Below are positions 1-64,000 of a stretch of DNA of 64,000 nucleotides, piece by piece. Each line of letters opens with the position of its first letter. The stretch's first letter is position 1. The translations under genes were made by a program, and so were the position numbers. Source of the DNA: Bacteroidota bacterium (lineage in GTDB: Bacteria > Bacteroidota > Bacteroidia > UBA8524); the NCBI GenBank assembly GCA_008933805.1, contig WBUH01000009.1, positions 62,001 through 126,000 of the forward strand, read 5' to 3'. Below the pieces are notes generated by a model. The model worked only from the letters and a program-made list of their open reading frames with translations, made no database searches and was not told the DNA's origin.

Positions 1-2028
1 AATGATGTATTGAGCAGAACACTGTATTTAAACGAATCGGTGTTGAATGTTGAAGAAGTTGTAGTAACTGCCGAGCAGCAGGAAAAGACCACTAAAACCA
101 ATGTGGCTACTACAAAGCTTACCCAAAAGAATTTACAACAATTAGTTACTGTAGGTGGAGAACCTGATTTGGTGCAAAGCCTGCAAATATTACCGGGTGT
201 TGTTACTACGGGCGACCAAGGCGGACAATTGTTTATACGTGGAGGTTCGCCGGTAATGAACAAAATAATGTTGGACGGGATGACTATTTACAACCCTTTC
301 CACTCTATCGGTATGTTTTCGGTATTTGATGCCGATATTATCCGTAATGCCGATGTGTATTCGGCAGGTTTCGGAGCCCAATACGGCGGTCGTGTATCAG
401 CGATAGTAGATGTAACCACCCGTGAAGGTAGCAAAAACCGTTTTGCGGGCAAAGTGGCCGCTAACCCCTTCACTTCAAAATTATTGTTTGAAGGACCTTT
501 GAAAAAGTTTAAAGAGGGCGGCGGCAGTTCATCGTTCATCATATCGTATAAAAACTCATACTTAAACAAGAGCTCACAGATTTTTTACCCCCATATTGAT
601 AAAGACCGTTTGCCTTACAGCTTCTCTGATTTGTACGGTAAATTCTCTATTAACGCCCGTAACGGTAGCAAGTTCGAGGTGTTTGGGTTTGATTTTAATG
701 ATAAAGTAGATTTTAAAAGCAGTACCAAATACAATTGGAAATCAAGAGGTTTCGGTACCCGTTTTGTTGCCATCCCTGATGCTACAAAAACAGTAGTGGA
801 TGGTTTCTTGTCGTTCTCTAATTATAGCATGGAGCAGCAAGAACAAGACAACCTACCCCGCAAAAGCGGTATCAACGGGTTTAATGTGGGCTTGAACTTT
901 ACCTACTTAATGGGTTTGAGCGATATTAAATACGGGTTGGAGCTGAATGGTTTTGCTACTGATTTTTCTACGTATAACGCAGCAGGCCGTAAACTGGAGC
1001 AGTTGGATAACAACACCGAGATTGCCTTTTTTATACGCCACCGCATTGTGAAAAAGCGTTGGGTAATTGAACCCGGTTTCCGTTTGCAATACTACGCATC
1101 GTTGGCTGAACAATCGCCTGAGCCTCGTTTAAGTGCAAAGTATAACATTACTTCACGTTTAAGGATAAGTTCAGCAGCGGGTATGTACTCACAAAACCTG
1201 ATGGCTGCCACCAGCGACCGTGATGTGGTGAATTTGTTTTACGGCTTTTTGGCTAGCCCTGATAATCTTCCTTCTTCATTCAACGGCAAAAGCGTAAACA
1301 CCCGCCTGCAAAAATCACGTCACATCGTGTTGGGGGTTGAATACGATTTGAATAAAAAATGGGAATTGATGGTTGAAGGGTATGTGAAACAATTTAACCA
1401 AATAACCAACGTAAACAGGGATAAGCTGTTTGACGATAGCCCCGAATTTTATGACCGCCCTGAATACCAACGTAAAGATTATGTAGTTGAATCGGGCAAT
1501 GCAAGTGGGGTGGATGTACGCCTTAAATACGAGTACAAAAACCTGTATTTGTGGATGGTGTACTCACTTACCTACGTTAGCCGTAACGATGGTATCCGTA
1601 CCTATTTTCCCAATTTCGACCGCAGGCACAATATCAACTTTGTAGGTTCTTATGCGTTTGGTAAAAACGGCAGTTGGGAACTTAACACCCGTTGGTCGTT
1701 TGGCTCAGGATTTCCTTTTACACTTACTCAAGGCTTTTACGAGCAATTGCCACTACAAGGCGGCATAGGCCAAGACTATACCTCTTCTAACGGTGATTTA
1801 GGCATTTTGTACGGCGATATAAACACCGGACGTTTGCCAACATTCCACCGCTTAGACTTATCATTAAAGAAAAAAGTGAAATTGGGTAAATACAGCGAGT
1901 TGAATATGATAGCAAGCTGTATAAACGTTTACGACAGGGAGAATATTTTTTACTTCGACCGTGTGAATTACATCCGCGTGAACCAGTTGCCCATATTACC
2001 CAGCTTAGGCTTTAACATTAGTTTCTAG
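1..2028 (+). CDS. TonB-dependent outer-membrane receptor, 5' end outside window
   Basis: The frame is open from base 1 (codons for N-D-V precede the first possible TTG), so the start lies to the left. The visible part begins with the VVVTA segment that opens a TonB plug domain, followed by plug features such as LPGVV, LFIRGG and LDGMTIYNP in roughly residues 15-140. The rest is a long beta-barrel rich in alternating aromatic strands and ends in a terminal Phe (GFNISF), as outer-membrane barrels do. An N-terminal carboxypeptidase-like domain is common before such plugs and may lie upstream. The substrate cannot be told from the sequence; no SusD partner follows. Confidence 0.88.
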   Translation, partial: NDVLSRTLYLNESVLNVEEVVVTAEQQEKTTKTNVATTKLTQKNLQQLVTVGGEPDLVQSLQILPGVVTTGDQGGQLFIRGGSPVMNKIMLDGMTIYNPFHSIGMFSVFDADIIRNADVYSAGFGAQYGGRVSAIVDVTTREGSKNRFAGKVAANPFTSKLLFEGPLKKFKEGGGSSSFIISYKNSYLNKSSQIFYPHIDKDRLPYSFSDLYGKFSINARNGSKFEVFGFDFNDKVDFKSSTKYNWKSRGFGTRFVAIPDATKTVVDGFLSFSNYSMEQQEQDNLPRKSGINGFNVGLNFTYLMGLSDIKYGLELNGFATDFSTYNAAGRKLEQLDNNTEIAFFIRHRIVKKRWVIEPGFRLQYYASLAEQSPEPRLSAKYNITSRLRISSAAGMYSQNLMAATSDRDVVNLFYGFLASPDNLPSSFNGKSVNTRLQKSRHIVLGVEYDLNKKWELMVEGYVKQFNQITNVNRDKLFDDSPEFYDRPEYQRKDYVVESGNASGVDVRLKYEYKNLYLWMVYSLTYVSRNDGIRTYFPNFDRRHNINFVGSYAFGKNGSWELNTRWSFGSGFPFTLTQGFYEQLPLQGGIGQDYTSSNGDLGILYGDINTGRLPTFHRLDLSLKKKVKLGKYSELNMIASCINVYDRENIFYFDRVNYIRVNQLPILPSLGFNISF

Positions 2029-2039
2029 TAACTTGCCGT

Positions 2040-2660
2040 ATGGCTGGTTGCAAACACCTTTGTATTTCTCTTTTACTGCTTCTTTTTTATTGTCAAGCCT
2101 CTGCAAATGAGTTTGAACGATTTAATACTAAACCGTTTAGAAAACGGTTTGGCGTTGAGTTTAGCGCTTATCCTGCGGGACAGATTTATGGCTTACGGGC
2201 TGAGTTTGTAAACAAATCGGGCTGGGAACTTAATTTTAGAATAGGGTACAATCGGGCTTTCAGAAAAAATTTTAGCGGCCTTAATGACGATGAACAGGGC
2301 GGCGGTTATGGAGCGTCTGTGGGTATTCGTTATCACGCGTATGATTTAGGTTTTGCAATTAACGATAAAACCGATGCACACCTTGTAGTCGGTACACGGG
2401 TTGATTTCTGGAAAATGGACATTTTTTGGAAAGATTGGGACAACGTACCTGCAAGCGGTAAAACAATCATCAATGTGCTACAACCCACGTTTGATATCGG
2501 GTTGTTATTTACACTCAACCAAAAATGGTTACTAACTGTTTACGGAGGAGTGGGGCAAGAGATTAATGTGGTAACTAAAGGTGACGCCGTTGGGCAAGGA
2601 GGTATGTGGCTGGGGGGGATTATCCTGTGTCGCAACTTATGGTTTAAGAAAAACAATTAA
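2040..2660 (+). CDS. Putative outer-membrane beta-barrel protein (unknown function)
   Basis: This 206-residue protein has a clear signal peptide (hydrophobic leucine run, then CQASANEF), so it is exported. The mature part has many alternating hydrophobic/aromatic strands with Gly-rich turns (GVEFSAYPAG, GYGASVGIRYHAY), typical of small 8-12-stranded barrels. It starts 11 nt after the receptor gene and may be co-transcribed with it. No catalytic motif or specific family was recognised. It ends at LWFKKNN without the usual final Phe, so the barrel assignment is an inference from composition. Confidence 0.6.
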   Translation: MAGCKHLCISLLLLLFYCQASANEFERFNTKPFRKRFGVEFSAYPAGQIYGLRAEFVNKSGWELNFRIGYNRAFRKNFSGLNDDEQGGGYGASVGIRYHAYDLGFAINDKTDAHLVVGTRVDFWKMDIFWKDWDNVPASGKTIINVLQPTFDIGLLFTLNQKWLLTVYGGVGQEINVVTKGDAVGQGGMWLGGIILCRNLWFKKNN

Positions 2661-2729
2661 TCCGTTTTCTGCGACGGTACTTTTGGGGTTAAAGCTCATA
2701 AAAGCAACAAATCAAACGCTGGCCTACTC

Positions 2730-2758
2730 TTTGTATTTAATTTTTAAGCCTAATTTCG
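2730..2758 (+). promoter_or_regulatory. Bacteroidota-type promoter of the NamZ-like gene
   Basis: A TTTG box (2730-2733) is followed after 17 nt by TAATTTCG (2751-2758), one base from the TAnnTTTG -7 consensus. The start codon is only 9 nt further on, so the mRNA leader would be a few nucleotides at most. Confidence 0.5.
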
Positions 2759-2767
2759 TCCCCAAGT

Positions 2768-3925
2768 ATGTATAAATATTATACCCTGTTAATTTTAGTA
2801 CTAACGGTAGTAAAACTAAACGCCCAAGTAAGCGTAGGTGCTGAGCAAACCGCCGAGTATTTGCCGCTGCTAAAAGGTAAAAATGTGGCTGTTGTGGTAA
2901 ACCCAACTTCACACATCAAACAACGCCATTTGGTGGATAGCCTGTTGGCTTTAGGGGTGAAGATAAAAACCATTTTTGCTCCTGAACACGGCTTTAGGGG
3001 CGACCAAGAGGCCGGAGCGTACATTAAGAGCGGAATAGACAGTGCCACCAAATTACCTGTTATATCACTGTATGGAAGTAAGAAGAAACCTTCTGCTGCC
3101 GATTTAAAAGACGTGCAATACATAATATTTGACATACAAGATGTAGGAGCGAGGTTCTATACCTACATTTCTACGTTGCACTACATTATGGAGTCGTGTG
3201 CAGAAAACAAGCTGCCGCTGTTGGTGTTCGACCGTCCTAACCCTAACGGGCATTATGTTGATGGCCCTGTGTTGGACACCAATTTTAAAAGCTTTGTAGG
3301 AATGCACCCCGTGCCCGTTGTACACGGTATGACGGTGGGCGAATATGCTAAGATGATAAACGGCGAAAAGTGGCTGCCCAAGGGCGCACAATGCCAACTA
3401 ACCGTTATTAAATGTAAAAACTACACTCATCAGGTGATGTATAAACTGCCGATAAAACCATCGCCTAACTTGCCCACCATAGAGTCGGTGTATTTATACC
3501 CCTCGTTGTGCTTTTTTGAAGGTACCGATGTAAGCGTAGGCAGGGGCACCAACAAACCGTTTGAATCTGTGGGGAAACCCGGTTTCACAAAAGGCAGTTA
3601 TGAGTTTACCCCCGTACGCATACCCGGTGTGGCTGAGACCCCCCCCTATATGGGGCAAAAATGTACAGGCATATTGCTTACTGAGTTTGGTAAATCGTTT
3701 ATGCCGCTGCACAACGGGCTGTATTTATCGTGGTTGGTTGATTTTTATAAAGAGTCTGCCGACAAAGAGAAATTTTTTAATGACTTTTTTGATAAGCTTG
3801 CCGGTACCGACCAATTGCGAAAGCAAGTAATAGCGGGCAAAACCGCCGATGAAATAGTGGAAAGTTGGCAGCCTGCACTAGAGACGTATAAAAGCGTCCG
3901 CAAAAAATACTTGTTGTATGAATAG
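2768..3925 (+). CDS. DUF1343 / NamZ-like exo-beta-N-acetylmuramidase (GH171)
   Basis: This 385-residue protein has an N-terminal signal peptide (ends around VKLNAQ), so it acts in the periplasm or on the cell surface. It carries the family landmarks VVNPTSH, APEHGFRGDQEAG, FDIQDVGARFYTY and VFDRPNPNG over residues 40-160, and FFEGTDVSVGRGT in the middle. Characterised NamZ enzymes remove N-acetylmuramic acid from the non-reducing end of peptidoglycan fragments, so a role in wall turnover or recycling is likely. The full family length is present. The gene stands between an outer-membrane protein and the ribosomal genes with its own promoter, so it is probably monocistronic. Confidence 0.85.
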   Translation: MYKYYTLLILVLTVVKLNAQVSVGAEQTAEYLPLLKGKNVAVVVNPTSHIKQRHLVDSLLALGVKIKTIFAPEHGFRGDQEAGAYIKSGIDSATKLPVISLYGSKKKPSAADLKDVQYIIFDIQDVGARFYTYISTLHYIMESCAENKLPLLVFDRPNPNGHYVDGPVLDTNFKSFVGMHPVPVVHGMTVGEYAKMINGEKWLPKGAQCQLTVIKCKNYTHQVMYKLPIKPSPNLPTIESVYLYPSLCFFEGTDVSVGRGTNKPFESVGKPGFTKGSYEFTPVRIPGVAETPPYMGQKCTGILLTEFGKSFMPLHNGLYLSWLVDFYKESADKEKFFNDFFDKLAGTDQLRKQVIAGKTADEIVESWQPALETYKSVRKKYLLYE

Positions 3926-3953
3926 TAATATTTGTAAAAAATATAAGGGTGAC

Positions 3954-3984
3954 TTGTTTGTTATCAGATAAAGTTCTACCTTTG
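3954..3984 (+). promoter_or_regulatory. Promoter of rpmB-rpmG operon
   Basis: A TTG element (3954-3956) and the exact -7 consensus TACCTTTG (3977-3984) are separated by 20 nt, the canonical Bacteroidota spacing. It lies 22 nt upstream of rpmB. Confidence 0.7.
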
Positions 3985-4006
3985 CAATCCTTTTAACGAA
4001 AAGAAA

Positions 4007-4240
4007 ATGGCACGCGTTTGTGATTTAACTGGCAAAAGAACCCTTGTAGGACACAATGTTTCTCACTCAAACAAAAAGACTATCAAGAGGTTTAGGCCCA
4101 ACTTGCAGGTAAAGAAATTTTATATCCCCGAAGAGGATGAGTGGATTACTTTGAAAGTATCTACCTCAGCCATGCGTACAATTAGCAAAAACGGGATTAC
4201 TGCCTGCCTTAACAAGTACATGAAAACTGGTAAGATTTAA
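4007..4240 (+). CDS. rpmB: 50S ribosomal protein L28
   Basis: The 77-residue protein starts MARVCDLTGKR and contains GHNVSHSNKKTIKRF, the standard L28 signature, at full length for the family. It is a structural protein of the large ribosomal subunit. It is the first gene of a run with rpmG and a DUF4295 gene, an order shared by many Bacteroidota. A strong promoter lies directly upstream. Confidence 0.97.
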   Translation: MARVCDLTGKRTLVGHNVSHSNKKTIKRFRPNLQVKKFYIPEEDEWITLKVSTSAMRTISKNGITACLNKYMKTGKI

Positions 4241-4253
4241 TTAGTTTACGAAG

Positions 4254-4436
4254 ATGGCAAAAAGAGGTAACCGCATACAAGTAATAATGGAGTGTACCGA
4301 GCACAAAGAGAGCGGTATGCCCGGCACTTCTAGGTATATTACTACCAAGAACAAGAAAAACACTACTGAAAGGTTGGAGTTGAAAAAATTCAATCCTATC
4401 CTTAAGAAGTACACCGTACATAAAGAAATTAAGTAA
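4254..4436 (+). CDS. rpmG: 50S ribosomal protein L33
   Basis: This is a 60-residue L33, starting 13 nt after rpmB. The motif [20 protein letters not shown] followed by FNP is the family core. The usual zinc-binding cysteine pairs are absent apart from one N-terminal Cys ([10 protein letters not shown]), so this is the zinc-independent (C-minus) form. Being in an operon with rpmB and DUF4295 supports the call. Confidence 0.97.
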
Positions 4437-4460
4437 CCACTTATTAAATAATAGTAAAAC

Positions 4461-4610
4461 ATGGCTAAGAAGGTTGTTGCTACGCTGAAAACAGGAGAAG
4501 GTAAACAATGGGCAAAAGTTATTAAAACTGTTCGCTCACCTAAAACCGGCTCTTATACCTTTAAAGAAGAGATTATCCCTTCTGATCAGGTAAAAACTTA
4601 CTTTAAATAA
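4461..4610 (+). CDS. DUF4295 family small basic protein
   Basis: This 49-residue ORF begins MAKKVVATLKTGEGKQWAKV and ends VKTYFK. It lies 24 nt after rpmG. Small Lys-rich DUF4295 proteins stand at this place in many Bacteroidota genomes and are presumed ribosome-associated, though no function has been shown. Size, basic composition and position all fit. A terminator-like hairpin follows. Confidence 0.88.
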   Translation: MAKKVVATLKTGEGKQWAKVIKTVRSPKTGSYTFKEEIIPSDQVKTYFK

Positions 4611-4640
4611 GAAATTTTTGTTCAAAAGTATAAGTTAACG

Positions 4641-4670
4641 AAGCTTCCTATAACTTAGGGGGCTTTTTTT
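4641..4670 (+). terminator. Intrinsic terminator after the rpmB operon
   Basis: The arms AAGCTTCC (4641-4648) and GGGGGCTT (4658-4665) pair over 8 bp with two G-U pairs and are followed by a run of T. It lies just before ftsY, which may therefore be read separately. Confidence 0.6.
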
Positions 4671-4682
4671 ATATATAAACCT

Positions 4683-5633
4683 ATGGGAATATTCAGTTTC
4701 TTCAGCAAGGACAAAAAACAAAAGCTGGATGAAGGTCTTGAGAAAACCAAAACCGGACTTTTTGACAAAATAAGCAAAGCCTTGGTGGGTAGGTCTACCA
4801 TTGGCGATGACTTTTTGGACGACCTTGAAGAAATTTTGGTGAGTTCTGACGTGGGTATTAATACCACGCTCAAAATAATCGACCGCATACAAAAGCGCGT
4901 TGCCAAAGATAAATACGTAGGAACGGGTGAACTAAACACCCTGCTAAAAGAAGAAATGGCCAACCTGCTACCCGAAGGCGATAACACCACGGGCGAATTG
5001 CAGATACCCGCAGGCAAAAAACCATATATAATTATGGTGGTGGGTGTGAATGGTGTAGGCAAAACCACTACCATCGGAAAGTTGGCTTTTCAGTTTAAGA
5101 AACAAGGCAAGAAAGTTTTATTAGGGGCAGGCGACACCTTTAGGGCTGCCGCTGTAGACCAGCTTACCATTTGGAGCAAAAGGGTAGGTGTGGATATTGT
5201 AGATAAAGGTATGAATGCCGACCCTGCCGCCGTAGCTTTTGAAACTGCCAAAGCAGCTGCAGAAGGAGGTTATGACGTAGCTATTATTGATACCGCAGGC
5301 CGCTTGCACAACAAAGTGAATTTGATGAACGAGCTTTCAAAAATTCGCCGTGTGGTACAAAAACATATTCCTGATGCACCCCACGAGGTATTGTTGGTAT
5401 TGGATGCAAGTACCGGCCAGAATGCGTTTGAACAAGCCCGCCAGTTTACTGCTGTTACCGAAGTAAATGCCCTTGCACTTACCAAATTGGATGGCACAGC
5501 CAAAGGCGGTGTTGTAATAGGTATCAGCGATGAGTTTTCGGTACCCGTTAAATACATCGGTGTAGGTGAAGGCATGGAAGACTTACAGGTATTTAACAAA
5601 CACGAGTTTATCGATTCGTTGTTTAAGTCATAG
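4683..5633 (+). CDS. ftsY: Signal recognition particle receptor FtsY
   Basis: This 316-residue SRP-type GTPase receives SRP-ribosome complexes at the inner membrane for co-translational targeting. A short N-terminal segment and helical N domain (to about residue 110) precede the G domain. That domain has the P-loop GVNGVGKTTT near 121-130, GDTFRAAAVDQL, DTAGRLHNK and TKLDGTAKGG, and it ends with GVGEGMEDLQVFN. The acidic A domain of the E. coli protein is reduced to a few residues, as is common in this phylum. It sits between the ribosomal genes and rimO. Confidence 0.97.
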   Translation: MGIFSFFSKDKKQKLDEGLEKTKTGLFDKISKALVGRSTIGDDFLDDLEEILVSSDVGINTTLKIIDRIQKRVAKDKYVGTGELNTLLKEEMANLLPEGDNTTGELQIPAGKKPYIIMVVGVNGVGKTTTIGKLAFQFKKQGKKVLLGAGDTFRAAAVDQLTIWSKRVGVDIVDKGMNADPAAVAFETAKAAAEGGYDVAIIDTAGRLHNKVNLMNELSKIRRVVQKHIPDAPHEVLLVLDASTGQNAFEQARQFTAVTEVNALALTKLDGTAKGGVVIGISDEFSVPVKYIGVGEGMEDLQVFNKHEFIDSLFKS

Positions 5634-5644
5634 ATTGCGATCTC

Positions 5645-5652
5645 TATCTTTG
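5645..5652 (+). promoter_or_regulatory. -7 box TATCTTTG, near-leaderless
   Basis: This exact TAnnTTTG match ends 8 nt before the ATG at 5661 and 11 nt after the ftsY stop. No clear TTG partner was seen. Confidence 0.45.
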
Positions 5653-5660
5653 GCTTGGCT

Positions 5661-6389
5661 ATGCGTAATCAAATAATTACCTTCTTTTTGTTGCTGATTT
5701 CATTTTCCACCTTTGCCCAAAAAAGGAAGTTGAGCGTGGAGTTGTTTTCTAATTATTCAGTGTACAATTTTTCTACGTCATTGCCCCCGTTACCCTCTCG
5801 TGATTTAAAAGGCAGGTTGGGCGGCGAAGCAGAAGTTCGGTATTACTATACCCCCAAAGAAAAGTATGCCTACTATATAGGGATAGGGTTTACTAAGTAC
5901 AATTACACATCGGGTAAATACGATGTACATTACTCCGATCAAATTGTTCCCAAGAATGGATATGAATTACCTTCCTATAAAGGTCGTTTACCTATAGCCG
6001 TAAAACGTAATTACTCCTATAACTACATTAGTATTCCCATCGGGGTGCAATACGCGGTAAATAAGCGGTTATCAGTTTCGGCGGGTGTTAAAGTGTTGAG
6101 AATGTTGAGCGGTTATGGTTATTCTAAATATTATTACGCAACGCAGTGGAACCCCAAAAACAACTTCAATAAAAAAACATTTGATAACGAAGGTTATGCC
6201 AAGTGGTTGGTAAATGCTCATGTAGAGGCAGGTTACATACTTCCTGTACTCAAATACAACATAACATGGAAAGCGGCGTTTGATTATGCGCTGACGGATT
6301 ACATTGATAAACAATACCCTGCTTTAAACCTATATCCCTATACATTCAGTGTCGGTGCTTCTTTGCCATTGTGCGTTTCTAAACAGTAA
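5661..6389 (+). CDS. Putative outer-membrane beta-barrel protein
   Basis: The ATG at 5661 is chosen because MRNQIITFFLLLISFSTFAQ is a complete signal peptide; an in-frame TTG two codons earlier adds nothing. The mature protein, about 220 residues, is rich in Tyr and alternating strands (GGEAEVRYYYTP, YAYYIGIGFTKYNY, ISIPIGVQYAVNKRL), the profile of an 8-10-stranded barrel of the 'outer membrane protein beta-barrel domain' group. Its function is unknown. It interrupts the ftsY-rimO neighbourhood seen in related genomes and has its own promoter. Confidence 0.65.
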   Translation: MRNQIITFFLLLISFSTFAQKRKLSVELFSNYSVYNFSTSLPPLPSRDLKGRLGGEAEVRYYYTPKEKYAYYIGIGFTKYNYTSGKYDVHYSDQIVPKNGYELPSYKGRLPIAVKRNYSYNYISIPIGVQYAVNKRLSVSAGVKVLRMLSGYGYSKYYYATQWNPKNNFNKKTFDNEGYAKWLVNAHVEAGYILPVLKYNITWKAAFDYALTDYIDKQYPALNLYPYTFSVGASLPLCVSKQ

Positions 6390-6406
6390 ACAATGGTGCG
6401 GTAAGA

Positions 6407-6453
6407 TGCCTGCTAATATTTGTATAAAGTGCAGCAGGCATTTGCTACTTTTG
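6407..6453 (+). promoter_or_regulatory. rimO promoter with overlapping 9-bp inverted repeat
   Basis: The -7 box TACTTTTG (6446-6453) matches TAnnTTTG and ends 10 nt before the rimO ATG. A perfect 9-bp inverted repeat (ATGCCTGCT 6407-6415, AGCAGGCAT 6433-6441) lies immediately upstream and spans the region where the -33 element should be. It could be the terminator of the upstream gene or an operator. Confidence 0.45.
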
Positions 6454-6463
6454 CAGTTTAATA

Positions 6464-7777
6464 ATGCGCACTAAATCACACAAGCAAAACAAGATTAACA
6501 TCGTAACACTGGGTTGTAGCAAAAACCTTGTGGATAGCGAAGTTTTATATAGCCAGCTAAAAGCCAATCAGTTTGAGGTTGAGCATGAATCGAAAAAAGA
6601 CGACTCTAATATTATCATCGTAAACACTTGCGGTTTTATTGAAAACGCTAAGCAAGAAAGTATTGATACCATATTGCGATACGTTGATGAAAAAGAAGCC
6701 GGCAACATTGATAAATTGTACGTTACGGGTTGCCTTTCGCACCGTTACAAAGACGATTTGGAGCGCGAAATTCCTCAAGTAGATGCCTATTTCGGTACAT
6801 TAGAACTGCCCAATATTCTTAAAACATTAGGGGCCGATTATAAACACGATTTAATTGGCGAACGCCTTATCACCACACCTCAGCACTACGCATATTTAAA
6901 AATATCAGAAGGGTGTAACCGTCCGTGCTCGTTTTGTGCCATACCGCTAATGCGCGGCCAGCACGTTTCAAAACCCATTGAGCAACTGGTTACTGAGGCT
7001 AAAAACCTTGTAAAGGCAGGCACCAAAGAGTTGATGCTGATTGCCCAAGACAGTACTTATTACGGACTTGATTTATACGGCGAGCGAAAATTGGCAGATT
7101 TATTGCGTAACCTAAGCGACGTTGAAGGATTGGAATGGATACGATTACACTATGCGTTTCCTTCGCAGTTTCCTTTAGACGCGCTGGATGTGATGGCCGA
7201 ACGCGACAATATTTGCAAATACATAGATATCCCTTTGCAACACGCAACGGATAATATGTTGAAAATAATGCGTCGAGGCATTACCCGTCGCCGCACAGAA
7301 GAGGTGATAGACACCATCCGCCAAAAAGTACCCGGTATTGCTATCCGTACTACATTGTTGGTGGGGCATCCCGGAGAAACCGAAGCGGAGTTTAACCAGC
7401 TTACCGATTTTGTGCAGCAAATGAAGTTTGACCGTATGGGGGTATTTACCTACTCACACGAAGAGAACACCCATGCTCACAGCCTTACCGATGATATACC
7501 CCAAGAGGTAAAAGACGAAAGGGCAGAGGAGTTGATGGCCATCCAGCAAGAAATTTCATTAGAAAAGAACAAAGAAAAAGTAGGGAACACTTATAAAGTA
7601 CTGTTTGACCGTGTGGAAGGCGGGTATTTTGTAGGTCGTACCGAGTTCGATTCTCCTGAAGTTGACAACGAAGTGTTGGTAGATAAAAAAGCAAACTATG
7701 CCCGTGTGGGTGATTTTGCCAATGTTACCATTAACACTGCCGAAGAATTTGATTTGTACGGTACTATCGTACAATAA
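6464..7777 (+). CDS. rimO: Ribosomal protein uS12 (Asp) methylthiotransferase RimO
   Basis: This radical-SAM enzyme adds a methylthio group to an aspartate of ribosomal protein S12. The N-terminal MTTase domain has cysteines C18, C56 and C90 for the auxiliary 4Fe-4S cluster. The radical-SAM triad is C151, C155 and C158 (GCNRPCSFC), and a C-terminal TRAM domain covers roughly residues 375-437. The opening NIVTLGCSKNLVDSE is specific to RimO rather than MiaB. The 437-residue length is normal. bshC follows after 17 nt, so the two are probably co-transcribed. Confidence 0.96.
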   Translation: MRTKSHKQNKINIVTLGCSKNLVDSEVLYSQLKANQFEVEHESKKDDSNIIIVNTCGFIENAKQESIDTILRYVDEKEAGNIDKLYVTGCLSHRYKDDLEREIPQVDAYFGTLELPNILKTLGADYKHDLIGERLITTPQHYAYLKISEGCNRPCSFCAIPLMRGQHVSKPIEQLVTEAKNLVKAGTKELMLIAQDSTYYGLDLYGERKLADLLRNLSDVEGLEWIRLHYAFPSQFPLDALDVMAERDNICKYIDIPLQHATDNMLKIMRRGITRRRTEEVIDTIRQKVPGIAIRTTLLVGHPGETEAEFNQLTDFVQQMKFDRMGVFTYSHEENTHAHSLTDDIPQEVKDERAEELMAIQQEISLEKNKEKVGNTYKVLFDRVEGGYFVGRTEFDSPEVDNEVLVDKKANYARVGDFANVTINTAEEFDLYGTIVQ

Positions 7778-7794
7778 CCATAATATAAGCACCC

Positions 7795-9408
7795 ATGCAA
7801 TACATAGCCGCCCACGAAGAAAAACTGGGCCAATACTACCCTAAAGCTGTTTTTGATTATTTACAAAACGCAGCCGAACTAAAACCTTTTTATGAAACTT
7901 ATCCCAACCTTGAGGGGTATGGTGAAATAATAAAAAACCGCAGGTTTTCATTTGAAAACCGAAAGGTGTTGCATAAGGTACTTACTACCCAATACGGTGA
8001 TTTATTGCAACAGCCCAACGGAGCGGCAGTGCAAAAGAACATAGATGCCCTGCTTGACGATAATACATTTACAATAACCACAGGGCAGCAGATACACATT
8101 TACTTAGGCCCGCTTTACGTAGCGTACAAGATACTTACTACCATTGCCCGATGTTGTTGGCTGGAAGAGAATTTTAAAGGCCACAAATTTGTGCCCGTAT
8201 TTTGGATGGCTACTGAAGACCATGATTTTGAAGAGATAAGCCACCTAAATTTATACAACAGGGAGTTTAAATGGCCGCAAACCGAAGGATTTGCAGGCGC
8301 AGTTGGCAGATTATCACCTGCAACTATTAACAACCTTGAAGCTGATATTGCAGCATTGGTACAAAACGATGAAGAAGCTAAAAAGCTGCTGGCAATGTTT
8401 ACCGATGCGTATGCAAAATACCCTACACTTGCCGATGCAACCCGCGCAGTAACGCACCAATTATTCGGTCACACAGGTTTGGTGGTGATTGATGCCGATG
8501 ATAAAGAGCTTAAGCAACAATTCATTCCTTACATAAAAGACGATATTTTTAAAGGTCAAAACGTGGGGGTAGTTAGCAAAACCAGCGAACAACTGGGACA
8601 GAACTACAAAACACAAATACATCCCCGCGATATAAATTTCTTTTACCTTACCGATAACAGCCGTACACGCATAGTGAAAGAAGAGAATACCTTTAAGGTA
8701 TTAGACAGTGATGTTGTATTTGATGAAGCGGTATTGAGGAATGAAATTGTCACTAATCCCGAAAAATTCAGCCCCAACGTTATCATGCGACCTCTGTATC
8801 AGGAGGTGATTCTTCCCAACTTGGCGTATGTAGGCGGGCCAGCCGAAGTAAATTATTGGTTTCAGTTGAAAGAAATGTTCGGGATTAACGGGGTGCAATT
8901 TCCCATTTTAGAACTTCGCAAGTCGTTGATAGTGTTAAATGAGAAGACTGTGGAAAAAATTGCCTCCATCGGTTTTGCTCCCGTTGATTTCATGTCGGAC
9001 GAAAAGGAATTGGAAGCCGCATTTTTAGCCGACAATACAGTTGAAAGTCTTGACTTGTCAGCACATTACAAAACAATTGCAACTGAATTAGAAACTATTA
9101 AAAGTGCCGCTTTGGGCATGGATGCTAACCTGAAACCTTTTATCGAAGGTGAATTTAAACGTATTACCGAAACGTTTGAAAAGCTGGATAATAAACTTGA
9201 AAAAGTGAGCAAACGCTCGGTAGAAGGGCAGTTGAAAGTAATAGAAACTGTTAAAACTAAATTTTTTAAACCCGGCGCGTTGTCAGAGCGCGTCGATACT
9301 ATACTTTCTGTTCCTCAATTAAGTGATGAAAAGGTTATCGGAAACCTGATAAAAACCTTTAATCACGAAAATAAACCACTCATCATACTTTTGCCACCAC
9401 TGGTATAA
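7795..9408 (+). CDS. bshC: Bacillithiol synthase (cysteine-adding enzyme) BshC
   Basis: BshC performs the last step of bacillithiol synthesis, attaching cysteine to glucosaminyl-malate. The 537-residue length fits. Signature segments are TITTGQQIHIYLGPLYVAYK and FVPVFWMATEDHDFEEI in the nucleotide-binding core, a coiled coil near the C terminus (FEKLDNKLEKVSKR) and the closing GALSERVDTILSV. One base difference from the common family motif is that a Leu stands after IY. No bshA or bshB is in the window, as these are usually unlinked in Bacteroidota. Confidence 0.95.
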   Translation: MQYIAAHEEKLGQYYPKAVFDYLQNAAELKPFYETYPNLEGYGEIIKNRRFSFENRKVLHKVLTTQYGDLLQQPNGAAVQKNIDALLDDNTFTITTGQQIHIYLGPLYVAYKILTTIARCCWLEENFKGHKFVPVFWMATEDHDFEEISHLNLYNREFKWPQTEGFAGAVGRLSPATINNLEADIAALVQNDEEAKKLLAMFTDAYAKYPTLADATRAVTHQLFGHTGLVVIDADDKELKQQFIPYIKDDIFKGQNVGVVSKTSEQLGQNYKTQIHPRDINFFYLTDNSRTRIVKEENTFKVLDSDVVFDEAVLRNEIVTNPEKFSPNVIMRPLYQEVILPNLAYVGGPAEVNYWFQLKEMFGINGVQFPILELRKSLIVLNEKTVEKIASIGFAPVDFMSDEKELEAAFLADNTVESLDLSAHYKTIATELETIKSAALGMDANLKPFIEGEFKRITETFEKLDNKLEKVSKRSVEGQLKVIETVKTKFFKPGALSERVDTILSVPQLSDEKVIGNLIKTFNHENKPLIILLPPLV

Positions 9409-9437
9409 TACCACACCCTAAGGCACATTCTATCTTA

Positions 9438-9445
9438 TAAATTTG
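9438..9445 (+). promoter_or_regulatory. -7 box TAAATTTG upstream of gldL-like gene
   Basis: This exact TAnnTTTG match lies 26 nt before the ATG at 9472. A short inverted repeat (GTACAC / GTGTAC) lies between box and gene. No good -33 element was found. Confidence 0.4.
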
Positions 9446-9471
9446 TTTGTACACAGGATAAGGTGTGTACG

Positions 9472-10011
9472 ATGGAAAGAGTTAAGCCAAAGTTTGATTT
9501 TCTGAATTTTGTTTATGGCGTTGGAGCAGCCATTGTAATACTTGGCGCAATGGCCAAGTTTATGGATTGGAACTACGCCGATGAGATATTTATTATCGGG
9601 TTGGGAACCGAAGTATTGGTGTTTTTAATATCATCATTCAGGTTTACCAGCAAACCCAATAAATACAAATGGGAAAAGGTTTTTCCGGGCATCTTGGATG
9701 AAACCGAAGAAGATGTTCAGATATACGACCAAGTGGGATTGAATAACGAGATGGTGAAGCGCAACTCGGCTTATCTTGAAACGAAGTTGGAGCAGATGGA
9801 GCAAAACATCGACAAATTGAGCGACATATTCACCCAGTTAACGCGTTCAGTTGAAGGCATGAACACCAGCATAAAAAAACTGGAAGATGCCAACAACGGG
9901 TACGAACTGCAAATGAAAGAACTGAAACGCAACCTTGGCAGCATTAATGAGTTTTACAACGATTTTAATGAGGTAATGGTAATGCGCAATAAGAGGGTTG
10001 ATAGTAAATAA
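9472..10011 (+). CDS. GldL-like type IX secretion / gliding motor subunit
   Basis: GldL and GldM form the inner-membrane proton-driven motor of T9SS and gliding. The ATG at 9472 is preferred to the GTG three codons earlier. Two membrane helices cover about residues 13-33 and 37-56, followed by a cytoplasmic coiled coil (residues 90-170). In the helices Y15, K29 and E47 fall where functional Tyr, Lys and Glu are reported in Flavobacterium GldL, but the fourth polar position, a His there, is D32 here, and the inter-helix loop is about four residues shorter. A gldM-like gene follows after 11 nt. No gldK or gldN is nearby, so this may be a paralogue rather than the principal motor. Confidence 0.82.
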   Translation: MERVKPKFDFLNFVYGVGAAIVILGAMAKFMDWNYADEIFIIGLGTEVLVFLISSFRFTSKPNKYKWEKVFPGILDETEEDVQIYDQVGLNNEMVKRNSAYLETKLEQMEQNIDKLSDIFTQLTRSVEGMNTSIKKLEDANNGYELQMKELKRNLGSINEFYNDFNEVMVMRNKRVDSK

Positions 10012-10022
10012 CTGCGGGGCGG

Positions 10023-11552
10023 ATGTTTGGGAATACAAATAACCAGGTAAGGCAAAAGCTTATAAACCTGATGTACATTGTGTTTATAACGCTTGCATTT
10101 ATCTATTTACCCTCGGAGTTTGTAGACTCAAGTAAATACACCGCTTTATCATTTGAGCAAGCCGGTAATGACTACCAAAGCAAGATTGATGAGGACATGG
10201 CTCGTTTAGATGAGCAGTTGTTTTTAAATACACCCTTAGCACAAGATTTTTATAACGTTATGGATGTTTCGGCAGCCATAGACCAAGCCATAGACCAAAT
10301 AGATACAATGACTTTGCTGTTGCAAAATAGCGTAGGTGGTTATAATGCCAACCAATACCTTAACAGTTCTAAAAACTTTATGGTGTCAAACCGTATTTTG
10401 GTTAAAAGCACTCAGGCTATTCAGCTAAAAGAAAAGATAGAAACCATTAAACAAAAAATACACACCTACAACCTGTCAGCGTTAACCGCGGGACTGGATT
10501 CTGTTTTACCAACCGGTATGATATTAAAAGGTGCATCGGGTAAAGAGCGCAGTTGGGAAAGTTTTTTCTTTAGCAAAACGCCATTGGCCGTGGCTATTGC
10601 CAATTTGCATAAAATCCGTACCGACTTATTGTTTACCAAACACAAGCTGATAAAATACCTTGCGGGCAACCAAAGCCAAAACAAAAGCGGCAGGAGTATC
10701 AGCATATTATCAACCAATTCAATTGCGGTTGAGGTGTTGGCCACCAAAAACTTTATTGTAGGCGATAAAATTGCTTTCAGAGTTATTTTGCTGGATAGTG
10801 CAAGGGGGTACACAGGTGTTAAAAGCTATGTTAAATACCAAGGAAAGGTAGTAAAAGAGCTAAGCATCAGTCAAGATGGAGTGGTACGCTACACACCCAA
10901 CAAAGCAGGCAAGTATGAGTTTTTAGTGGTAGATAGCATTAATACTGCATCACAAGATTTTGCGGTTACCAACCTTCGTACAGCGTTTTCAGAAAAAAAC
11001 AGCCCTGAGATTTTGTACATGGGCGTTGATAACCCCATTAAAGTGCAGGCTACAGAATTTGAAAACAAAGACTTAGAGCTTGAAATTGACATGGGTGAGG
11101 TAATTCCTTTCGGTGGTAAATACTACTTACGATTTACCAAAGAAGGGTTGGCTCATTTAAAAATATATGCCTTGAATGAAGAGGGGAGATATTTAGTAAC
11201 CCAACGTACTTACGAAGTAAAAAAACTACCCTCGCCGCAAGTAATGCTTGATGGCAGGGCAGGGGGTAATATCTCGCGTAAAATATTACAGGTACAGGAT
11301 AAACTTACTGCTGCCTCAATAGCTTTACCCGGTGAAGAAGATGTATATAATATTTTGAGTTACGAGGTAGTGAAGGTGAACAACTACGGCAAAGAGTCAG
11401 TAGTTAATAAAGGCAGAGATTTTTCGTCAGAAAGCCGCAGATTGGTGCGCGATTTAAAAGCTGGCGATTTATTAATTATTGATAATGTGCGTATAGAGGC
11501 CACAGATGGTACTACCAAAGATGTTGCCCCTGTAGTATTTAGTGTAAAATAA
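10023..11552 (+). CDS. GldM-like type IX secretion / gliding motor subunit
   Basis: The N-terminal sequence VRQKLINLMYIVFITLAF holds the conserved Arg (R10) and the single membrane helix of GldM, but the usual LNxSKEVL stretch after the helix is replaced by IYLPSEFV. The large periplasmic part (residues 40-509) begins helical and continues with beta-rich domains, as in GldM. Its length is close to that of Flavobacterium GldM. The protein would pass motion from the GldL ring across the periplasm. The pairing with the GldL-like gene supports the call; the divergence suggests a specialised second motor. Confidence 0.8.
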   Translation: MFGNTNNQVRQKLINLMYIVFITLAFIYLPSEFVDSSKYTALSFEQAGNDYQSKIDEDMARLDEQLFLNTPLAQDFYNVMDVSAAIDQAIDQIDTMTLLLQNSVGGYNANQYLNSSKNFMVSNRILVKSTQAIQLKEKIETIKQKIHTYNLSALTAGLDSVLPTGMILKGASGKERSWESFFFSKTPLAVAIANLHKIRTDLLFTKHKLIKYLAGNQSQNKSGRSISILSTNSIAVEVLATKNFIVGDKIAFRVILLDSARGYTGVKSYVKYQGKVVKELSISQDGVVRYTPNKAGKYEFLVVDSINTASQDFAVTNLRTAFSEKNSPEILYMGVDNPIKVQATEFENKDLELEIDMGEVIPFGGKYYLRFTKEGLAHLKIYALNEEGRYLVTQRTYEVKKLPSPQVMLDGRAGGNISRKILQVQDKLTAASIALPGEEDVYNILSYEVVKVNNYGKESVVNKGRDFSSESRRLVRDLKAGDLLIIDNVRIEATDGTTKDVAPVVFSVK

Positions 11553-11556
11553 ATGT

Positions 11557-13731
11557 ATGAATAAGGTAATAAAATATACCGTTTTATTGTTGTTTTTTGC
11601 CCCTGCGCTGTTTGCCGTGGGAGCACAAAACGATAGCTCGGCATTTATTACCCTTTCGGGAAATATATTCTCAGATAAAACCCTATCGGCAGGCCGTTAC
11701 CTGATACAAAACAATTTGCGCGTAGCAAAAGATGCTACGCTTACCATTGAGGCCGGTAGTGAATTGGTGTTTAACCCCGGTTCCGAAATTGTAGTATTAG
11801 GCGGGTTAAAAGTAATAGGTCGCCCTAACGAATTTGTAAGTTTTTACAGCCTTAATAGCACTGATGAAGGCATGGGGATTAGCTTTGCGGGGCCCAATCC
11901 TGTGGCTGCTGTCCACATTGAGTATGCTGAGTTTAGCGGGCTGATACGCCCTTTAACGTTTGATAATAACTGGTACAGGTCATCAGTATTGATTAAGAAT
12001 TGCCAGTTTAAAAACATCAATAACAACGATGCAGGAGTATTGGTGGGTAATGCAGAGCATTTAAAAAACACAGCCACCATACAGTTTGATTTTGAGGGTA
12101 ACATATTTGCCGATAACCTAAGCTGCATCACTTTCAAAGCATTATCAGCCTATAACGTTCAATACAACTTTATCAACAACCTTATTGCTAACAATACGGT
12201 GTACGATTTTAAACCCCGCGCAAAAGACAATCCGCTGAACGGGGAAATGGACGCTGATGCTGAGAAAAAGCCGATTTCAATTAAAAACAATGTGTTTACG
12301 GGAAATTATATTTTCCATGAACACAGCGATACCGTATTGGACATGGCGGGAACAGGGTTTGACGGTACTGCGAAAGAGATTGATATTACCCAAAACTATT
12401 GGGGAAAAGAGGCTAATAGCGAGTGGGTGAATAAAAACACTTACGGGTTTCATAAAGATAAATTCGCACCTGAGTTAAAACATACGCCCTACCTTATAAA
12501 GCCCGCAGCAGAGGTAAAAGCATTCATCACACAAATTACATTAGATTCAGGCAAGAACGACCCGAATAAACCGGTAGTAGATTTTATTGGTAAAACAATC
12601 ACATTGCAACTGTCTAAGCCTATTGCAAAAAACCAAAAACCGGTGTTGTTTGCGGCCTATTTAGATACTTCGTTGGGCAAGATATTTACACAACCCTTGT
12701 ATGATTTCGACTTTACTTACAGTGCTGGTGCAACAGAAGCCAAACTATTGGTGAAGAAAGTTGCAGGCATTGAGCATGGGTTTTATTTAGTGTTTAGCGG
12801 GCTTAAAGACCAAGAAGGTTTTGAGTTGCCTGCTGCAAGCTTTGGTAAGTTTTACTTGAACAGGATTTTCGGGTTGTATAAAATGAACCGGAAAATTGAT
12901 TTGGAGGTGTTTTATGCCAATGCATTTAAATGGAAAACCCCGCCACCCACCGAAGGTGTTATTGAAACAGTTGACCCTAAACTGAAAGAGCTGGAAAAAA
13001 GAGCCCACTCGTATGAACTGGGTTTAATGCTGGGCGTAACCAATTATTTTGGAGATTTAAGTACCAACGATTTTAACCGTGACGAGATAAACGATGCCTA
13101 TGGTATCAGGTTCAGGTATAACTATTCGCGCAGAATATCATTCAGGGCAATGTTTAATTACGGGGCGTTGAGTGGCAACGACCGTTACTCGCCCAGCGAA
13201 CTGCGCCGCGAACGTAACCTTAGTTTCAGGTCGCCGTTGTATGATTTTACCATACAGGCTGAATATCATTTAAGCCATTATATCTTTAGTGATAAAAACA
13301 GGTTTATTCCAAGTTTATCTACAGGTATTACCGTATTTCACTTTAATCCCAAGGCACAATACCAAGGCAAATGGTACAGTTTGCGAGATATAGGCACCGA
13401 GGGACAAACCAGCGGCAATGGAAAAAAATACAGACTTACACAGTTGGCCTTGCCCGTTGGTTTCAGCTTTAAAACCATGTTGGGCTACAACTTTATTGCA
13501 GAGCTGGAAGTAAACTTTGTAAAAACCTTTACCGATTACTTAGACGATGTGAGCGGTAAGTTTCCCAACATAGCTAAAGTACAAGCCGCCAATTCGGGTA
13601 CCGACCCTGATGCAGTATCACACCTTATAGACCCTTCGGGAGGCAGATTTACAGAGGGGGCCAGAAGAGGTAAACCCGAGAATAAAGATTGGTATTTATT
13701 ATTGGGAATCTCGCTTTCGTACAGGTTTTAA
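11557..13731 (+). CDS. Exported right-handed beta-helix / C-terminal outer-membrane barrel fusion protein
   Basis: This 724-residue protein has a signal peptide ending near FAVGAQ. Residues 25-300 resemble a right-handed beta-helix (repeated N- and V-rich turns; AGSELVFNPGSEIVVLGGL). Residues 320-430 look like an Ig-type domain. The last 230 residues form a predicted barrel beginning LGLMLGVTNYFGDLS and ending LSYRF. This last part resembles the PorG/DUF6089 group of T9SS outer-membrane proteins. It starts 4 nt after the gldM-like stop, so the three genes are an operon. A role as outer-membrane partner of the motor pair is inferred, not shown. Confidence 0.6.
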   Translation: MNKVIKYTVLLLFFAPALFAVGAQNDSSAFITLSGNIFSDKTLSAGRYLIQNNLRVAKDATLTIEAGSELVFNPGSEIVVLGGLKVIGRPNEFVSFYSLNSTDEGMGISFAGPNPVAAVHIEYAEFSGLIRPLTFDNNWYRSSVLIKNCQFKNINNNDAGVLVGNAEHLKNTATIQFDFEGNIFADNLSCITFKALSAYNVQYNFINNLIANNTVYDFKPRAKDNPLNGEMDADAEKKPISIKNNVFTGNYIFHEHSDTVLDMAGTGFDGTAKEIDITQNYWGKEANSEWVNKNTYGFHKDKFAPELKHTPYLIKPAAEVKAFITQITLDSGKNDPNKPVVDFIGKTITLQLSKPIAKNQKPVLFAAYLDTSLGKIFTQPLYDFDFTYSAGATEAKLLVKKVAGIEHGFYLVFSGLKDQEGFELPAASFGKFYLNRIFGLYKMNRKIDLEVFYANAFKWKTPPPTEGVIETVDPKLKELEKRAHSYELGLMLGVTNYFGDLSTNDFNRDEINDAYGIRFRYNYSRRISFRAMFNYGALSGNDRYSPSELRRERNLSFRSPLYDFTIQAEYHLSHYIFSDKNRFIPSLSTGITVFHFNPKAQYQGKWYSLRDIGTEGQTSGNGKKYRLTQLALPVGFSFKTMLGYNFIAELEVNFVKTFTDYLDDVSGKFPNIAKVQAANSGTDPDAVSHLIDPSGGRFTEGARRGKPENKDWYLLLGISLSYRF

Positions 13732-13984
13732 ACAATTGCACAAGGGCTGTTTAAAAAAATATACAGATCATAAATAACCATTACTTTTTATAAACTTTGG
13801 GCAAATTGTTTTACAAAACCCTTGCTAATATTGGTTTTATAAAAATAATACTTAACTTTATACACTTTAAAACGGGTGCCTAAAAGCAAAACGGGTACTT
13901 TGTGTATCATTGTTGGTTAATAAGTTAAGCAGGTTTAATACATTAATAATGGTAGTATTGGTAAAAAGTTTTTTAAATCGTTGT
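13732..13984. other. AT-rich intergenic region (253 bp)
   Basis: There is no convincing ORF. It contains an AAAACC/GGTTTT inverted repeat near 13815-13847, a weak terminator candidate for the motor operon, and promoter-like AT-rich sequence before the OmpA gene. Nothing more specific is visible. Confidence 0.4.
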
Positions 13985-15487
13985 ATGAAAACAATCTTTA
14001 AAGTAACGTTGGTTTCCGGTCTTTTGCTGCTGGGTGCAACTGTTGCGAATGCACAAAGCAAGAAGAGCTCAAGCCAAAACTCTAAACAAAAAACATCGTT
14101 ACGTTTTTTACAAAACAAAGATGCCAAGAATTTTGTGGTGGGTTTTCAAGCAGGTACTTCATTTTTTCACGGCGATGCCGACAAACTGAAACCCGGTATT
14201 TCAGTAGGTGGTAACCTAAGGTATAACTTCTCTCACGTATTAGGCATTCGCCTTTTGGCAAACTATGCCAGCGTACGCTCAGAAGTTGAAAAACCAACCC
14301 AGTTTAATTTCCGCTATTACGATTTAAATTCACGCATACTTGAATACCAATTGCAAGGTGTGCTAACCCTTGGTAACATTTCATTTTTCCGCAAAAAATG
14401 GAATTGGAACATATACACAGCTGCCGGTATCGGGCAAGTAATAATGAGCAGCAAATCAGAGTTTGAATATACTTCAGCTCCTGCCGGACAAACCTCTAGT
14501 TTACAATACGACCGTACCCATATTTGTTTCACCTATGGTTTAGGTGTTAAGCGTAACATCACAAAATCAATTGATTTAGGTATTGAATATGGTATGCGTT
14601 GGGTACGTACAGACTCAATGGATATTTTGAACGCTCCTATTCACCCTAACCGTCGTTTCGATTCATACTCATTCCCTCAAATAGTATTAAACATTAAAAT
14701 AGGTAAAAAAGGCCAAGAACACTTGGATTGGATTAACCCTATTACCAGTGTTTATGAAGAGATATCTAAGTTAGAAGATAAACTGGATAAACTTGATAAA
14801 GATAGCGATGGCGACGGTGTTGCTGACCGCTTTGACAAAGAAGAAAACACACCTGCCGGCGCTAAAGTATGGGGTAGTGGTGAAGCTGTTGACTTAGATG
14901 CTGACGGTGTACCCGATGTAAACGACCAAGAGCCTAACACACCTCCGGGTGCTAAGGTAGATGCCAATACAGGTATTGCCGAAGACGAAGATAGCGACGG
15001 TGTTCCCGATATTTTAGATTTGTCTCCAAGCACACCTTCAGAATTTTTGGTAAACCACCAAGGTATACCCATTATGAACAAGGCATTGGCCGACCAAATC
15101 GTAAACAACCAAGGTGATAACATTTCAGCCGGTATGGGCGGCGGTGGCGGTGTAAGTTTCTTACCTGCTATCTTCTTTGCCACCAACGTGGATGAGCCTT
15201 ATCCAACCCACCTTCCTGATTTGCAAAACGTGGCGTTGGCAATGAAAAACAACCCTAACATTAAATTAGAAGTGATTGGTAATGCCGATATGCGCAGCAG
15301 CGACGAGTACAACCTTCGTTTGGCACAACGCCGCGCTGATAATGTTAAAAAACTATTGGTTGATTTTGGTGTAGACCCATCAAGGTTGATAACCAAAACC
15401 AATGGTGAGCGTCAGCCTATTACCAAAGGAACCGGTGCTATGCACTTGCAAGCAAACCGCCGTGTTCAGTTCTTTGTAGTGAAGTAA
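13985..15487 (+). CDS. OmpA-family protein with TSP3-type repeats
   Basis: The ATG at 13985 gives a textbook signal peptide (MKTIFKVTLVSGLLLLGATV... NAQ); in-frame starts upstream would bury it. Residues about 45-240 form an N-terminal barrel. Next come thrombospondin type-3-like acidic repeats (DSDGDGVADRFD, DLDADGVPDVND, DEDSDGVPDILD; residues about 260-345) likely to bind calcium, and a Gly-rich linker. The C-terminal OmpA domain (about 395-500) contains SSDEYNLRLAQRRADNVKKL for peptidoglycan anchoring. It probably links the outer membrane to the wall. A strong terminator follows. Confidence 0.9.
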   Translation: MKTIFKVTLVSGLLLLGATVANAQSKKSSSQNSKQKTSLRFLQNKDAKNFVVGFQAGTSFFHGDADKLKPGISVGGNLRYNFSHVLGIRLLANYASVRSEVEKPTQFNFRYYDLNSRILEYQLQGVLTLGNISFFRKKWNWNIYTAAGIGQVIMSSKSEFEYTSAPAGQTSSLQYDRTHICFTYGLGVKRNITKSIDLGIEYGMRWVRTDSMDILNAPIHPNRRFDSYSFPQIVLNIKIGKKGQEHLDWINPITSVYEEISKLEDKLDKLDKDSDGDGVADRFDKEENTPAGAKVWGSGEAVDLDADGVPDVNDQEPNTPPGAKVDANTGIAEDEDSDGVPDILDLSPSTPSEFLVNHQGIPIMNKALADQIVNNQGDNISAGMGGGGGVSFLPAIFFATNVDEPYPTHLPDLQNVALAMKNNPNIKLEVIGNADMRSSDEYNLRLAQRRADNVKKLLVDFGVDPSRLITKTNGERQPITKGTGAMHLQANRRVQFFVVK

Positions 15488-15509
15488 TCTTATACTAACG
15501 ATAGTTTAC

Positions 15510-15535
15510 AAACGCCCCTATATGGGGCGTTTTTG
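15510..15535 (+). terminator. Intrinsic terminator after OmpA-family gene
   Basis: A perfect 9-bp stem (AAACGCCCC / GGGGCGTTT) with a 5-nt loop is followed by T residues, 22 nt after the stop codon. Confidence 0.85.
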
Positions 15536-15572
15536 TTATATACAGGTTAGGGAGTCAATGCCGTTAATTAAG

Positions 15573-15580
15573 TATTATTG
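15573..15580 (+). promoter_or_regulatory. -7-like box TATTATTG
   Basis: One mismatch to TAnnTTTG. It ends 6 nt before the thioesterase ATG, so a transcript from it would be leaderless. Confidence 0.35.
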
Positions 15581-15586
15581 CAGTGA

Positions 15587-15994
15587 ATGTTTGTAGCTGA
15601 GACTAAAATACGGGTACGGTATGCCGAAACCGACCAAATGGGATATGTGCATCATGGCAACTATGCCATGTATTTTGAGTTGGCCCGTGTGGATGCGATT
15701 GAAAAGATTGGAATTACATACAAAGGACTTGAGGCAAGCGGTATTGCAATGCCTGTAGCCCATATGAGCATTGATTTTAAACGTCCTGCTTTTTTTGATG
15801 AAACCCTTACTGTTAAAACAATAATACGTCAACTGCCTACCAGTAAGTTTATAACAGAATACGAAGTATATAATGATACCGAGCTGATAACAAAAGCAAG
15901 CATTATATTAGTATTTATGAACTTGGCCACCCGCAGGCCGGTACGTTGTCCGCAAGAAATTATGAATGGGTTGTTGCCTTATTTTAGTGACTGA
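15587..15994 (+). CDS. Acyl-CoA thioesterase, YbgC/4HBT hotdog family
   Basis: This 135-residue single hotdog domain hydrolyses acyl-CoA thioesters. The active-site signature RYAETDQMGYVHHGNYAMYF contains the catalytic Asp and the HxGNY motif of YbgC-type enzymes. The ending FMNLATRRPVRCP is also typical. The substrate cannot be deduced; Tol-Pal genes, the usual YbgC partners, are not nearby. Its stop overlaps the start of the next gene by one base, implying translational coupling. Confidence 0.9.
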   Translation: MFVAETKIRVRYAETDQMGYVHHGNYAMYFELARVDAIEKIGITYKGLEASGIAMPVAHMSIDFKRPAFFDETLTVKTIIRQLPTSKFITEYEVYNDTELITKASIILVFMNLATRRPVRCPQEIMNGLLPYFSD

Positions 15995-16980
15995 TGGAAA
16001 AAATTCACTTATGGTTGTTGAGCAAAGTGCCGCCCTACAAAGCACTGATGGACCTGCTGAAAAAATTAACTTTTCCGGGGTTACAAGGCTTGCGCATTTA
16101 TACCGTACTATCCTTTTTTATTAAGGGGCTTAGTAATTCAGACATCAACACCCGTGCTTCGGCCATAGCCTTCAACTTCTTTTTGGCATTGTTTCCCGCT
16201 GCTATCTTCTTCTTTACCTTGATAGCGTATTTGCCATTAAAAGACTTTGAAGACGAGATTTTCAAGTTTATACAAAACATTACCCCATACAATGCTTTTG
16301 AGGCCATAAAAAGCACCCTTAGCGATATTTTGCAAAAGCGTCAAGGGGGGCTGTTGTCACTGGGTTTTGTGTTGGCATTGTACTTTAGCACCAACGGTGT
16401 AAACTCGCTGATTGAAGCCTTTAATACCTATACGGATGCCATTGAAACCCGCAGTGCATGGAGGCAAAAATTGGCAGCATTGTGGCTTACCGTTTACACA
16501 GCCTTATTGGTGATAATAAGTATTATCCTTACCACGGTGGGCACAGTAGTACTAGATTTCTTAAACGATAAGAATTTGTTCGGCGATTCGCTGGAGTACT
16601 ACTTGTTGTTGTTTGTAAAATGGTTCTTAACCATATTGTTTTTGTATTGTCTTATATCGGGTTTGTTTTATTACGGCCCTGCAAAAAAACGCAAATGGAA
16701 GTTTTTTAACGTAGGTTCTACCCTTGCAACAGTGCTATCATTAGTCACAACCTATGGATTTATGTTCTATGTTAACAATTTTAATTCATACAATAAACTG
16801 TATGGTTCTATAGGGACTTTGATAGTAATTATGCTGCTTATTTTCTTCAATTCGATGGTGTTACTAATTGGTTTTGAGTTAAATGTGAGTATTGATAGGG
16901 CGTTGGAACATAAGCTAACCACGGAGCAACTTACCCCCAAGAATTTGGAGAATACGTTTAAAGACAAGCGGTATAGCTAA
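15994..16980 (+). CDS. YihY/BrkB family inner-membrane protein
   Basis: This 328-residue polytopic protein has about six hydrophobic helices. Family features are RASAIAFNFFLALFPAAIFF, a loop with YSTN-like FSTNGVNSLIEAFN, and LYGSIGTLIVIMLLIFFNS near the C terminus. The older annotation 'ribonuclease BN' for this family is wrong; the molecular role is unknown, with transport or envelope functions suggested. It is translationally coupled to the thioesterase gene. Confidence 0.88.
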   Translation: MEKIHLWLLSKVPPYKALMDLLKKLTFPGLQGLRIYTVLSFFIKGLSNSDINTRASAIAFNFFLALFPAAIFFFTLIAYLPLKDFEDEIFKFIQNITPYNAFEAIKSTLSDILQKRQGGLLSLGFVLALYFSTNGVNSLIEAFNTYTDAIETRSAWRQKLAALWLTVYTALLVIISIILTTVGTVVLDFLNDKNLFGDSLEYYLLLFVKWFLTILFLYCLISGLFYYGPAKKRKWKFFNVGSTLATVLSLVTTYGFMFYVNNFNSYNKLYGSIGTLIVIMLLIFFNSMVLLIGFELNVSIDRALEHKLTTEQLTPKNLENTFKDKRYS

Positions 16981-16999
16981 AAATATTTTTGCTGAGGGC

Positions 17000-17029
17000 T
17001 TGACATGAAAGGTAAAAAGTATATTTTTG
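17000..17029 (+). promoter_or_regulatory. Promoter of tRNA-Ser
   Basis: TTG (17000-17002, in TTGACA) and TATTTTTG (17022-17029) are separated by 19 nt. The tRNA begins 23 nt downstream. Confidence 0.7.
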
Positions 17030-17052
17030 CAGTCCTTTTACGCAACCACTAC

Positions 17053-17140
<88 letters not shown>

Positions 17141-17410
17141 AAAGATTGTCTAAAACAGTCTAAAAGCGTGTAAAATCAAGGTTTTACACGCTTTTTTTTG
17201 TTCTTCATTTTCTAAAAAAGTCTATAAAAGTCTATGGGTTTGGTTTCTAAGGGGGTTTCTTTTTTTTAGAGGCCAAAAAAGAAACCAAGCAAGTAGACTG
17301 ATTTAGACTATTATAGACTGAAAATCAATTAATTAGATATTGTTTTTTCGCTTGGTTTCCGTATTTTTGTAAAACATTTAAAGGGGGGCACAACTTAATT
17401 TTTGTGCCAA
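17141..17410. promoter_or_regulatory. Integrase-upstream region with phased AGTCTA repeats (attL-like)
   Basis: This 270-bp region has no gene. It carries GTCTAAAA at 17148 and 17158, AGTCTA at 17219 and 17229, and the inverted form TAGACT at 17294, 17304 and 17314. Within each group the copies are spaced exactly 10 bp. A second family, TTGGTTTC (17240-17247, 17352-17359) and its inverse (17281-17288), is interleaved with it. The pattern resembles arm-type binding sites of tyrosine integrases next to the core site in the tRNA 3' end. This is inference; only the repeats are seen. Confidence 0.6.
17165..17198 (+). terminator. Intrinsic terminator of tRNA-Ser
   Basis: A perfect 11-bp stem (AGCGTGTAAAA / TTTTACACGCT, 6-nt loop) is followed by eight T residues. 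Confidence 0.88.
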
Positions 17411-18655
17411 ATGTCGTCAAACCAAAAAGCCAATTTCTCGCTGGTCGTTTACATCAGCAGAACAAAAGCAAAGAAGAACGGAGAAGTTCCTGTTCTTATG
17501 AAAATCAACATCAACGGGGAACGCCTCGTGATGCAACTTCAACGTAGTGTGCAGCCCGATGATTGGGATGCCAAACGTTCTCGTCTCAAAGGGAGAACTG
17601 TAGAAGCTCGTGAATTCAATGAATACATCGATGCTGTTCTCACTCGTACTCGTCAGCGGTATTCCGATTTAATTACTATGCACGATGTCGTTACTCCGCC
17701 CATGGTAAGAGATGCAGTTCTCGGAGTAAACACAGCCAAGCCTAAAATGATTATTGAGATATGGGAAGAACATATCGAAGGGCTTCGTAAGTTAATCGGT
17801 AAAGAAAGTACCGTTGCTACTTGTCAGAAATACAATGCAGCAAAAAATCATTTCGCCAACTACCTCAAACAGTATTACAAGACTAGTGATGTTCCAATTA
17901 AGTCAGTAGACCATTTCATGATTACACAGTTCGCTATGTATCTGAAAACAGAAAAAGGATGCAACTACAACACTGCAACTAAATTTTTGCAGAACCTAAA
18001 ACGTATCACCTACATCTGTCTTCGTCATGGTTGGTTGCTTAAAGACCCTTTCGTTGGAATAAGTCTTATGATGAAAGAAGTAGACCGTCCCTATCTTACC
18101 GAAGATGAATTAAGAACACTCATGGAATTTACCTCCGACATTGAACGATTAATTCGAGTTAGAGATTTCTTTGTGTTCTCTTGCTACACAGGACTTGCCT
18201 ATATTGATATTTATAAGCTACGCAAAAAAGAGATTGAGAAAAATACTCAGGGATATTGGATTAAAACTAGAAGGCAAAAAACCGGAGGAAGAACAAGTGT
18301 ATTGATGTTAGAAGTTGCCATGCAGATTATTAATAAGTATGTATTACTCGATGCTTTGAAAGATGATGACCATGTTTTGCCAATCATAAGCAATCAAAAA
18401 ATGAATGCATATTTAAAAGAGCTTGCAGACCTCTGTGGAATCACAAAGAATTTATCCTTTCACGTAGCTCGTCACACTTTTGCAACTACTGTAACACTTA
18501 CGAATGGTGTGCCGATTGAGAGTGTAAGTAGAATGCTTGGACACAAGAACATTATGAGTACACAACATTACGCTCGAATTGTTGACCAAAAAGTCGGTGA
18601 CGATATGTTACGATTATCGCAGAAGATTGGACAGCGATTAACATTGGCAATGTAA
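17411..18655 (+). CDS. Tyrosine recombinase (island integrase, CTnDOT-like)
   Basis: The ATG at 17411 is preferred over the TTG three codons earlier. The 414-residue protein has an N-terminal arm-DNA-binding domain (about 1-95), a SAM-like core-binding domain (about 105-215) and a catalytic domain (about 225-400). The catalytic residues H351, R354 (HVARH), H378 (LGH) and nucleophile Y387 are present. The first catalytic Arg is replaced: the segment reads CYTGLAYIDIYKL with Ala where TGLR is usual, as reported for the CTnDOT integrase branch. It sits 270 bp from the tRNA-Ser 3' end and probably catalysed insertion of the island. Confidence 0.93.
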   Translation: MSSNQKANFSLVVYISRTKAKKNGEVPVLMKININGERLVMQLQRSVQPDDWDAKRSRLKGRTVEAREFNEYIDAVLTRTRQRYSDLITMHDVVTPPMVRDAVLGVNTAKPKMIIEIWEEHIEGLRKLIGKESTVATCQKYNAAKNHFANYLKQYYKTSDVPIKSVDHFMITQFAMYLKTEKGCNYNTATKFLQNLKRITYICLRHGWLLKDPFVGISLMMKEVDRPYLTEDELRTLMEFTSDIERLIRVRDFFVFSCYTGLAYIDIYKLRKKEIEKNTQGYWIKTRRQKTGGRTSVLMLEVAMQIINKYVLLDALKDDDHVLPIISNQKMNAYLKELADLCGITKNLSFHVARHTFATTVTLTNGVPIESVSRMLGHKNIMSTQHYARIVDQKVGDDMLRLSQKIGQRLTLAM

Positions 18656-18660
18656 ACTTA

Positions 18661-18687
18661 AAGCCCTGGAAATCCCAGGGCTTTTTT
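18661..18687 (+). terminator. Intrinsic terminator after integrase
   Basis: The perfect 9-bp stem AAGCCCTGG / CCAGGGCTT has a 5-nt loop and is followed by T residues, 5 nt after the stop. Confidence 0.85.
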
Positions 18688-18695
18688 AATAAATC

Positions 18696-18711
18696 TTTAG
18701 ACTGTTTTAGA
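18696..18711. repeat. 16-bp inverted copy of the 17149-17164 repeat
   Basis: TTTAGACTGTTTTAGA is the exact reverse complement of TCTAAAACAGTCTAAA at 17149-17164. The pair brackets the integrase gene and its terminator. Confidence 0.85.
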
Positions 18712-18713
18712 AT

Positions 18714-18935
18714 ATGGAAGACAAATTTAAAATCAAATCTTATGGCTTTGGGGAGCTCGCACAATTGTATTTCCCAAGCATATCAAAAAAAAGTGCTAGT
18801 GCACAGTTGCGCAGATGGATTAAATTAAATGACAAGGTGTTGCCAATACTTCAAAGTTTAGGTTACAAGCCTGGTAATCGTTTATTAACACCTGCTCATG
18901 TAAAAGTTATTGTGGATGAATTTGGAGAACCATAG
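18714..18935 (+). CDS. DUF4248 family small protein
   Basis: The 73-residue protein begins MEDKFKIKSYGFGELAQLYFP and has LRRWIKLN in the middle. This matches the Bacteroidota DUF4248 family, small proteins with a helix-turn-helix look that are common in mobile elements. A DNA-binding or regulatory role is plausible but unproven. It starts 26 nt after the integrase terminator, right beside the 16-bp repeat, and so belongs to the island. Confidence 0.72.
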   Translation: MEDKFKIKSYGFGELAQLYFPSISKKSASAQLRRWIKLNDKVLPILQSLGYKPGNRLLTPAHVKVIVDEFGEP

Positions 18936-19091
18936 TATATTTCCAAAAAAATGCAATTTGGCATTAAGGCTATTATTTAGTACAGATGTTAAATGCAAGA
19001 AATACAATTGAGCCTACAGTAAAACTGTCATACGAAGTAATGCGCCAGTTAATGCGTCAAATCTCTACTAGCTTGGCTTTTTTGACTTTTG

Positions 19092-19298
19092 TTAGCAACA
19101 TTTCTTGTCTTGCTGAATTGGGGGACATTTCACACTTCCGTAACTACAATAAACACAACAGTCGCCTTGTTTTGGTTTTAGAACTTGTTTGCATTTTTCA
19201 CATTCGTAAAAATATTGACAAGCGTCTGTCGGCATAGTTTCTTCTTTCTTGTGTCCGCAGTTGGGACAAGTTATTGTTGATTCTAATATGATTTCCAT
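19092..19298 (-). CDS. GDCCVxC domain-containing protein
   Basis: This 68-residue Cys-rich protein has TCPNCGH near the N terminus, YECEKCK in the middle and GDCCVYCSYGSVKCPP near the C terminus, the family signature. Some relatives carry selenocysteine in the GDCC motif; here both codons are cysteine. It lies 1 nt downstream of the merTP gene and is a regular member of Bacteroidota mercury-uptake cassettes. It may bind or hand on Hg(II), an inference from context and Cys content. Confidence 0.82.
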   Translation of the reverse strand: MEIILESTITCPNCGHKKEETMPTDACQYFYECEKCKQVLKPKQGDCCVYCSYGSVKCPPIQQDKKCC

Positions 19299-19299
19299 T

Positions 19300-19899
19300 T
19301 TAATTTTCTTTTTTGTCAGTTACAGTATATCCTGTTGAGTTTATTGCTTTCTCGATTTCAGAAATATTTGTTTTCGAGTTGTCAAATTCTACAATTGCAT
19401 TTCCATTTTCATATGAAGCGATTGAATTTATTATTCCTTTCAATTTATTTACTTCGTGATTTACAATTTCGCCACAGCTTGCACAAGTCATTCCATTAAT
19501 CGTAAATTCTACTTTTTGTATATTGGATTTGTCAACCATTATGATTTGCTTTTCTGTTTTTGGGTAGAAAATGATTGAGTAATATGGAAAAGCTAGCATT
19601 ATGATTGCAAATGCTGTTACAATTCCTAAAAATATTTTTGATTGAATAAACTTTGGTTTTTCTTCTGTTTCACAATTACACTCAATTTGCTTTTTAGGTT
19701 TTAACTTTTGATACCAAGCAAAGCCAAGAACCAAAATTGTCAGAAAGATAAAATATGGTCGGAACGGTTCAAGCCAATTGAAAGTTGAAGCAAGTCCGCT
19801 TGTGCCAGCAACAAGAGCCAATACGGGTGTGATACAACACATAGAAGCGGCAATTGCAGTAAAAAGTCCTGCACCGATTAATTTATTTTCTGGTTTCAT
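19300..19899 (-). CDS. Mercuric ion transport fusion protein MerTP
   Basis: The N-terminal MerT-like part (about residues 1-120) has three membrane helices and the vicinal cysteine pair in ASMCCITPVLAL. The C-terminal HMA domain (about 125-199) has the metal-binding motif GMTCASCG, corresponding to MerP but tethered to the membrane. A Cys pair (IECNCETEE) lies in the loop near residue 77. It would bring Hg(II) from the periplasm into the cytoplasm. Its ATG overlaps the stop of the ArsR gene by 4 nt. No mercuric reductase (merA) is seen in the window. Confidence 0.88.
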   Translation of the reverse strand: MKPENKLIGAGLFTAIAASMCCITPVLALVAGTSGLASTFNWLEPFRPYFIFLTILVLGFAWYQKLKPKKQIECNCETEEKPKFIQSKIFLGIVTAFAIIMLAFPYYSIIFYPKTEKQIIMVDKSNIQKVEFTINGMTCASCGEIVNHEVNKLKGIINSIASYENGNAIVEFDNSKTNISEIEKAINSTGYTVTDKKEN

Positions 19900-20270
19900 A
19901 TTGTTTCCAAAATTCTGTTTTCGTCAAGTATTTTGAAAAATGGTTGGAGCATTTTAGCATACTCTTTTGTCAAAGAGTAGAAAATAGTTTGTGCTTGCCT
20001 TACCGTTTCAATTAGTCCTCTATCTTTGAGTTTTCGCAGATGTTGTGAAATTGCCGAAATGGTCATGCCGAGTATGTCACTTATGTCGCAAACACAAAGT
20101 TTTTTTTCTTCATAAAGTAGAAACAGGATTTTCAGTCTCACATTATTAGCCGCCAATTCAAGTCCATTCGATAGATAGTCAAATGAATTATTCAGTTCTG
20201 AAACTCGACCTTTACAACGGTTGATTTGCTTAATGTCCGCCTGTAGTCTTATACAAGAAATTGTTTCCAT
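19896..20270 (-). CDS. ArsR/SmtB-family metalloregulator of the mer cassette
   Basis: The 124-residue winged-helix protein has the recognition region ISAISQHLRKLKDRGLIE and the ELCVCD-like segment KLCVCDISDI, whose Cys pair is the classic alpha-3N metal site of ArsR-type sensors. A further Cys pair (C6, C19) lies near the N terminus. It is the first gene of the minus-strand mer cassette and presumably represses it until Hg(II) binds. A -7 box lies 4 nt upstream of its ATG. Confidence 0.88.
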   Translation of the reverse strand: METISCIRLQADIKQINRCKGRVSELNNSFDYLSNGLELAANNVRLKILFLLYEEKKLCVCDISDILGMTISAISQHLRKLKDRGLIETVRQAQTIFYSLTKEYAKMLQPFFKILDENRILETI

Positions 20271-20274
20271 AGGG

Positions 20275-20310
20275 CAAAATTAGTCAATTTGTTTATTTAA
20301 GCAATTACTT
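20275..20310 (-). promoter_or_regulatory. Promoter and putative operator of mer cassette
   Basis: On the minus strand, TAATTTTG (20275-20282) matches TAnnTTTG and ends 4 nt before the ArsR start codon. An imperfect palindrome (AAGCAATTACTT, 20299-20310), of the style bound by ArsR proteins, lies just upstream. Confidence 0.5.
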
Positions 20311-20566
20311 TAATACAAACTTCACGAAAAATAGATTTTGTATGCCTATGTGTGTGGTTATAGCTTTTCTAATCGATACTAAATTTTGGCTAAAAAATAT
20401 ACAAATCTCTTTTGTTTAGCACTAAATACGAACTTTATAAATTTCATTAATTACCCTTTAAGATAACAATTCACCCTCATAATTTAACACTGGCCATTAT
20501 AGAGATTCACACGCCCTAAAACGCCTTTTTCCCAATTATTCATTTTAGAAGTTTGTATCCTAAACG

Positions 20567-20812
20567 ATGCAAGACTTCATGCCACATCACTCACACACTT
20601 CGATATTTACCACCGTTTCAGGTGTCGTTGGAGGCGTAGGAAAAGCTGTAACAGCGAAGCCTCTTTTAATGGCTATTACCCTTCCTGGTCTCACTACTGT
20701 TGTTTTATATGCTGCTGCATCCGCTGCTGCCGGTTATGTGGTAAAAAAGGCACTCGACAATATTTCAGCAAAGCTCAATAAGTATTTCAAAAACTTCGGA
20801 GACGATGAATAA
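20567..20812 (+). CDS. Small hypothetical membrane protein (orphan module gene 1)
   Basis: The 81-residue protein has a His-rich start (MPHHSHTS), a Gly/Ala-rich segment and one long hydrophobic helix (about residues 30-60: LLMAITLPGLTTVVLYAAAS), then a basic C-terminal tail. No family was recognised. Its 3' end overlaps the next gene by 8 nt, so three genes are translationally coupled. Such short hydrophobic proteins are found in virion and conjugation modules, but the sequence does not decide. Confidence 0.6.
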   Translation: MQDFMPHHSHTSIFTTVSGVVGGVGKAVTAKPLLMAITLPGLTTVVLYAAASAAAGYVVKKALDNISAKLNKYFKNFGDDE

Positions 20813-21305
20813 AGTATTGGGTATAGCGATAGGTGCAGGCCTTTTTTATGGTATGGTCAGACTGCTGAAAATGCAGAATGTATCTGACGTTTCTACCATG
20901 AAGATGGTCAACCCTCGCATTCACTCAATCAACCTAGGAGGTTTGACCTTCAGAACAGAAGTAGAAGTCAATAATCCCTCTCGTGATAGCATCCGCATCA
21001 CAAAGCCAGTGGTAACACTAACATCTAAAAACAAGTTCTTAACGCAATCTGATGCCGAGAATAAAGAAATCGTCATTCAGCCACTTGCCGTAACTAAGAT
21101 TGATACGATCGAACTTGAATTGTCCTGGTCAATCCTTGCCGGACTTATCAAGAACATCGTCACAAAAATACCTGCTGTAATAACTGCCTGGAAATCGGGG
21201 AATAAAAAGAACCTGGTTGCTCAGTTGGGTGTGCCCATGGAAATGTATTTCACCACCTATGTAAACGGACTGTTTTATCAGTCGCCCTCTGAAAAATTGA
21301 TTTAA
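20805..21305 (+). CDS. LEA2-like domain protein (orphan module gene 2)
   Basis: The 166-residue protein has an N-terminal hydrophobic segment (LGIAIGAGLFYGMVRLL) that could anchor it in a membrane. A beta-rich domain follows with the pattern TFRTEVEVNNPSRDSIRITKP, as in late-embryogenesis-abundant type-2 folds. Its function is unknown. It overlaps gene 1 by 8 nt and gene 3 by 1 nt. GC content and codon use look richer than in the adjacent mer cassette, suggesting a separate origin. Confidence 0.6.
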   Translation: MNKVLGIAIGAGLFYGMVRLLKMQNVSDVSTMKMVNPRIHSINLGGLTFRTEVEVNNPSRDSIRITKPVVTLTSKNKFLTQSDAENKEIVIQPLAVTKIDTIELELSWSILAGLIKNIVTKIPAVITAWKSGNKKNLVAQLGVPMEMYFTTYVNGLFYQSPSEKLI

Positions 21306-22534
21306 TGCAGGCACTATCTCACATACCAAGCAAAATTGTAACCAGTGGTTATCGCAGCATCAAAGATGGAAGCCGCTATAATCCGTATTTCCCACCACCT
21401 GATGAGCGTGACCGTGTCATCATTAATGATGGTGAGGTAACCGATACGGTTGAGTTAATGGAGAAAGTCGTTTGGAAATACCTTGACGACACCAAGCGAA
21501 TCGCTCCATTACTCAGGCGGTCTTCCACCCTTGATACTTGTAAAGCCATTTGGGAATTCATGTACTCCTATATCCAATACAAGTTGGATAAACGAGGACT
21601 TGAGCAGCTTCGCAGACCTGCAAGAAGTTGGGCTGAAAGAGCCACCGGGGTTGACTGTGACTGCATGAGCATTTTCGCTTCAAGCATCTTAACCAATCTG
21701 CAAATTCCTCACAAGTTCAGAATCACTAAGTATAGCCAGGATTCATGGCAACACGTGTACGTGATTGTGCCAATGGACGGAACCAACTACTGTGTGATTG
21801 ACGGAGTGGTTTCTGAATTCAACTATGAGAAAAAATACACCGATAAAATGGATTATACAATGAACTTAAAAGGCATAAACGTAGCCGTGCTCAGTGGTGT
21901 GTCAGGCAATGACCACTATGATGCAGTTATGGCAACATCACTGTCCGGTATTGGTTTAGGTGCAGTCACCAATCAATCAGACCTGGATAAACTCTATCAA
22001 AATATTGTAGCTACTCGTAATGCGGTAGCACAAAATCCGAATATGGTTTCAACTGTGGATGATCCACAGGCACTCCTTAAAATGTTGGACTATGCTATTC
22101 AGTATTGGTACACCGACAAGCGTGACGAAGCATTGGACATTCTAGCAAAGAATGAATCTCAACTTAATATGCGCAATGGCATAACTGCTATGAATGGTAT
22201 TGATTACGACCCGGACGAATTGGCTCTGAGTGGAATCAATGTCAAAGGCTTTTTTACCAATGTAAAGAACACCGTAAAAACTGTTGGTCAGAAAGTTGGT
22301 CAAGCTGCTAAAGTAGCTGTCAAGGCGGTTGTAAAGTATAACCCATTAAGTATTGCAGCTCGTGGCGGCTTCTTACTTGCTATGAAACTCAACTTGGGTA
22401 AAATGGCTTCAAAATTAAAATGGGCTTATGGTACACAACAACAAGCTGCTGCCAAAGGTGTCAATGCTGCTACATGGCAAAAGAGTAAAGATGCTCTTTC
22501 TACTGATATGTTGTCGTTCATAAAATCTATTTGA
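21305..22534 (+). CDS. Transglutaminase-like cysteine protease-fold protein (orphan module gene 3)
   Basis: The 409-residue protein has a papain/transglutaminase-like core at about residues 70-185. A Cys motif TGVDCDCMSIFASSIL, a His in SWQHVYVIV and an Asp in YCVIDGVV form a plausible Cys-His-Asp triad. The C-terminal part has an amphipathic or membrane-active stretch (residues about 310-375). The last dozen codons (22497-22534) are antisense to the remains of an AraC gene, so its natural C terminus may be lost or acquired at the junction. Cleavage or cross-linking of a partner is inferred only from the fold. Confidence 0.6.
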   Translation: MQALSHIPSKIVTSGYRSIKDGSRYNPYFPPPDERDRVIINDGEVTDTVELMEKVVWKYLDDTKRIAPLLRRSSTLDTCKAIWEFMYSYIQYKLDKRGLEQLRRPARSWAERATGVDCDCMSIFASSILTNLQIPHKFRITKYSQDSWQHVYVIVPMDGTNYCVIDGVVSEFNYEKKYTDKMDYTMNLKGINVAVLSGVSGNDHYDAVMATSLSGIGLGAVTNQSDLDKLYQNIVATRNAVAQNPNMVSTVDDPQALLKMLDYAIQYWYTDKRDEALDILAKNESQLNMRNGITAMNGIDYDPDELALSGINVKGFFTNVKNTVKTVGQKVGQAAKVAVKAVVKYNPLSIAARGGFLLAMKLNLGKMASKLKWAYGTQQQAAAKGVNAATWQKSKDALSTDMLSFIKSI

Positions 22535-23065
22535 GTATTTCAGCAAAAGTTCAATGTTATAAACCAAAACTTCTTGTGTGTGCTTATCTATGAGGTCTCC
22601 GATTTCGGCTTCTATGTTTGAGAAAATATGTTTAACGGTTTCTTTTTCCGCATTTGAAAGGTGCAAAGCTTCGTTGGTTCGGTATTCAAAGAATGAATAG
22701 TTTGAAATGTTTTTTGAAAGAGATGACCCCAAAAGTATATCAGGGTGAAAGTAAATACCAATACCTGAAAAATTGGTTTTTAAGTCGGAGTCAGAAATAG
22801 AAAAAACTTGATTCGGAGCCATAAAAATCAAACAGCCGTCTTGAAAATCATAGTGACTTCTACCGTACCTTACATCCTTTGGCCCGACATCTTTGATACT
22901 GATTAGGTAGAGTTCGTTTACAATATTAGACTTTGTTAATCCTTCAATTGGTTTTACTGTAGAATAATCAATAATTGAGATAAGCGGATGCCTCGGGCTT
23001 TCAAACCCAATAAACCGGTGTAAATCCGCAATCGATTTTAGTCTTATAAAAGTGTCTTTTTTCAT
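22497..23065 (-). pseudogene. AraC-family regulator, C-terminal DNA-binding domain missing
   Basis: The ATG at 23065 gives MKKDTFIRLKSIADLHRF, a typical start of Bacteroidota AraC regulators. The ligand-sensing N-terminal half follows (RHPLISIIDY, GCLIFMAPNQVFSI) up to LLLKYSNRFYERQHISRK. Relatives continue from this point into a linker and the two helix-turn-helix motifs. Here homology stops near 22495, where the frame runs into DNA antisense to the transglutaminase-like gene and reads unrelated residues. The gene is therefore a truncated remnant. It stands beside an SDR gene, its usual target. Confidence 0.8.
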
Positions 23066-23468
23066 TTCAATACGTAGAATAATTGGTCGTCCTTTCTGCT
23101 CCACCCTCAGTTAAGCATATAAGCAAGAGTAATGCGTCGTAATGTTTTCTTTAGCTTTTAAACCCTTGGCTATGGTGTTACGATTACCTCTGCCCCAATA
23201 GTTATAGTTTGTAATTTTGATTATGAACTTTAATGCGGAGGCTTTTCGTTAGCCCCCCATTTTTTATCAAACGCTATCTCATAGTAAAGTATTCATCTTA
23301 TTTGTTTTGGTGAGACAAGTTTCTTATTGATGAATCTATTTGTTAAACACTATGAGTCAAGATATCTAAAAAAGTTTGTATCTAAGCGTTTGATAAAAAC
23401 ATAAATCAAGGGATGTTAGGACATGAATTGTGTTATGATGCAAATTTGTAGTCCAAGGATGAAATCGG
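23066..23468. other. Intergenic region of 403 bp holding a MITE-like element
   Basis: There is no supported ORF. Bases 23066-23257 show nothing recognisable. Bases 23261-23399 form the inverted-repeat element listed separately. Bases 23403-23468 are AT-rich sequence before the SDR stop codon. Confidence 0.5.
23261..23399. mobile_element. 139-bp MITE-like element with 15-bp terminal inverted repeats
   Basis: TTTTTATCAAACGCT (23261-23275) and AGCGTTTGATAAAAA (23385-23399) are perfect inverted repeats. They are flanked on each side by CAT (23258-23260 and 23400-23402), a possible 3-bp target duplication. An inner inverted pair, CTCATAGT (23278-23285) and ACTATGAG (23349-23356), reinforces the fold. 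It has no coding capacity. No parental insertion sequence is in the window, so it could instead be a structured RNA or operator. Confidence 0.5.
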
Positions 23469-24305
23469 TTAGGTTAGTTTCAATTGTTTCAAGAGCATAT
23501 TATCGAATGATTTGTCTGACATTAACCTTTTCATCAAAGGAACCATCTTTGCCAGAGCACCAACCTTGTAACGTGGTTTTGGTTTTTCGGTTGTTGCAGC
23601 AGTCAGAATAACACTTACTACTTTATCCGGGGATAGAAGCGACACACTGCTTTTATCCGGATCTAAAATTGTATCCAACATATCATTGAACTTGTGTCTT
23701 AAGGTTCCATAAGGATTACCTTCTATGGCTTCAGGATAGTTGGATCTGGCATTCGCTGTAAAATCCGTTGATACACCTCCGGGTTTAATAAGAACAACAT
23801 CAATTCCAAAGAATTTCAACTCTTGTCGCATCCCATCCGAAAAACTCTCAACCGCATACTTTGAAGCATGGTATGCACTTGCTCCGGGTGAAGTAAAATC
23901 TCCGCCTACTGAACCAATATTGATGATTTTACCTGTTTTTGCTTTGCGCATTGAAGGCAAAACCATTTGTGTAACTTTTATCAACCCAAAAACATTAACG
24001 GCAAATTGATAACGAAGTTGCTCCGATGTGAGTTCTTCAACAAAGCCATTTTGCGAAAACCCTGCATTGTTAACTAGAATATCAATTTTTGGATACTTCG
24101 CATAAATCTTTTCAAAAGCCGAGTTTATACTTTCGTCATTAGAAATGTCCATGTCAAAAAGGTCAATTCCTTTTGACTTTAGTTCTTGGGATTTGGAAAT
24201 TGATCTTGAGACCGCTATTACATTGTATCCCTGTCCTCTGAATTTTAGGGCGGCCAGTTTTCCGATACCCTGAGAAGCTCCCGTAATTAAGACTGTTTTG
24301 TTCAT
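23469..24305 (-). CDS. SDR-family NAD(P)-dependent oxidoreductase
   Basis: The 278-residue classical short-chain dehydrogenase has the cofactor motif TGASQGIG (residues 8-15), NNAG near residue 89, a catalytic Ser in NIGSVGG and the active-site YHASK (Tyr and Lys near 153-157). The dinucleotide preference and substrate are not evident; Arg/Ser after the second strand (VSRSIS) suggests NADP. The neighbouring truncated AraC gene is the kind of regulator that usually controls such SDR genes. Loss of its DNA-binding half implies the control is broken. Confidence 0.88.
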   Translation of the reverse strand: MNKTVLITGASQGIGKLAALKFRGQGYNVIAVSRSISKSQELKSKGIDLFDMDISNDESINSAFEKIYAKYPKIDILVNNAGFSQNGFVEELTSEQLRYQFAVNVFGLIKVTQMVLPSMRKAKTGKIINIGSVGGDFTSPGASAYHASKYAVESFSDGMRQELKFFGIDVVLIKPGGVSTDFTANARSNYPEAIEGNPYGTLRHKFNDMLDTILDPDKSSVSLLSPDKVVSVILTAATTEKPKPRYKVGALAKMVPLMKRLMSDKSFDNMLLKQLKLT

Positions 24306-24543
24306 TTGTAGTATGTTTAAATTTTTAACAAAAGTCAGTCACTTTTAGATGCTTAAATTATACTTTATAGGGAAGTATGGATACTTTTTACGGTTTATAA
24401 ATGTTCTACAATGGTTTTCGGTTTTGCGTTGTCAAATTGCAAGTTTTGCAATCCGTTACAAAAGCAAAACCGTCGGTTTTTTGTTATTAAAAGAAAGGAA
24501 TTGTACGTTGCGTGCAGACTTTATGGGTATCTGAAATATAAGA
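24306..24543. other. Probable right boundary zone of the island
   Basis: This 238-bp AT-rich region has no ORF. It contains a perfect 9-bp inverted repeat, CGGTTTTGC (24419-24427) and GCAAAACCG (24474-24482), followed by a T-run, which could be a relic terminator. No copy of the tRNA-Ser 3' end (expected for attR) was found here. Confidence 0.4.
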
Positions 24544-25152
24544 ATGAACTTGTTTACTGATATAAATGCCGAAATGGAGAACCTGCTACCCAAAGACGGG
24601 GAGGTGAACTACTATGGTAAGGTAATGCCTTTTACTGCTGCAAATGAGTTTTTGGCATATTTATCAGAACGTATTGAATGGCGTAATGATGAAGCTGTAA
24701 TATACGGCAAACACATTGTTACCAAACGCAAAGTGGCGTGGTATGGTGATAAAGATTATGAATACAGCTACTCTAACACTACTAAACGTGCATTGCCATG
24801 GACACCCGAGTTATTAGCCCTAAAAGCCTTGGCAGAGGATAAAACAGGCGAAACCTATAACTCTTGCCTGCTCAATTTATACCACAACGGTCAAGAAGGT
24901 ATGGCCTGGCACAGCGATGCCGAAAAAGACTTGAAACGGAACGGAGCCATAGCCTCATTAAGTTTTGGTGCTGAGCGTAAGTTTTCATTCAAGCATAAAC
25001 ATACCAAAGAAACCGTTTCAGTACTTTTAGAACACGGCAGTTTGCTGGTAATGAAAGGAACTACACAAACCCACTGGCTACATCGGTTGCCTCCTACAAC
25101 ATCAGTGCATAAGCCCCGCATCAACCTCACTTTCAGAACGATAGTTGATTAA
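24544..25152 (+). CDS. AlkB-like 2-oxoglutarate/Fe(II) dioxygenase
   Basis: The 202-residue protein matches the AlkB/ALKBH2 type of DNA or RNA demethylase, which oxidatively removes alkyl groups from bases. The substrate-lid motif RKVAWYGD is followed by NLYHNGQEGMAWHSDAE with the HxD metal ligands, a distal His in THWLHRLP and the 2-oxoglutarate Arg in RINLTFR. All catalytic residues are in place. It is a single gene right after the island, with base composition like the host genes. Confidence 0.92.
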   Translation: MNLFTDINAEMENLLPKDGEVNYYGKVMPFTAANEFLAYLSERIEWRNDEAVIYGKHIVTKRKVAWYGDKDYEYSYSNTTKRALPWTPELLALKALAEDKTGETYNSCLLNLYHNGQEGMAWHSDAEKDLKRNGAIASLSFGAERKFSFKHKHTKETVSVLLEHGSLLVMKGTTQTHWLHRLPPTTSVHKPRINLTFRTIVD

Positions 25153-25216
25153 TTTTAATTATCTTATTTGTAGTGTTTTACATTCTATCGACAGATAATT
25201 TGTTGTAAAAATTTGC

Positions 25217-25258
25217 GTAAGTAAACGCTTACATTTTAATTTGTAAGCAAATACTTAC
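25217..25258. promoter_or_regulatory. Paired 16-bp palindromic operators upstream of ArsR gene
   Basis: GTAAGTAAACGCTTAC (25217-25232) and GTAAGCAAATACTTAC (25243-25258) share the form GTAAGyAAAyrCTTAC, with centres 26 bp apart. A -7-like TAATTTG lies between them. The second ends 6 nt before the ArsR ATG. Their placement suggests autorepression by the ArsR protein. Confidence 0.65.
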
Positions 25259-25264
25259 GTAATC

Positions 25265-25597
25265 ATGGCAGTAGCAGCACGCAGGGATACGTTTCAGGCA
25301 ATCGCAGATCCTACACGACGTAACATTATCAGCATGGTAGCACAACAACCCATGAACCTTAATACTATAGCTGAAAAGTTTGACGTGAGTAGGCCTGCTA
25401 TTTCACAGCATATTAAAATACTAACCGAGTGCGGCCTTGTGGTGATTAAACCCCTTGGAAGAGAACGGTTTTGTTATATACAAGCCGACAAGCTGAAGGA
25501 AGTGAACGATTGGTTAGAGCCGTTTAAAAAAATGTGGGAAGAACGCTTTGACAGATTGGAGGAATTACTTAACGAAATGAAAAAGCAAAAAAAATAA
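25265..25597 (+). CDS. ArsR-family winged-helix regulator
   Basis: The 110-residue protein begins with RRDTFQAIADPTRRNIISMV and has the recognition helix region FDVSRPAISQHIKILTECGLV. It lacks the Cys pair of metal sensors and belongs to the group whose genes precede SRPBCC (AHSA1) proteins. It is followed after 4 nt and 5 nt by two such genes, which it probably represses together with itself through the palindromes upstream. Confidence 0.92.
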   Translation: MAVAARRDTFQAIADPTRRNIISMVAQQPMNLNTIAEKFDVSRPAISQHIKILTECGLVVIKPLGRERFCYIQADKLKEVNDWLEPFKKMWEERFDRLEELLNEMKKQKK

Positions 25598-25601
25598 ACG
25601 C

Positions 25602-26105
25602 ATGGAAAAGACAACTTATACCAAGTATGATGACAAGAAGCAAATTCTTGTGAAACGTGAGTTTAATGCCGAAGTACCTATGGTATGGAAAGCATGGACA
25701 GAACCACAACATTTGGATAAATGGTGGGCACCAAGACCGTGGAAAAATGAAACTAAGAGCATGAATTTTAGCAATGGGGGTAACTGGTTGTACAGTATGG
25801 AGGGGCCTGCGGGAGAAAAGCATTGGGCTAAAATGAAGTATGATAACATAATAACACACAAGGGGTACGATGCGGTTGATGCTTTTTGTGATGAGGAAGG
25901 GAATGAAAATTTGGAGTTGCCGGGTAGTAATTGGGAGGTGCGCTTTGATGGCGAAGCAGAGTTAACAAAGGTGGACGTGATGATAACTTTTGCATCGACA
26001 GAGGCAATGGAAATGACTGTTCAAATGGGCTTTAAAGAAGGGTTTGCTATGGCACACAATACCCTTGATGAAGTTTTGGAAGCACTTAAAAACAATAACG
26101 AATAA
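25602..26105 (+). CDS. SRPBCC / AHSA1-domain protein
   Basis: The 167-residue START-like domain protein has the family markers REFNAEVPMVWKAWTEPQHLDKWW near residue 20 and a C-terminal helix QMGFKEGFAMAHNTLDEVLEAL. The hydrophobic cavity of this fold binds lipids or other ligands; the ligand is unknown. It is the second gene of the ArsR operon and is paralogous to the next gene, which suggests an old duplication. Confidence 0.88.
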   Translation: MEKTTYTKYDDKKQILVKREFNAEVPMVWKAWTEPQHLDKWWAPRPWKNETKSMNFSNGGNWLYSMEGPAGEKHWAKMKYDNIITHKGYDAVDAFCDEEGNENLELPGSNWEVRFDGEAELTKVDVMITFASTEAMEMTVQMGFKEGFAMAHNTLDEVLEALKNNNE

Positions 26106-26110
26106 AAATT

Positions 26111-26611
26111 ATGGCAGCTACTACAAACTACGAAACAAAAATTACTGCTGAAGCAGGAAAACAGGAGTTTTTTATTACTCGTGAATTTGATGCTCCGCGT
26201 GAATTGGTGTACAAAGCACACACCGATGCTGATTTAATTGTTAAATGGTTAGGACCGCGGGATTTAAATATGCGGGTTGATAAGTTTGATGCCCGCAACG
26301 GTGGTGAGTACAGGTATGTACATTACCGTAAACCCGAAGCCGAATACGGTTTTAAAGGGGTGTTTCATGAATGTGTTGCTCCTGAGAGAATCATTCAGAC
26401 ATTTGAGTTTGAAGGGTTACCCGAGAAAGGCCATGTGTGTTTAGAGACCATTCGGTTTGAGGAGTTACCAAACGATCGCACCCGTTTGGTGATACAAGAT
26501 GTATTTCAGTCGGTTGAAGACCGTGACGCAGCTTTACAGTCGGGCATGGAACAAGGAATTAACGAAAGCTACATGCGCCTTGATGAATTAATAGCCGGCG
26601 GAATAAAATAA
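26111..26611 (+). CDS. SRPBCC / AHSA1-domain protein (paralogue)
   Basis: This 166-residue protein has the same fold as its neighbour. Markers are REFDAPRELVYKAHTDADLIVKWLGP, then GGEYRYVHY and the C-terminal GMEQGINESYMRLDELI. The 5-nt gap places it in the ArsR operon. The ligand and role are unknown. A terminator hairpin follows 25 nt after the stop. Confidence 0.88.
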   Translation: MAATTNYETKITAEAGKQEFFITREFDAPRELVYKAHTDADLIVKWLGPRDLNMRVDKFDARNGGEYRYVHYRKPEAEYGFKGVFHECVAPERIIQTFEFEGLPEKGHVCLETIRFEELPNDRTRLVIQDVFQSVEDRDAALQSGMEQGINESYMRLDELIAGGIK

Positions 26612-26636
26612 ACGAATTGCAAACTATGAAAACAAA

Positions 26637-26664
26637 GAAGGCTGCCTATTATGTGGCAGCCTTC
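26637..26664. terminator. Bidirectional terminator between convergent operons
   Basis: GAAGGCTGCC and GGCAGCCTTC form a perfect 10-bp stem with an 8-nt loop. On the minus strand it is followed by TTTGTTTTC, so it best serves the thioredoxin-rhodanese gene, but it lies between two convergent genes. Confidence 0.75.
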
Positions 26665-26689
26665 ACTATTTATAACTAACGTGGCAGAA

Positions 26690-27439
26690 CTATAGTTTTG
26701 TACCGCTTAATAAAGCAGCTTCATCAATAAGCCCCTTGTGGCTCCATACCAGTTTACCTTTGTGGTACAATTCAAGCACGGGTATTTCACTAAATCCCTT
26801 TTGCTGCATTAACAAGGGGTTTTCATCGGCATCCACTTTCAAAAGGGTCAGCTTATCCTTTTTATCGGCAGCAACCTTATCCAGCATAGGAGCCATCTGG
26901 ATACAAGGCTTGCACCAGGTAGCATGGTAATCAACCAACACATAGTTTTCAGTGGTAACCTTTTTCAAAAACTCCTCTTGCGTCATGCCTTGTTTTTTAG
27001 GAGTAGCACTCCCTGTTTCAAGGTTTTTGCCTGCCGCCTGCCATTTTAAAACACCGCCCTTTAATTCATACACAGTTGCAAACCCTTGCGCACGCATATA
27101 GTCGGCAGCGCTTTCACTGCGGCTGCCGGCCAAGCAATACACAAAAACGGGCTTGGTTTTATCAAGTGCGCCTACCGCTTGTTCAAAATCGTCACCGTTT
27201 ACATTTATGTTTACGGCGTTAGCAATATGCCCGCCAGTATACTCATCGGGAGTTCTCACATCAATCAGCTGGGCATCTGTTGTTTGTGTAAGCAGCTTTT
27301 CAAACTCCTCAACAGCAACTTTACCGCCCTTGGCAGCTATGGTACTGTCTTTTTGCTTTGTATTTTGGCACGATGCAGCACTAATACTGATAAACAGCAC
27401 GGCTACAAATAGCAGTGGATTAAAAACGTATTTATTCAT
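26690..27439 (-). CDS. Exported rhodanese-thioredoxin fusion protein
   Basis: The signal sequence ends in AASCQN and could be processed as a lipoprotein. A rhodanese domain (about residues 40-135) has active-site Cys in VYCLAGSRSE. A thioredoxin domain (about 150-249) has the WCKPC active site and IPVLELYHKGK. The protein would carry sulfane sulfur or reduce disulfides/persulfides in the periplasm. The ATG at 27439 is chosen; another lies two codons upstream. It is the last gene of the minus-strand rhodanese operon, about 100 nt beyond the previous one. Confidence 0.88.
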   Translation of the reverse strand: MNKYVFNPLLFVAVLFISISAASCQNTKQKDSTIAAKGGKVAVEEFEKLLTQTTDAQLIDVRTPDEYTGGHIANAVNINVNGDDFEQAVGALDKTKPVFVYCLAGSRSESAADYMRAQGFATVYELKGGVLKWQAAGKNLETGSATPKKQGMTQEEFLKKVTTENYVLVDYHATWCKPCIQMAPMLDKVAADKKDKLTLLKVDADENPLLMQQKGFSEIPVLELYHKGKLVWSHKGLIDEAALLSGTKL

Positions 27440-27543
27440 ACACATTAAAGCTAAACGTTTTGTTTAATAATTTGTTTTAGAGGGGTTAAGACACACTACC
27501 ATTCAGCTTAAAACTGAACCAATGTAGTTAAAGCTTCAACAAC

Positions 27544-27804
27544 TTATTTGATTTCTTCGTAAGTAGTTTCCTTGGATGTGTTATTACTTTTCAAGTCCTC
27601 TTTATAGCGGGGTACACCGCAACCGTTAGGTCCGCAGCCACTTGCATTTAGCAAGCCTTGTAGTATAAAAAGTCCTCCAAAAATAGCAAGCATTATGCTG
27701 GCGGCTTGTATGCCTTGTATTAACACTACAACACCCAGTACCAAACGTATAATGCGTGTAAACCCCCATTGGCTCAACACTTGTGATTTTATGAAATTGA
27801 GCAT
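27544..27804 (-). CDS. Small membrane protein with CGPNGC motif (DUF2892-like)
   Basis: The 86-residue protein has two membrane helices (about residues 17-55: IIRLVLGVVVLIQGIQ and ASIMLAIFGGLFILQGLL). A Cys motif NASGCGPNGCGVPR follows, then a polar tail. Proteins of this type accompany rhodanese genes in many Bacteroidota, and the paired cysteines may carry sulfur, an inference from context. It starts 2 nt after the stop of the upstream rhodanese gene and is surely co-transcribed. Confidence 0.78.
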   Translation of the reverse strand: MLNFIKSQVLSQWGFTRIIRLVLGVVVLIQGIQAASIMLAIFGGLFILQGLLNASGCGPNGCGVPRYKEDLKSNNTSKETTYEEIK

Positions 27805-27806
27805 GT

Positions 27807-28124
27807 TTATTTTACAAAACGGTTTACACTACTCCAACTGCCGCCATTGTGTACATTGGTAAAACCGGCACTTTTGAGTGTTACTTTAGCCGATGCACTG
27901 CGCATACCCGATGCACAACAGGTAATGATGGGTTGGTCTTTACTCTTAAACTTTTTAAGGTTGTTTCTAAGCTGGTCAAGAGGGATATTTATTGAGCCTG
28001 CCACGTGGCCGCCTGCATATTCGCCTTTGGTGCGCACATCCACTATAACCGCACCATTGTTAATCAATTCTCCCAAATCTACTTTTGGGCCAATTCCTAA
28101 AATATTTTTAATCAGTTGTATCAT
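27807..28124 (-). CDS. Single-domain rhodanese sulfurtransferase
   Basis: The 105-residue protein is one rhodanese domain: GAVIVDVRTKGEYAGGHVAGSINIP, then active-site loop TCCASGMRSASA with the nucleophilic Cys. It has no signal peptide but a short amphipathic N terminus (MIQLIKNILGIG). It transfers sulfane sulfur to an acceptor. It is part of the six-gene operon and has a paralogue immediately upstream. Confidence 0.92.
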   Translation of the reverse strand: MIQLIKNILGIGPKVDLGELINNGAVIVDVRTKGEYAGGHVAGSINIPLDQLRNNLKKFKSKDQPIITCCASGMRSASAKVTLKSAGFTNVHNGGSWSSVNRFVK

Positions 28125-28182
28125 TTCAATTTTGTTTTTCGGGATAATTACAAACCTACCAAGTAGGGTATTAAGTTGATGC

Positions 28183-28464
28183 TTACAGTTTACTAATTAT
28201 ATAATTAACATCCAGCCACGAGCCGCCGTTTACGCACTCAATTCCGTTTTGTTTTAAAAACATAGTAGCTTGCCCGCTACGGTTACCCGATGCACAGCAA
28301 AGTACAATGTTTTGCATGGTTTTAAATTCATCCAAGCGATGAGGAACTTCGTTTAGGGGAATATTTACACTTCCGGCAACATTACCGCCCATAAACTCGG
28401 CAGGAGTGCGAACATCAATAATGGTAACCTCGCTGCCTTTAATTTTAGAAATCACGTTTTCCAT
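28183..28464 (-). CDS. Single-domain rhodanese sulfurtransferase (paralogue)
   Basis: The 93-residue rhodanese domain has IIDVRTPAEFMGGNVAGSVNIP and active loop LCCASGNRSGQA. The double Cys in the loop is shared with its downstream paralogue (CCASG), pointing to a tandem duplication. It is cytoplasmic, having no signal peptide. It starts 15 nt after the DUF6132 gene. Confidence 0.92.
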   Translation of the reverse strand: MENVISKIKGSEVTIIDVRTPAEFMGGNVAGSVNIPLNEVPHRLDEFKTMQNIVLCCASGNRSGQATMFLKQNGIECVNGGSWLDVNYIISKL

Positions 28465-28479
28465 GTTATTTCAGATTTA

Positions 28480-28692
28480 TTAATAAGTATTCTTTTTTGT
28501 TTCTTTTTTAAAGCTGCTAAACAACAGCCAGCCTACTAATGCGCCGTACACGGTGCTATTAAAAGGGTTTGATGTAATAGCACAGGTGCCGGTAATACAC
28601 CCAATTTGGTTCCAGTATAGCCAACCGGCACCTGCGCCCGTTACTAATCCTGTCAACGGTAGTTTGTGACGGATTAAAAATCGTTTTATCAT
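28480..28692 (-). CDS. DUF6132 family small membrane protein
   Basis: The ATG at 28692 overlaps the last base of the upstream stop (TAATG), giving 70 residues. It has two membrane helices around GLVTGAGAGWLYW and VYGALVGWLLFSSF, with the family motif GCITGTCAITSNPFNS between them. The Cys-x4-Cys pair lies at the membrane face. Such proteins travel with rhodanese and YeeE/YedE-type sulfur genes in Bacteroidota; the function is unknown. Confidence 0.82.
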   Translation of the reverse strand: MIKRFLIRHKLPLTGLVTGAGAGWLYWNQIGCITGTCAITSNPFNSTVYGALVGWLLFSSFKKETKKNTY

Positions 28693-30104
28693 TATTTTGA
28701 AGCAGTGGGGCAAACGTATGCAGTACGGGCAATCGGTGTTTCTTTAATGGCCGTAAAACCGCCTTCAACATTTATCATGTTGGCATATCCGCGTGCCTTA
28801 AGTATTGATGCTGCAATCACCGAGCGGTACCCTCCTGCACAGTGCAGGTAAAAAGTTTCGTTTTGAGGGAAACCGGCCATGTTTTCGCTGATATAATCCA
28901 AAGGGATATTTAAAGCGTTTATTACGTGTTCGGCTTCGTATTCACCTGTTTTGCGTACGTCCACAATCGGCATAGGTTGCAGGCTTTGGCGGTGAGCAAA
29001 CTCAAACGCTGATATGGTTTCAATTTCATCTGTTTCTTTGCCCTCGGCGCGCCAAGCTTCAAAGCCGCCCTTTAGGTAGCCCAATACATTGTCGTACCCT
29101 ACGCGAGCCAAACGTGTAACCACCTCTTCTTCTCTGCCCGGCTCACAAACCAGCAACAAGGGTTGTTTCACATCGGTAATTAATGCACCCACCCAAGGGG
29201 CAAAGTTTCCGTTTATGCCAATGTTTATGCTATTGGGAATAAATCCGCTTACAAAATCCTCCGGGTTACGTGTATCAATAATCAACGCACCGGTTTCGTT
29301 GGCAGCAGCCTCAAAAGCGGCAACGGATAACGCGCTTTGTCCGCGTTGCAGCACTTTGTTAATGGCCTCGTACCCTTCTTTATTCATGCGGGCATTTTGC
29401 GGAAAATAAACAGGTGGGGGTAACAGTCCGTCGGTAACTTCTTTCACAAACTCCTCTTTCGTCATAGTAGCCCTAAGTGCGTAGTTGGTTTGTTTTTGTG
29501 CTCCGATGGTAGAAACCGTTTCTTTGCTCATGTTTTTGCCACAGGCAGAACCTGCGCCGTGTGCGGGATAAACTATCACTTCATCAGGCAAATTCATTAC
29601 TTTAGTGCGTAATGATTCGTATAACAAGCCTGCCAATTCTTCTTTTGTTAAGTTGGCCGCTTTTTGTGCTAAATCAGGACGACCAACGTCGCCAATGAAT
29701 AAGGTATCACCAGTGAACAATGCATTGGGAGTGCCGTTTTCATCTTTCAACAAAAAACAACTCGATTCCATAGTATGTCCGGGTGTGTGCAACACCTCAA
29801 TACGTACCTTGCCCAAAGTAAGTTCCTCGCCGTCTGTAGCTACGTAAGCATCAAAAGCAGGTTTTGCAGTGGGGCCGTACACAATTTTTGCGCCTGTGGC
29901 TTTGGCCAAATCAATATGACCAGAGACAAAATCGGCATGAAAGTGCGTTTCAAGCACATATTTAATCGTTACGCCGTCTTTTTCGGCACGTTCAATATAG
30001 GGTTGTATTTCGCGCAAAGGGTCGATAATGGCAGCTTCGTTGCCCGAAACAATGTAGTAGGCACCTTGTGCAAGGCAGCCGGTGTATATCTGTTCTATTT
30101 TCAT
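28692..30104 (-). CDS. Persulfide dioxygenase-like MBL-fold / double rhodanese fusion
   Basis: An N-terminal metallo-beta-lactamase domain (about residues 1-235) resembles ETHE1-type persulfide dioxygenases: THFHADFVSGH at 53-63, HTPGHT and FTGDTLFIGDVGRPDL provide the His/Asp iron ligands. Two rhodanese domains follow, at about 265-355 (active loop LVCEPGREEE) and 370-465 (loop LHCAGGYRS). The enzyme would oxidise a persulfide to sulfite and pass or receive sulfur by the rhodanese domains. It is the first gene of the operon. Confidence 0.92.
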   Translation of the reverse strand: MKIEQIYTGCLAQGAYYIVSGNEAAIIDPLREIQPYIERAEKDGVTIKYVLETHFHADFVSGHIDLAKATGAKIVYGPTAKPAFDAYVATDGEELTLGKVRIEVLHTPGHTMESSCFLLKDENGTPNALFTGDTLFIGDVGRPDLAQKAANLTKEELAGLLYESLRTKVMNLPDEVIVYPAHGAGSACGKNMSKETVSTIGAQKQTNYALRATMTKEEFVKEVTDGLLPPPVYFPQNARMNKEGYEAINKVLQRGQSALSVAAFEAAANETGALIIDTRNPEDFVSGFIPNSINIGINGNFAPWVGALITDVKQPLLLVCEPGREEEVVTRLARVGYDNVLGYLKGGFEAWRAEGKETDEIETISAFEFAHRQSLQPMPIVDVRKTGEYEAEHVINALNIPLDYISENMAGFPQNETFYLHCAGGYRSVIAASILKARGYANMINVEGGFTAIKETPIARTAYVCPTASK

Positions 30105-30237
30105 AGCGATATTATTTTATTTCTGAATTGTGGTACAAAGTTCCGAAGCCTGTTACAACTGTTTTGTGATAATTGTTGGATAGCGGCATGATAAAAATCA
30201 GTTATTGCACAAACAGCCGTTCAATGCCTGCTAATAC

Positions 30238-30245
30238 TATATTTG
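30238..30245 (+). promoter_or_regulatory. -7 box TATATTTG, leaderless start
   Basis: This exact TAnnTTTG match ends only 4 nt before the ATG at 30250, so transcription would begin at or inside the start codon. It is preceded by ATGCCTGCTAATA (30223-30235), a 13-mer also found at the rimO promoter (6407-6419). Confidence 0.5.
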
Positions 30246-30249
30246 TGTA

Positions 30250-30762
30250 ATGGATACCAAACAGATTTTTGCCGAGTTTAAAGCACAAATAACCCTGCGG
30301 ATGGGAGAAAATATTCCGCGCGTTGAGAAATGCCTTGCTGAATTGAGCGAAGAGGAAGTGTGGCAAACACCTAACGGCAACCTGAACAGCGTAGCCAATT
30401 TGATATTACACCTTTGCGGAAACACCACTCAATACATTTTATCATCAATAGGAGGGGAAGAAGATAAGCGCACAAGGGATGAGGAGTTTGCAGCAAAAGG
30501 AGGGTATACCAAGACTCAGTTAGGGAAAAAGTTTTCAAACACAGTAACCAAATCCATTGAGGTGATTAATGCTGCAAGCCCAGAGGAATTGATGCGCGTG
30601 CGAAATGTGCAGGGATTTAAACTAACGGGTATGGGCAATGCCATCCACGTGGCTGAACATCTATCATACCATACAGGGCAAATTGCTTTTTTAACCAAGC
30701 TATTGAAGAATAAAGATTTAGGCTTTTATGCCAACATGGATTTGAACGTAAAGAATGAATAG
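30250..30762 (+). CDS. DinB-family (DUF1572-like) protein
   Basis: The 170-residue four-helix protein has His residues at positions typical of the DinB/YfiT metal site: LILHLCGNTTQ near residue 57 and HVAEHLSYHTGQIAF near residues 134-148. DinB proteins bind a divalent metal, and some act as thiol (bacillithiol) transferases, which would fit a genome with bshC, but the substrate is unknown here. It is divergent from the persulfide operon. Confidence 0.88.
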   Translation: MDTKQIFAEFKAQITLRMGENIPRVEKCLAELSEEEVWQTPNGNLNSVANLILHLCGNTTQYILSSIGGEEDKRTRDEEFAAKGGYTKTQLGKKFSNTVTKSIEVINAASPEELMRVRNVQGFKLTGMGNAIHVAEHLSYHTGQIAFLTKLLKNKDLGFYANMDLNVKNE

Positions 30763-30788
30763 CAACGGGTTTTATACCCATTGTATAA

Positions 30789-32177
30789 TTATAGTTCTTC
30801 GTCGCCCGTTTGGTTTTTAAAATCGATGCCCATTCCGGCCAGTCGTTTGTGATAAATCGAATACCGCTCGAAAGAACGGGTTACAAAGTATGAAATGGCC
30901 ACTACAATCATCAACGGCACAAACAGCGCGTACCCGCCTGTTACCTCGGCAATCAAAAATATCCCTGTGAGCGGGGCATGCACTACACCGGCTACTACAC
31001 CGGCCATACCCGCCACAATAAAGTTTGATTCTTGCAAAGTCATTAATCCCGTAAGGTTTATAAAACGGGCAAAAACAAAGCCGGCCATCGCCCCCGTGAA
31101 CATACTGGGGCCGAATATTCCGCCGTTACCACCTGCACCCAACGTTAGTGCAGCCGCAATTACTTTTAAAAACATTATACCAACGGCAAAAGCAAGCAGC
31201 CACCAACCGCTGCCGATGTATTGGCTGAAAAATGAGTTGACACCCAGTTTGGTATCAGCGCCCTCCAGTAGGTTTTCAATCATTACATACCCCTCGCCAA
31301 ACAAAGGTGGGAATAGAAAGATAAGGGCACAAAGAGGGATACCTGCCAATAATATGCGCTTTACAGGATTTTGATAGGCAAAAAAGTGATGTTCGATTTT
31401 TAGCGATGTACGTATCATGTACACTGATAGCAATCCTACGCCGATGCCCAATAATATGTAAAACGGTATGGCGTTTAATTCCCATTTGTTGGTGATGAGG
31501 AAGAAAAACTTTTCAGGGTATAACAACTGTGAAACCACCGATGAAGTGGCGGTTGAAATAATCAACGGTATAATAAACGGGATGCTGAAATCAAACAGCA
31601 ATACTTCCAGTGCAAAAATCACCCCTGTGATAGGGCAGTTGAAAATGGCGGCTAACCCCGCTGCTGCTCCGCTTGCAAGTAGCAGTGTGCGGTCTTTATA
31701 ACCAATACGGAAGTTTTTTGCGATGGAACTGCCCGTAGCCGAACCACTGTTTACAATAGGAGCCTCAAGCCCAACGGAACCGCCCATACTAACCGTAATA
31801 GCGCTGGTGAGCAGGTGAGACCATATATTGTTTTTATCCAGATAGCTTTGGCGTTTTGCAATGCTGTATATTATTTGGGCTACCCCCGGTTGCAGGTTGC
31901 CTTTTAGCAGCCAGCGTACAATTATTACGGTAAGCGTAATACCAATAAGCGGGTAGATAAAAAACGAGTTTTGCAAAAATGAACCCTGAAGAGAGTTTGA
32001 GAGCAGGTGCTCAAAGAAGTTGGCGGTACGTTTAAGTGCAACTGCTGAAAGCCCTGCAACGATGCCAATAAGTATGCATAGAATGATAAGAAAATTACGG
32101 TGGTTAAGGTACTTCGATTGCCAATCGACATAGCTGTGCAATAAAAGTTTAACCCGTTTTTTGATATCAAAGTACAT
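30789..32177 (-). CDS. ClC-family chloride channel/antiporter
   Basis: The 462-residue protein has about ten membrane helices. Selectivity-filter motifs of the family are visible: GSVGLEAP (GxExP type with the gating Glu), GAGGNGGIFGPSMF, and a C-terminal GVVHAPLTGIFLIAEVTGGY. There are no CBS domains at the C terminus, in contrast to many ClC proteins. It moves chloride, probably in exchange for protons, across the inner membrane. It is convergent with the DinB gene and monocistronic. Confidence 0.92.
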   Translation of the reverse strand: MYFDIKKRVKLLLHSYVDWQSKYLNHRNFLIILCILIGIVAGLSAVALKRTANFFEHLLSNSLQGSFLQNSFFIYPLIGITLTVIIVRWLLKGNLQPGVAQIIYSIAKRQSYLDKNNIWSHLLTSAITVSMGGSVGLEAPIVNSGSATGSSIAKNFRIGYKDRTLLLASGAAAGLAAIFNCPITGVIFALEVLLFDFSIPFIIPLIISTATSSVVSQLLYPEKFFFLITNKWELNAIPFYILLGIGVGLLSVYMIRTSLKIEHHFFAYQNPVKRILLAGIPLCALIFLFPPLFGEGYVMIENLLEGADTKLGVNSFFSQYIGSGWWLLAFAVGIMFLKVIAAALTLGAGGNGGIFGPSMFTGAMAGFVFARFINLTGLMTLQESNFIVAGMAGVVAGVVHAPLTGIFLIAEVTGGYALFVPLMIVVAISYFVTRSFERYSIYHKRLAGMGIDFKNQTGDEEL

Positions 32178-32331
32178 GCGGCAAAAATAGGTTTTTTAGC
32201 TAAGCAGGCGGGCGATTACTATGTAATCTTATCACTACAATAGAGATAAGGGGCTAAAATTTAACACCAAGCATATTAATAATTTAAAAAAAAACGCACA
32301 TATTGTATTTATTAATCATACACATTAGCCT

Positions 32332-32919
32332 ATGAAAATCTCTGTTACTTATCAAGAAAATTACTCACGCGGCGATTTGTTGCTGCGTTCATTTTTCGGT
32401 GCATTTTACATTGTACTGCCACATGTTTTTATGTTGTTTTTTGCCCTTTTTTGGTCTTCAATCATTTCATTCATTTCGTTTTGGGTGATTTTGTTTACCG
32501 GAAACTATCCCCGCAGCTTTTGGGAATTTAATTTGGGGTTACAAAAGTGGAATCTGCGGTTAAATGCGGTGCTCAGTAATTTGGTTGACGGATACCCTGA
32601 TTTTTGGGTAAATAAAAACAACGACGATATGTTATCTAACATTGAGCTTGAATATCCCGAAACAAGCAATAGAGGTACTGTGTTGTTGCGTTTGCTATTC
32701 GGAGTGATATATGTTTACATACCTCACATGTTTGTTCTGCTTTTCAGAAGCATAGCAGGAAACGTTTTAATGTTTTTAGCTTGGTGGGTGGTTTTGTTTA
32801 CCGGTAAATACCCTCAAAGCTGGCACGAGTTTAACGTAGGTACACTGCGTTGGTCTACCCGTGTTGCATTATACATGAGTTACTTAACCGACGAATACCC
32901 TCCTTTTTCAGGACAATAA
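32332..32919 (+). CDS. DUF4389 protein with internal duplication
   Basis: The 195-residue membrane protein consists of two similar halves. Residues about 8-85 (RGDLLLRSFFGAFYIVLPH... FTGNYPRSFWEFN) and 110-190 (RGTVLLRLLFGVIYVYIPH... FTGKYPQSWHEFN) align along their whole length and correspond to one DUF4389 unit each. Each half has two or three helices. Function unknown. Two further envelope genes follow closely, and the three may form an operon. Confidence 0.82.
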   Translation: MKISVTYQENYSRGDLLLRSFFGAFYIVLPHVFMLFFALFWSSIISFISFWVILFTGNYPRSFWEFNLGLQKWNLRLNAVLSNLVDGYPDFWVNKNNDDMLSNIELEYPETSNRGTVLLRLLFGVIYVYIPHMFVLLFRSIAGNVLMFLAWWVVLFTGKYPQSWHEFNVGTLRWSTRVALYMSYLTDEYPPFSGQ

Positions 32920-32933
32920 TTTAAATTGCCAGA

Positions 32934-33464
32934 ATGGACGAAAGATACCATCCCATTCCGCAACCCGAAGAAATAAGCACCCGTGAGCGACAAGACGCGA
33001 TGGGTGCTTATTTAATGATGTTTGCCTCGTTAGGCGTTGGGTTGCCTTTACCGCTTATCAATTTATTGGCAGCGGTTATATACTATTTTGTAAACCGAAA
33101 AAAATCAAGGTTTATTCACTTCCACACTTTGCAGTCGCTGATATCTCAGCTGCCTACAAGTTTGCTGAATGCAGGTGCTGTGTTTTGGACTTTTTCAATC
33201 CTTACTTCTTCAGGCGTTACTGAAAATGTAGGGGAGGATTTTGACCCCGTTTTTAATTTTACCGATTTGTATTTCGGTTATATAATAATGGTGGTTATTG
33301 CCAACCTTGTGTATATAATTTTTAGCCTTATTGCAGCCGTTAGGGCATACAATGGCAGGTTTTATTACATGCTGTTTTTCGGAAGACTAGCTTATCACTA
33401 TGCGTACTCAAAACAAAGTACCATAGGCGAAGAAACTGTTTATACCAATCGTCCGCCGATGTAG
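32934..33464 (+). CDS. DUF4870/Tic20-like membrane protein
   Basis: The 176-residue protein has a polar N terminus (MDERYHPIPQPEEIS) and then three or four membrane helices. The FIHFHTLQSLISQ segment is the recurring motif of DUF4870 proteins, where it reads FVRFHALQALL or similar. Function unknown. It starts 14 nt after the DUF4389 gene and ends 2 nt before the M48 peptidase gene. Confidence 0.72.
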   Translation: MDERYHPIPQPEEISTRERQDAMGAYLMMFASLGVGLPLPLINLLAAVIYYFVNRKKSRFIHFHTLQSLISQLPTSLLNAGAVFWTFSILTSSGVTENVGEDFDPVFNFTDLYFGYIIMVVIANLVYIIFSLIAAVRAYNGRFYYMLFFGRLAYHYAYSKQSTIGEETVYTNRPPM

Positions 33465-33466
33465 TT

Positions 33467-34270
33467 ATGGGAGAGAAATTAGTAAGAGATATTGTAATAC
33501 TGGTACTCATCTTCGGGGCCATTTGGGCAGGGTTTGCCTATTTTTCAAAAGACTGGAAAGCTCCGAGTATTGAAATAAGTCGCGAGCAGGAGCAAAAGCT
33601 GGGTGATATTATGGCTAAAAAGGTGGTACTTACGGAATGGGAAAACATTACCGCACAGTATCCCAAAGTTGATTCAGCATACCGCATTATATACGGTAGA
33701 CTGTTGAATCAAGTACCTTTACCAGCGTATAACTATCGCTTTTACATCCTGCGCGATACCACAATTAATGCGTTTACCATTGCAGGAGGGCACATTTTTG
33801 TGTTTGAAGGCCTGATTAAGTTTTGTGAATCTCCCGAAGAGTTGGCGGCTGTTTTGGCACATGAAATCGGCCACGCTGAAAAGAAACATATTACCAAGAA
33901 GCTGGCAAAAGAACTGGGTATTGAAGCCGTGGGTACAATTTTAGGAGGAGGGGATGATAACGTGATTAAAGAAGCAGGGAAACTGGTGCTTTCAAAAAGG
34001 TTTGACCGAGAATATGAAAAACAGGCCGACCATTTTGCAATTGATTTACTTGAAAAGGCAGGAATAAGCCCCTATAAACTGGCGTCATTTTTCAGAAAGT
34101 TAAACGAGGCGGGACTGGCTTACGACGATGATTTGGAGTTTATGATGACTCATCCCCACAACGATAGTCGTATTAAAGACATATTAGGCCATCAACCTGC
34201 GGCAGGTTTTAAAGAAAAACCTTTCGTAATGGATTGGAAAGACATTCAACAATCTCTTAACAACAAATAA
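33467..34270 (+). CDS. M48-family zinc metallopeptidase, membrane-anchored
   Basis: The 267-residue protein has an N-terminal anchor helix (about 6-26) and a gluzincin domain with LAHEIGHAEKKH (HExxH, near residue 140) and the third zinc ligand in EYEKQADHFAI. The segment NAFTIAGGHIFVFEGL precedes the active site as in BepA/LoiP and Oma1 relatives. It probably degrades misfolded envelope proteins. It is the third gene of the small operon. Its stop codon abuts the stop of the convergent DUF4403 gene with no spacer. Confidence 0.92.
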   Translation: MGEKLVRDIVILVLIFGAIWAGFAYFSKDWKAPSIEISREQEQKLGDIMAKKVVLTEWENITAQYPKVDSAYRIIYGRLLNQVPLPAYNYRFYILRDTTINAFTIAGGHIFVFEGLIKFCESPEELAAVLAHEIGHAEKKHITKKLAKELGIEAVGTILGGGDDNVIKEAGKLVLSKRFDREYEKQADHFAIDLLEKAGISPYKLASFFRKLNEAGLAYDDDLEFMMTHPHNDSRIKDILGHQPAAGFKEKPFVMDWKDIQQSLNNK

Positions 34271-35668
34271 TCACTTTAATTCTTTCAGTTGAGCATCAAG
34301 GTCGCCTTTGATGAAACAACTCACCTGTAAATAATCGGGGGCAGGAAATAAATTACGAATGGTAATTGCCTCAACCTTACCTGTAGTATTTATGCCATTA
34401 CCCCAGTTTTTGGTTAGGTTTTGCTGTACTTGTTGTTGTATAGTGGTAAGCATATCACCCACATAAAACTTTGCATTTTGGCGCATAGAGTTAGTAAGGG
34501 TGTTGTTAAACAACCACTTGGCCGATTTTAGCAACACGTTGCGTGTTTTTATATCAAAGTCTAAATCGGGTAGGATGAGTTCTTTTGTTACACTGTCAAA
34601 TTGTGGTGTTCCGGTCATATACATCCAACCTTTTACACTTCCGTTAAAGTTTACTTTAATCAGTAATTTTTGATTGCCCGTACCGCTCAACTGTACCTCA
34701 AGCACTTCGATGTGCTTTTTGCCATAATCAAACTTCATACCTTTCATTTGGGCATTTACCAGTTTGGTTAGTTCCGCATAATGCAACCGGGTATCTAAAT
34801 ACACACTAAACCCGCCTGATTGCTTAGGGTTTTTGCTTAAATCGGGCAATTTAGGCGGAGCCGGATGATTAGCGGTATTCAGCAAGAAAGCAGGGTTGGC
34901 TGTGGCACCTAAACTAAACCTCAATTCATCACCCTTGGTAGTAATGGGGCTGATGCGCAGCGACGAAGGATTGAACACCAAAAAGCCGAATGTATCAATG
35001 GCCATTGGGGTATGCAGTGTTTTCCAAACTTGCTCTACTTGTCCGCGTAAATTAAATTTAGCCATACCGGCATCAAAATCTTTGCACGCCTTATCCAGCG
35101 GCGCGCGTGTTTGCGCCATTATATTGTCGGTAATATCAAAATTTAGCGTGGTTACTTTACAACGGTTAATGGGTATCAGTTTGGTAACGGCAGTATTAGA
35201 TTGTATCTGATAGGTTGGGCTGATATTTACTACCGATAGTATGCTTAATTGTAGCTGGCGGGGAGGCTCATTCATACCGCAACCCGTGCCTACATAGGGG
35301 CACCAATCCCAGCAACAGGGGCGGGCTTCGCCCTCGCCTTGGTAGTACCCTAGGCAGTTAATAGCCAATGTGTTGTTATTAGGGACGAATGAGAGTTTTT
35401 CACGCCAAAAATTCCAACGGTAGTGCAAGTTGCAATTGGCATCTTGTTGCCAACCGGGGTAACCTGTTGAATTAAGTTTGGCAGGGACGTTTTTCTCTAT
35501 TTGGTCGTACAGGCTTTTTAAATCTACCAGTACCGGAATATCTATTTGTGACGGGGGTGGGGCAGGGGCTACGTATGTTTCAGGTGCTAACGTTGGAGTT
35601 TCTGGTTGTATGCTGCGGCACGATGCTGCTATGGCAACAACAACACTAAGCAATATAAAACGGTGCAT
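34271..35668 (-). CDS. DUF4403 family lipoprotein
   Basis: The 465-residue protein has a lipoprotein-type signal (VVAIAASCRS, Cys about 17). The mature part begins with IDIPVLVDLKSLYDQIEKNVP, a DUF4403 start, and contains a Cys-rich insert (RPCCWDWCPYVGTGC) near residue 125 that likely forms disulfides. The C-terminal half has tandem TULIP-like lipid-binding features by fold analogy, not by motif. Function unknown. Confidence 0.8.
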   Translation of the reverse strand: MHRFILLSVVVAIAASCRSIQPETPTLAPETYVAPAPPPSQIDIPVLVDLKSLYDQIEKNVPAKLNSTGYPGWQQDANCNLHYRWNFWREKLSFVPNNNTLAINCLGYYQGEGEARPCCWDWCPYVGTGCGMNEPPRQLQLSILSVVNISPTYQIQSNTAVTKLIPINRCKVTTLNFDITDNIMAQTRAPLDKACKDFDAGMAKFNLRGQVEQVWKTLHTPMAIDTFGFLVFNPSSLRISPITTKGDELRFSLGATANPAFLLNTANHPAPPKLPDLSKNPKQSGGFSVYLDTRLHYAELTKLVNAQMKGMKFDYGKKHIEVLEVQLSGTGNQKLLIKVNFNGSVKGWMYMTGTPQFDSVTKELILPDLDFDIKTRNVLLKSAKWLFNNTLTNSMRQNAKFYVGDMLTTIQQQVQQNLTKNWGNGINTTGKVEAITIRNLFPAPDYLQVSCFIKGDLDAQLKELK

Positions 35669-35699
35669 GTAGTATGGGGTACAAAAATGCCAAATATAG

Positions 35700-38600
35700 T
35701 TATGAAAGGTTATTTTTTCCTTTACTGATAACAGGTATATCGGTAAACAAACGTGATAAAAGCGCTTTAATAGTATCCATTGTAACCGGTTTAGGCAAAA
35801 AGTCTATCATACCGGCATCAATACAGGCTTGCTTATCCTCGGGGAAGGCATTGGCCGTTAGTGCTACAATGGCAGGGCTTTTCTCTTTAAGTTCTTTGGT
35901 AATTATAGAGGTAGCTTCAATACCGTCCATTTCAGGCATTTGCACATCCATAAACACCAAATTATAATTACCCGCAAGGCACTTGTCAACCGCTTCTCGT
36001 CCGTTGTTGGCAAAATCAACCTTGTACCCGATGTTTTTCATAATTACCTCCATCATCATCAAATTCACTTTGTTGTCATCTACAACAAGCATTTTCAAGT
36101 CGGGTAATTCTTCGTTTTTGGCTTTGGCTGTTTCTGCAACATCTATAGGACGGGGGCGATTATCTTTTACCTTTATCAGTTTATCCAGCAATTTTTGGTA
36201 GGTAGCTGAGTTTGCAGGCAAGTTCAGAACCTTACGGTTGGGGGCGTCCCACTCTTTTGCCAGCTCAGCAGGCAACTCTTTCAGTTGGTGTTTTACAATG
36301 ATAATCTCACTGTTTTTAAGCGACTCTGGAAGGGTATAATCGCTGATGGAAGTTGCATCAGCAAAAATTGCAGTAGCCCCATCCATTACTCCCGGCACAT
36401 CGGCAAGTTGTTCAACGACAGTGGTTTTTATTCCCCGCTCATCGTTTAGCGAACGGATAATAGAAGCCACAATCTTTTCAGGCGAAACCAGTACCATTTT
36501 AGTACCGTGATATTTTCTGAGTAAGCTGCCGCGTTTTACAGTACTTCTGCCGTTTGAAAAATCTTGAATGGTAAACGAAAACTGTGAGCCTTTACCTTCT
36601 TGTGAAGCAACCTTTATGGTACCTCCCAATAAACTCACCAACTTATCTGTAATGGCAAGTCCCAAACCTGTTCCTCCATACTTGCGGGTAGTAGAGTTAT
36701 CTACTTGGGTAAACACTTTAAACAGGTCATTTATCTTGTCTCGAGGAATACCAATACCTGTGTCGGTAACAATTAGTTTTAGTTTATTATCCTCATCGGG
36801 TCGTATCGAAATTTCGATAAACCCCTTTTCAGTAAACTTAATAGCATTGCCCACAAGGTTTATCAGTACTTGGCGCAAACGGGTTTTATCTGATTCTATT
36901 TTAACAGGGGTATCGGGGTGAATACGGCTATACAGGTAAATGCCTTTTTGATGGGCAAGCTGACCCAATATCTCAATGGTTTCAGTAATGATTTCTTCGG
37001 GCGAAACTTCTCCTTTTTCAATCATCATCATACCGGCTTCTATTTTAGAAAAATCCAGGATGTTGTTCACCAAAGATAATAATGAATCGCTACTTGTTTG
37101 TATTGCATTCACATAGTTTTGTTGCTCCTCATTAAGGCTGGTAGTGCTCATTACCGAGCTCATACCAATAATAGCATTCAGTGGGGTGCGTATCTCGTGG
37201 CTCATGGTAGCCAAAAACGCACTCTTAATGCGCGAGGCCTGCTCGGCTTCGTTCTTGGCTTTTATAAGATTCTCTTCGGTTTGCTTGCGTTGGGTTACGT
37301 TTCTGATTAGTGACAGCATTACCCACGATTTTTCGTTGGGCAGTTGTATGTAGCTGTTAGAGAATTCAAGCACCGTTTCTTCATCATTTTTAAAGGTGTG
37401 AAGCTCAAACTGGGGTTTCAATTGTTGCAACTCAAGTTGTTGCCTGAAACTGGCCTTATCAAAACCGCTATCGCCAATATCCAGTACATCAAAAATTTTG
37501 CGGCCTGCAACATCGTCAGTACGGCCTAAAAACTGCAGCAGCGTATCGTTGTATAAGATGATATCTCCGCGCAGGGTGTACAATGCAAGCGCATCAGAAG
37601 TGTTTTCCCACAACGAGCGGAAACGTTCTTCAGATGAGCGTAATTCTCTACTGCGTTTATCTACCTCAAGAATAAGGTCACTTTCAAATTTCTTTTGACT
37701 GTATAGATAGAATATGGCAAACGAAATGGCAAAAAACGCGGCAATTACCGATGCGTAGAACCACCATTGATTGTAGAACGGCTTACTGATGTGTATTACA
37801 GGACTAACAGCCACATCACTGGCAATACCGCCTGCATTGATAAGCTGTATTTTAAGAACATATTTACCCGGAGGCAGGTTTTTAAAGTTAATGGCATCGG
37901 TAGTAATGCGGGAAATCTCTTCCCATTTGTCCATCAACCCTTCCAGTTTGTATAGTATTTTGTTCTTGTCTTCGTCTATAAAACTGTTGGCATCAAAGTA
38001 AAACGTAATATCATTATCGTCGCTGGCAAGTTTTATAGAAAGCGAGGCCGGTAACGCTGATGTTGAAAGCTCGCGCGACTCTAATTTGCTGATACGGATA
38101 ACAGGTTTTTTAATTACTTGATTATCATAGTCGGGCTGATACACCATAAGCCCCGTGCGCATAGCTACCCAAATATCGCCGTCGCCGCCTGTAATAATAG
38201 GGCTGGCCGTACTTTCTTTAAACTGTAAGCCGCGGTAAGTAAATAGTTTGGGGTCCGATTTCCTGTCCATCACCACTACACCTGTATCCGATGCCAACCA
38301 AACGGCTCCGTTTTTATCTACCGCAATACCGTAGTAGGGTTTATTACTCCAAAGGCTGGTAGTATCGTAGGGAACAATGTCAAACTCTTTCAGGTAATAA
38401 ATACCGTTTTCAGTTCCCACAATTCCCAAGTTTTGATATACAGGATAGAATGAGTAGGCCGTGTAAGAGAAATTAGTACCTTTTTCAGTGTTTATCTTCT
38501 TCCATTTGTTTTTAGTCAAACGGTAAAGCCCTTTATCACTAAGCACTACAACTTCATCGTTGTGCCAAACAATTCGTTTGGGGGTTATTCTGTCTTGAAA

Positions 38601-39968
38601 AGAATTAATAAGCTTTAACCCCGAAGGTGAGGCTTCAAACAAGCCGGCTTCGCTGGCAGCAATAATTTTATAATCGGGTAATACAGCAAACGTAAGCAGG
38701 CGGGCATTGCCTTGTACTTTGGTAAAGTTTTTACCCCCAATGCCGTACCATAGCCCTTGCGTGCTGCTAAGCAACCAAGTATTTCCGGCACTATCAGCCC
38801 ATAATTGGGTAATACGTTGGCGTGAGTTTTTTAGCCCTCCGTCAAACGGGTAGTAGGCAATGACCTTACTGTTTTCAACAATACTGATACCTTTGGGTCC
38901 GGCAGCAAGTATTTTATTGCCCCATGCAGCTACTGCTTGTACGGGCAGGCTTCCAAGTCCCTTTTGTTTACCCAAAAAGTTAATGCTTTGGCTGGTGGTT
39001 TTAATCAAACCGTCTTCAGTGGCAAGCCAAAGGTTATTTTCACGGTCGGTAAACAGTTGGTTAATATTTTCATTAGAGCGTAGCCCGATTCCTTCAACAA
39101 CTGTAAAATTACTTTCAGGCCCGTCTAATTGCCATACCGTATTGCTGGTATCCAGCAGATACACTTTCCCTGAACTGTTACTGCGCAGTTGTGTAAAATG
39201 GTGATACTTATTATCGAATAGTTTTGATACCCTAAGGGTATTGCTACTAATAGCACCTATAAGGTTACCCGTAAGAATCCAGAGCTCAGGTTCAGTATTT
39301 TGCTTCCATGGGTTTGCATACAGGTTAAAATCTGTTACCTGCGAAACAATACTTGGGTCAAGTTCAAGTTTATAAGGTGGTTTGCTGAAAGATAGTTTAT
39401 AAATAGCACTGGAAGTCCGTAAATAAGCCGTCTGACCGGTTGCGGTTATTTGCTTTATATCTTCCTCAGTATCCAGTGGCAGTTCTTCCCAATTATTGTT
39501 AGCCCAAGATAAAACACGGTTGCGCGTAGCAATGGTAATATAAGGGGCACTGCCTTGGTATGAACCGAAAAAATGGTTGGGATATTCTCCCATATCCATT
39601 ACCAATGAGGTGATTTTTTCCCAAGCATTGTTCTTCCACTCATACACATCCATCTTCTTATCCGTAGAAAGACAAAGCCAAAGGCGGCCTTCTTCGTCGG
39701 TGTAGGGTAGTACGTGTTGGTATGGAGCGGCTAGTTTGCCGTAGGGAACACTTTGGTAGGTAACACCGTTAAAGCGGGTAAAACTTTCGTCGTTCACCCA
39801 CCACATAGCACCGTTAACATCTTGCTGTACTTGCAGAATGTTTCCTTCGGCGGCGCTATTATCAATAGTATATTTTTTAGTATTGTAATACTGAGCCCTT
39901 ACCACTCCGCTCATGCAGAATAGCCCAAACAATAAAACGATATATGCAGGTCTAAATTTCAAAACCAA
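35700..39968 (-). CDS. Hybrid two-component sensor kinase with propeller sensor (HTCS-like)
   Basis: The 1422-residue protein begins with a signal peptide and a periplasmic region of beta-propeller repeats (about residues 30-640, e.g. NLWLATEDGLIK and GAVWLASDTGVVV). A Y_Y_Y domain (about 645-720), one membrane helix (735-757), a PAS domain (about 780-895), a HisKA domain with phospho-acceptor H924 and an ATPase domain (NAIKF, DTGIGI, GTGLGL) follow. A degenerate receiver-like segment (1157-1265) and a true receiver (1292-1410, phospho-Asp D1341, Lys 1393) end it. No AraC output domain is present, so the phosphate must pass to another protein. Confidence 0.92.
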   Translation of the reverse strand: MVLKFRPAYIVLLFGLFCMSGVVRAQYYNTKKYTIDNSAAEGNILQVQQDVNGAMWWVNDESFTRFNGVTYQSVPYGKLAAPYQHVLPYTDEEGRLWLCLSTDKKMDVYEWKNNAWEKITSLVMDMGEYPNHFFGSYQGSAPYITIATRNRVLSWANNNWEELPLDTEEDIKQITATGQTAYLRTSSAIYKLSFSKPPYKLELDPSIVSQVTDFNLYANPWKQNTEPELWILTGNLIGAISSNTLRVSKLFDNKYHHFTQLRSNSSGKVYLLDTSNTVWQLDGPESNFTVVEGIGLRSNENINQLFTDRENNLWLATEDGLIKTTSQSINFLGKQKGLGSLPVQAVAAWGNKILAAGPKGISIVENSKVIAYYPFDGGLKNSRQRITQLWADSAGNTWLLSSTQGLWYGIGGKNFTKVQGNARLLTFAVLPDYKIIAASEAGLFEASPSGLKLINSFQDRITPKRIVWHNDEVVVLSDKGLYRLTKNKWKKINTEKGTNFSYTAYSFYPVYQNLGIVGTENGIYYLKEFDIVPYDTTSLWSNKPYYGIAVDKNGAVWLASDTGVVVMDRKSDPKLFTYRGLQFKESTASPIITGGDGDIWVAMRTGLMVYQPDYDNQVIKKPVIRISKLESRELSTSALPASLSIKLASDDNDITFYFDANSFIDEDKNKILYKLEGLMDKWEEISRITTDAINFKNLPPGKYVLKIQLINAGGIASDVAVSPVIHISKPFYNQWWFYASVIAAFFAISFAIFYLYSQKKFESDLILEVDKRSRELRSSEERFRSLWENTSDALALYTLRGDIILYNDTLLQFLGRTDDVAGRKIFDVLDIGDSGFDKASFRQQLELQQLKPQFELHTFKNDEETVLEFSNSYIQLPNEKSWVMLSLIRNVTQRKQTEENLIKAKNEAEQASRIKSAFLATMSHEIRTPLNAIIGMSSVMSTTSLNEEQQNYVNAIQTSSDSLLSLVNNILDFSKIEAGMMMIEKGEVSPEEIITETIEILGQLAHQKGIYLYSRIHPDTPVKIESDKTRLRQVLINLVGNAIKFTEKGFIEISIRPDEDNKLKLIVTDTGIGIPRDKINDLFKVFTQVDNSTTRKYGGTGLGLAITDKLVSLLGGTIKVASQEGKGSQFSFTIQDFSNGRSTVKRGSLLRKYHGTKMVLVSPEKIVASIIRSLNDERGIKTTVVEQLADVPGVMDGATAIFADATSISDYTLPESLKNSEIIIVKHQLKELPAELAKEWDAPNRKVLNLPANSATYQKLLDKLIKVKDNRPRPIDVAETAKAKNEELPDLKMLVVDDNKVNLMMMEVIMKNIGYKVDFANNGREAVDKCLAGNYNLVFMDVQMPEMDGIEATSIITKELKEKSPAIVALTANAFPEDKQACIDAGMIDFLPKPVTMDTIKALLSRLFTDIPVISKGKNNLS

Positions 39969-40164
39969 TAACCTGTTGGCTCATAAGAGTTTATATTTTT
40001 TGTGTGTTGACGGAAATAAATATAAATAGCACTCTCTTATAATGCTCAACGGCAAAATAATGCGGGTAAAGATAAAACGGTTTTTAAAATTACAAAGACA
40101 AGTTTTATATGAGTTAACAGTTTTCTTATGTAGTACGGCCTAAAAAATGGTAAACGATAGTTTG

Positions 40165-40827
40165 CTACCTCCCTCCAAAAATTGATGAGCCAATGCGTAC
40201 AATAGTACTACCTTCTTCAACGGCAATGTGGTAATCGCCGCTCATACCCATACTTATCTCTTTAAAATATTGATTATGATTGAAGTAACGTGTTTTTAGC
40301 TCATCAAAAAGCTGTTTAAGCCCCTTAAACTCGGCACGCACTTGGTTTTCGTTATCGGTTAATGTTGCCATGCCCATTACCCCGCAAATTTGTACGTGGG
40401 TTAGTGCTTTAAATGCATCACTGTTAAGCATTTCAAATACCTCGTTACGGTCAAAGCCAAACTTTGTTTCCTCTTGGGCAATGTGTATTTGCAGTAAACA
40501 GTTCAGTACCCGCCCTGCTTTTTGTGCTTGTTTATCAATCTCTTGAAGGAGTTTAAAGCTGTCTACCCCGTGTATCAAGCGCACAAACGAGGCCATGTAC
40601 TTTATTTTATTGCTTTGCAAGTGGCCAATCATGTGCCACTCAATATCGGCAGGTAATTGTGGTTGCTTATCGGCAAGTTCCTGCACACGGTTTTCGCCAA
40701 AAGCCCGCTGGCCTGCATTGTAGGCTTCCTGTATGTCGGCTACGGGTTTAAATTTAGAAACAGCCACCAACTTTACCCCTTGGGGTAATTGATTTTTTAT
40801 GCGGGTTAAATTTTGCTCGATACTCAT
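40165..40827 (-). CDS. YggS/PROSC-type pyridoxal phosphate homeostasis protein
   Basis: The 220-residue single-domain PLP-binding barrel has KLVAVSKFKP with the PLP Lys near residue 26, FGENRVQE, WHMIGHLQSNK and the phosphate-binding SMGMSGDYHIAV followed by VRIGSSIFG. The family maintains free PLP at safe levels and has no known enzymatic activity. It is transcribed divergently from the DUF4296 gene with 29 bp between the starts. Confidence 0.95.
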   Translation of the reverse strand: MSIEQNLTRIKNQLPQGVKLVAVSKFKPVADIQEAYNAGQRAFGENRVQELADKQPQLPADIEWHMIGHLQSNKIKYMASFVRLIHGVDSFKLLQEIDKQAQKAGRVLNCLLQIHIAQEETKFGFDRNEVFEMLNSDAFKALTHVQICGVMGMATLTDNENQVRAEFKGLKQLFDELKTRYFNHNQYFKEISMGMSGDYHIAVEEGSTIVRIGSSIFGGR

Positions 40828-40844
40828 TTTGGAATTATAGTTGC

Positions 40845-40852
40845 TAATATTG
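40845..40852 (+). promoter_or_regulatory. -7-like box TAATATTG
   Basis: One mismatch to TAnnTTTG, ending 4 nt before the DUF4296 ATG in a 29-bp divergent intergenic region. Confidence 0.35.
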
Positions 40853-40856
40853 CATC

Positions 40857-41189
40857 ATGGTTAAACACATTGCCGCAATATTAGTTTTCTCCATTGTTTT
40901 ATTTGGGTGCAAAAATACACCCGAAGGTATTTTGGATAAAGAAAAAATGGTGGCTGTTTATACCGATATCCATATAGCAGAAGGAAGGCTGCGTACTGTG
41001 GGTATTTTTGCCGATTCGGCAAAGCTGATGGCTCCTGTATTGTACGACGAAGTGTATCGTACCCATCAAGTATCACGCGAAGAGTTTATCAAATCATACA
41101 ACTACTACCAAGCAAACCCCAAAGAGTTTGAAGCAATTATTGACAGAGTGCTTGAAGAGCTGAGTAAAAAAGAAAGCGGAATTAAATAG
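40857..41189 (+). CDS. DUF4296 family lipoprotein
   Basis: The 110-residue protein has a lipoprotein signal with lipobox VLFGC (Cys about 18). The helical mature part has MVAVYTDIHIAEGRL near residue 31 and YDEVYRTHQVSREEFIKSYNYY, both hallmarks of DUF4296. It is restricted to Bacteroidota and has unknown function. Confidence 0.85.
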   Translation: MVKHIAAILVFSIVLFGCKNTPEGILDKEKMVAVYTDIHIAEGRLRTVGIFADSAKLMAPVLYDEVYRTHQVSREEFIKSYNYYQANPKEFEAIIDRVLEELSKKESGIK

Positions 41190-41453
41190 GTTGTTAGTGG
41201 TTAGGGATTAGTTTGCGGTATCTATCAATAGCATCGGGATTTATTCCCGATGGGAGCAACGTAATATCACTAGGATTTATTTTCGATATACAGATACAGC
41301 GGGTTGCCTCATTATACCGATGAACGGTCTTCTAATTTATTTCCTACCATTTTACAATTTATCAATAGCACCGGGATTTATTAACGATTGATAATTGGCA
41401 TAAAAAATTGCCCGACAAGGTATAAATTAGCACCCCGAAAACCGATTACAGAT
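41190..41453. repeat. Intergenic region with three degenerate 21-bp repeats and a hairpin
   Basis: Near-copies of the unit GCAYCGGGATTTATTnnCGAT lie at 41231-41251, about 41267-41287 and about 41363-41383. The first forms a perfect 8-bp hairpin (CATCGGGA 41232-41239 / TCCCGATG 41245-41252). TATCAATAGCA precedes copies one and three. The region may hold a terminator for the DUF4296 gene and a small REP-like repeat cluster. Confidence 0.5.
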
Positions 41454-42692
41454 TTGGCAAAAGTTATACCCTTTAAAGCCTTACGTCCGCGCCCTGATTT
41501 GGCGCAGGTTGTAAGCAGCCGCAGCTACGATACTAATCACAATCACATCAGCCGCGAAATAATGGCAAGGAACGAATACTCGTACCTGCACGTTGTGAAG
41601 CCCCATTTAAATTTTAGCGACGCAGAACGTATCCCCGAAAAACATTTCCCTATTGCCCGCAAAAAGCTGGAAATTTTGATGGAAGAAGGGGTGCTGAGGA
41701 AAGACGACAATCCTGCATTTTACTTACACCAGATTACCGACAACATCCGCCACATTGTGTACAACGGTATTGTGGGACTGGCATCTGTAGAAGATTATCT
41801 GAACAATCATATTAAAAAACACGAACACACCCTTACCAAAAAGGAAATGGGATTGGTGCACCATGTTGAATATGTGAAAGCGGTGGGAGAGCCAGTGCTG
41901 CTTACGTTTGAAGCCGGAGATTGGTACGACCACTTGGTAGTTGAAACAACCGCTTTTAAACCCGAATACGACTTTACCAGTGATGATGGCCTGCAACACC
42001 GTTTGTGGGTAATAAATAATGCTGATGCTGTGCGCAGTATTAGCCAAAACATGGAAACCGCAGGCGATTTGTACATTGCCGACGGACACCACCGCACTGC
42101 ATCAGCGGCAAGGTATTGCGAGATGCAGCGCGAAAAAGGCGCAAACACCAACGATGCTTGTTGTTACTTTTTGGCTTACATGATACCGGCGGATAAGATA
42201 AAGGTGTTTGAATTTAACCGATTGGTGAAAAACCTTGGCGCACAAAGCAAAGAAGAGTTTTTTGAAAAACTGAAAGTTGATTTTGATGTGTATGAAATAG
42301 GCCGCGCCAAACTAAGAGTGAAAAAGAAAAACTTTCAGTTTGGGATGTATATGGAAGGCAAATGGTACGGACTTGATTACAAGCAAGAGGCCGAATCCGG
42401 CGATGTATTAGGCAATCTTGATGTATCGATACTTGAGAACCATGTGTTGAAACCCATCTTAGGCATACAGGATAGTAAAACCGACGACCGTTTATCATTT
42501 ATTGATGGAACAAAGGGTATAAGTCGCTTGCAAGAGTTGGTGGATAATGGGGATTATGCCCTGGCATTTTCATTGTATCCTACAAAAATTGAAGAGGTGA
42601 TTGCTGTAGCCGATAAAGGATTGGTGATGCCCCCAAAATCAACTTGGTTTGAGCCTAAGCTTCGTACGGGGCTTTTGATTCACGAAGTGTAA
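41454..42692 (+). CDS. DUF1015 family protein
   Basis: A TTG at 41454 is proposed as the start because it gives MAKVIPFKALRPRPDLAQ, the usual family N terminus; the frame is open up to 41388 but the additional residues look unlike coding sequence. The 412-residue protein has the landmarks SSRSYDTNH, EYSYLHVVKP, the central YIADGHHRTASA and SFIDGTKGI. Members occur in serine or cofactor metabolism neighbourhoods, and some archaeal relatives are serine kinases, but the role here is not known. Confidence 0.88.
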   Translation: MAKVIPFKALRPRPDLAQVVSSRSYDTNHNHISREIMARNEYSYLHVVKPHLNFSDAERIPEKHFPIARKKLEILMEEGVLRKDDNPAFYLHQITDNIRHIVYNGIVGLASVEDYLNNHIKKHEHTLTKKEMGLVHHVEYVKAVGEPVLLTFEAGDWYDHLVVETTAFKPEYDFTSDDGLQHRLWVINNADAVRSISQNMETAGDLYIADGHHRTASAARYCEMQREKGANTNDACCYFLAYMIPADKIKVFEFNRLVKNLGAQSKEEFFEKLKVDFDVYEIGRAKLRVKKKNFQFGMYMEGKWYGLDYKQEAESGDVLGNLDVSILENHVLKPILGIQDSKTDDRLSFIDGTKGISRLQELVDNGDYALAFSLYPTKIEEVIAVADKGLVMPPKSTWFEPKLRTGLLIHEV

Positions 42693-42699
42693 TAAAAAT

Positions 42700-42732
42700 A
42701 AACCGGGACTATCATCCCGACACTCCCGGTTT
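42700..42732 (+). terminator. Hairpin after DUF1015 gene
   Basis: AAACCGGGA and TCCCGGTTT form a 9-bp perfect stem with a 15-nt loop, 8 nt after the stop. The downstream T-run is weak. Confidence 0.55.
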
Positions 42733-42854
42733 AACAAAATATTAAGCCTATGATCATTTGTATAAACAGACGTTGTTTCATATTGTTTTGTTGTGCGTAG
42801 CTTAATAATTTGATATTCACAATCTTTATGCGTTTAGTACGTTTATCAAACAAC

Positions 42855-43466
42855 ATGATTATCAGGGTAACTCTAATCGCACTTGCGCTATATGCAACAG
42901 GATGTTCTACCAATGCCGGTACAAATTCAAAAACTGAGGCCTCAAGGATTGCACAAACCGATAGTTCTTATACCAACTATCATCGTAAAGCCCAGCGGGT
43001 GATAGACTCATTAAAGCTTGACAAGGAGAAGATTTATATTGAGGTGAGTAAGAGTAGCTACTTGTTGCAGCTTAAAATAGGAGAGGTGGTAATTAAAGGG
43101 TATCCCGTGGTATTGGGCTTTGACCCGATAAACGACAAGAGACAAGAGGGAGATGGTTGTACACCCGAAGGAACGTTTAAAATTCAAAGCAAATACCCGC
43201 ACAAAAGCTGGAGCAAGTTCATTTGGTTTGATTATCCGAATGACGAGAGCAGAAAAAAATTTGAAGCCCGCAAAAAGAAGGGCGAAATACCTAAGGATGC
43301 CCGTATTGGTGGGGAAGTAGGGATACATGGTGTGCCTGATAAGGATGACCGAATTATAGACCAAAAAATTAACTGGACGTTGGGCTGCGTATCGCTTAAA
43401 ACAGCTGATATAAATGAGATTTACAGCTTGGTAAAAGTGGGCACCAAAGTGGTGATAGAACACTAA
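42855..43466 (+). CDS. L,D-transpeptidase (YkuD) lipoprotein
   Basis: The ATG at 42855 gives MIIRVTLIALALYATGC, a clean lipoprotein signal; alternatives upstream add charged residues before it. The YkuD domain (about residues 60-203) contains VGIHGVP with the catalytic His region and WTLGCVSLKTADINEIY with the catalytic Cys. It forms 3-3 peptide cross-links in, or attaches proteins to, peptidoglycan. No substrate-binding LysM domain is present. Confidence 0.88.
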   Translation: MIIRVTLIALALYATGCSTNAGTNSKTEASRIAQTDSSYTNYHRKAQRVIDSLKLDKEKIYIEVSKSSYLLQLKIGEVVIKGYPVVLGFDPINDKRQEGDGCTPEGTFKIQSKYPHKSWSKFIWFDYPNDESRKKFEARKKKGEIPKDARIGGEVGIHGVPDKDDRIIDQKINWTLGCVSLKTADINEIYSLVKVGTKVVIEH

Positions 43467-43555
43467 TAGCAAATCATAACTTTCTCTTTTTTAACAACTT
43501 GAAATTAATTGCTCAAAATATGCTAAAAACCTTCAATGTTTAGTAGCAAAAAAAG

Positions 43556-43584
43556 TTGTTCGTATTAAAATTTTATTAGATTTG
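43556..43584 (+). promoter_or_regulatory. Promoter of nqr operon
   Basis: TTG (43556-43558) and the exact -7 consensus TAGATTTG (43577-43584) are separated by 18 nt. The nqrA start is 75 nt downstream, leaving a leader of about 70 nt. Confidence 0.65.
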
Positions 43585-43659
43585 TCTCGGTTTAAACTAA
43601 CCGCAAACATTTATTTTATCATCGGTTAGCCTCAAAGGCAATCACTTGGTAATACGCTC

Positions 43660-45018
43660 ATGAGTAAAACAATAAAACTCAAAAAAGGGTACGACATTAA
43701 ACTGGTTGGTGACGTATCCGCCAACACGGGCAGTTTTGATACACCCAAAACCTATTCAGTTAAACCAACTGATTTTGTTGGTCTATCCCCTAAACTTAAA
43801 GTTGAAATCGGCGCTGAAGTAAAAGCAGGTACTCCCTTGTTTTTTATCAAAGAAATGCCTGAAATTATGATTACATCACCTGTTAGTGGTGAAGTAATTG
43901 AAATCAACCGCGGTGCAAAAAGGGCTATTTTGGAGATAAAAATCCTAGCCGACAGCAAAATGGCTTACGAGCAATTTGCTATGGGTAACCCCGGTCACAT
44001 GGATGCAGCAATTGTTAAACAAACATTGCTAAACAGCGGTGCTTGGGCAACCATCAAACAGCGTCCGTTTACCAAAATTGCAAATCCTGCCGAAACCCCG
44101 AAAAGTATCTTTATTTCAGGGTTCGACAGTAGTCCGTTAGCGCCTGATTATAACTACATTCTTAACGGAAGGGATGAAGATTTTCAATGGGGTATTAATG
44201 CACTTATAATGCTAACTTCAGGCAAAAAAATATATCTTAACCTGAAGGACGGAGTAAAGGCATGCAGTGCTTTTGCAAACGCCAAAGGTGTTGAAATCAA
44301 CAGCTTTAGCGGCCCTCACCCAGCTGGTAACGTAGGCGTGCAAATACATCACATTTCACCCATAAGCAAAGGAGATATTGTTTGGACGGTGAACCCCGAA
44401 GATGTGGCTAACATAGGTAAGCTTTTCAAAGAAGGTAAATACGAGGCCGACCGCACTGTAGCTCTTACAGGCTCAGAAGCGAACGAAAGTGCCCGTAAAT
44501 ACTATAAAGTTAAAGCCGGTGCTTGTGTTGAAACGTTGTTAAATAACAATTTAAGCGCAGGCAAAAACCGTATTATTAGTGGTAATGTGCTTACAGGTAC
44601 AAAAATAGCCGCTAACGGATATTTAGGTTTTTACGACCACCAAATTACCGTAATACCTGAAGGTGAAAACCCTGAGTTTTTAGGTTGGTTGATACCTACG
44701 TATTCACGCCCAAGTATTTCAAAAACCTTCCTTTCATACCTTACTCCCAACAAGAAATTTAAAGTAAACACCAACATGCACGGCGAAGAACGCGCATTGG
44801 TTGTTACCGGTGAATACGAAAAAGTATTGCCAATGGATATTTTGCCCCAGTACTTGCTGAAAGCTATTTTAGCAAACGACCTTGAGGCAATGGAAGCTCT
44901 TGGTTTGCTTGAGTTGGATGAGGAAGATATGGCATTGTGCGAATTTGTTTGCACCTCAAAAATGCCCATTCAAAAGTTAATCCGCGAAGGGTTAGCAGTA
45001 TTAGAAAAAGAAGGTTAA
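43660..45018 (+). CDS. nqrA: Na+-translocating NADH:quinone reductase subunit A
   Basis: The 452-residue soluble subunit begins MSKTIKLKKGYDIKLVGD and contains KPTDFVGLSPKLKVEIG, ISGFDSSPLAPDYNYIL and GPHPAGNVGVQIHHI, all typical of NqrA. It forms the cytoplasmic part of the NQR respiratory complex, which couples NADH oxidation to sodium export. It is first of six tightly packed nqr genes with a consensus promoter. Confidence 0.97.
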   Translation: MSKTIKLKKGYDIKLVGDVSANTGSFDTPKTYSVKPTDFVGLSPKLKVEIGAEVKAGTPLFFIKEMPEIMITSPVSGEVIEINRGAKRAILEIKILADSKMAYEQFAMGNPGHMDAAIVKQTLLNSGAWATIKQRPFTKIANPAETPKSIFISGFDSSPLAPDYNYILNGRDEDFQWGINALIMLTSGKKIYLNLKDGVKACSAFANAKGVEINSFSGPHPAGNVGVQIHHISPISKGDIVWTVNPEDVANIGKLFKEGKYEADRTVALTGSEANESARKYYKVKAGACVETLLNNNLSAGKNRIISGNVLTGTKIAANGYLGFYDHQITVIPEGENPEFLGWLIPTYSRPSISKTFLSYLTPNKKFKVNTNMHGEERALVVTGEYEKVLPMDILPQYLLKAILANDLEAMEALGLLELDEEDMALCEFVCTSKMPIQKLIREGLAVLEKEG

Positions 45019-45048
45019 TTATTAGTTTGAAGTAAGTTATATCACGCA

Positions 45049-46224
45049 ATGAAGTTTCTTCAAAAACAATTAGATAAAATAAGGCCCAATTTTCAAAAAG
45101 GGGGTAAGTTTTATTGGTTGCACTCAACCTTTGATGCTACCGAAACCTTCCTTTTTGTACCCGGCGAAACTACCCACAATGGGGCACACATACGCGATGG
45201 CGTTGATTTGAAACGTACCATGTTTACCGTGGTAATAGCTATGTTACCAGTATTGCTGTTTGGTTTGTGGAACACCGGCTATCAGCACTTTGTGGCATTA
45301 GGCAAAGCAGATACGGCATCTTTACTTGACTGCTTTGGTTTTGGCTTGATACAGGTACTACCCATTGTTATCGTTTCATACGGAGTGGGTTTGGGTATAG
45401 AGTTTTTCTTTTGCCAGATAAAAGGTCACAAAGTAAACGAGGGCTTTTTGGTTACGGGTATGTTGATACCTTTATGCCTTCCTCCCACAATACCCTTGTG
45501 GATGGTGGCCGTAGGCACTGCATTTGCCGTAATAATTGGTAAAGAAGTATTTGGCGGTACAGGGATGAACTTGTTGAACCCAGCCTTAACTGCCCGTGTG
45601 TTTTTGTTTTTTGCTTACCCTGCATACATGGCCGGTGAATACCGTGCCGACCAAGAATATATTTGGTTTACGGCCAACCGTGCCGAAGTTGCCGATGGTT
45701 TTAGCGGTGCTACCATATTAGCACGCGCTGCCGAAGGTAAAGCGTATGGCTACAGTGCTTGGGAAGCCTTTATCGGCGCAATACCCGGTTCAGTGGGCGA
45801 AACCTCTACATTAGCGTGTTTAATAGGAGCAGCTATACTTATCATTACCGGTGTAGGCAGCTGGCGTATTATGCTTGCAACCTTTGCTGGCGGTGCTGCA
45901 ATGGGCTTGTTACTAAATGAGTTGACTCCATCACCAACTCACTTTATGGCTATGCCATTCTATTACCATTTATTAATAGGCGGGTTTGCTTTTGGTGCTA
46001 TTTATATGGCTACCGACCCTGTATCGGCAGCACAAACCGACCGCGGAAAACTGATATACGGTTTCTTAATAGGTGTATTCTGTGTACTTATCAGGGTGTT
46101 TAACCCTGCATACCCCGAGGGCATGATGTTGGCAATATTGCTAATGAACATTTTTGCCCCGCTTATTGATTATTTTGTAGTAAACGCAAACAAAAAAAGG
46201 AGATTAGCCCGTGCAACGATCTAA
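45049..46224 (+). CDS. nqrB: Na+-NQR subunit B
   Basis: The 391-residue integral membrane subunit has about ten helices. It carries the covalent-FMN motif FSGATILARAAEG (Thr of SGAT, about residue 227) intact, and the loop GGTGMNLLNPALTARVF. It provides the main sodium pathway and the quinone site of the complex. The gene overlaps nqrC by 14 nt. Its intact flavin site contrasts with the damaged one in nqrC. Confidence 0.97.
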   Translation: MKFLQKQLDKIRPNFQKGGKFYWLHSTFDATETFLFVPGETTHNGAHIRDGVDLKRTMFTVVIAMLPVLLFGLWNTGYQHFVALGKADTASLLDCFGFGLIQVLPIVIVSYGVGLGIEFFFCQIKGHKVNEGFLVTGMLIPLCLPPTIPLWMVAVGTAFAVIIGKEVFGGTGMNLLNPALTARVFLFFAYPAYMAGEYRADQEYIWFTANRAEVADGFSGATILARAAEGKAYGYSAWEAFIGAIPGSVGETSTLACLIGAAILIITGVGSWRIMLATFAGGAAMGLLLNELTPSPTHFMAMPFYYHLLIGGFAFGAIYMATDPVSAAQTDRGKLIYGFLIGVFCVLIRVFNPAYPEGMMLAILLMNIFAPLIDYFVVNANKKRRLARATI

Positions 46225-46938
46225 TACTTACATCCTGTTATATACCATTGCACTAACCGTTGTGTGCGGTGTTGCCTTGGCACTTGCAAAAATGGCATTA
46301 AAGCCTGCACAGGAAACCCAAATTGAGCTTGAAAGGAAAAGAAACATTCTTTCAACCTTTATGACTTTGAAAGAAGGGGATAACCCTGAAAAAATATATG
46401 AAGCAAGGGTAAAAGCATTCGTAATTGATATTAATGGTAATAAGCTTGAGAATGAAAGTGCTGCCACCATTAGCATTGAGAAAGAAAGCAAGAAACCGGT
46501 TGCTGAAAGAAAGTTACCTGTGTATGAAATATCAGCCGAAGGAGACCCAACTAAAGTGGAATACTATGTAATACCCACATTTGGTAAAGGCTTGTGGGAT
46601 GTGATATCATCTTACATCTCAATAAAAAGTGACGGTAAAACCATTAACGGGGTTAGTTTTAACCACAAAGCTGAAACGCCCGGTTTGGGTGCCCGTATCA
46701 AGGACGATGAGGCTGTTTATAGCCGTTACAAAGGAAAATCACTTTTTGAGGGTGATAAGCCTGTAGGCGTTGAGATGCAAAAAGGCGAAGGCAATAAATA
46801 TGATGACCAACCTCACAAAATTGACGGTATGGTGCAACCCTTACCGGAAAAGGCGTGAATGCTATGGTTAAAGAATATACTGAAGCATATTCTAAATTCT
46901 TATTAAGTAAACAACAACAATCCACAGCAACCAAATAA
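46211..46938 (+). pseudogene. nqrC: Na+-NQR subunit C, frameshifted at the FMN-attachment motif
   Basis: The frame starting at GTG 46211 encodes an N-terminal membrane helix and the NqrC periplasmic domain (FGKGLWDVISSYISI, ETPGLGARI) through HKIDGM, whose ATG is at 46829-46831. It then reads unrelated codons to a stop at 46858. From 46834 a frame offset by -1 continues with ATLTGKGVNAM and KEYTEAYSKFLLSKQ to a stop at 46938, just before nqrD. The expected text is DGM-SGATxT. Four bases (one Ser codon plus one base) appear to be missing. A real deletion, an assembly error or frameshifting could explain this. Confidence 0.85.
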
Positions 46939-46942
46939 TTGT

Positions 46943-47611
46943 ATGAGTACTGAAACACTAACCGTACAAAAGCCTGCTGAGAAAAAAGAAGGGCTTTTCT
47001 CTAAGAAAAACCGAAAACTACTTACAGACCCGTTGGATAATAATAACCCTGTAACCGTGCAGGTGTTAGGTATATGTTCATCACTTGCAGTAACCGTACA
47101 AATGGAGCCCGCATTTTTTATGTGCTTGGGTTTGATGTTTGTAACTGCGTTTTCAAACCTGTTCATATCGTTGCTGCGTAACACAATACCTTCTCGTATC
47201 CGTATCATCGTTCAATTAGCAGTAGTATCGCTGTTTGTTATTTTGGTAGATGAAACCTTAAAAGCGTACGTATTCAGCATTTCACAAAAACTTTCTGTGT
47301 TTGTGGGGCTGATAATTACCAACTGTATTGTAATGGGTCGCCTAGAAGCGTATGCAATGGCTAATAAGCCTTGGCCTTCGTTTTTAGATGGTATTGGTAA
47401 CGGTATCGGATACTCGGCCATATTATTAACATTGGCGTTTGTAAGGGAACTTTTAGGCTCAGGTTCGCTATGGGGCTACAAAATATTTGAAACCGCAGGT
47501 ATTCCTTTCATCGGAAACGGTGTATTGATGATGCCCGCCGGAGCTTGTATATTAATCGGGGTGCTTATATGGGCACAACGCGCACGTAACGGATATTCAG
47601 AAGCTGATTAA
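46943..47611 (+). CDS. nqrD: Na+-NQR subunit D
   Basis: The 222-residue membrane protein has six helices; NNNPVTVQVLGICSSLAVT and TNCIVMGRLEAYAM (with the Cys that helps bind the intramembrane iron-sulfur cluster shared with NqrE) are typical. It begins 4 nt after the restored nqrC stop, so if nqrC translation ends early at 46858 coupling to nqrD could be weakened. Confidence 0.96.
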   Translation: MSTETLTVQKPAEKKEGLFSKKNRKLLTDPLDNNNPVTVQVLGICSSLAVTVQMEPAFFMCLGLMFVTAFSNLFISLLRNTIPSRIRIIVQLAVVSLFVILVDETLKAYVFSISQKLSVFVGLIITNCIVMGRLEAYAMANKPWPSFLDGIGNGIGYSAILLTLAFVRELLGSGSLWGYKIFETAGIPFIGNGVLMMPAGACILIGVLIWAQRARNGYSEAD

Positions 47612-47636
47612 TCACCCAAATTAAAAAGAAAAAGAA

Positions 47637-48248
47637 ATGGATTTAGCAAACCTGTTTGTAAAGTCAGTATTTATTGACAATATGATTTTTGCCTACTTTT
47701 TGGGTATGTGCTCTTACTTGGCCGTATCTAAAAAAGTAACAACCGCTTTTGGTTTGGGAATGGCCGTAATATTTGTATTGGGTTTCACTATTCCAATTAA
47801 CTGGCTGGTTCAGAACTACTTTTTGAACGAAGGAGCCATGGCTTGGATAAGCCCCAAATTTGCAACGGTAGACCTTAGCTTTTTGAGTTTTATCGTGTTT
47901 ATATCAGTAATTGCGGCCTTTGTACAGCTTACTGAGATGGCAGTTGAAAAGCTCTCCCCCTCACTTTACAACTCATTGGGTATTTTCCTTCCTTTGATTG
48001 CGGTAAACTGTTCAATATTAGGAGGTGCGCTATTTATGCTACAACGCCCTTATAACTTTATTGAAGCCACCACCTTCGGGTTTGGCTCAGGTTTAGGCTG
48101 GCTTCTTGCTATTGTAGCGCTTGCTGCCGTTAGAGAGAAACTAAAATATTCAGACGTTCCCAAACCGCTAAAAGGGTTGGGTATCACCTTTATTATTGTA
48201 GGGTTAATGTCGTTTGGTTTCCTAAGTTTTATGGGTTTTTCACTTTAA
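47637..48248 (+). CDS. nqrE: Na+-NQR subunit E
   Basis: The 203-residue membrane protein is homologous to NqrD in inverted topology. [17 protein letters not shown] and [17 protein letters not shown] carry the conserved Cys residues for the shared cluster. There is a 25-nt gap after nqrD. Confidence 0.96.
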
Positions 48249-48266
48249 TGCAAAAAGAGTTTAGTT

Positions 48267-49583
48267 ATGTTATTAGCTATTGACCCCACTGTAATAGTTG
48301 CAAGTGCAGTAGTATTTACTTTGGTAATTATACTATTGGTAGTAGTGCTACAGGTAGCAGCTAAAAAGCTGGTACAACAAGGCGATGTAAAAATTGAAAT
48401 TAATGGCGAAAAAACCATAAACATTCCTGCGGGAGGTTCGTTGTTATCTGCCTTATCAAACGAGAAATTATTCCTTCCTTCAGCTTGTGGCGGCGGTGGT
48501 ACTTGTGCCATGTGCAAATGCCAGGTGTTTGAAGGCGGGGGAGATGTGTTGCCCACCGAAACCGGTCACCTAAACCGCCGTATGCAAAAAGAGCACTGGC
48601 GTTTGGCTTGCCAGGTGAAGGTGAAAAGCGACATGAAGATAAAAGTACCCGAAGAGGTATTTGGTATCAAAAAATGGGAGTGCGAAGTGGTGAGTAACTA
48701 CAACGTAGCCTCGTTTATTAAAGAGTTTGTAGTAAAACTGCCCGAAGGTGAGAACATGCACTTTGAGGCAGGCGGTTATATACAGGTGGATGTACCCGAG
48801 TGTGAAGTAGATTTCAAAAACATTGATATTACTTCGCATCCGCGTATGGGTAAACCCGCCAATGAGTTCCAAGGCGAGTGGGATAAATTTAAGCTGTGGG
48901 ATTTGAAAATGAAGAACCCTGAGCCGATTTTCCGCGCATACTCGATGGCTAACCATCCTGCCGAAGGAAACATCATTATGTTGAACATACGTATAGCTAC
49001 CCCACCTTGGGACAGGGCTGCAAATAAATGGATGGATGTAAATCCCGGTATTTGTTCTTCGTATGTGTTTAACTGTAAACCCGGTGATAAAGTAACCATT
49101 TCAGGTCCTTACGGTGAGTTCTTCATCAAAGAAACAGGTGCCGAAATGATTTATATCGGTGGTGGTGCAGGTATGGCGCCTTTGCGTTCACACTTATTCC
49201 ATTTATTCCATACCCTTCGCAATACTAACCGTAAAGTTACTTTTTGGTACGGGGGTCGCTCAAAACGTGAATTGTTCTACATGGACGATTTCAAACAAAT
49301 AGAAAAAGAGTTTCCAAACTTCCGTTTTTACGTAGTTCTTTCTGAACCATTGCCCGAAGATAACTGGGTGGTGAAGAAAGGTGTAGACGACCGTGAAGGT
49401 GACGGATTTGTTGGTTTTGTGCACCAAGCATTGATAGACCAATACTTGAGCAAACATAGCTCACCCGAAGATATTGAATACTATTTCTGCGGACCTCCGA
49501 TGATGAACGCCGCCGTATTAAAAATGTGCGACGAGTGGGGTGTGCCTAAAGAAAATGTTTCGTTTGACGATTTCGGTGGTTAA
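48267..49583 (+). CDS. nqrF: Na+-NQR subunit F (NADH-oxidising, 2Fe-2S/FAD)
   Basis: The 438-residue subunit has an N-terminal membrane helix (about 8-28). A 2Fe-2S ferredoxin domain follows with the ligands [12 protein letters not shown] and a later CQ (residues about 71-115). The FAD domain contains RAYSMANHP (near 231), and the NADH domain has [11 protein letters not shown] and the C-terminal [10 protein letters not shown]. It takes electrons from NADH and passes them into the complex. A strong terminator follows and ends the operon. Confidence 0.97.
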
Positions 49584-49603
49584 TCCTCCGTTTAACTTTA
49601 TAC

Positions 49604-49631
49604 AAAAGGCTTCCCATTGGGAAGCCTTTTT
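49604..49631 (+). terminator. Intrinsic terminator of nqr operon
   Basis: AAAAGGCTTCCC and GGGAAGCCTTTT form a perfect 12-bp stem with a 3-nt loop and a T-run, 20 nt after the nqrF stop. Confidence 0.9.
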
Positions 49632-49734
49632 CATTTTATCAGGTATCATGCAGCCGTTCGTCGGCTTCATGCAAAGCCTTCCAAATAAACCGTTATTTTG
49701 CGTGTGGGTTCATAATTATACATTGCTCATAAAA

Positions 49735-51363
49735 ATGAAAAGTAACCTGACAAAATATATTGCCTTGTTGGCTATTGTAGTGGCATCACAACCTGCGTGG
49801 TCGCAAAAGAAATTCTTTTCAAGGCAAGATACATTGCGCGGTACTATCACAGCCGAGAGGGCTTGGTGGGACTTGGTGTATTACGATTTGCAATTGATAC
49901 CCGATATACGTGAGAAAACATTAAAAGGGCAAAACACCATTGTGTACAAACCCATAGCTGACGGGAATGTGATGCAGATAGACTTGCAACCGCCCATGCA
50001 GGTGGATAAGGTGTTACAGGAAGGTAAGGAGCTATCTTTTACCCGCGATGGAAATGTGTATTTAATCACAGTAACCAATAGTTCTAAAAGCACAAACGCC
50101 GTTACCGTTTACTTTAGCGGAAAACCTCGGGTTAGCCCTAACCCACCGTGGAGTGGAGGGCTTACTTGGAAAAAAGACGCTAACGGCTTACCCTTTGTAG
50201 CTACCAGTTGTCAGGGCGATGGAGCCAGTCTTTGGTGGCCTTGTAAAGACCACGCTTACGACGAACCCGACAGTATGCAAATAAGTATTACTACATCAAA
50301 AGCATTAACGGCGGTTGCAAACGGCAGATTGAGGGCTACAACCAAAACGGATACAACAGCCACTTATACTTGGTTTGTATCGAACCCGATAAATAACTAC
50401 GGGGTAAATATGAACATTGCCAGCTATGTTCATATTTCAGAAAAGTATGCAGGCAAAAACGGAACATTGGATTGTGATTATTATGTATTGCCTTATAACC
50501 TAGCCAAAGCCAAAAAGCAGTTTGCCCAGGTGAAACTGATGCTGGATGCTTTTGAAGACCGCTTTGGCCCTTATCCGTTTTATGCGGATGGTTATAAATT
50601 GGTTGAAGTGCCTTATTTAGGTATGGAACACCAAAGCAGTGTTACCTATGGAAACGGCTATCAAAACGGTTATTTGGGCAAGGATTTGAGCGGCACGGGG
50701 CAGGGGGATTTGTTTGATTTTATTATCATACACGAATCGGGACACGAGTGGTTTGCAAACAGCATTACCTGCAAGGATATTGCTGATATGTGGATACACG
50801 AAGGGTTTACCTGTTATTCAGAATCGGTGTACCTTGAATACCATCACGGTTTGGAAGCGGCTTATGAATACCTGCGCGGATTGCGCGGTAATATCGCTAA
50901 CGACCGTCCTATTATTGGCGCTTACGGAGTGAATAACCAAGGCTCAAGCGATATGTATTTTAAAGGTGCAAATATGCTGCACACACTGCGCCAGTGGGTT
51001 AATGACGACAAAGTATGGATAAATTTACTGCGAGATATTAATACCACATTTTACCATCAAACGGTTACTACCCAGCAGATTGAAGGATTTATAGCTGAAA
51101 AAACCGGTAAAAATCTTACAGCATTTTTTAACCAATATTTAAGGGATAAAAGGGTGCCCGCATTTGAATATAAGGTAGAAGGGAACTCATTTAAATACCG
51201 TTGGGCAAACTGTATTGAAACATTTGATATGCCACTGAAAGTGAGTATTGGCGGGGTTGAGAAGTGGATATACCCAACCACAAAATGGACTACTGATAAA
51301 ACAGTTTCAGACGTAATTGAGGTTGACCCTGACTTTTATATTACTACTGCAATTGTTGAATAA
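49735..51363 (+). CDS. M1-family zinc aminopeptidase, secreted
   Basis: The ATG at 49735 starts a signal peptide (MKSNLTKYIALLAIVVAS... AWSQ); the frame is open further back but runs through the nqr terminator. The 542-residue protein has GMEHQSSVTYG, the Bacteroidota form of the GxMEN exopeptidase motif, and HESGHEWFANSI with the third zinc ligand Glu in WIHEGFTCYSE (HExxH-18-E). It trims N-terminal residues from peptides in the periplasm or outside. No T9SS sorting domain is seen. Confidence 0.92.
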   Translation: MKSNLTKYIALLAIVVASQPAWSQKKFFSRQDTLRGTITAERAWWDLVYYDLQLIPDIREKTLKGQNTIVYKPIADGNVMQIDLQPPMQVDKVLQEGKELSFTRDGNVYLITVTNSSKSTNAVTVYFSGKPRVSPNPPWSGGLTWKKDANGLPFVATSCQGDGASLWWPCKDHAYDEPDSMQISITTSKALTAVANGRLRATTKTDTTATYTWFVSNPINNYGVNMNIASYVHISEKYAGKNGTLDCDYYVLPYNLAKAKKQFAQVKLMLDAFEDRFGPYPFYADGYKLVEVPYLGMEHQSSVTYGNGYQNGYLGKDLSGTGQGDLFDFIIIHESGHEWFANSITCKDIADMWIHEGFTCYSESVYLEYHHGLEAAYEYLRGLRGNIANDRPIIGAYGVNNQGSSDMYFKGANMLHTLRQWVNDDKVWINLLRDINTTFYHQTVTTQQIEGFIAEKTGKNLTAFFNQYLRDKRVPAFEYKVEGNSFKYRWANCIETFDMPLKVSIGGVEKWIYPTTKWTTDKTVSDVIEVDPDFYITTAIVE

Positions 51364-51366
51364 AAT

Positions 51367-51396
51367 ATAAGTAAATACTTAGTTTACTTATATTTG
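51367..51396 (+). promoter_or_regulatory. Promoter with ArsR-type palindrome
   Basis: ATAAGTAAATACTTAG (51367-51382) matches the inner 14 bases of the operators at 25217 and 25243. An overlapping 8-bp inverted pair (TAAGTAAA / TTTACTTA, 51368-51390) is also perfect. The exact -7 box TATATTTG (51389-51396) abuts it, 18 nt before the ATG. Confidence 0.55.
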
Positions 51397-51414
51397 TGAT
51401 AACAAAACAACACT

Positions 51415-52295
51415 ATGATACAAAAAGCACAATATGCTTGTGTAACACTATTGCTATTGCTGATTTCTTTCAACGCCTTTGCCCAGCCGGGCTGTATTGG
51501 TTTTGCTGCTGATTTTGAGTTTGGGGATGATACCGCCGATTTATTTGGAAAAACGTTATTTACTAATACTTCTACATGGACGGACAGTACTACACAATAC
51601 CGTTGGAGTTTTGGAGACGGGGACACTGTGTACACCAAGGTTCCCAATCACAGTTACTTTAAGCAAGGTACTTATAACGTATGTTTATTGGCCTATAACC
51701 TAAAACAGAACGGCGATACCACTTGCAGGGATACCACTTGCAAACAGATTACTGTGCGGTTTGACTCCTGTGTAACTCCGGTTGCAGATATTATTCGTGC
51801 TGTTGACCCAGATAGCTGTTATAAAATCTCTTTTGCTACTAACTCAATCGGACATTATTATTATTGGTTTTATGGTGATGGAGATGTGGATAGTGCTGTG
51901 CAAGTTACAAAACACACTTATGATTCAGCAGGTACATATAATGTCTGTTTAGTTGTTTTTAACATTTACGGCAATAATCAAATATGTGCAGATACTGCTT
52001 GTGATAGCATTAAGGTTTGCCTGTCAATGGGAGTTACTACCCCTCATTCAACTCAAGTTTCAATTTACCCCAACCCCGTAAACGATATATTGGTGGCGAT
52101 ATATTGGTGGTTGATATTCCCGATATGGATGAGGCGACAATGGTTAGCATTACAGATGTTACCGGCAGAGTTCAGCTGTGTAAAACAATACAAGGCACAG
52201 AGACCATTCAGGTCAATAGCCTATCGCAAGGGATATACTATATAACTGTTGAAAGAGAAGGAGTAATTCTTCTTCGCCAAAGAATAGTAAAATAG
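51415..52295 (+). pseudogene. PKD-domain secreted protein with T9SS sorting domain, frameshifted
   Basis: A signal peptide (to AFAQ) precedes two PKD domains (about residues 50-110 with YRWSFGDGDTVYTKVPNHSY, and 130-185 with YYWFYGDGDVDSAVQVTKH), then SIYPNPVNDIL, the start of a type-A T9SS C-terminal sorting domain. A perfect 14-bp tandem duplication at 52083-52110 shifts the frame, and the first frame stops at 52245 in unrelated residues. The rest of the sorting domain (VVDIPDMDEATMVSITDVTG and, near the end, GIYYITVEREG) is intact in another frame, ending at 52295. Removing one copy of the 14-mer restores one continuous protein. Confidence 0.88.
52083..52110 (+). repeat. 14-bp perfect tandem duplication in sorting domain
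   Basis: CGATATATTGGTGG occurs twice head to tail, at 52083-52096 and 52097-52110. Its length is not a multiple of three, so it breaks the frame of the PKD gene. Confidence 0.97.
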
Positions 52296-52357
52296 GTAAA
52301 GAGGGGCTTTTTTAAGTTGTGAAAGAACTTTACGAAATACTTATCGAAACCTTTTTA

Positions 52358-52383
52358 TTTAAACTAATTCTAAACTATTTTCG
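52358..52383 (+). promoter_or_regulatory. Promoter and palindromic operator of AmpG-like gene
   Basis: TTTAAAC-TAA-TTCTAAA (52358-52374) is an imperfect copy of the 17-bp palindrome at 58483. TATTTTCG (52376-52383), a -7 box with one mismatch, follows after 1 nt. Confidence 0.55.
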
Positions 52384-52418
52384 CGCGCTCATAAACACTT
52401 GAACGGAGTTAACTACTG

Positions 52419-53642
52419 ATGAAATTATCGCGCAAATACGTTGTATTAGCAAGCTTATACATAGTTCAGTCGGTTCCGTTTTCTTTTATCAAAACAGGAT
52501 TTCAGCTATTACTTAAAGAAGAAAGCATCGACTATAAATCGCTTAGCGCCATTATGAGTCTGTTGTTGTTGCCATGGGTATTTAAGTTTGTATGGGCTCC
52601 CTTGGTAGATAAGTGGTGCGCCAACAGTTTCCCCAAAATCCGCAAAGCCATTTTATTTTTTCAGGTATTGGGCGCAGCCTTGCTAGGACTCACAGCCAGC
52701 TTTCAGTTTCCCGAAGCCATACAACCTGTGTTAGGAGCCTTCTTTTTATTCAGCCTTGTTGCCGCTACACAAGACATTATTATAGATGCCTTTGCCGTAC
52801 TTGCTTTACCCAAGAAAGAACACGGGATAGGGAATACCTTTCAAATGGGGGGCTACTATGTGGGTGAAGTATTGGGCGGGGCATTGATACTGATAATTTT
52901 TGACCGTTTTGGATGGAATTGGGCCATGATGGCTTTTGTGTTGTTTTTCCTTATTCCGTTTATTCCGGTGTTATTATACAAACACGATGAAACCATACAC
53001 CCACCCAAACCTTCTACTGCTGGGTTTAGCAATGTGAAATCGTATTTTAAAATGCAAGGGATGGGATTTTGGTTGTTGATAATGGTAATTTATATGGCCA
53101 ACCAAATGTTGGCAAGTACCCTTTTACCCTCAATGTTTTTAGATATGGGGTACACCAAAACCGAAATAGCATCCATAGTAAGCGTTTGGGGTAATTCAGC
53201 CTCAGTAGCCGGAGCAGTGCTGGCCGGAGTTTTGGTAGAAAAATGGGGTCGTAAAAACAGTTTGGTAGGTTTTGGCAGCTTGAAAGTTCTGTCGTTGCTT
53301 GGCTTTTTCTTACTAAAAGGTGATGCCGATACATATATTATCTATGCAGTAATAATGATAAACGGTTTCATATCCGGTTTAGCAACCGTTACAGTATTTA
53401 CAATTATGATGGATAAATGCCGGCTAACTAGTCCCGGTACCGATTTTACGATACAACAATCCATCAATCTATTTGCCATTGCATTCTTTGGCGCACTTAG
53501 TGGCCGTTTGGTGGGAGCCGACGGTGATTTTACGGTGTTATTTGTTACAGCCTTTGTAGTAGGGCTTATTGGTGTGCTGATGGCCGCTTTCGGGCTATCG
53601 CGCAGATCATTAGACAACGGCAACGGGCCACAAGCCACGTAG
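52419..53642 (+). CDS. MFS transporter, AmpG/RhtX-like
   Basis: The 407-residue protein has 12 membrane helices. VPFSFIKTGFQLLLKEE at the first loop, PWVFKFVWAPLVDKW and VAATQDIIIDAFAVLAL are typical of the AmpG-like branch, whose members import anhydro-muropeptides or, in RhtX/FptX relatives, siderophores. Its promoter shares a palindrome with the heme operon next door, which favours an iron-linked role, but this is inference. Confidence 0.85.
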   Translation: MKLSRKYVVLASLYIVQSVPFSFIKTGFQLLLKEESIDYKSLSAIMSLLLLPWVFKFVWAPLVDKWCANSFPKIRKAILFFQVLGAALLGLTASFQFPEAIQPVLGAFFLFSLVAATQDIIIDAFAVLALPKKEHGIGNTFQMGGYYVGEVLGGALILIIFDRFGWNWAMMAFVLFFLIPFIPVLLYKHDETIHPPKPSTAGFSNVKSYFKMQGMGFWLLIMVIYMANQMLASTLLPSMFLDMGYTKTEIASIVSVWGNSASVAGAVLAGVLVEKWGRKNSLVGFGSLKVLSLLGFFLLKGDADTYIIYAVIMINGFISGLATVTVFTIMMDKCRLTSPGTDFTIQQSINLFAIAFFGALSGRLVGADGDFTVLFVTAFVVGLIGVLMAAFGLSRRSLDNGNGPQAT

Positions 53643-53692
53643 TTACTACGTTTTCTTATTGTCAAACTTCTGTCATATTACCGTCATATTAG

Positions 53693-53732
53693 TTTATAAT
53701 CTTTCTAAATAATGACCGTAAGGGTACATTTG
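53693..53732 (+). promoter_or_regulatory. Promoter and palindromic operator of heme-uptake operon
   Basis: TTTATAA-TCT-TTCTAAA (53693-53709) differs from the perfect palindrome at 58483 in one arm base. The exact -7 box TACATTTG (53725-53732) lies 15 nt downstream and 27 nt before the ATG. Confidence 0.55.
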
Positions 53733-53759
53733 CGGCATACTAAAAGTTATCGTATAGAG

Positions 53760-55058
53760 ATGAACAAACTACAAAAGACCATCTGTACATTATTCGCAAT
53801 TATTCCATTTATGAACGTTTCAGCGCAAATTGCCGATTCAGTTTTAATGGGTGCCGGTTATGGCAATGATGTTTATTACAGTTTTGCAAGCGGCGAAGTT
53901 AAAAAGGTAGCCAACAACACTTGGGACCTTGCTTTCCGCACAGGCTTCCGCACCGATGCTATTTTTATTAATTCGGTAAGCTCATCAACTGCACAACGCA
54001 GCACCAAATTGTATTTGTATCCAAAAGGTGATAAAACTGCATGGAGCACTTTTGATACTTCGGGCTGGAAAGGTTGGTTAGAATACCAAAACACTGATAC
54101 TTCTTGGGAGTTTGGTGCTTTTAACCGTGCTGCAGGAACTTTCCCTGATTTTTCTTGGGGAATTTACAATCCCGTGACCAAGGTTGTTGAGGGAGATTCG
54201 TTATACCTGTTAGAAATCACTAACGGATCTAACAAAGTGTACAAGAAGTTGTTTATAATGGATAAAAACTTTGGCGTATGGCATTTTAAATACGCTGATG
54301 TTGATGGAACTAACGAAGTAGTTGATTCTATCGTAGCCAGCAACGGCAATGCAAAATTGTTGGATTACTATTCAATAATTGATGGTGCTGATGTAGCTCA
54401 CGAGCCTGATAGCGTTAAAGATTGGGATTTGTTGTTTACTCGTTACCACGAGTGGATTTCAATGCCTGCACCCGGAAGCTACTACCCTGTAATGGGTGTT
54501 CTTACTAACAAAGGCGTTAAAGTAGCTGAGAAAAGGAGCATTGATAAATTAACGTATGATGTAGCCAATCTAACAGCAGGTGATTACAAAGAGTTTAGAA
54601 ACATTATCGGTTCTGACTGGAAATTCTTTGATAACAACACTTTTTCTTGGGTGTTGATTGATTCATTGGCTTATTTCGTTCAATTGCAAAACGGTTCAGT
54701 ATGGAAAATATACTTTACAGCATTTGGCGGTACAGGCAATGGTAAATCAGTATTTAACAAAACCAAAGTACAACCGGGTCTTTCAGTAAACCCTGCTGCA
54801 ACTGTAGCTTCATTCGGTGTATATCCAAACCCTGCTGCTACTTCAGTTAGCGTTGTGTTTGAAAACCGTGCAAACTCAGTGAGCAATACATTGAAAATTT
54901 ATGATATGGCCGGTAAAGTAGTAGCCACACACACGTTAGAAAACGCTCCCGGTTTTTATACCAGCGAAGTAAACATTGAGCAATTACCTGCCGGTGTTTA
55001 TGTGATGAGCATTGAAAACGGTGGTTTCAACATTACCCAAAAATTGATTAAAAACTAA
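53760..55058 (+). CDS. HmuY-like protein with T9SS C-terminal sorting domain
   Basis: The ATG at 53760 gives a signal peptide ending at NVSAQ. The 432-residue protein has two halves with the HmuY beta-sheet pattern: NNTWDLAFRTG near residue 44 and VKDWDLLFTRYHEW near residue 220. The stretch WKIYFTAF precedes the linker. A type-A T9SS sorting domain (about 350-432: FGVYPNPAATSVSV... YVMSIENGGFNITQKLIKN) directs it to the surface or medium. It likely captures heme for the adjacent TonB receptor. The lipoprotein paralogue is two genes downstream. Confidence 0.82.
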   Translation: MNKLQKTICTLFAIIPFMNVSAQIADSVLMGAGYGNDVYYSFASGEVKKVANNTWDLAFRTGFRTDAIFINSVSSSTAQRSTKLYLYPKGDKTAWSTFDTSGWKGWLEYQNTDTSWEFGAFNRAAGTFPDFSWGIYNPVTKVVEGDSLYLLEITNGSNKVYKKLFIMDKNFGVWHFKYADVDGTNEVVDSIVASNGNAKLLDYYSIIDGADVAHEPDSVKDWDLLFTRYHEWISMPAPGSYYPVMGVLTNKGVKVAEKRSIDKLTYDVANLTAGDYKEFRNIIGSDWKFFDNNTFSWVLIDSLAYFVQLQNGSVWKIYFTAFGGTGNGKSVFNKTKVQPGLSVNPAATVASFGVYPNPAATSVSVVFENRANSVSNTLKIYDMAGKVVATHTLENAPGFYTSEVNIEQLPAGVYVMSIENGGFNITQKLIKN

Positions 55059-55096
55059 AATAAAAACCATTTACCCCAAAGTCACGTATCTTAAGC

Positions 55097-57403
55097 ATGA
55101 CAACACCCAAACTTATAACAAGCTATGTTTTAAAACACGCTGCAAAGCGTTTGGGAACGGGAGTAATGGTACTTATACTACTGGCCTTTTGCACAACAGT
55201 TGCAAAAGGCCAGTTTTTTATACAAATAGGCGACACAGCGTTGAAACCTGTCGATTTTGCATCGGTAGGAGTGGTGCCTATATCAGCTGAAAAGGGATTA
55301 GAGTATAACAGAGCCAAATTGTACTATACAGATGCTAAAGGTATGGTGCAGCTAGATTTTGGCGGAAAATGTTTACTGAAAATACAAGCCGAAGGTTTTA
55401 AGGCTTTTGAAGACAGTGTTGAAATTGTTGCAGGAAAAACCCTGAAAATTAAACTGTATCCATTTGAGGCTGAAGTGAGTGAAGTAGTGGTTACAGGCGT
55501 TTTTGAACCTACGCACATTGATAAATCCATATCGAAAATTAGGGTGATTGATATGAAACGGATAGAGGGGCAGGGTGCGGTGAATTTGAACGATGTATTA
55601 AGTAATGAATTGAACATACGCCTGAAACGTGATAATATTTTGGGCAGTAGCATGAGCCTGCAAGGAATTGGCGGGCAGAATGTGAAAATACTGATTGACG
55701 GCGTGCCGATGATTGGCCGCATGGATGGTAATATTGACCTAGGGCAAATAAACCTGAACAATATTGAAAAGATTGAAATTGTAGAGGGGCCGATGAGTGT
55801 GATGTACGGGACGGATGCGTTGGGCGGGGTGATTAATTTGATTACGAAGAAAACTACTAAGAATAGTATAGAAGGGAATGTGAACAGCTATTACGAAAGC
55901 GCAGGGCAATATAACCTTGACGGACGTGTGGCGTTTAGCACCCCTAAAAAAACAAGTGTACAGGTATCGGGCGGGCGTAACTTTTTTGACGGTTACGAAG
56001 AGTTAGGTACCTACAAACGTGCGCAAGCATGGAAACCCAAAGAACAATACTTTGCCGATGTAATTGTAGGGTTTAGTATTAAAAATACCACCCACAGGTT
56101 ACAATCAACCTTTTTTGATGAGTTGCTGCTAAACAAAGGCGAACCTGTTGTTGGTCCTTACAGCGTGTATGCGTTTGATAACTATTTTTATACACGCAGG
56201 TTTAATAACTCGTTATTCTCAAATATTAAGCTTAAAAACGGCGGGCATATACAGTTAATTAACTCATACTCGTGGTTCCGTCGTCACAACATACAAATGC
56301 GTAAAAACTTAGTTACGCTAGAAAATGTACAAACACAAGGCTCTACCGACCACGATACTTCTACGTTTGATTTATGGCTTTCGCGTGGTATCTACACCGT
56401 TGGCTGGGGTAAAAATGCCACTGTGCAAGTGGGGTATGATATTAATATTGAAACCGGTACAGGCAGAAGGATAGAAGGTACCAGCCAATCTATTGGTGAT
56501 TATGCCGGATATACAACGGTTGAGTATAAACCGCTTAGGCGTTTAGTGATACGCCCCGGTGTACGTGCGTCATACAACACCAAATACGGTGCGCCAATAA
56601 CCCCGTCATTCAATACCAAATACGACATAAACAAAAATCTTAGTGTGCGTGCTTCGTATGCAAGGGGTTTCAGAGCACCTTCATTAAAAGAGTTGAGCTT
56701 GTTTTTTGTTGATGTGAACCATAACATACAACCCAATGATAACCTGAAAGCTGAAATTTCAGACAACTTCAACGCATCGTTTTTATATACCCGCACAGTA
56801 GGCGAAAATAGCAGCATACGTTTTGAACCCTCTTTCTTTTACAACGATATCCGCAATATGATATCACTTGCAGTGGTTGACCCTGCTAAACAGCTATACA
56901 GCTATGTGAATATAGGAGCATTTACCAATGCCGGTACCAACCTTAATACAGAGTTCAAAACCAAACATATTAGCCTGCAATTAGGGGCATCATACATTGC
57001 CAATAAAAACCTGATAAGCGGGCCTAATGTTTCAAAATACAGTACTACCCAAGAGTACAAAGCAAACGTTACTTATACCGTTCCCGTGTCAAAAACTTCC
57101 ATCAGTTTATTCTATAAATACAACGGAAGAGTACCCGGTTATATGTTAGATGCAGGGGGAAATGTCATACAAACTTACATTCAAGACTATTCTATGGCCG
57201 ATTTATCGGTAGCACAGTCATTTTTAGGTCAAAGAGTGACCCTGGTCATAGGCAGTCGTAACATTTTTAACGTAATTCGCATCAGTTATAACGCACCAAC
57301 CGGAGGAGCACATAGCGGGGGAGGTAACTCAATGGGAATAGGAATGGGGCGTACAATTTTTACAAACATTAAGATTCACTTATTCAAGCAGGACAAACGA
57401 TAA
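55097..57403 (+). CDS. TonB-dependent receptor, HmuR-like (heme uptake)
   Basis: The 768-residue receptor has a long signal region ending near VAKGQ, a carboxypeptidase-like beta domain (about 45-125), then the plug (EVVVTGVFEPTHIDKSISKI, KILIDGVPMIGRMDG, VEGPMSVMYGTDALGGVINLI) and a barrel. SKEL-like GFRAPSLKELSLFF and NPNDNLKAE-type QPNDNLKAEISDNF are shared with heme and siderophore receptors. It lies between two HmuY-like genes and overlaps the second by 1 nt. A terminator-like hairpin lies in the first codons. Confidence 0.88.
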   Translation: MTTPKLITSYVLKHAAKRLGTGVMVLILLAFCTTVAKGQFFIQIGDTALKPVDFASVGVVPISAEKGLEYNRAKLYYTDAKGMVQLDFGGKCLLKIQAEGFKAFEDSVEIVAGKTLKIKLYPFEAEVSEVVVTGVFEPTHIDKSISKIRVIDMKRIEGQGAVNLNDVLSNELNIRLKRDNILGSSMSLQGIGGQNVKILIDGVPMIGRMDGNIDLGQINLNNIEKIEIVEGPMSVMYGTDALGGVINLITKKTTKNSIEGNVNSYYESAGQYNLDGRVAFSTPKKTSVQVSGGRNFFDGYEELGTYKRAQAWKPKEQYFADVIVGFSIKNTTHRLQSTFFDELLLNKGEPVVGPYSVYAFDNYFYTRRFNNSLFSNIKLKNGGHIQLINSYSWFRRHNIQMRKNLVTLENVQTQGSTDHDTSTFDLWLSRGIYTVGWGKNATVQVGYDINIETGTGRRIEGTSQSIGDYAGYTTVEYKPLRRLVIRPGVRASYNTKYGAPITPSFNTKYDINKNLSVRASYARGFRAPSLKELSLFFVDVNHNIQPNDNLKAEISDNFNASFLYTRTVGENSSIRFEPSFFYNDIRNMISLAVVDPAKQLYSYVNIGAFTNAGTNLNTEFKTKHISLQLGASYIANKNLISGPNVSKYSTTQEYKANVTYTVPVSKTSISLFYKYNGRVPGYMLDAGGNVIQTYIQDYSMADLSVAQSFLGQRVTLVIGSRNIFNVIRISYNAPTGGAHSGGGNSMGIGMGRTIFTNIKIHLFKQDKR
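55180..55220 (+). promoter_or_regulatory. Intragenic terminator-like hairpin (putative attenuator)
   Basis: ACTGGCCTTTTGCA (55180-55193) and TGCAAAAGGCCAGT (55201-55214) form a perfect 14-bp stem with a 7-nt loop, followed at once by six T (55214-55219). It lies within the signal-peptide codons (residues about 29-41) of the TonB receptor. The structure meets all criteria of an intrinsic terminator. Confidence 0.7.
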
Positions 57404-58404
57404 TGAGGATTAAAGCGCTTGGCATATTAACAGCAGTTTTGGTAACACTGTCATCGTGTTGGAAGGAAGACGAACGTTTTGTTCTTCAACCGGCAGGAAA
57501 CGTAACCCAAAAGCAGGTGAAAATGGGCGAGAGTTATGATAAAATCATATACTTTAACATACACACCCAAGATTTTATGGTGCGTAGCCTTGCTGATTGG
57601 GACTTTGCTTTTGAAAACACAGAAAAAGGCTTGCACATTCGTATGAATGGCGGCAAAGGTTTTAGGGCACACGAAACTTCTGAAACTGATTTTGCAGTAG
57701 GTTATACCATTGTTAGCGGACACGAATTTAAATACGATGCACCTAACGGTCACCTTGACTCAACCGGTATAGGTACTTGGTGGAGCAATACTGACGGAAC
57801 CTCAAAAGGTAAACTATATATCATTAATACCGACCCTACTAAAACTTCGGGTACGGCACACTTCAAACGCTTTCAAGTACAAAAAGCTGATAACACAGGT
57901 TTTTGGGTGAAAGTGGGTAATCTTGACGGAAGCATTGATGAAAAAACGTACTTCATTCCTAAAGATGCTAAGTACAACTACTCATACCTTAACATTGCTA
58001 CCGGTGAGGTAAAAACTGACTTGGAGCCTGAAAAAGGAACTTGGGACATTGTATTTACCCGCTACCAACACGTTTACCACGACCAAGGTCCTGAGCCTTT
58101 ACCTTATCAGGTAACAGGTGTATTGCTAAACCCTAACGGTGTGACAGCATACGAAGAGACTAAAATGAAGTTTGAAGATATTACTTTGGATTATGCGTTG
58201 GGACTTAAATACACTGCCGATGCAGATGTGATTGGTTTTGACTGGAAATATTACAACCAGACTTCCGGACGTTTTACGGTGAATCCAAATTTGATTTACA
58301 TTGTTAAAACGGTATCAGGATACTACTATAAGCTAAGGTTTATTGACTTTTATGACGAAAAAGGAATAAAAGGAAACCCATTGTTTGACTTACAAAGGCT
58401 ATAG
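57403..58404 (+). CDS. HmuY-family heme-binding lipoprotein
   Basis: The 333-residue protein has a lipoprotein signal (VTLSSCWKED; Cys about 19). HmuY features are SLADWDFAFEN in the first half, GTWDIVFTRYQHVYHDQGPEPLPYQVTGVLLN in the middle and YYYKLRFIDFYDEKGIKG at the end. It would hold heme at the outer membrane and hand it to the TonB receptor, whose stop it overlaps by 1 nt. Confidence 0.87.
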   Translation: MRIKALGILTAVLVTLSSCWKEDERFVLQPAGNVTQKQVKMGESYDKIIYFNIHTQDFMVRSLADWDFAFENTEKGLHIRMNGGKGFRAHETSETDFAVGYTIVSGHEFKYDAPNGHLDSTGIGTWWSNTDGTSKGKLYIINTDPTKTSGTAHFKRFQVQKADNTGFWVKVGNLDGSIDEKTYFIPKDAKYNYSYLNIATGEVKTDLEPEKGTWDIVFTRYQHVYHDQGPEPLPYQVTGVLLNPNGVTAYEETKMKFEDITLDYALGLKYTADADVIGFDWKYYNQTSGRFTVNPNLIYIVKTVSGYYYKLRFIDFYDEKGIKGNPLFDLQRL

Positions 58405-58431
58405 GCTGAAATTCATATTGGTTAAATTTTG

Positions 58432-58458
58432 AGGGGGCAGAAAATGCCCCCTTTTTTT
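58432..58458 (+). terminator. Intrinsic terminator of heme operon
   Basis: AGGGGGCA and TGCCCCCT form a perfect 8-bp stem with loop GAAAA, followed by T residues, 27 nt after the stop. Confidence 0.9.
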
Positions 58459-58482
58459 GTGTTTTTATATCAATTTTGGTTG

Positions 58483-58511
58483 TTTAGAACCATTCTAAAA
58501 TAATATCTTCG
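58483..58511 (+). promoter_or_regulatory. Promoter with perfect 17-bp palindrome
   Basis: TTTAGAACCATTCTAAA (58483-58499) is a perfect 7-3-7 palindrome. TATCTTCG (58504-58511), a one-mismatch -7 box, follows 4 nt later. It drives the PD40 gene, whose ATG is 26 nt downstream. Confidence 0.65.
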
Positions 58512-58537
58512 CGCCAGATAAAACAACACTTTATAAC

Positions 58538-59650
58538 ATGCGTATAATACCCGCACTTATTGCGTTTTCAGTAGTGGCTTTTGCAGCTTGCAAAAATCCA
58601 AACAGTCACCAACACACCAATGATTCTTCAGCCACAGACAGTATGGCTAAGGATAGCGTTAAAACAGAAAAACATCTTAAAAACATTCGTCAGCTTACTT
58701 ATGGCGGCAACAACGCTGAAGCCTACTTTAGCTTTGACGGTACCATGCTTACTTTTCAGAGTGATGCTAAAAAATGGGGTGTAGAGTGCGACCAAATTTT
58801 CCTAATGAAGATAGATGAGGCTGCAAAAGACAGCACATATATGCCTAAAATGCTAAGTACCGGTAAGGGCCGTACTACTTGTTCTTATTTTATGGGTGGG
58901 GATGATAAAATTGTTTACGCAAGTACACACTTGAAACATGACAAATGCCCTCCAGCTCCTGAGCACCGCGCAGATGGCAAATACCTTTGGGCAATTTACC
59001 CTGAGTTTGACATTTTTGTTGCCGACCTAAAACGTAACATTAAGCAACAGCTTACTAATACCCCCGGTTACGATGCCGAAGCCACCATATCTCCTGATGG
59101 TAAGAAAATTGTGTTTACCAGCACCCGTAGCGGCGATTTGGAGCTTTATACAATGGATGCAGACGGTAAGAACGTAAAGCAAATCACTACCCAATTGGGA
59201 TATGACGGTGGTGCTTTCTTTTCACCTGATGGAAAACGTTTGGTATTCCGTTCATCACGCCCAAAAACCGAAGAAGAAATTAAAGAATACAAAGATTTGT
59301 TGGCACAAGGCTTAGTAGCTCCCACCAACATGGAAATTTATACCTGTAATGTAGACGGTAGCGATTTGAAACAAGTAACCAACTTGGGCAAAGCTAACTG
59401 GGCTCCTTTCTTTCACCCAAGCGGTAAAAAAATCATTTTCTCATCAAACCACCACAGCAGCAGGGGGTACGATTTTCAGTTGTACATGATTAATGACGAT
59501 GGTACCGGACTTGAGCAAATTACCAACGAAAGTATTTTTAATGCGTTCCCAATGTTCTCTCCTGATGGTAAGAGGATTGTATTTAGCAGCAACCGTAACA
59601 ATGGCGGTACCCGCGATACAAACCTGTTTATTGCAGATTGGGAAGACTAA
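58538..59650 (+). CDS. PD40 (TolB-like) beta-propeller lipoprotein
   Basis: The 370-residue protein has a lipoprotein signal (VVAFAACKN; Cys about 19) and a polar linker. PD40 repeats follow: NAEAYFSFDGTMLTFQS, DAEATISPDGKKIVFTSTRSG, YDGGAFFSPDGKRLVFRSSR and FNAFPMFSPDGKRIVFSSNR. The six-bladed propeller is a protein-binding scaffold related to TolB. It lies between the heme operon and an M28 peptidase and may be co-transcribed with the latter (34-nt gap). Confidence 0.88.
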   Translation: MRIIPALIAFSVVAFAACKNPNSHQHTNDSSATDSMAKDSVKTEKHLKNIRQLTYGGNNAEAYFSFDGTMLTFQSDAKKWGVECDQIFLMKIDEAAKDSTYMPKMLSTGKGRTTCSYFMGGDDKIVYASTHLKHDKCPPAPEHRADGKYLWAIYPEFDIFVADLKRNIKQQLTNTPGYDAEATISPDGKKIVFTSTRSGDLELYTMDADGKNVKQITTQLGYDGGAFFSPDGKRLVFRSSRPKTEEEIKEYKDLLAQGLVAPTNMEIYTCNVDGSDLKQVTNLGKANWAPFFHPSGKKIIFSSNHHSSRGYDFQLYMINDDGTGLEQITNESIFNAFPMFSPDGKRIVFSSNRNNGGTRDTNLFIADWED

Positions 59651-59684
59651 ACGGTTAAAAATTTCGTAGGTATAACAAAAAGAC

Positions 59685-60926
59685 ATGATGAGGATAATAA
59701 AAATTGCAGCCTTTTTATTGATGGTTTTCGCAGCTGTAGCAATACAGGCGCAAAGCATATCAAAAAAGAAGGTTAAAAAACACATAAAAACCCTTAGCAG
59801 CGATAAGTATTTGGGCAGAGGTGTTGGTGAAGAGGGTGAAAGGCTTGCTGCTGAGTACATTGCAAAGCAGTTTAAAAGTTTGAAGTTGAAGCCTATGGGC
59901 GACAGCGGAACTTATTTTCACCACTTTAGTTTTAAGTTTAAAGTAAACCCTCACAGCGAGGATGGAGCGGTTGAAAAGAACGGTAAAAACGTAGTGGCAT
60001 TTTTAGATAACGGTGCTGCAAACACTATTATCATTGGTGCACACTACGACCACTTGGGAATGGGGCATGTAGGCAGCAGCCGCGATGCTAATCCCGAAGG
60101 TAAAATACACAACGGCGCGGATGATAATGCATCAGGAACTGCCGGGGTGATAGAATTGGCAAGGTATTTTGCTAAAAACAAAACCAAAGAGAACTGTAAT
60201 TTTATGTTTATCTGCTTTTCAGCCGAAGAGCAAGGGTTAGTAGGCTCAAAAAAATTTACCGAGTACGGTTCTTTTAACGCTGCTACCACCCAGTGCATGA
60301 TAAACATGGATATGATAGGCCGTCTTAACGACAGTACTAAGAAAATAATGGTGTACGGGGTAGGTACCAGTCCAGTATGGGGCAATATGGTGCAAACGTT
60401 AAAACCCAACACCTTAGCTATTGGTATTGATTCATCAGGAACAGGCCCTACAGACCATACGAGCTTTTATTTGAAGGATGTGCCCGTATTGTCGTTCTTT
60501 ACCGGACAACACAAGCAATACCACACCCCTGAGGATGATGCCCACTTGATAAACTACGACGGTACGGTAGAAGTGCTACGTTACATAGCGAGTATTTGCG
60601 ATAACGTGGCTGCAATGCCAAAACCTGAGTTTACAAAAACAAAAAACAGTGATAATGAAAACCGTGTATCGTTTAAAGTAACATTGGGTATTATGCCCGA
60701 TTATGTGTTTGAAGGCCCCGGCGTGAAGGTAGACGGTGTTACTGCCGGTAAACCTGCCGATAAGGCAGGCGTGAAGGCAGGAGATATTCTTTTGTTTTTG
60801 GGAGGGGTTGAGTTAAAAGGCATGAAAGAATACATGAATGCACTAAGCCAACACAAAAAAGGAGACAAAACTACTCTTAAGGTGCACCGTGGTGCAGCTG
60901 TATTAGAGTTTGAGGTAGAGTTTTAA
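59685..60926 (+). CDS. M28-family aminopeptidase with C-terminal PDZ domain
   Basis: The 413-residue protein has a signal peptide ending at AIQAQ. The di-zinc peptidase core (about 95-305) shows GAHYDHLG, HNGADDNASG, SAEEQGLVGS, NMDMIGR and QYHTPEDD, which supply the metal ligands and the catalytic Glu. A PDZ domain (about 325-410: GVKVDGVTAGKPADKAGVKAGD) follows. It probably trims peptides in the periplasm or outside. A strong terminator follows. Confidence 0.93.
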   Translation: MMRIIKIAAFLLMVFAAVAIQAQSISKKKVKKHIKTLSSDKYLGRGVGEEGERLAAEYIAKQFKSLKLKPMGDSGTYFHHFSFKFKVNPHSEDGAVEKNGKNVVAFLDNGAANTIIIGAHYDHLGMGHVGSSRDANPEGKIHNGADDNASGTAGVIELARYFAKNKTKENCNFMFICFSAEEQGLVGSKKFTEYGSFNAATTQCMINMDMIGRLNDSTKKIMVYGVGTSPVWGNMVQTLKPNTLAIGIDSSGTGPTDHTSFYLKDVPVLSFFTGQHKQYHTPEDDAHLINYDGTVEVLRYIASICDNVAAMPKPEFTKTKNSDNENRVSFKVTLGIMPDYVFEGPGVKVDGVTAGKPADKAGVKAGDILLFLGGVELKGMKEYMNALSQHKKGDKTTLKVHRGAAVLEFEVEF

Positions 60927-60958
60927 GAGAATACTATCAAAGGTAAGGTAGGTTCAAA

Positions 60959-60997
60959 AAACGTCGTGTAGCTTTTGCTGCACGGCGTTTGTTTTTT
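60959..60997 (+). terminator. Intrinsic terminator after M28 gene
   Basis: The arms at 60959-60972 and 60977-60990 pair over 14 bp (with G-U pairs) around a TTTT loop and are followed by a T-run. Confidence 0.82.
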
Positions 60998-61016
60998 ATA
61001 GTGAATGTGTAAAAGA

Positions 61017-61050
61017 AACGGGGAAGTCTTAATACTAAGACTGCCCCGTT
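61017..61050 (-). terminator. Terminator of guaA (minus strand)
   Basis: AACGGGG/CCCCGTT and AGTCTTA/TAAGACT pair with one mismatch between them and loop ATAC. On the minus strand TTTCTTTT follows. The guaA stop is 21 nt away. Confidence 0.72.
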
Positions 61051-61070
61051 AATAAATATCAATGCGGCTA

Positions 61071-62597
61071 TTATTCCCACTCAATAGTAGCAGGAGGTTT
61101 GCTGCTTATATCATATACAACGCGGTTAATACCTTTTACACGGTTAATGATGTTGTTACTCACGCGACCCAATACCTCGTATGGTAGGTGGCTCCAATCG
61201 GCAGTCATACCATCAAGACTGATAACAGCACGAAGGCAAATAACATTTTCGTAGGTACGCTCGTCGCCCATTACACCTACTGAGTTAACGGGCAAGAAAA
61301 TAGCGCCTGCTTGCCATACTTTTTCATACCAGCCGCTCGCTTTCAATTCATTAATGAATATGGCATCGGCCTCTTGGGTAATGCGTACTTTATCAGGGGT
61401 AATTTCGCCCAAAATACGAATGGCCAAGCCCGGTCCGGGGAAGGGGTGGCGTTCAAGTATATTCTTGTCAATACCTAAAGCATAACCCACCTTACGCACT
61501 TCATCTTTAAACAAGCTGCGAAGGGGTTCTAAAATCTTTAGGTTCATTTTCTCAGGCAAACCGCCCACGTTGTGGTGGCTTTTAATGGTAGCCGAAGGAC
61601 CTTTTACTGATACGCTTTCAATCACATCGGGGTATATGGTACCTTGTGCCAGCCAGCGGGCACCGTCAATTTTTTGGGCTTCATCATCAAACACATCCAC
61701 AAACACTTTGCCTATGGTTTTGCGTTTCTTTTCAGGTTCGCTAATGCCATCAAGTTCATTCAAAAACAAATCACCCGCACGCACACCTTTTACGTTCAGT
61801 CCCATGCCTTTGTAAGCCTCAAGCACGCTTTCAAACTCATCTTTGCGCAGCAATCCGTTATCAATGAAAATACATTGCAATTGGTTGCCAATAGCCTCTT
61901 CAATCAACACCGCAGCCACAGTACTATCCACACCGCCTGATAAACCTAAAATCACTTTATCATCACCAACTATTTGACGGATATCATTTACCGTAGTTTC
62001 GATAAAATGGGTAGGCGTCCAATCGTCTTTGCAACCGCAAATCTTGTGTACAAAATTGGTTAACAATACTTTGCCTTGCTCAGAGTGGGTTACTTCAGGG
62101 TGAAACTGAATACCCCACACCTGTTTGTCTTTTAATTGGTAGGCAGCAACGGGTATGCTATCGGTATTAGCAATAAGAACTGCGTCTTTAGGGGGGGCTG
62201 TAATTGTATCGGCATGGCTCATCCAAACCACACTGCCGTTATCCATTCCGTCAAACAATGGGTTTTTTTCAGCAAATTGCAGATGTGCACGTCCGTATTC
62301 GCGGTGGTTACTGGGTTGCACATCGCCGCCCTTTTCATGGGCAAGCAATTGAGCACCGTAGCAAATACCCAAAAGGGGCACATTGGCAGTAAGCATGTCT
62401 AAATCCACACGGGGTGAAGCGTTATCACGCACTGAAAACGGGCTGCCCGAAAGGATAATACCTTTTACGGTGCTATCAATTTCAGGTATGTGATTAAAAG
62501 GGTGTATTTCAGAATACACATTCAATTCACGCACACGGCGCGCAATCAGTTGGGTGTATTGTGAACCAAAATCAAGGATGAGGATTTTTTCTGTCAT
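61071..62597 (-). CDS. guaA: GMP synthase (glutamine-hydrolysing)
   Basis: The enzyme converts XMP to GMP using glutamine and ATP. The ATG at 62597 gives [21 protein letters not shown], the standard start. The class-I amidotransferase domain (about 1-195) has [11 protein letters not shown] with the nucleophilic Cys and WGIQFHPEV. The ATP-pyrophosphatase domain has [15 protein letters not shown] (P-loop, about 220). The dimerisation domain ends in the signature KPPATIEWE. It has its own promoter and terminator. Confidence 0.97.
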
Positions 62598-62615
62598 GGC
62601 TAAAAAAAGAAGGTG

Positions 62616-62623
62616 CAAAGATA
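62616..62623 (-). promoter_or_regulatory. -7 box TATCTTTG of guaA
   Basis: An exact TAnnTTTG match on the minus strand, 18 nt before the guaA start. No clear -33 element was seen. Confidence 0.5.
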
Positions 62624-62712
62624 GGGGTAAAGGGCAAATGTTAACTTACTGCTAACAGGTTTTTTGAACATACTTTGCCAAGTGTAGCAAATTGTGAAAG
62701 AGTTGTATCGGC

Positions 62713-64000
62713 TTATTGCTCAAACACTATGGTAAACGTAGTGCCTTTGTTTACCTCGCTTTCAATGGTAATTTTTCCGCCAAGAGCCTCCACTTGTGTT
62801 TTCACCATAAACAAGCCCAAACCTTTGCCTTCTGCGGTTTCATGAAAACGCCTGTATAACCCGAAAATCCGGTCTTTATACTTATCGGTATCAATACCAA
62901 TTCCGTTATCGGTAAAAATAATCTCAAAGCGTTTGTCAACTTGGTTACTTTTTATGGTTATAACGGGAGCTACATTAAGGCGACGGTATTTAATACTGTT
63001 TGTGATAAGGTTGATGAAAATGCTATGCAGATAGCTTTTTAGGGTAAACAGCACATTGCCTTTTGTAAAATCAGTAGTTATTTGTGCATTTTCAGCTTCA
63101 ACTAAATGATTGATACTTGCTTTAATATCATCAATCATTGTTGATAATATTACGTTTTGTCTGTTTTCGCTAATGTTGCGACTTACTTGCAAAATCTTGT
63201 TCAGGTCAACTACTACATCATCCAGCTTTCTGGTAGATGTGTAAATGCCTTGCAGTAAGCGCAGCTTATCATTATCAGTAATGTCTTCGTATTGCATCAC
63301 ATTGGCAGCCCCCATGATATTTGATAGGGGAGAGCGCAAGTTGTGCGATACGATATACGCAAATTGCTCAAGGTCTTTATTACGTTGGATAATCTCGTTG
63401 GCAATCTGTTGCAATTCAAGTTCAGCTTGTTTACGTTCGGTAATATCAATGCAGGTTACGCTAATTCCAATAATATTACTGCCGCTGTGCCGCACGGGGT
63501 TTATACTGATGTAAAACCAAAGTGTTTCTTTGTTTTCAAAAGTATCTCCCGGAGCCTCGTACTCTATTCGTTGTCCGGTTAGGGCGCGTTCAAAAGCATT
63601 TCTTGCTCTTTGTTGCCGTTCACCAAGCAATAAATCGGGGTATTTTAAGCCTTGTTTCAGTTTGTTTCCTGTTTCATACAGCACCCAAGCCGACATTATT
63701 GTATTAAAGGATAGAATGGTAAACGTGGTATCCATGAACAGGTAACCAATGTTTGAGCTTTGAAACAAAGAATCAATAGTTGCTTTTGATTTTTCAAGCT
63801 CAATATTAGCCAGTGTCCGCTCGGTAATATCCCTAAAAAAACCCTGAGAACTAACCATTTTACCTTTTACAAAGCGTGGTATCGAGTTTCCATCGGCATA
63901 TATACGTTTTCCGTTTTTTGCTATAAAAACAAGCTCGGTATCGTTTACTGCTTCGCCCTTTCTCAGCCGCTCAAATTCATTCATGCAGTGCTGGTGGCTT
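62713..64000 (-). CDS. PAS-domain sensor histidine kinase, 5' end outside window
   Basis: The frame remains open through the right edge (codons for S-H-Q-H-C precede the first internal Met), so the start is outside. The visible part has the end of one PAS domain (ELVFIAKNGKRIYADGN... GFFRDITERTLAN), a second complete PAS/PAC domain (about residues 65-185 of the visible protein), then a HisKA-like domain with YIVSHNLRSPLSNIMGAANV (phospho-acceptor His) and an ATPase domain with NSIKYRR, DNGIGID and GKGLGLFMV. No receiver follows. The signal sensed is unknown. Confidence 0.92.
   Translation of the reverse strand, partial: SHQHCMNEFERLRKGEAVNDTELVFIAKNGKRIYADGNSIPRFVKGKMVSSQGFFRDITERTLANIELEKSKATIDSLFQSSNIGYLFMDTTFTILSFNTIMSAWVLYETGNKLKQGLKYPDLLLGERQQRARNAFERALTGQRIEYEAPGDTFENKETLWFYISINPVRHSGSNIIGISVTCIDITERKQAELELQQIANEIIQRNKDLEQFAYIVSHNLRSPLSNIMGAANVMQYEDITDNDKLRLLQGIYTSTRKLDDVVVDLNKILQVSRNISENRQNVILSTMIDDIKASINHLVEAENAQITTDFTKGNVLFTLKSYLHSIFINLITNSIKYRRLNVAPVITIKSNQVDKRFEIIFTDNGIGIDTDKYKDRIFGLYRRFHETAEGKGLGLFMVKTQVEALGGKITIESEVNKGTTFTIVFEQ

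Follow-up and report, generated by a model that had tools for sequence, protein, structure and literature searches.

A perfect 14-bp tandem duplication places the T9SS sorting domain of a Bacteroidota PKD protein in two reading frames

A gene for a putative T9SS cargo in a Bacteroidota bacterium carries the 14-bp unit CGATATATTGGTGG doubled head to tail, in perfect match, at positions 52083-52110 (+) of the window (the whole stretch of 64,000 nucleotides that was analysed). We consider it fairly probable that this is a recent spontaneous tandem duplication, which would have created a loss-of-sorting allele of a lineage-specific T9SS cargo, revertible at low frequency and with no evolved switch behind it.

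The duplication and the gene that it divides

Copy 1 of the repeat (52083-52096, + strand) is read in the frame of the upstream PKD domains and encodes the residues DILV of the sorting motif, while copy 2 (52097-52110, + strand) shifts translation off the sorting-domain frame. The copy number is exactly 2.0; a multi-copy tract of several units, of the hypermutable kind, is absent from the site. Copy 1 is preceded by A, whereas the unit ends in G, and copy 2 is followed by T, whereas the unit begins with C, so that neither flank extends the match and there is no flanking microhomology. In Markov randomisations of the window with unchanged dinucleotide content, the mean number of perfect tandems was 1.1, 0.2, 0.1 and 0.05 at periods 8, 9, 10 and 11, respectively, and no perfect tandems of period 12-16 were found. 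The 14-bp repeat is therefore the result of a duplication event or of an assembly error and not of composition. The sequence-only reading of this DNA, which had pointed out a perfect tandem duplication at 52083-52110, is thus borne out, the repeat being far above chance. The same reading had placed the repeat right after the motif YPNPVNDIL, which has to be corrected, since the DIL of the motif and the next valine are already encoded by copy 1.

The open reading frame that contains the repeat (51415-52245, + strand) encodes 276 amino acids and comprises a signal-peptide-like start, two PKD domains, YPNPVNDIL and about 50 out-of-frame residues. The start of the product, MIQKAQYACVTLLLLLISFNAFAQ, resembles a Sec signal peptide by eye, and the PKD_4 family (PF18911) matches the product in two stretches (E 1e-17). 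The rest of the T9SS type A sorting domain (CTD), 64 amino acids and a stop, ending in LLRQRIVK, lies in another frame at 52101-52295 (+ strand), as indicated by TIGR04183, PF18962 and the codon score. The two pieces were searched apart. The piece at 52101-52295 scored 34.2 bits against TIGR04183 (cut-off 23) and 30.6 bits against PF18962 (cut-off 27), whereas the 276-aa product matched neither model, and its residues 3′ of copy 2 matched nothing. As in other T9SS type A cargos (TIGR04183/PF18962), there is a C-terminal domain with a YPNP motif and a match above the curated cut-off; it differs from an ordinary cargo of this type in that parts of the domain lie in two different reading frames, the CTD piece being above the TIGR04183 cut-off but off the PKD frame as assembled.

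The length of the added unit, 14 bp, is not divisible by three; the ribosome would therefore read about 50 wrong residues after copy 2 and stop at 52245. The break in the sorting domain coincides exactly with the repeat, and the continuing frame is open to 52295, in agreement with the earlier proposal that a frame shift removes the T9SS signal. At the level of the sequence, the in-frame sorting domain is lost. No stop or lesion other than the 14-bp duplication was found in the gene. In this it resembles the pneumococcal type, in which a perfect tandem duplication puts a gene that is intact in other respects out of frame.

Relatives and the state of the downstream frame

Searches of the order, of 395 genomes from the class and of the genome contig database found no ortholog of the gene and no second allele. 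Protein matches in the order and class were to generic PKD domains (about 30-44% identity), and DNA matches in the 395 class genomes were short and chance-like (25 to 71 bases). A search for a congener via the neighbouring M1 peptidase returned none, the relatives retrieved showing at most 62% identity. By these comparisons, the gene appears to be specific to the host lineage, and being lineage-restricted, with no ortholog, it may be dispensable. With no relative that has the gene, the age of the lesion and the ancestral state have to be read from the frame alone.

The downstream frame has no stop for 64 codons; among off-frame windows of 61 codons in the same genome, only 1.0% are free of stops. 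Its codon-usage score, 0.094 bits per codon, falls at the 5.5th percentile among real coding windows and exceeds 99.9% of off-frame windows, 0.09% of which match it. The sequence-only reading had named codon decay in this frame as counter-evidence to switching; decay was not detectable and the coding signature has been kept. It follows that the lesion is young or that the gene is usually in a state other than the assembled one. A good coding state downstream is equally expected from a switch.

Sorting domains and tandem repeats in the host genome

The host genome (4.29 Mb, 40 contigs, completeness 97.67%), possibly a metagenome bin, encodes a T9SS, with matches to SprA (2495 bits), a PorU-type sortase (1319 bits) and five PorP-family matches. 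At least 150 CTD matches were found in this genome and, among the matches listed, nearly all sit in long open frames. The frame with the CTD of the gene under study has 93 codons; the next shortest among the matches listed has 96 codons and is on C8 (L067:10302-10568), while on C1 a CTD frame of 121 codons forms a small ORF without interruption. The region of the C8 match (L067:10302-10771, G000:C8) holds a CTD remnant, in the 96-codon frame, beside a short frame that contains DPNDK, and looks like what is left of a disrupted T9SS cargo; the scan for perfect tandems with a period of at least 10 found none there. Within the window, positions 53712-55058 encode an HmuY-domain protein whose T9SS sorting domain is intact; its gene adjoins a TonB-dependent-receptor-like gene at 55097-57403.

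A census of tandem repeats covered 1,596,553 bases of the host genome (about 37% of it), in stretches mostly around CTD genes. Perfect tandems with a period of at least 10 numbered 18. Of these, 12 have a period of at least 12, and in 10 of the 12 the period is divisible by three, which would be expected if frame-breaking tandems were purged; another of these 12, L108, lies in low-complexity, apparently non-coding DNA. The 14-bp repeat is the only perfect tandem of period 12 or more in the 1,596,553 bases that breaks a reading frame. The same scan in other Bacteroidota yielded 18 tandems in 1,027,968 bases around M1 peptidase genes, and thus no enrichment in the host. A genome-wide mutator was rejected as an explanation, since the density of tandems is not above that of other Bacteroidota; topoisomerase I is present.

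At the shorter period of 10 bp, a perfect tandem of 2.5 copies (L070:16242-16266) splits a second large T9SS cargo, on C2. This cargo (L070:14184-18021, G000:C2, minus strand) appears as frames of 604 and 709 amino acids on either side of the tandem. A paralog of its downstream part on C11 (L077) is 48% identical and has an uninterrupted frame; no alignment extends across the split. Both frame-breaking cases (two of two) are thus in T9SS cargos, in a sample in which cargo genes are overrepresented and make up about a fifth of the DNA, as estimated from CTD frame lengths. That both survivors are in cargo genes is at most suggestive. Core genes are probably more essential than cargo genes, whose loss is probably better tolerated, and the data fit a view in which frame-breaking duplications arise everywhere and are mostly purged.

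The other out-of-frame tandems were examined as candidate members of a family of switches and rejected: those at window position 17216 and in L108 are in non-coding DNA, that in L101 is inside a gene that is intact, and those in L064 and L140 lie at the starts of genes. At L140:7427-7458 (G000:C17), the start codon of a small lipoprotein-like gene recurs within an 11-bp unit, CATGAAAAAGC, that is present in 2.9 copies; the last ATG alone is in frame, and the earlier ones read M-K-K-P-stop. A longer repeat, 93 bp made up of a 21-bp unit, CGAAGGACATCCTGAGCTTGT, was seen at L071:6414-6506 (G000:C3).

Origin of the duplication

Three readings deserve comparison above all, and we rank a recent loss-of-sorting mutation first, as the probable one, an artefact second and a selected switch third, the latter two both being improbable. 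According to the preferred reading, a head-to-tail duplication of 14 bp, arising independently of existing repeats, would have hit the sorting domain of a cargo with a Sec signal, two PKD domains and a type A CTD. From what is known of T9SS sorting, the product would be expected to reach the periplasm through Sec and to be retained there, since it would not be taken up by the T9SS, and so would be neither secreted nor attached. The allele is probably a loss-of-function variant, from which slippage could remove one copy at low frequency; being revertible is not the same as being regulated or selected. Short perfect tandem duplications are an ordinary class of mutation in this host. Duplications of this kind have been described in E. 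coli topA R168C, in which de novo tandem duplications of 2-19 bp arise independently of existing repeats (PMC6954433); like the one described here, they are short, run head to tail and have no need of pre-existing repeats, and the lack of microhomology at our site fits such an origin. In contrast to topA R168C, which is a mutator strain, the host has a repeat density that is not raised relative to other Bacteroidota.

It is possible, though we think it rather doubtful, that the duplication is an artefact of assembly or consensus, or a minority variant that the assembler settled on, and that the real gene has one copy. Two copies with no microhomology are what an unmerged 14-base overlap of two pieces could leave, and both the undamaged downstream frame and the nature of the assembly (40 contigs, incomplete, possibly a metagenome bin) agree with this. 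However, there is no run of N or contig edge close by, the site being about 114 kb into a 184-kb contig; the adjoining genes are intact; and the tandem in the C2 cargo has 2.5 copies, as biological slippage would leave.

A reversible contingency switch, in which the one-copy allele would yield a sorted protein, on the surface or secreted, and the two-copy allele a periplasmic form, with selection for population heterogeneity, seems unlikely to us. Slippage between perfect 14-bp copies is physically possible, the out-of-frame CTD keeps its coding signature and the C2 cargo is likewise split by a tandem. In addition, spontaneous tandem duplications in the pneumococcal capsule genes cap3A, cap8E and tts are reported to give reversible phase variation (Waite 2001, 2003, as cited in PMC4243769 and PMC4022640). 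The pneumococcal duplications resemble ours in being short, head to tail and inside an ORF, with function lost and reversion possible in principle; they differ in that switching was measured there, whereas here there is one sequence, from another phylum, and a secretion signal takes the place of a capsule-synthesis gene. According to PMC4022640, reversion was about 1e-5 or less for insertions of up to 9 bp, so that rates for short units are low. Simple-sequence contingency loci such as kpsC (7A/6A, PMC13410964) also shift frame by loss or gain of a unit, but they consist of homopolymer or short-unit tracts, whereas our site has one extra 14-bp copy and no tract. The on/off switch proposed by the sequence-only reading gained no positive support: the site has just two copies, without a tract, microhomology, slippery heptamer or unusual structure, tandems are not enriched genome-wide, and almost all other CTDs, among the matches listed, are in long frames.

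Two further mechanisms were discarded. Programmed -1 ribosomal frameshifting finds no slippery heptamer of the form X XXY YYZ in 52014-52245, and the frame overlap is free of homopolymers of at least six A/T or at least five G/C. A DNA hairpin driving slippage was rejected because the fold is no better than that of shuffled sequences (z-score 0.04). A broader form of the switch, in which T9SS cargos of the lineage pass between sorted and periplasmic states by gain or loss of single short tandem duplications, with the present gene and the C2 cargo as two members, we regard as very improbable; the titles and opening lines of abstracts in the literature on the T9SS and phase variation contained no mention of sorting-domain switching. 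Slightly less probable still is a gene that is dead for good, or a truncated but functional protein favoured by the loss of sorting, with a downstream frame too young to have decayed. The restriction of the gene to one lineage and its possible dispensability are in keeping with this, but the duplication is the sole lesion and the downstream frame has acquired no stop.

As found, the gene is an example of a short duplication that breaks a reading frame. It also calls for caution in annotation, since a T9SS cargo may be overlooked when its sorting domain sits in another frame. If sequencing reads held both alleles, it would mean that Bacteroidota could toggle between secretion and retention of a protein via the sorting tag alone.
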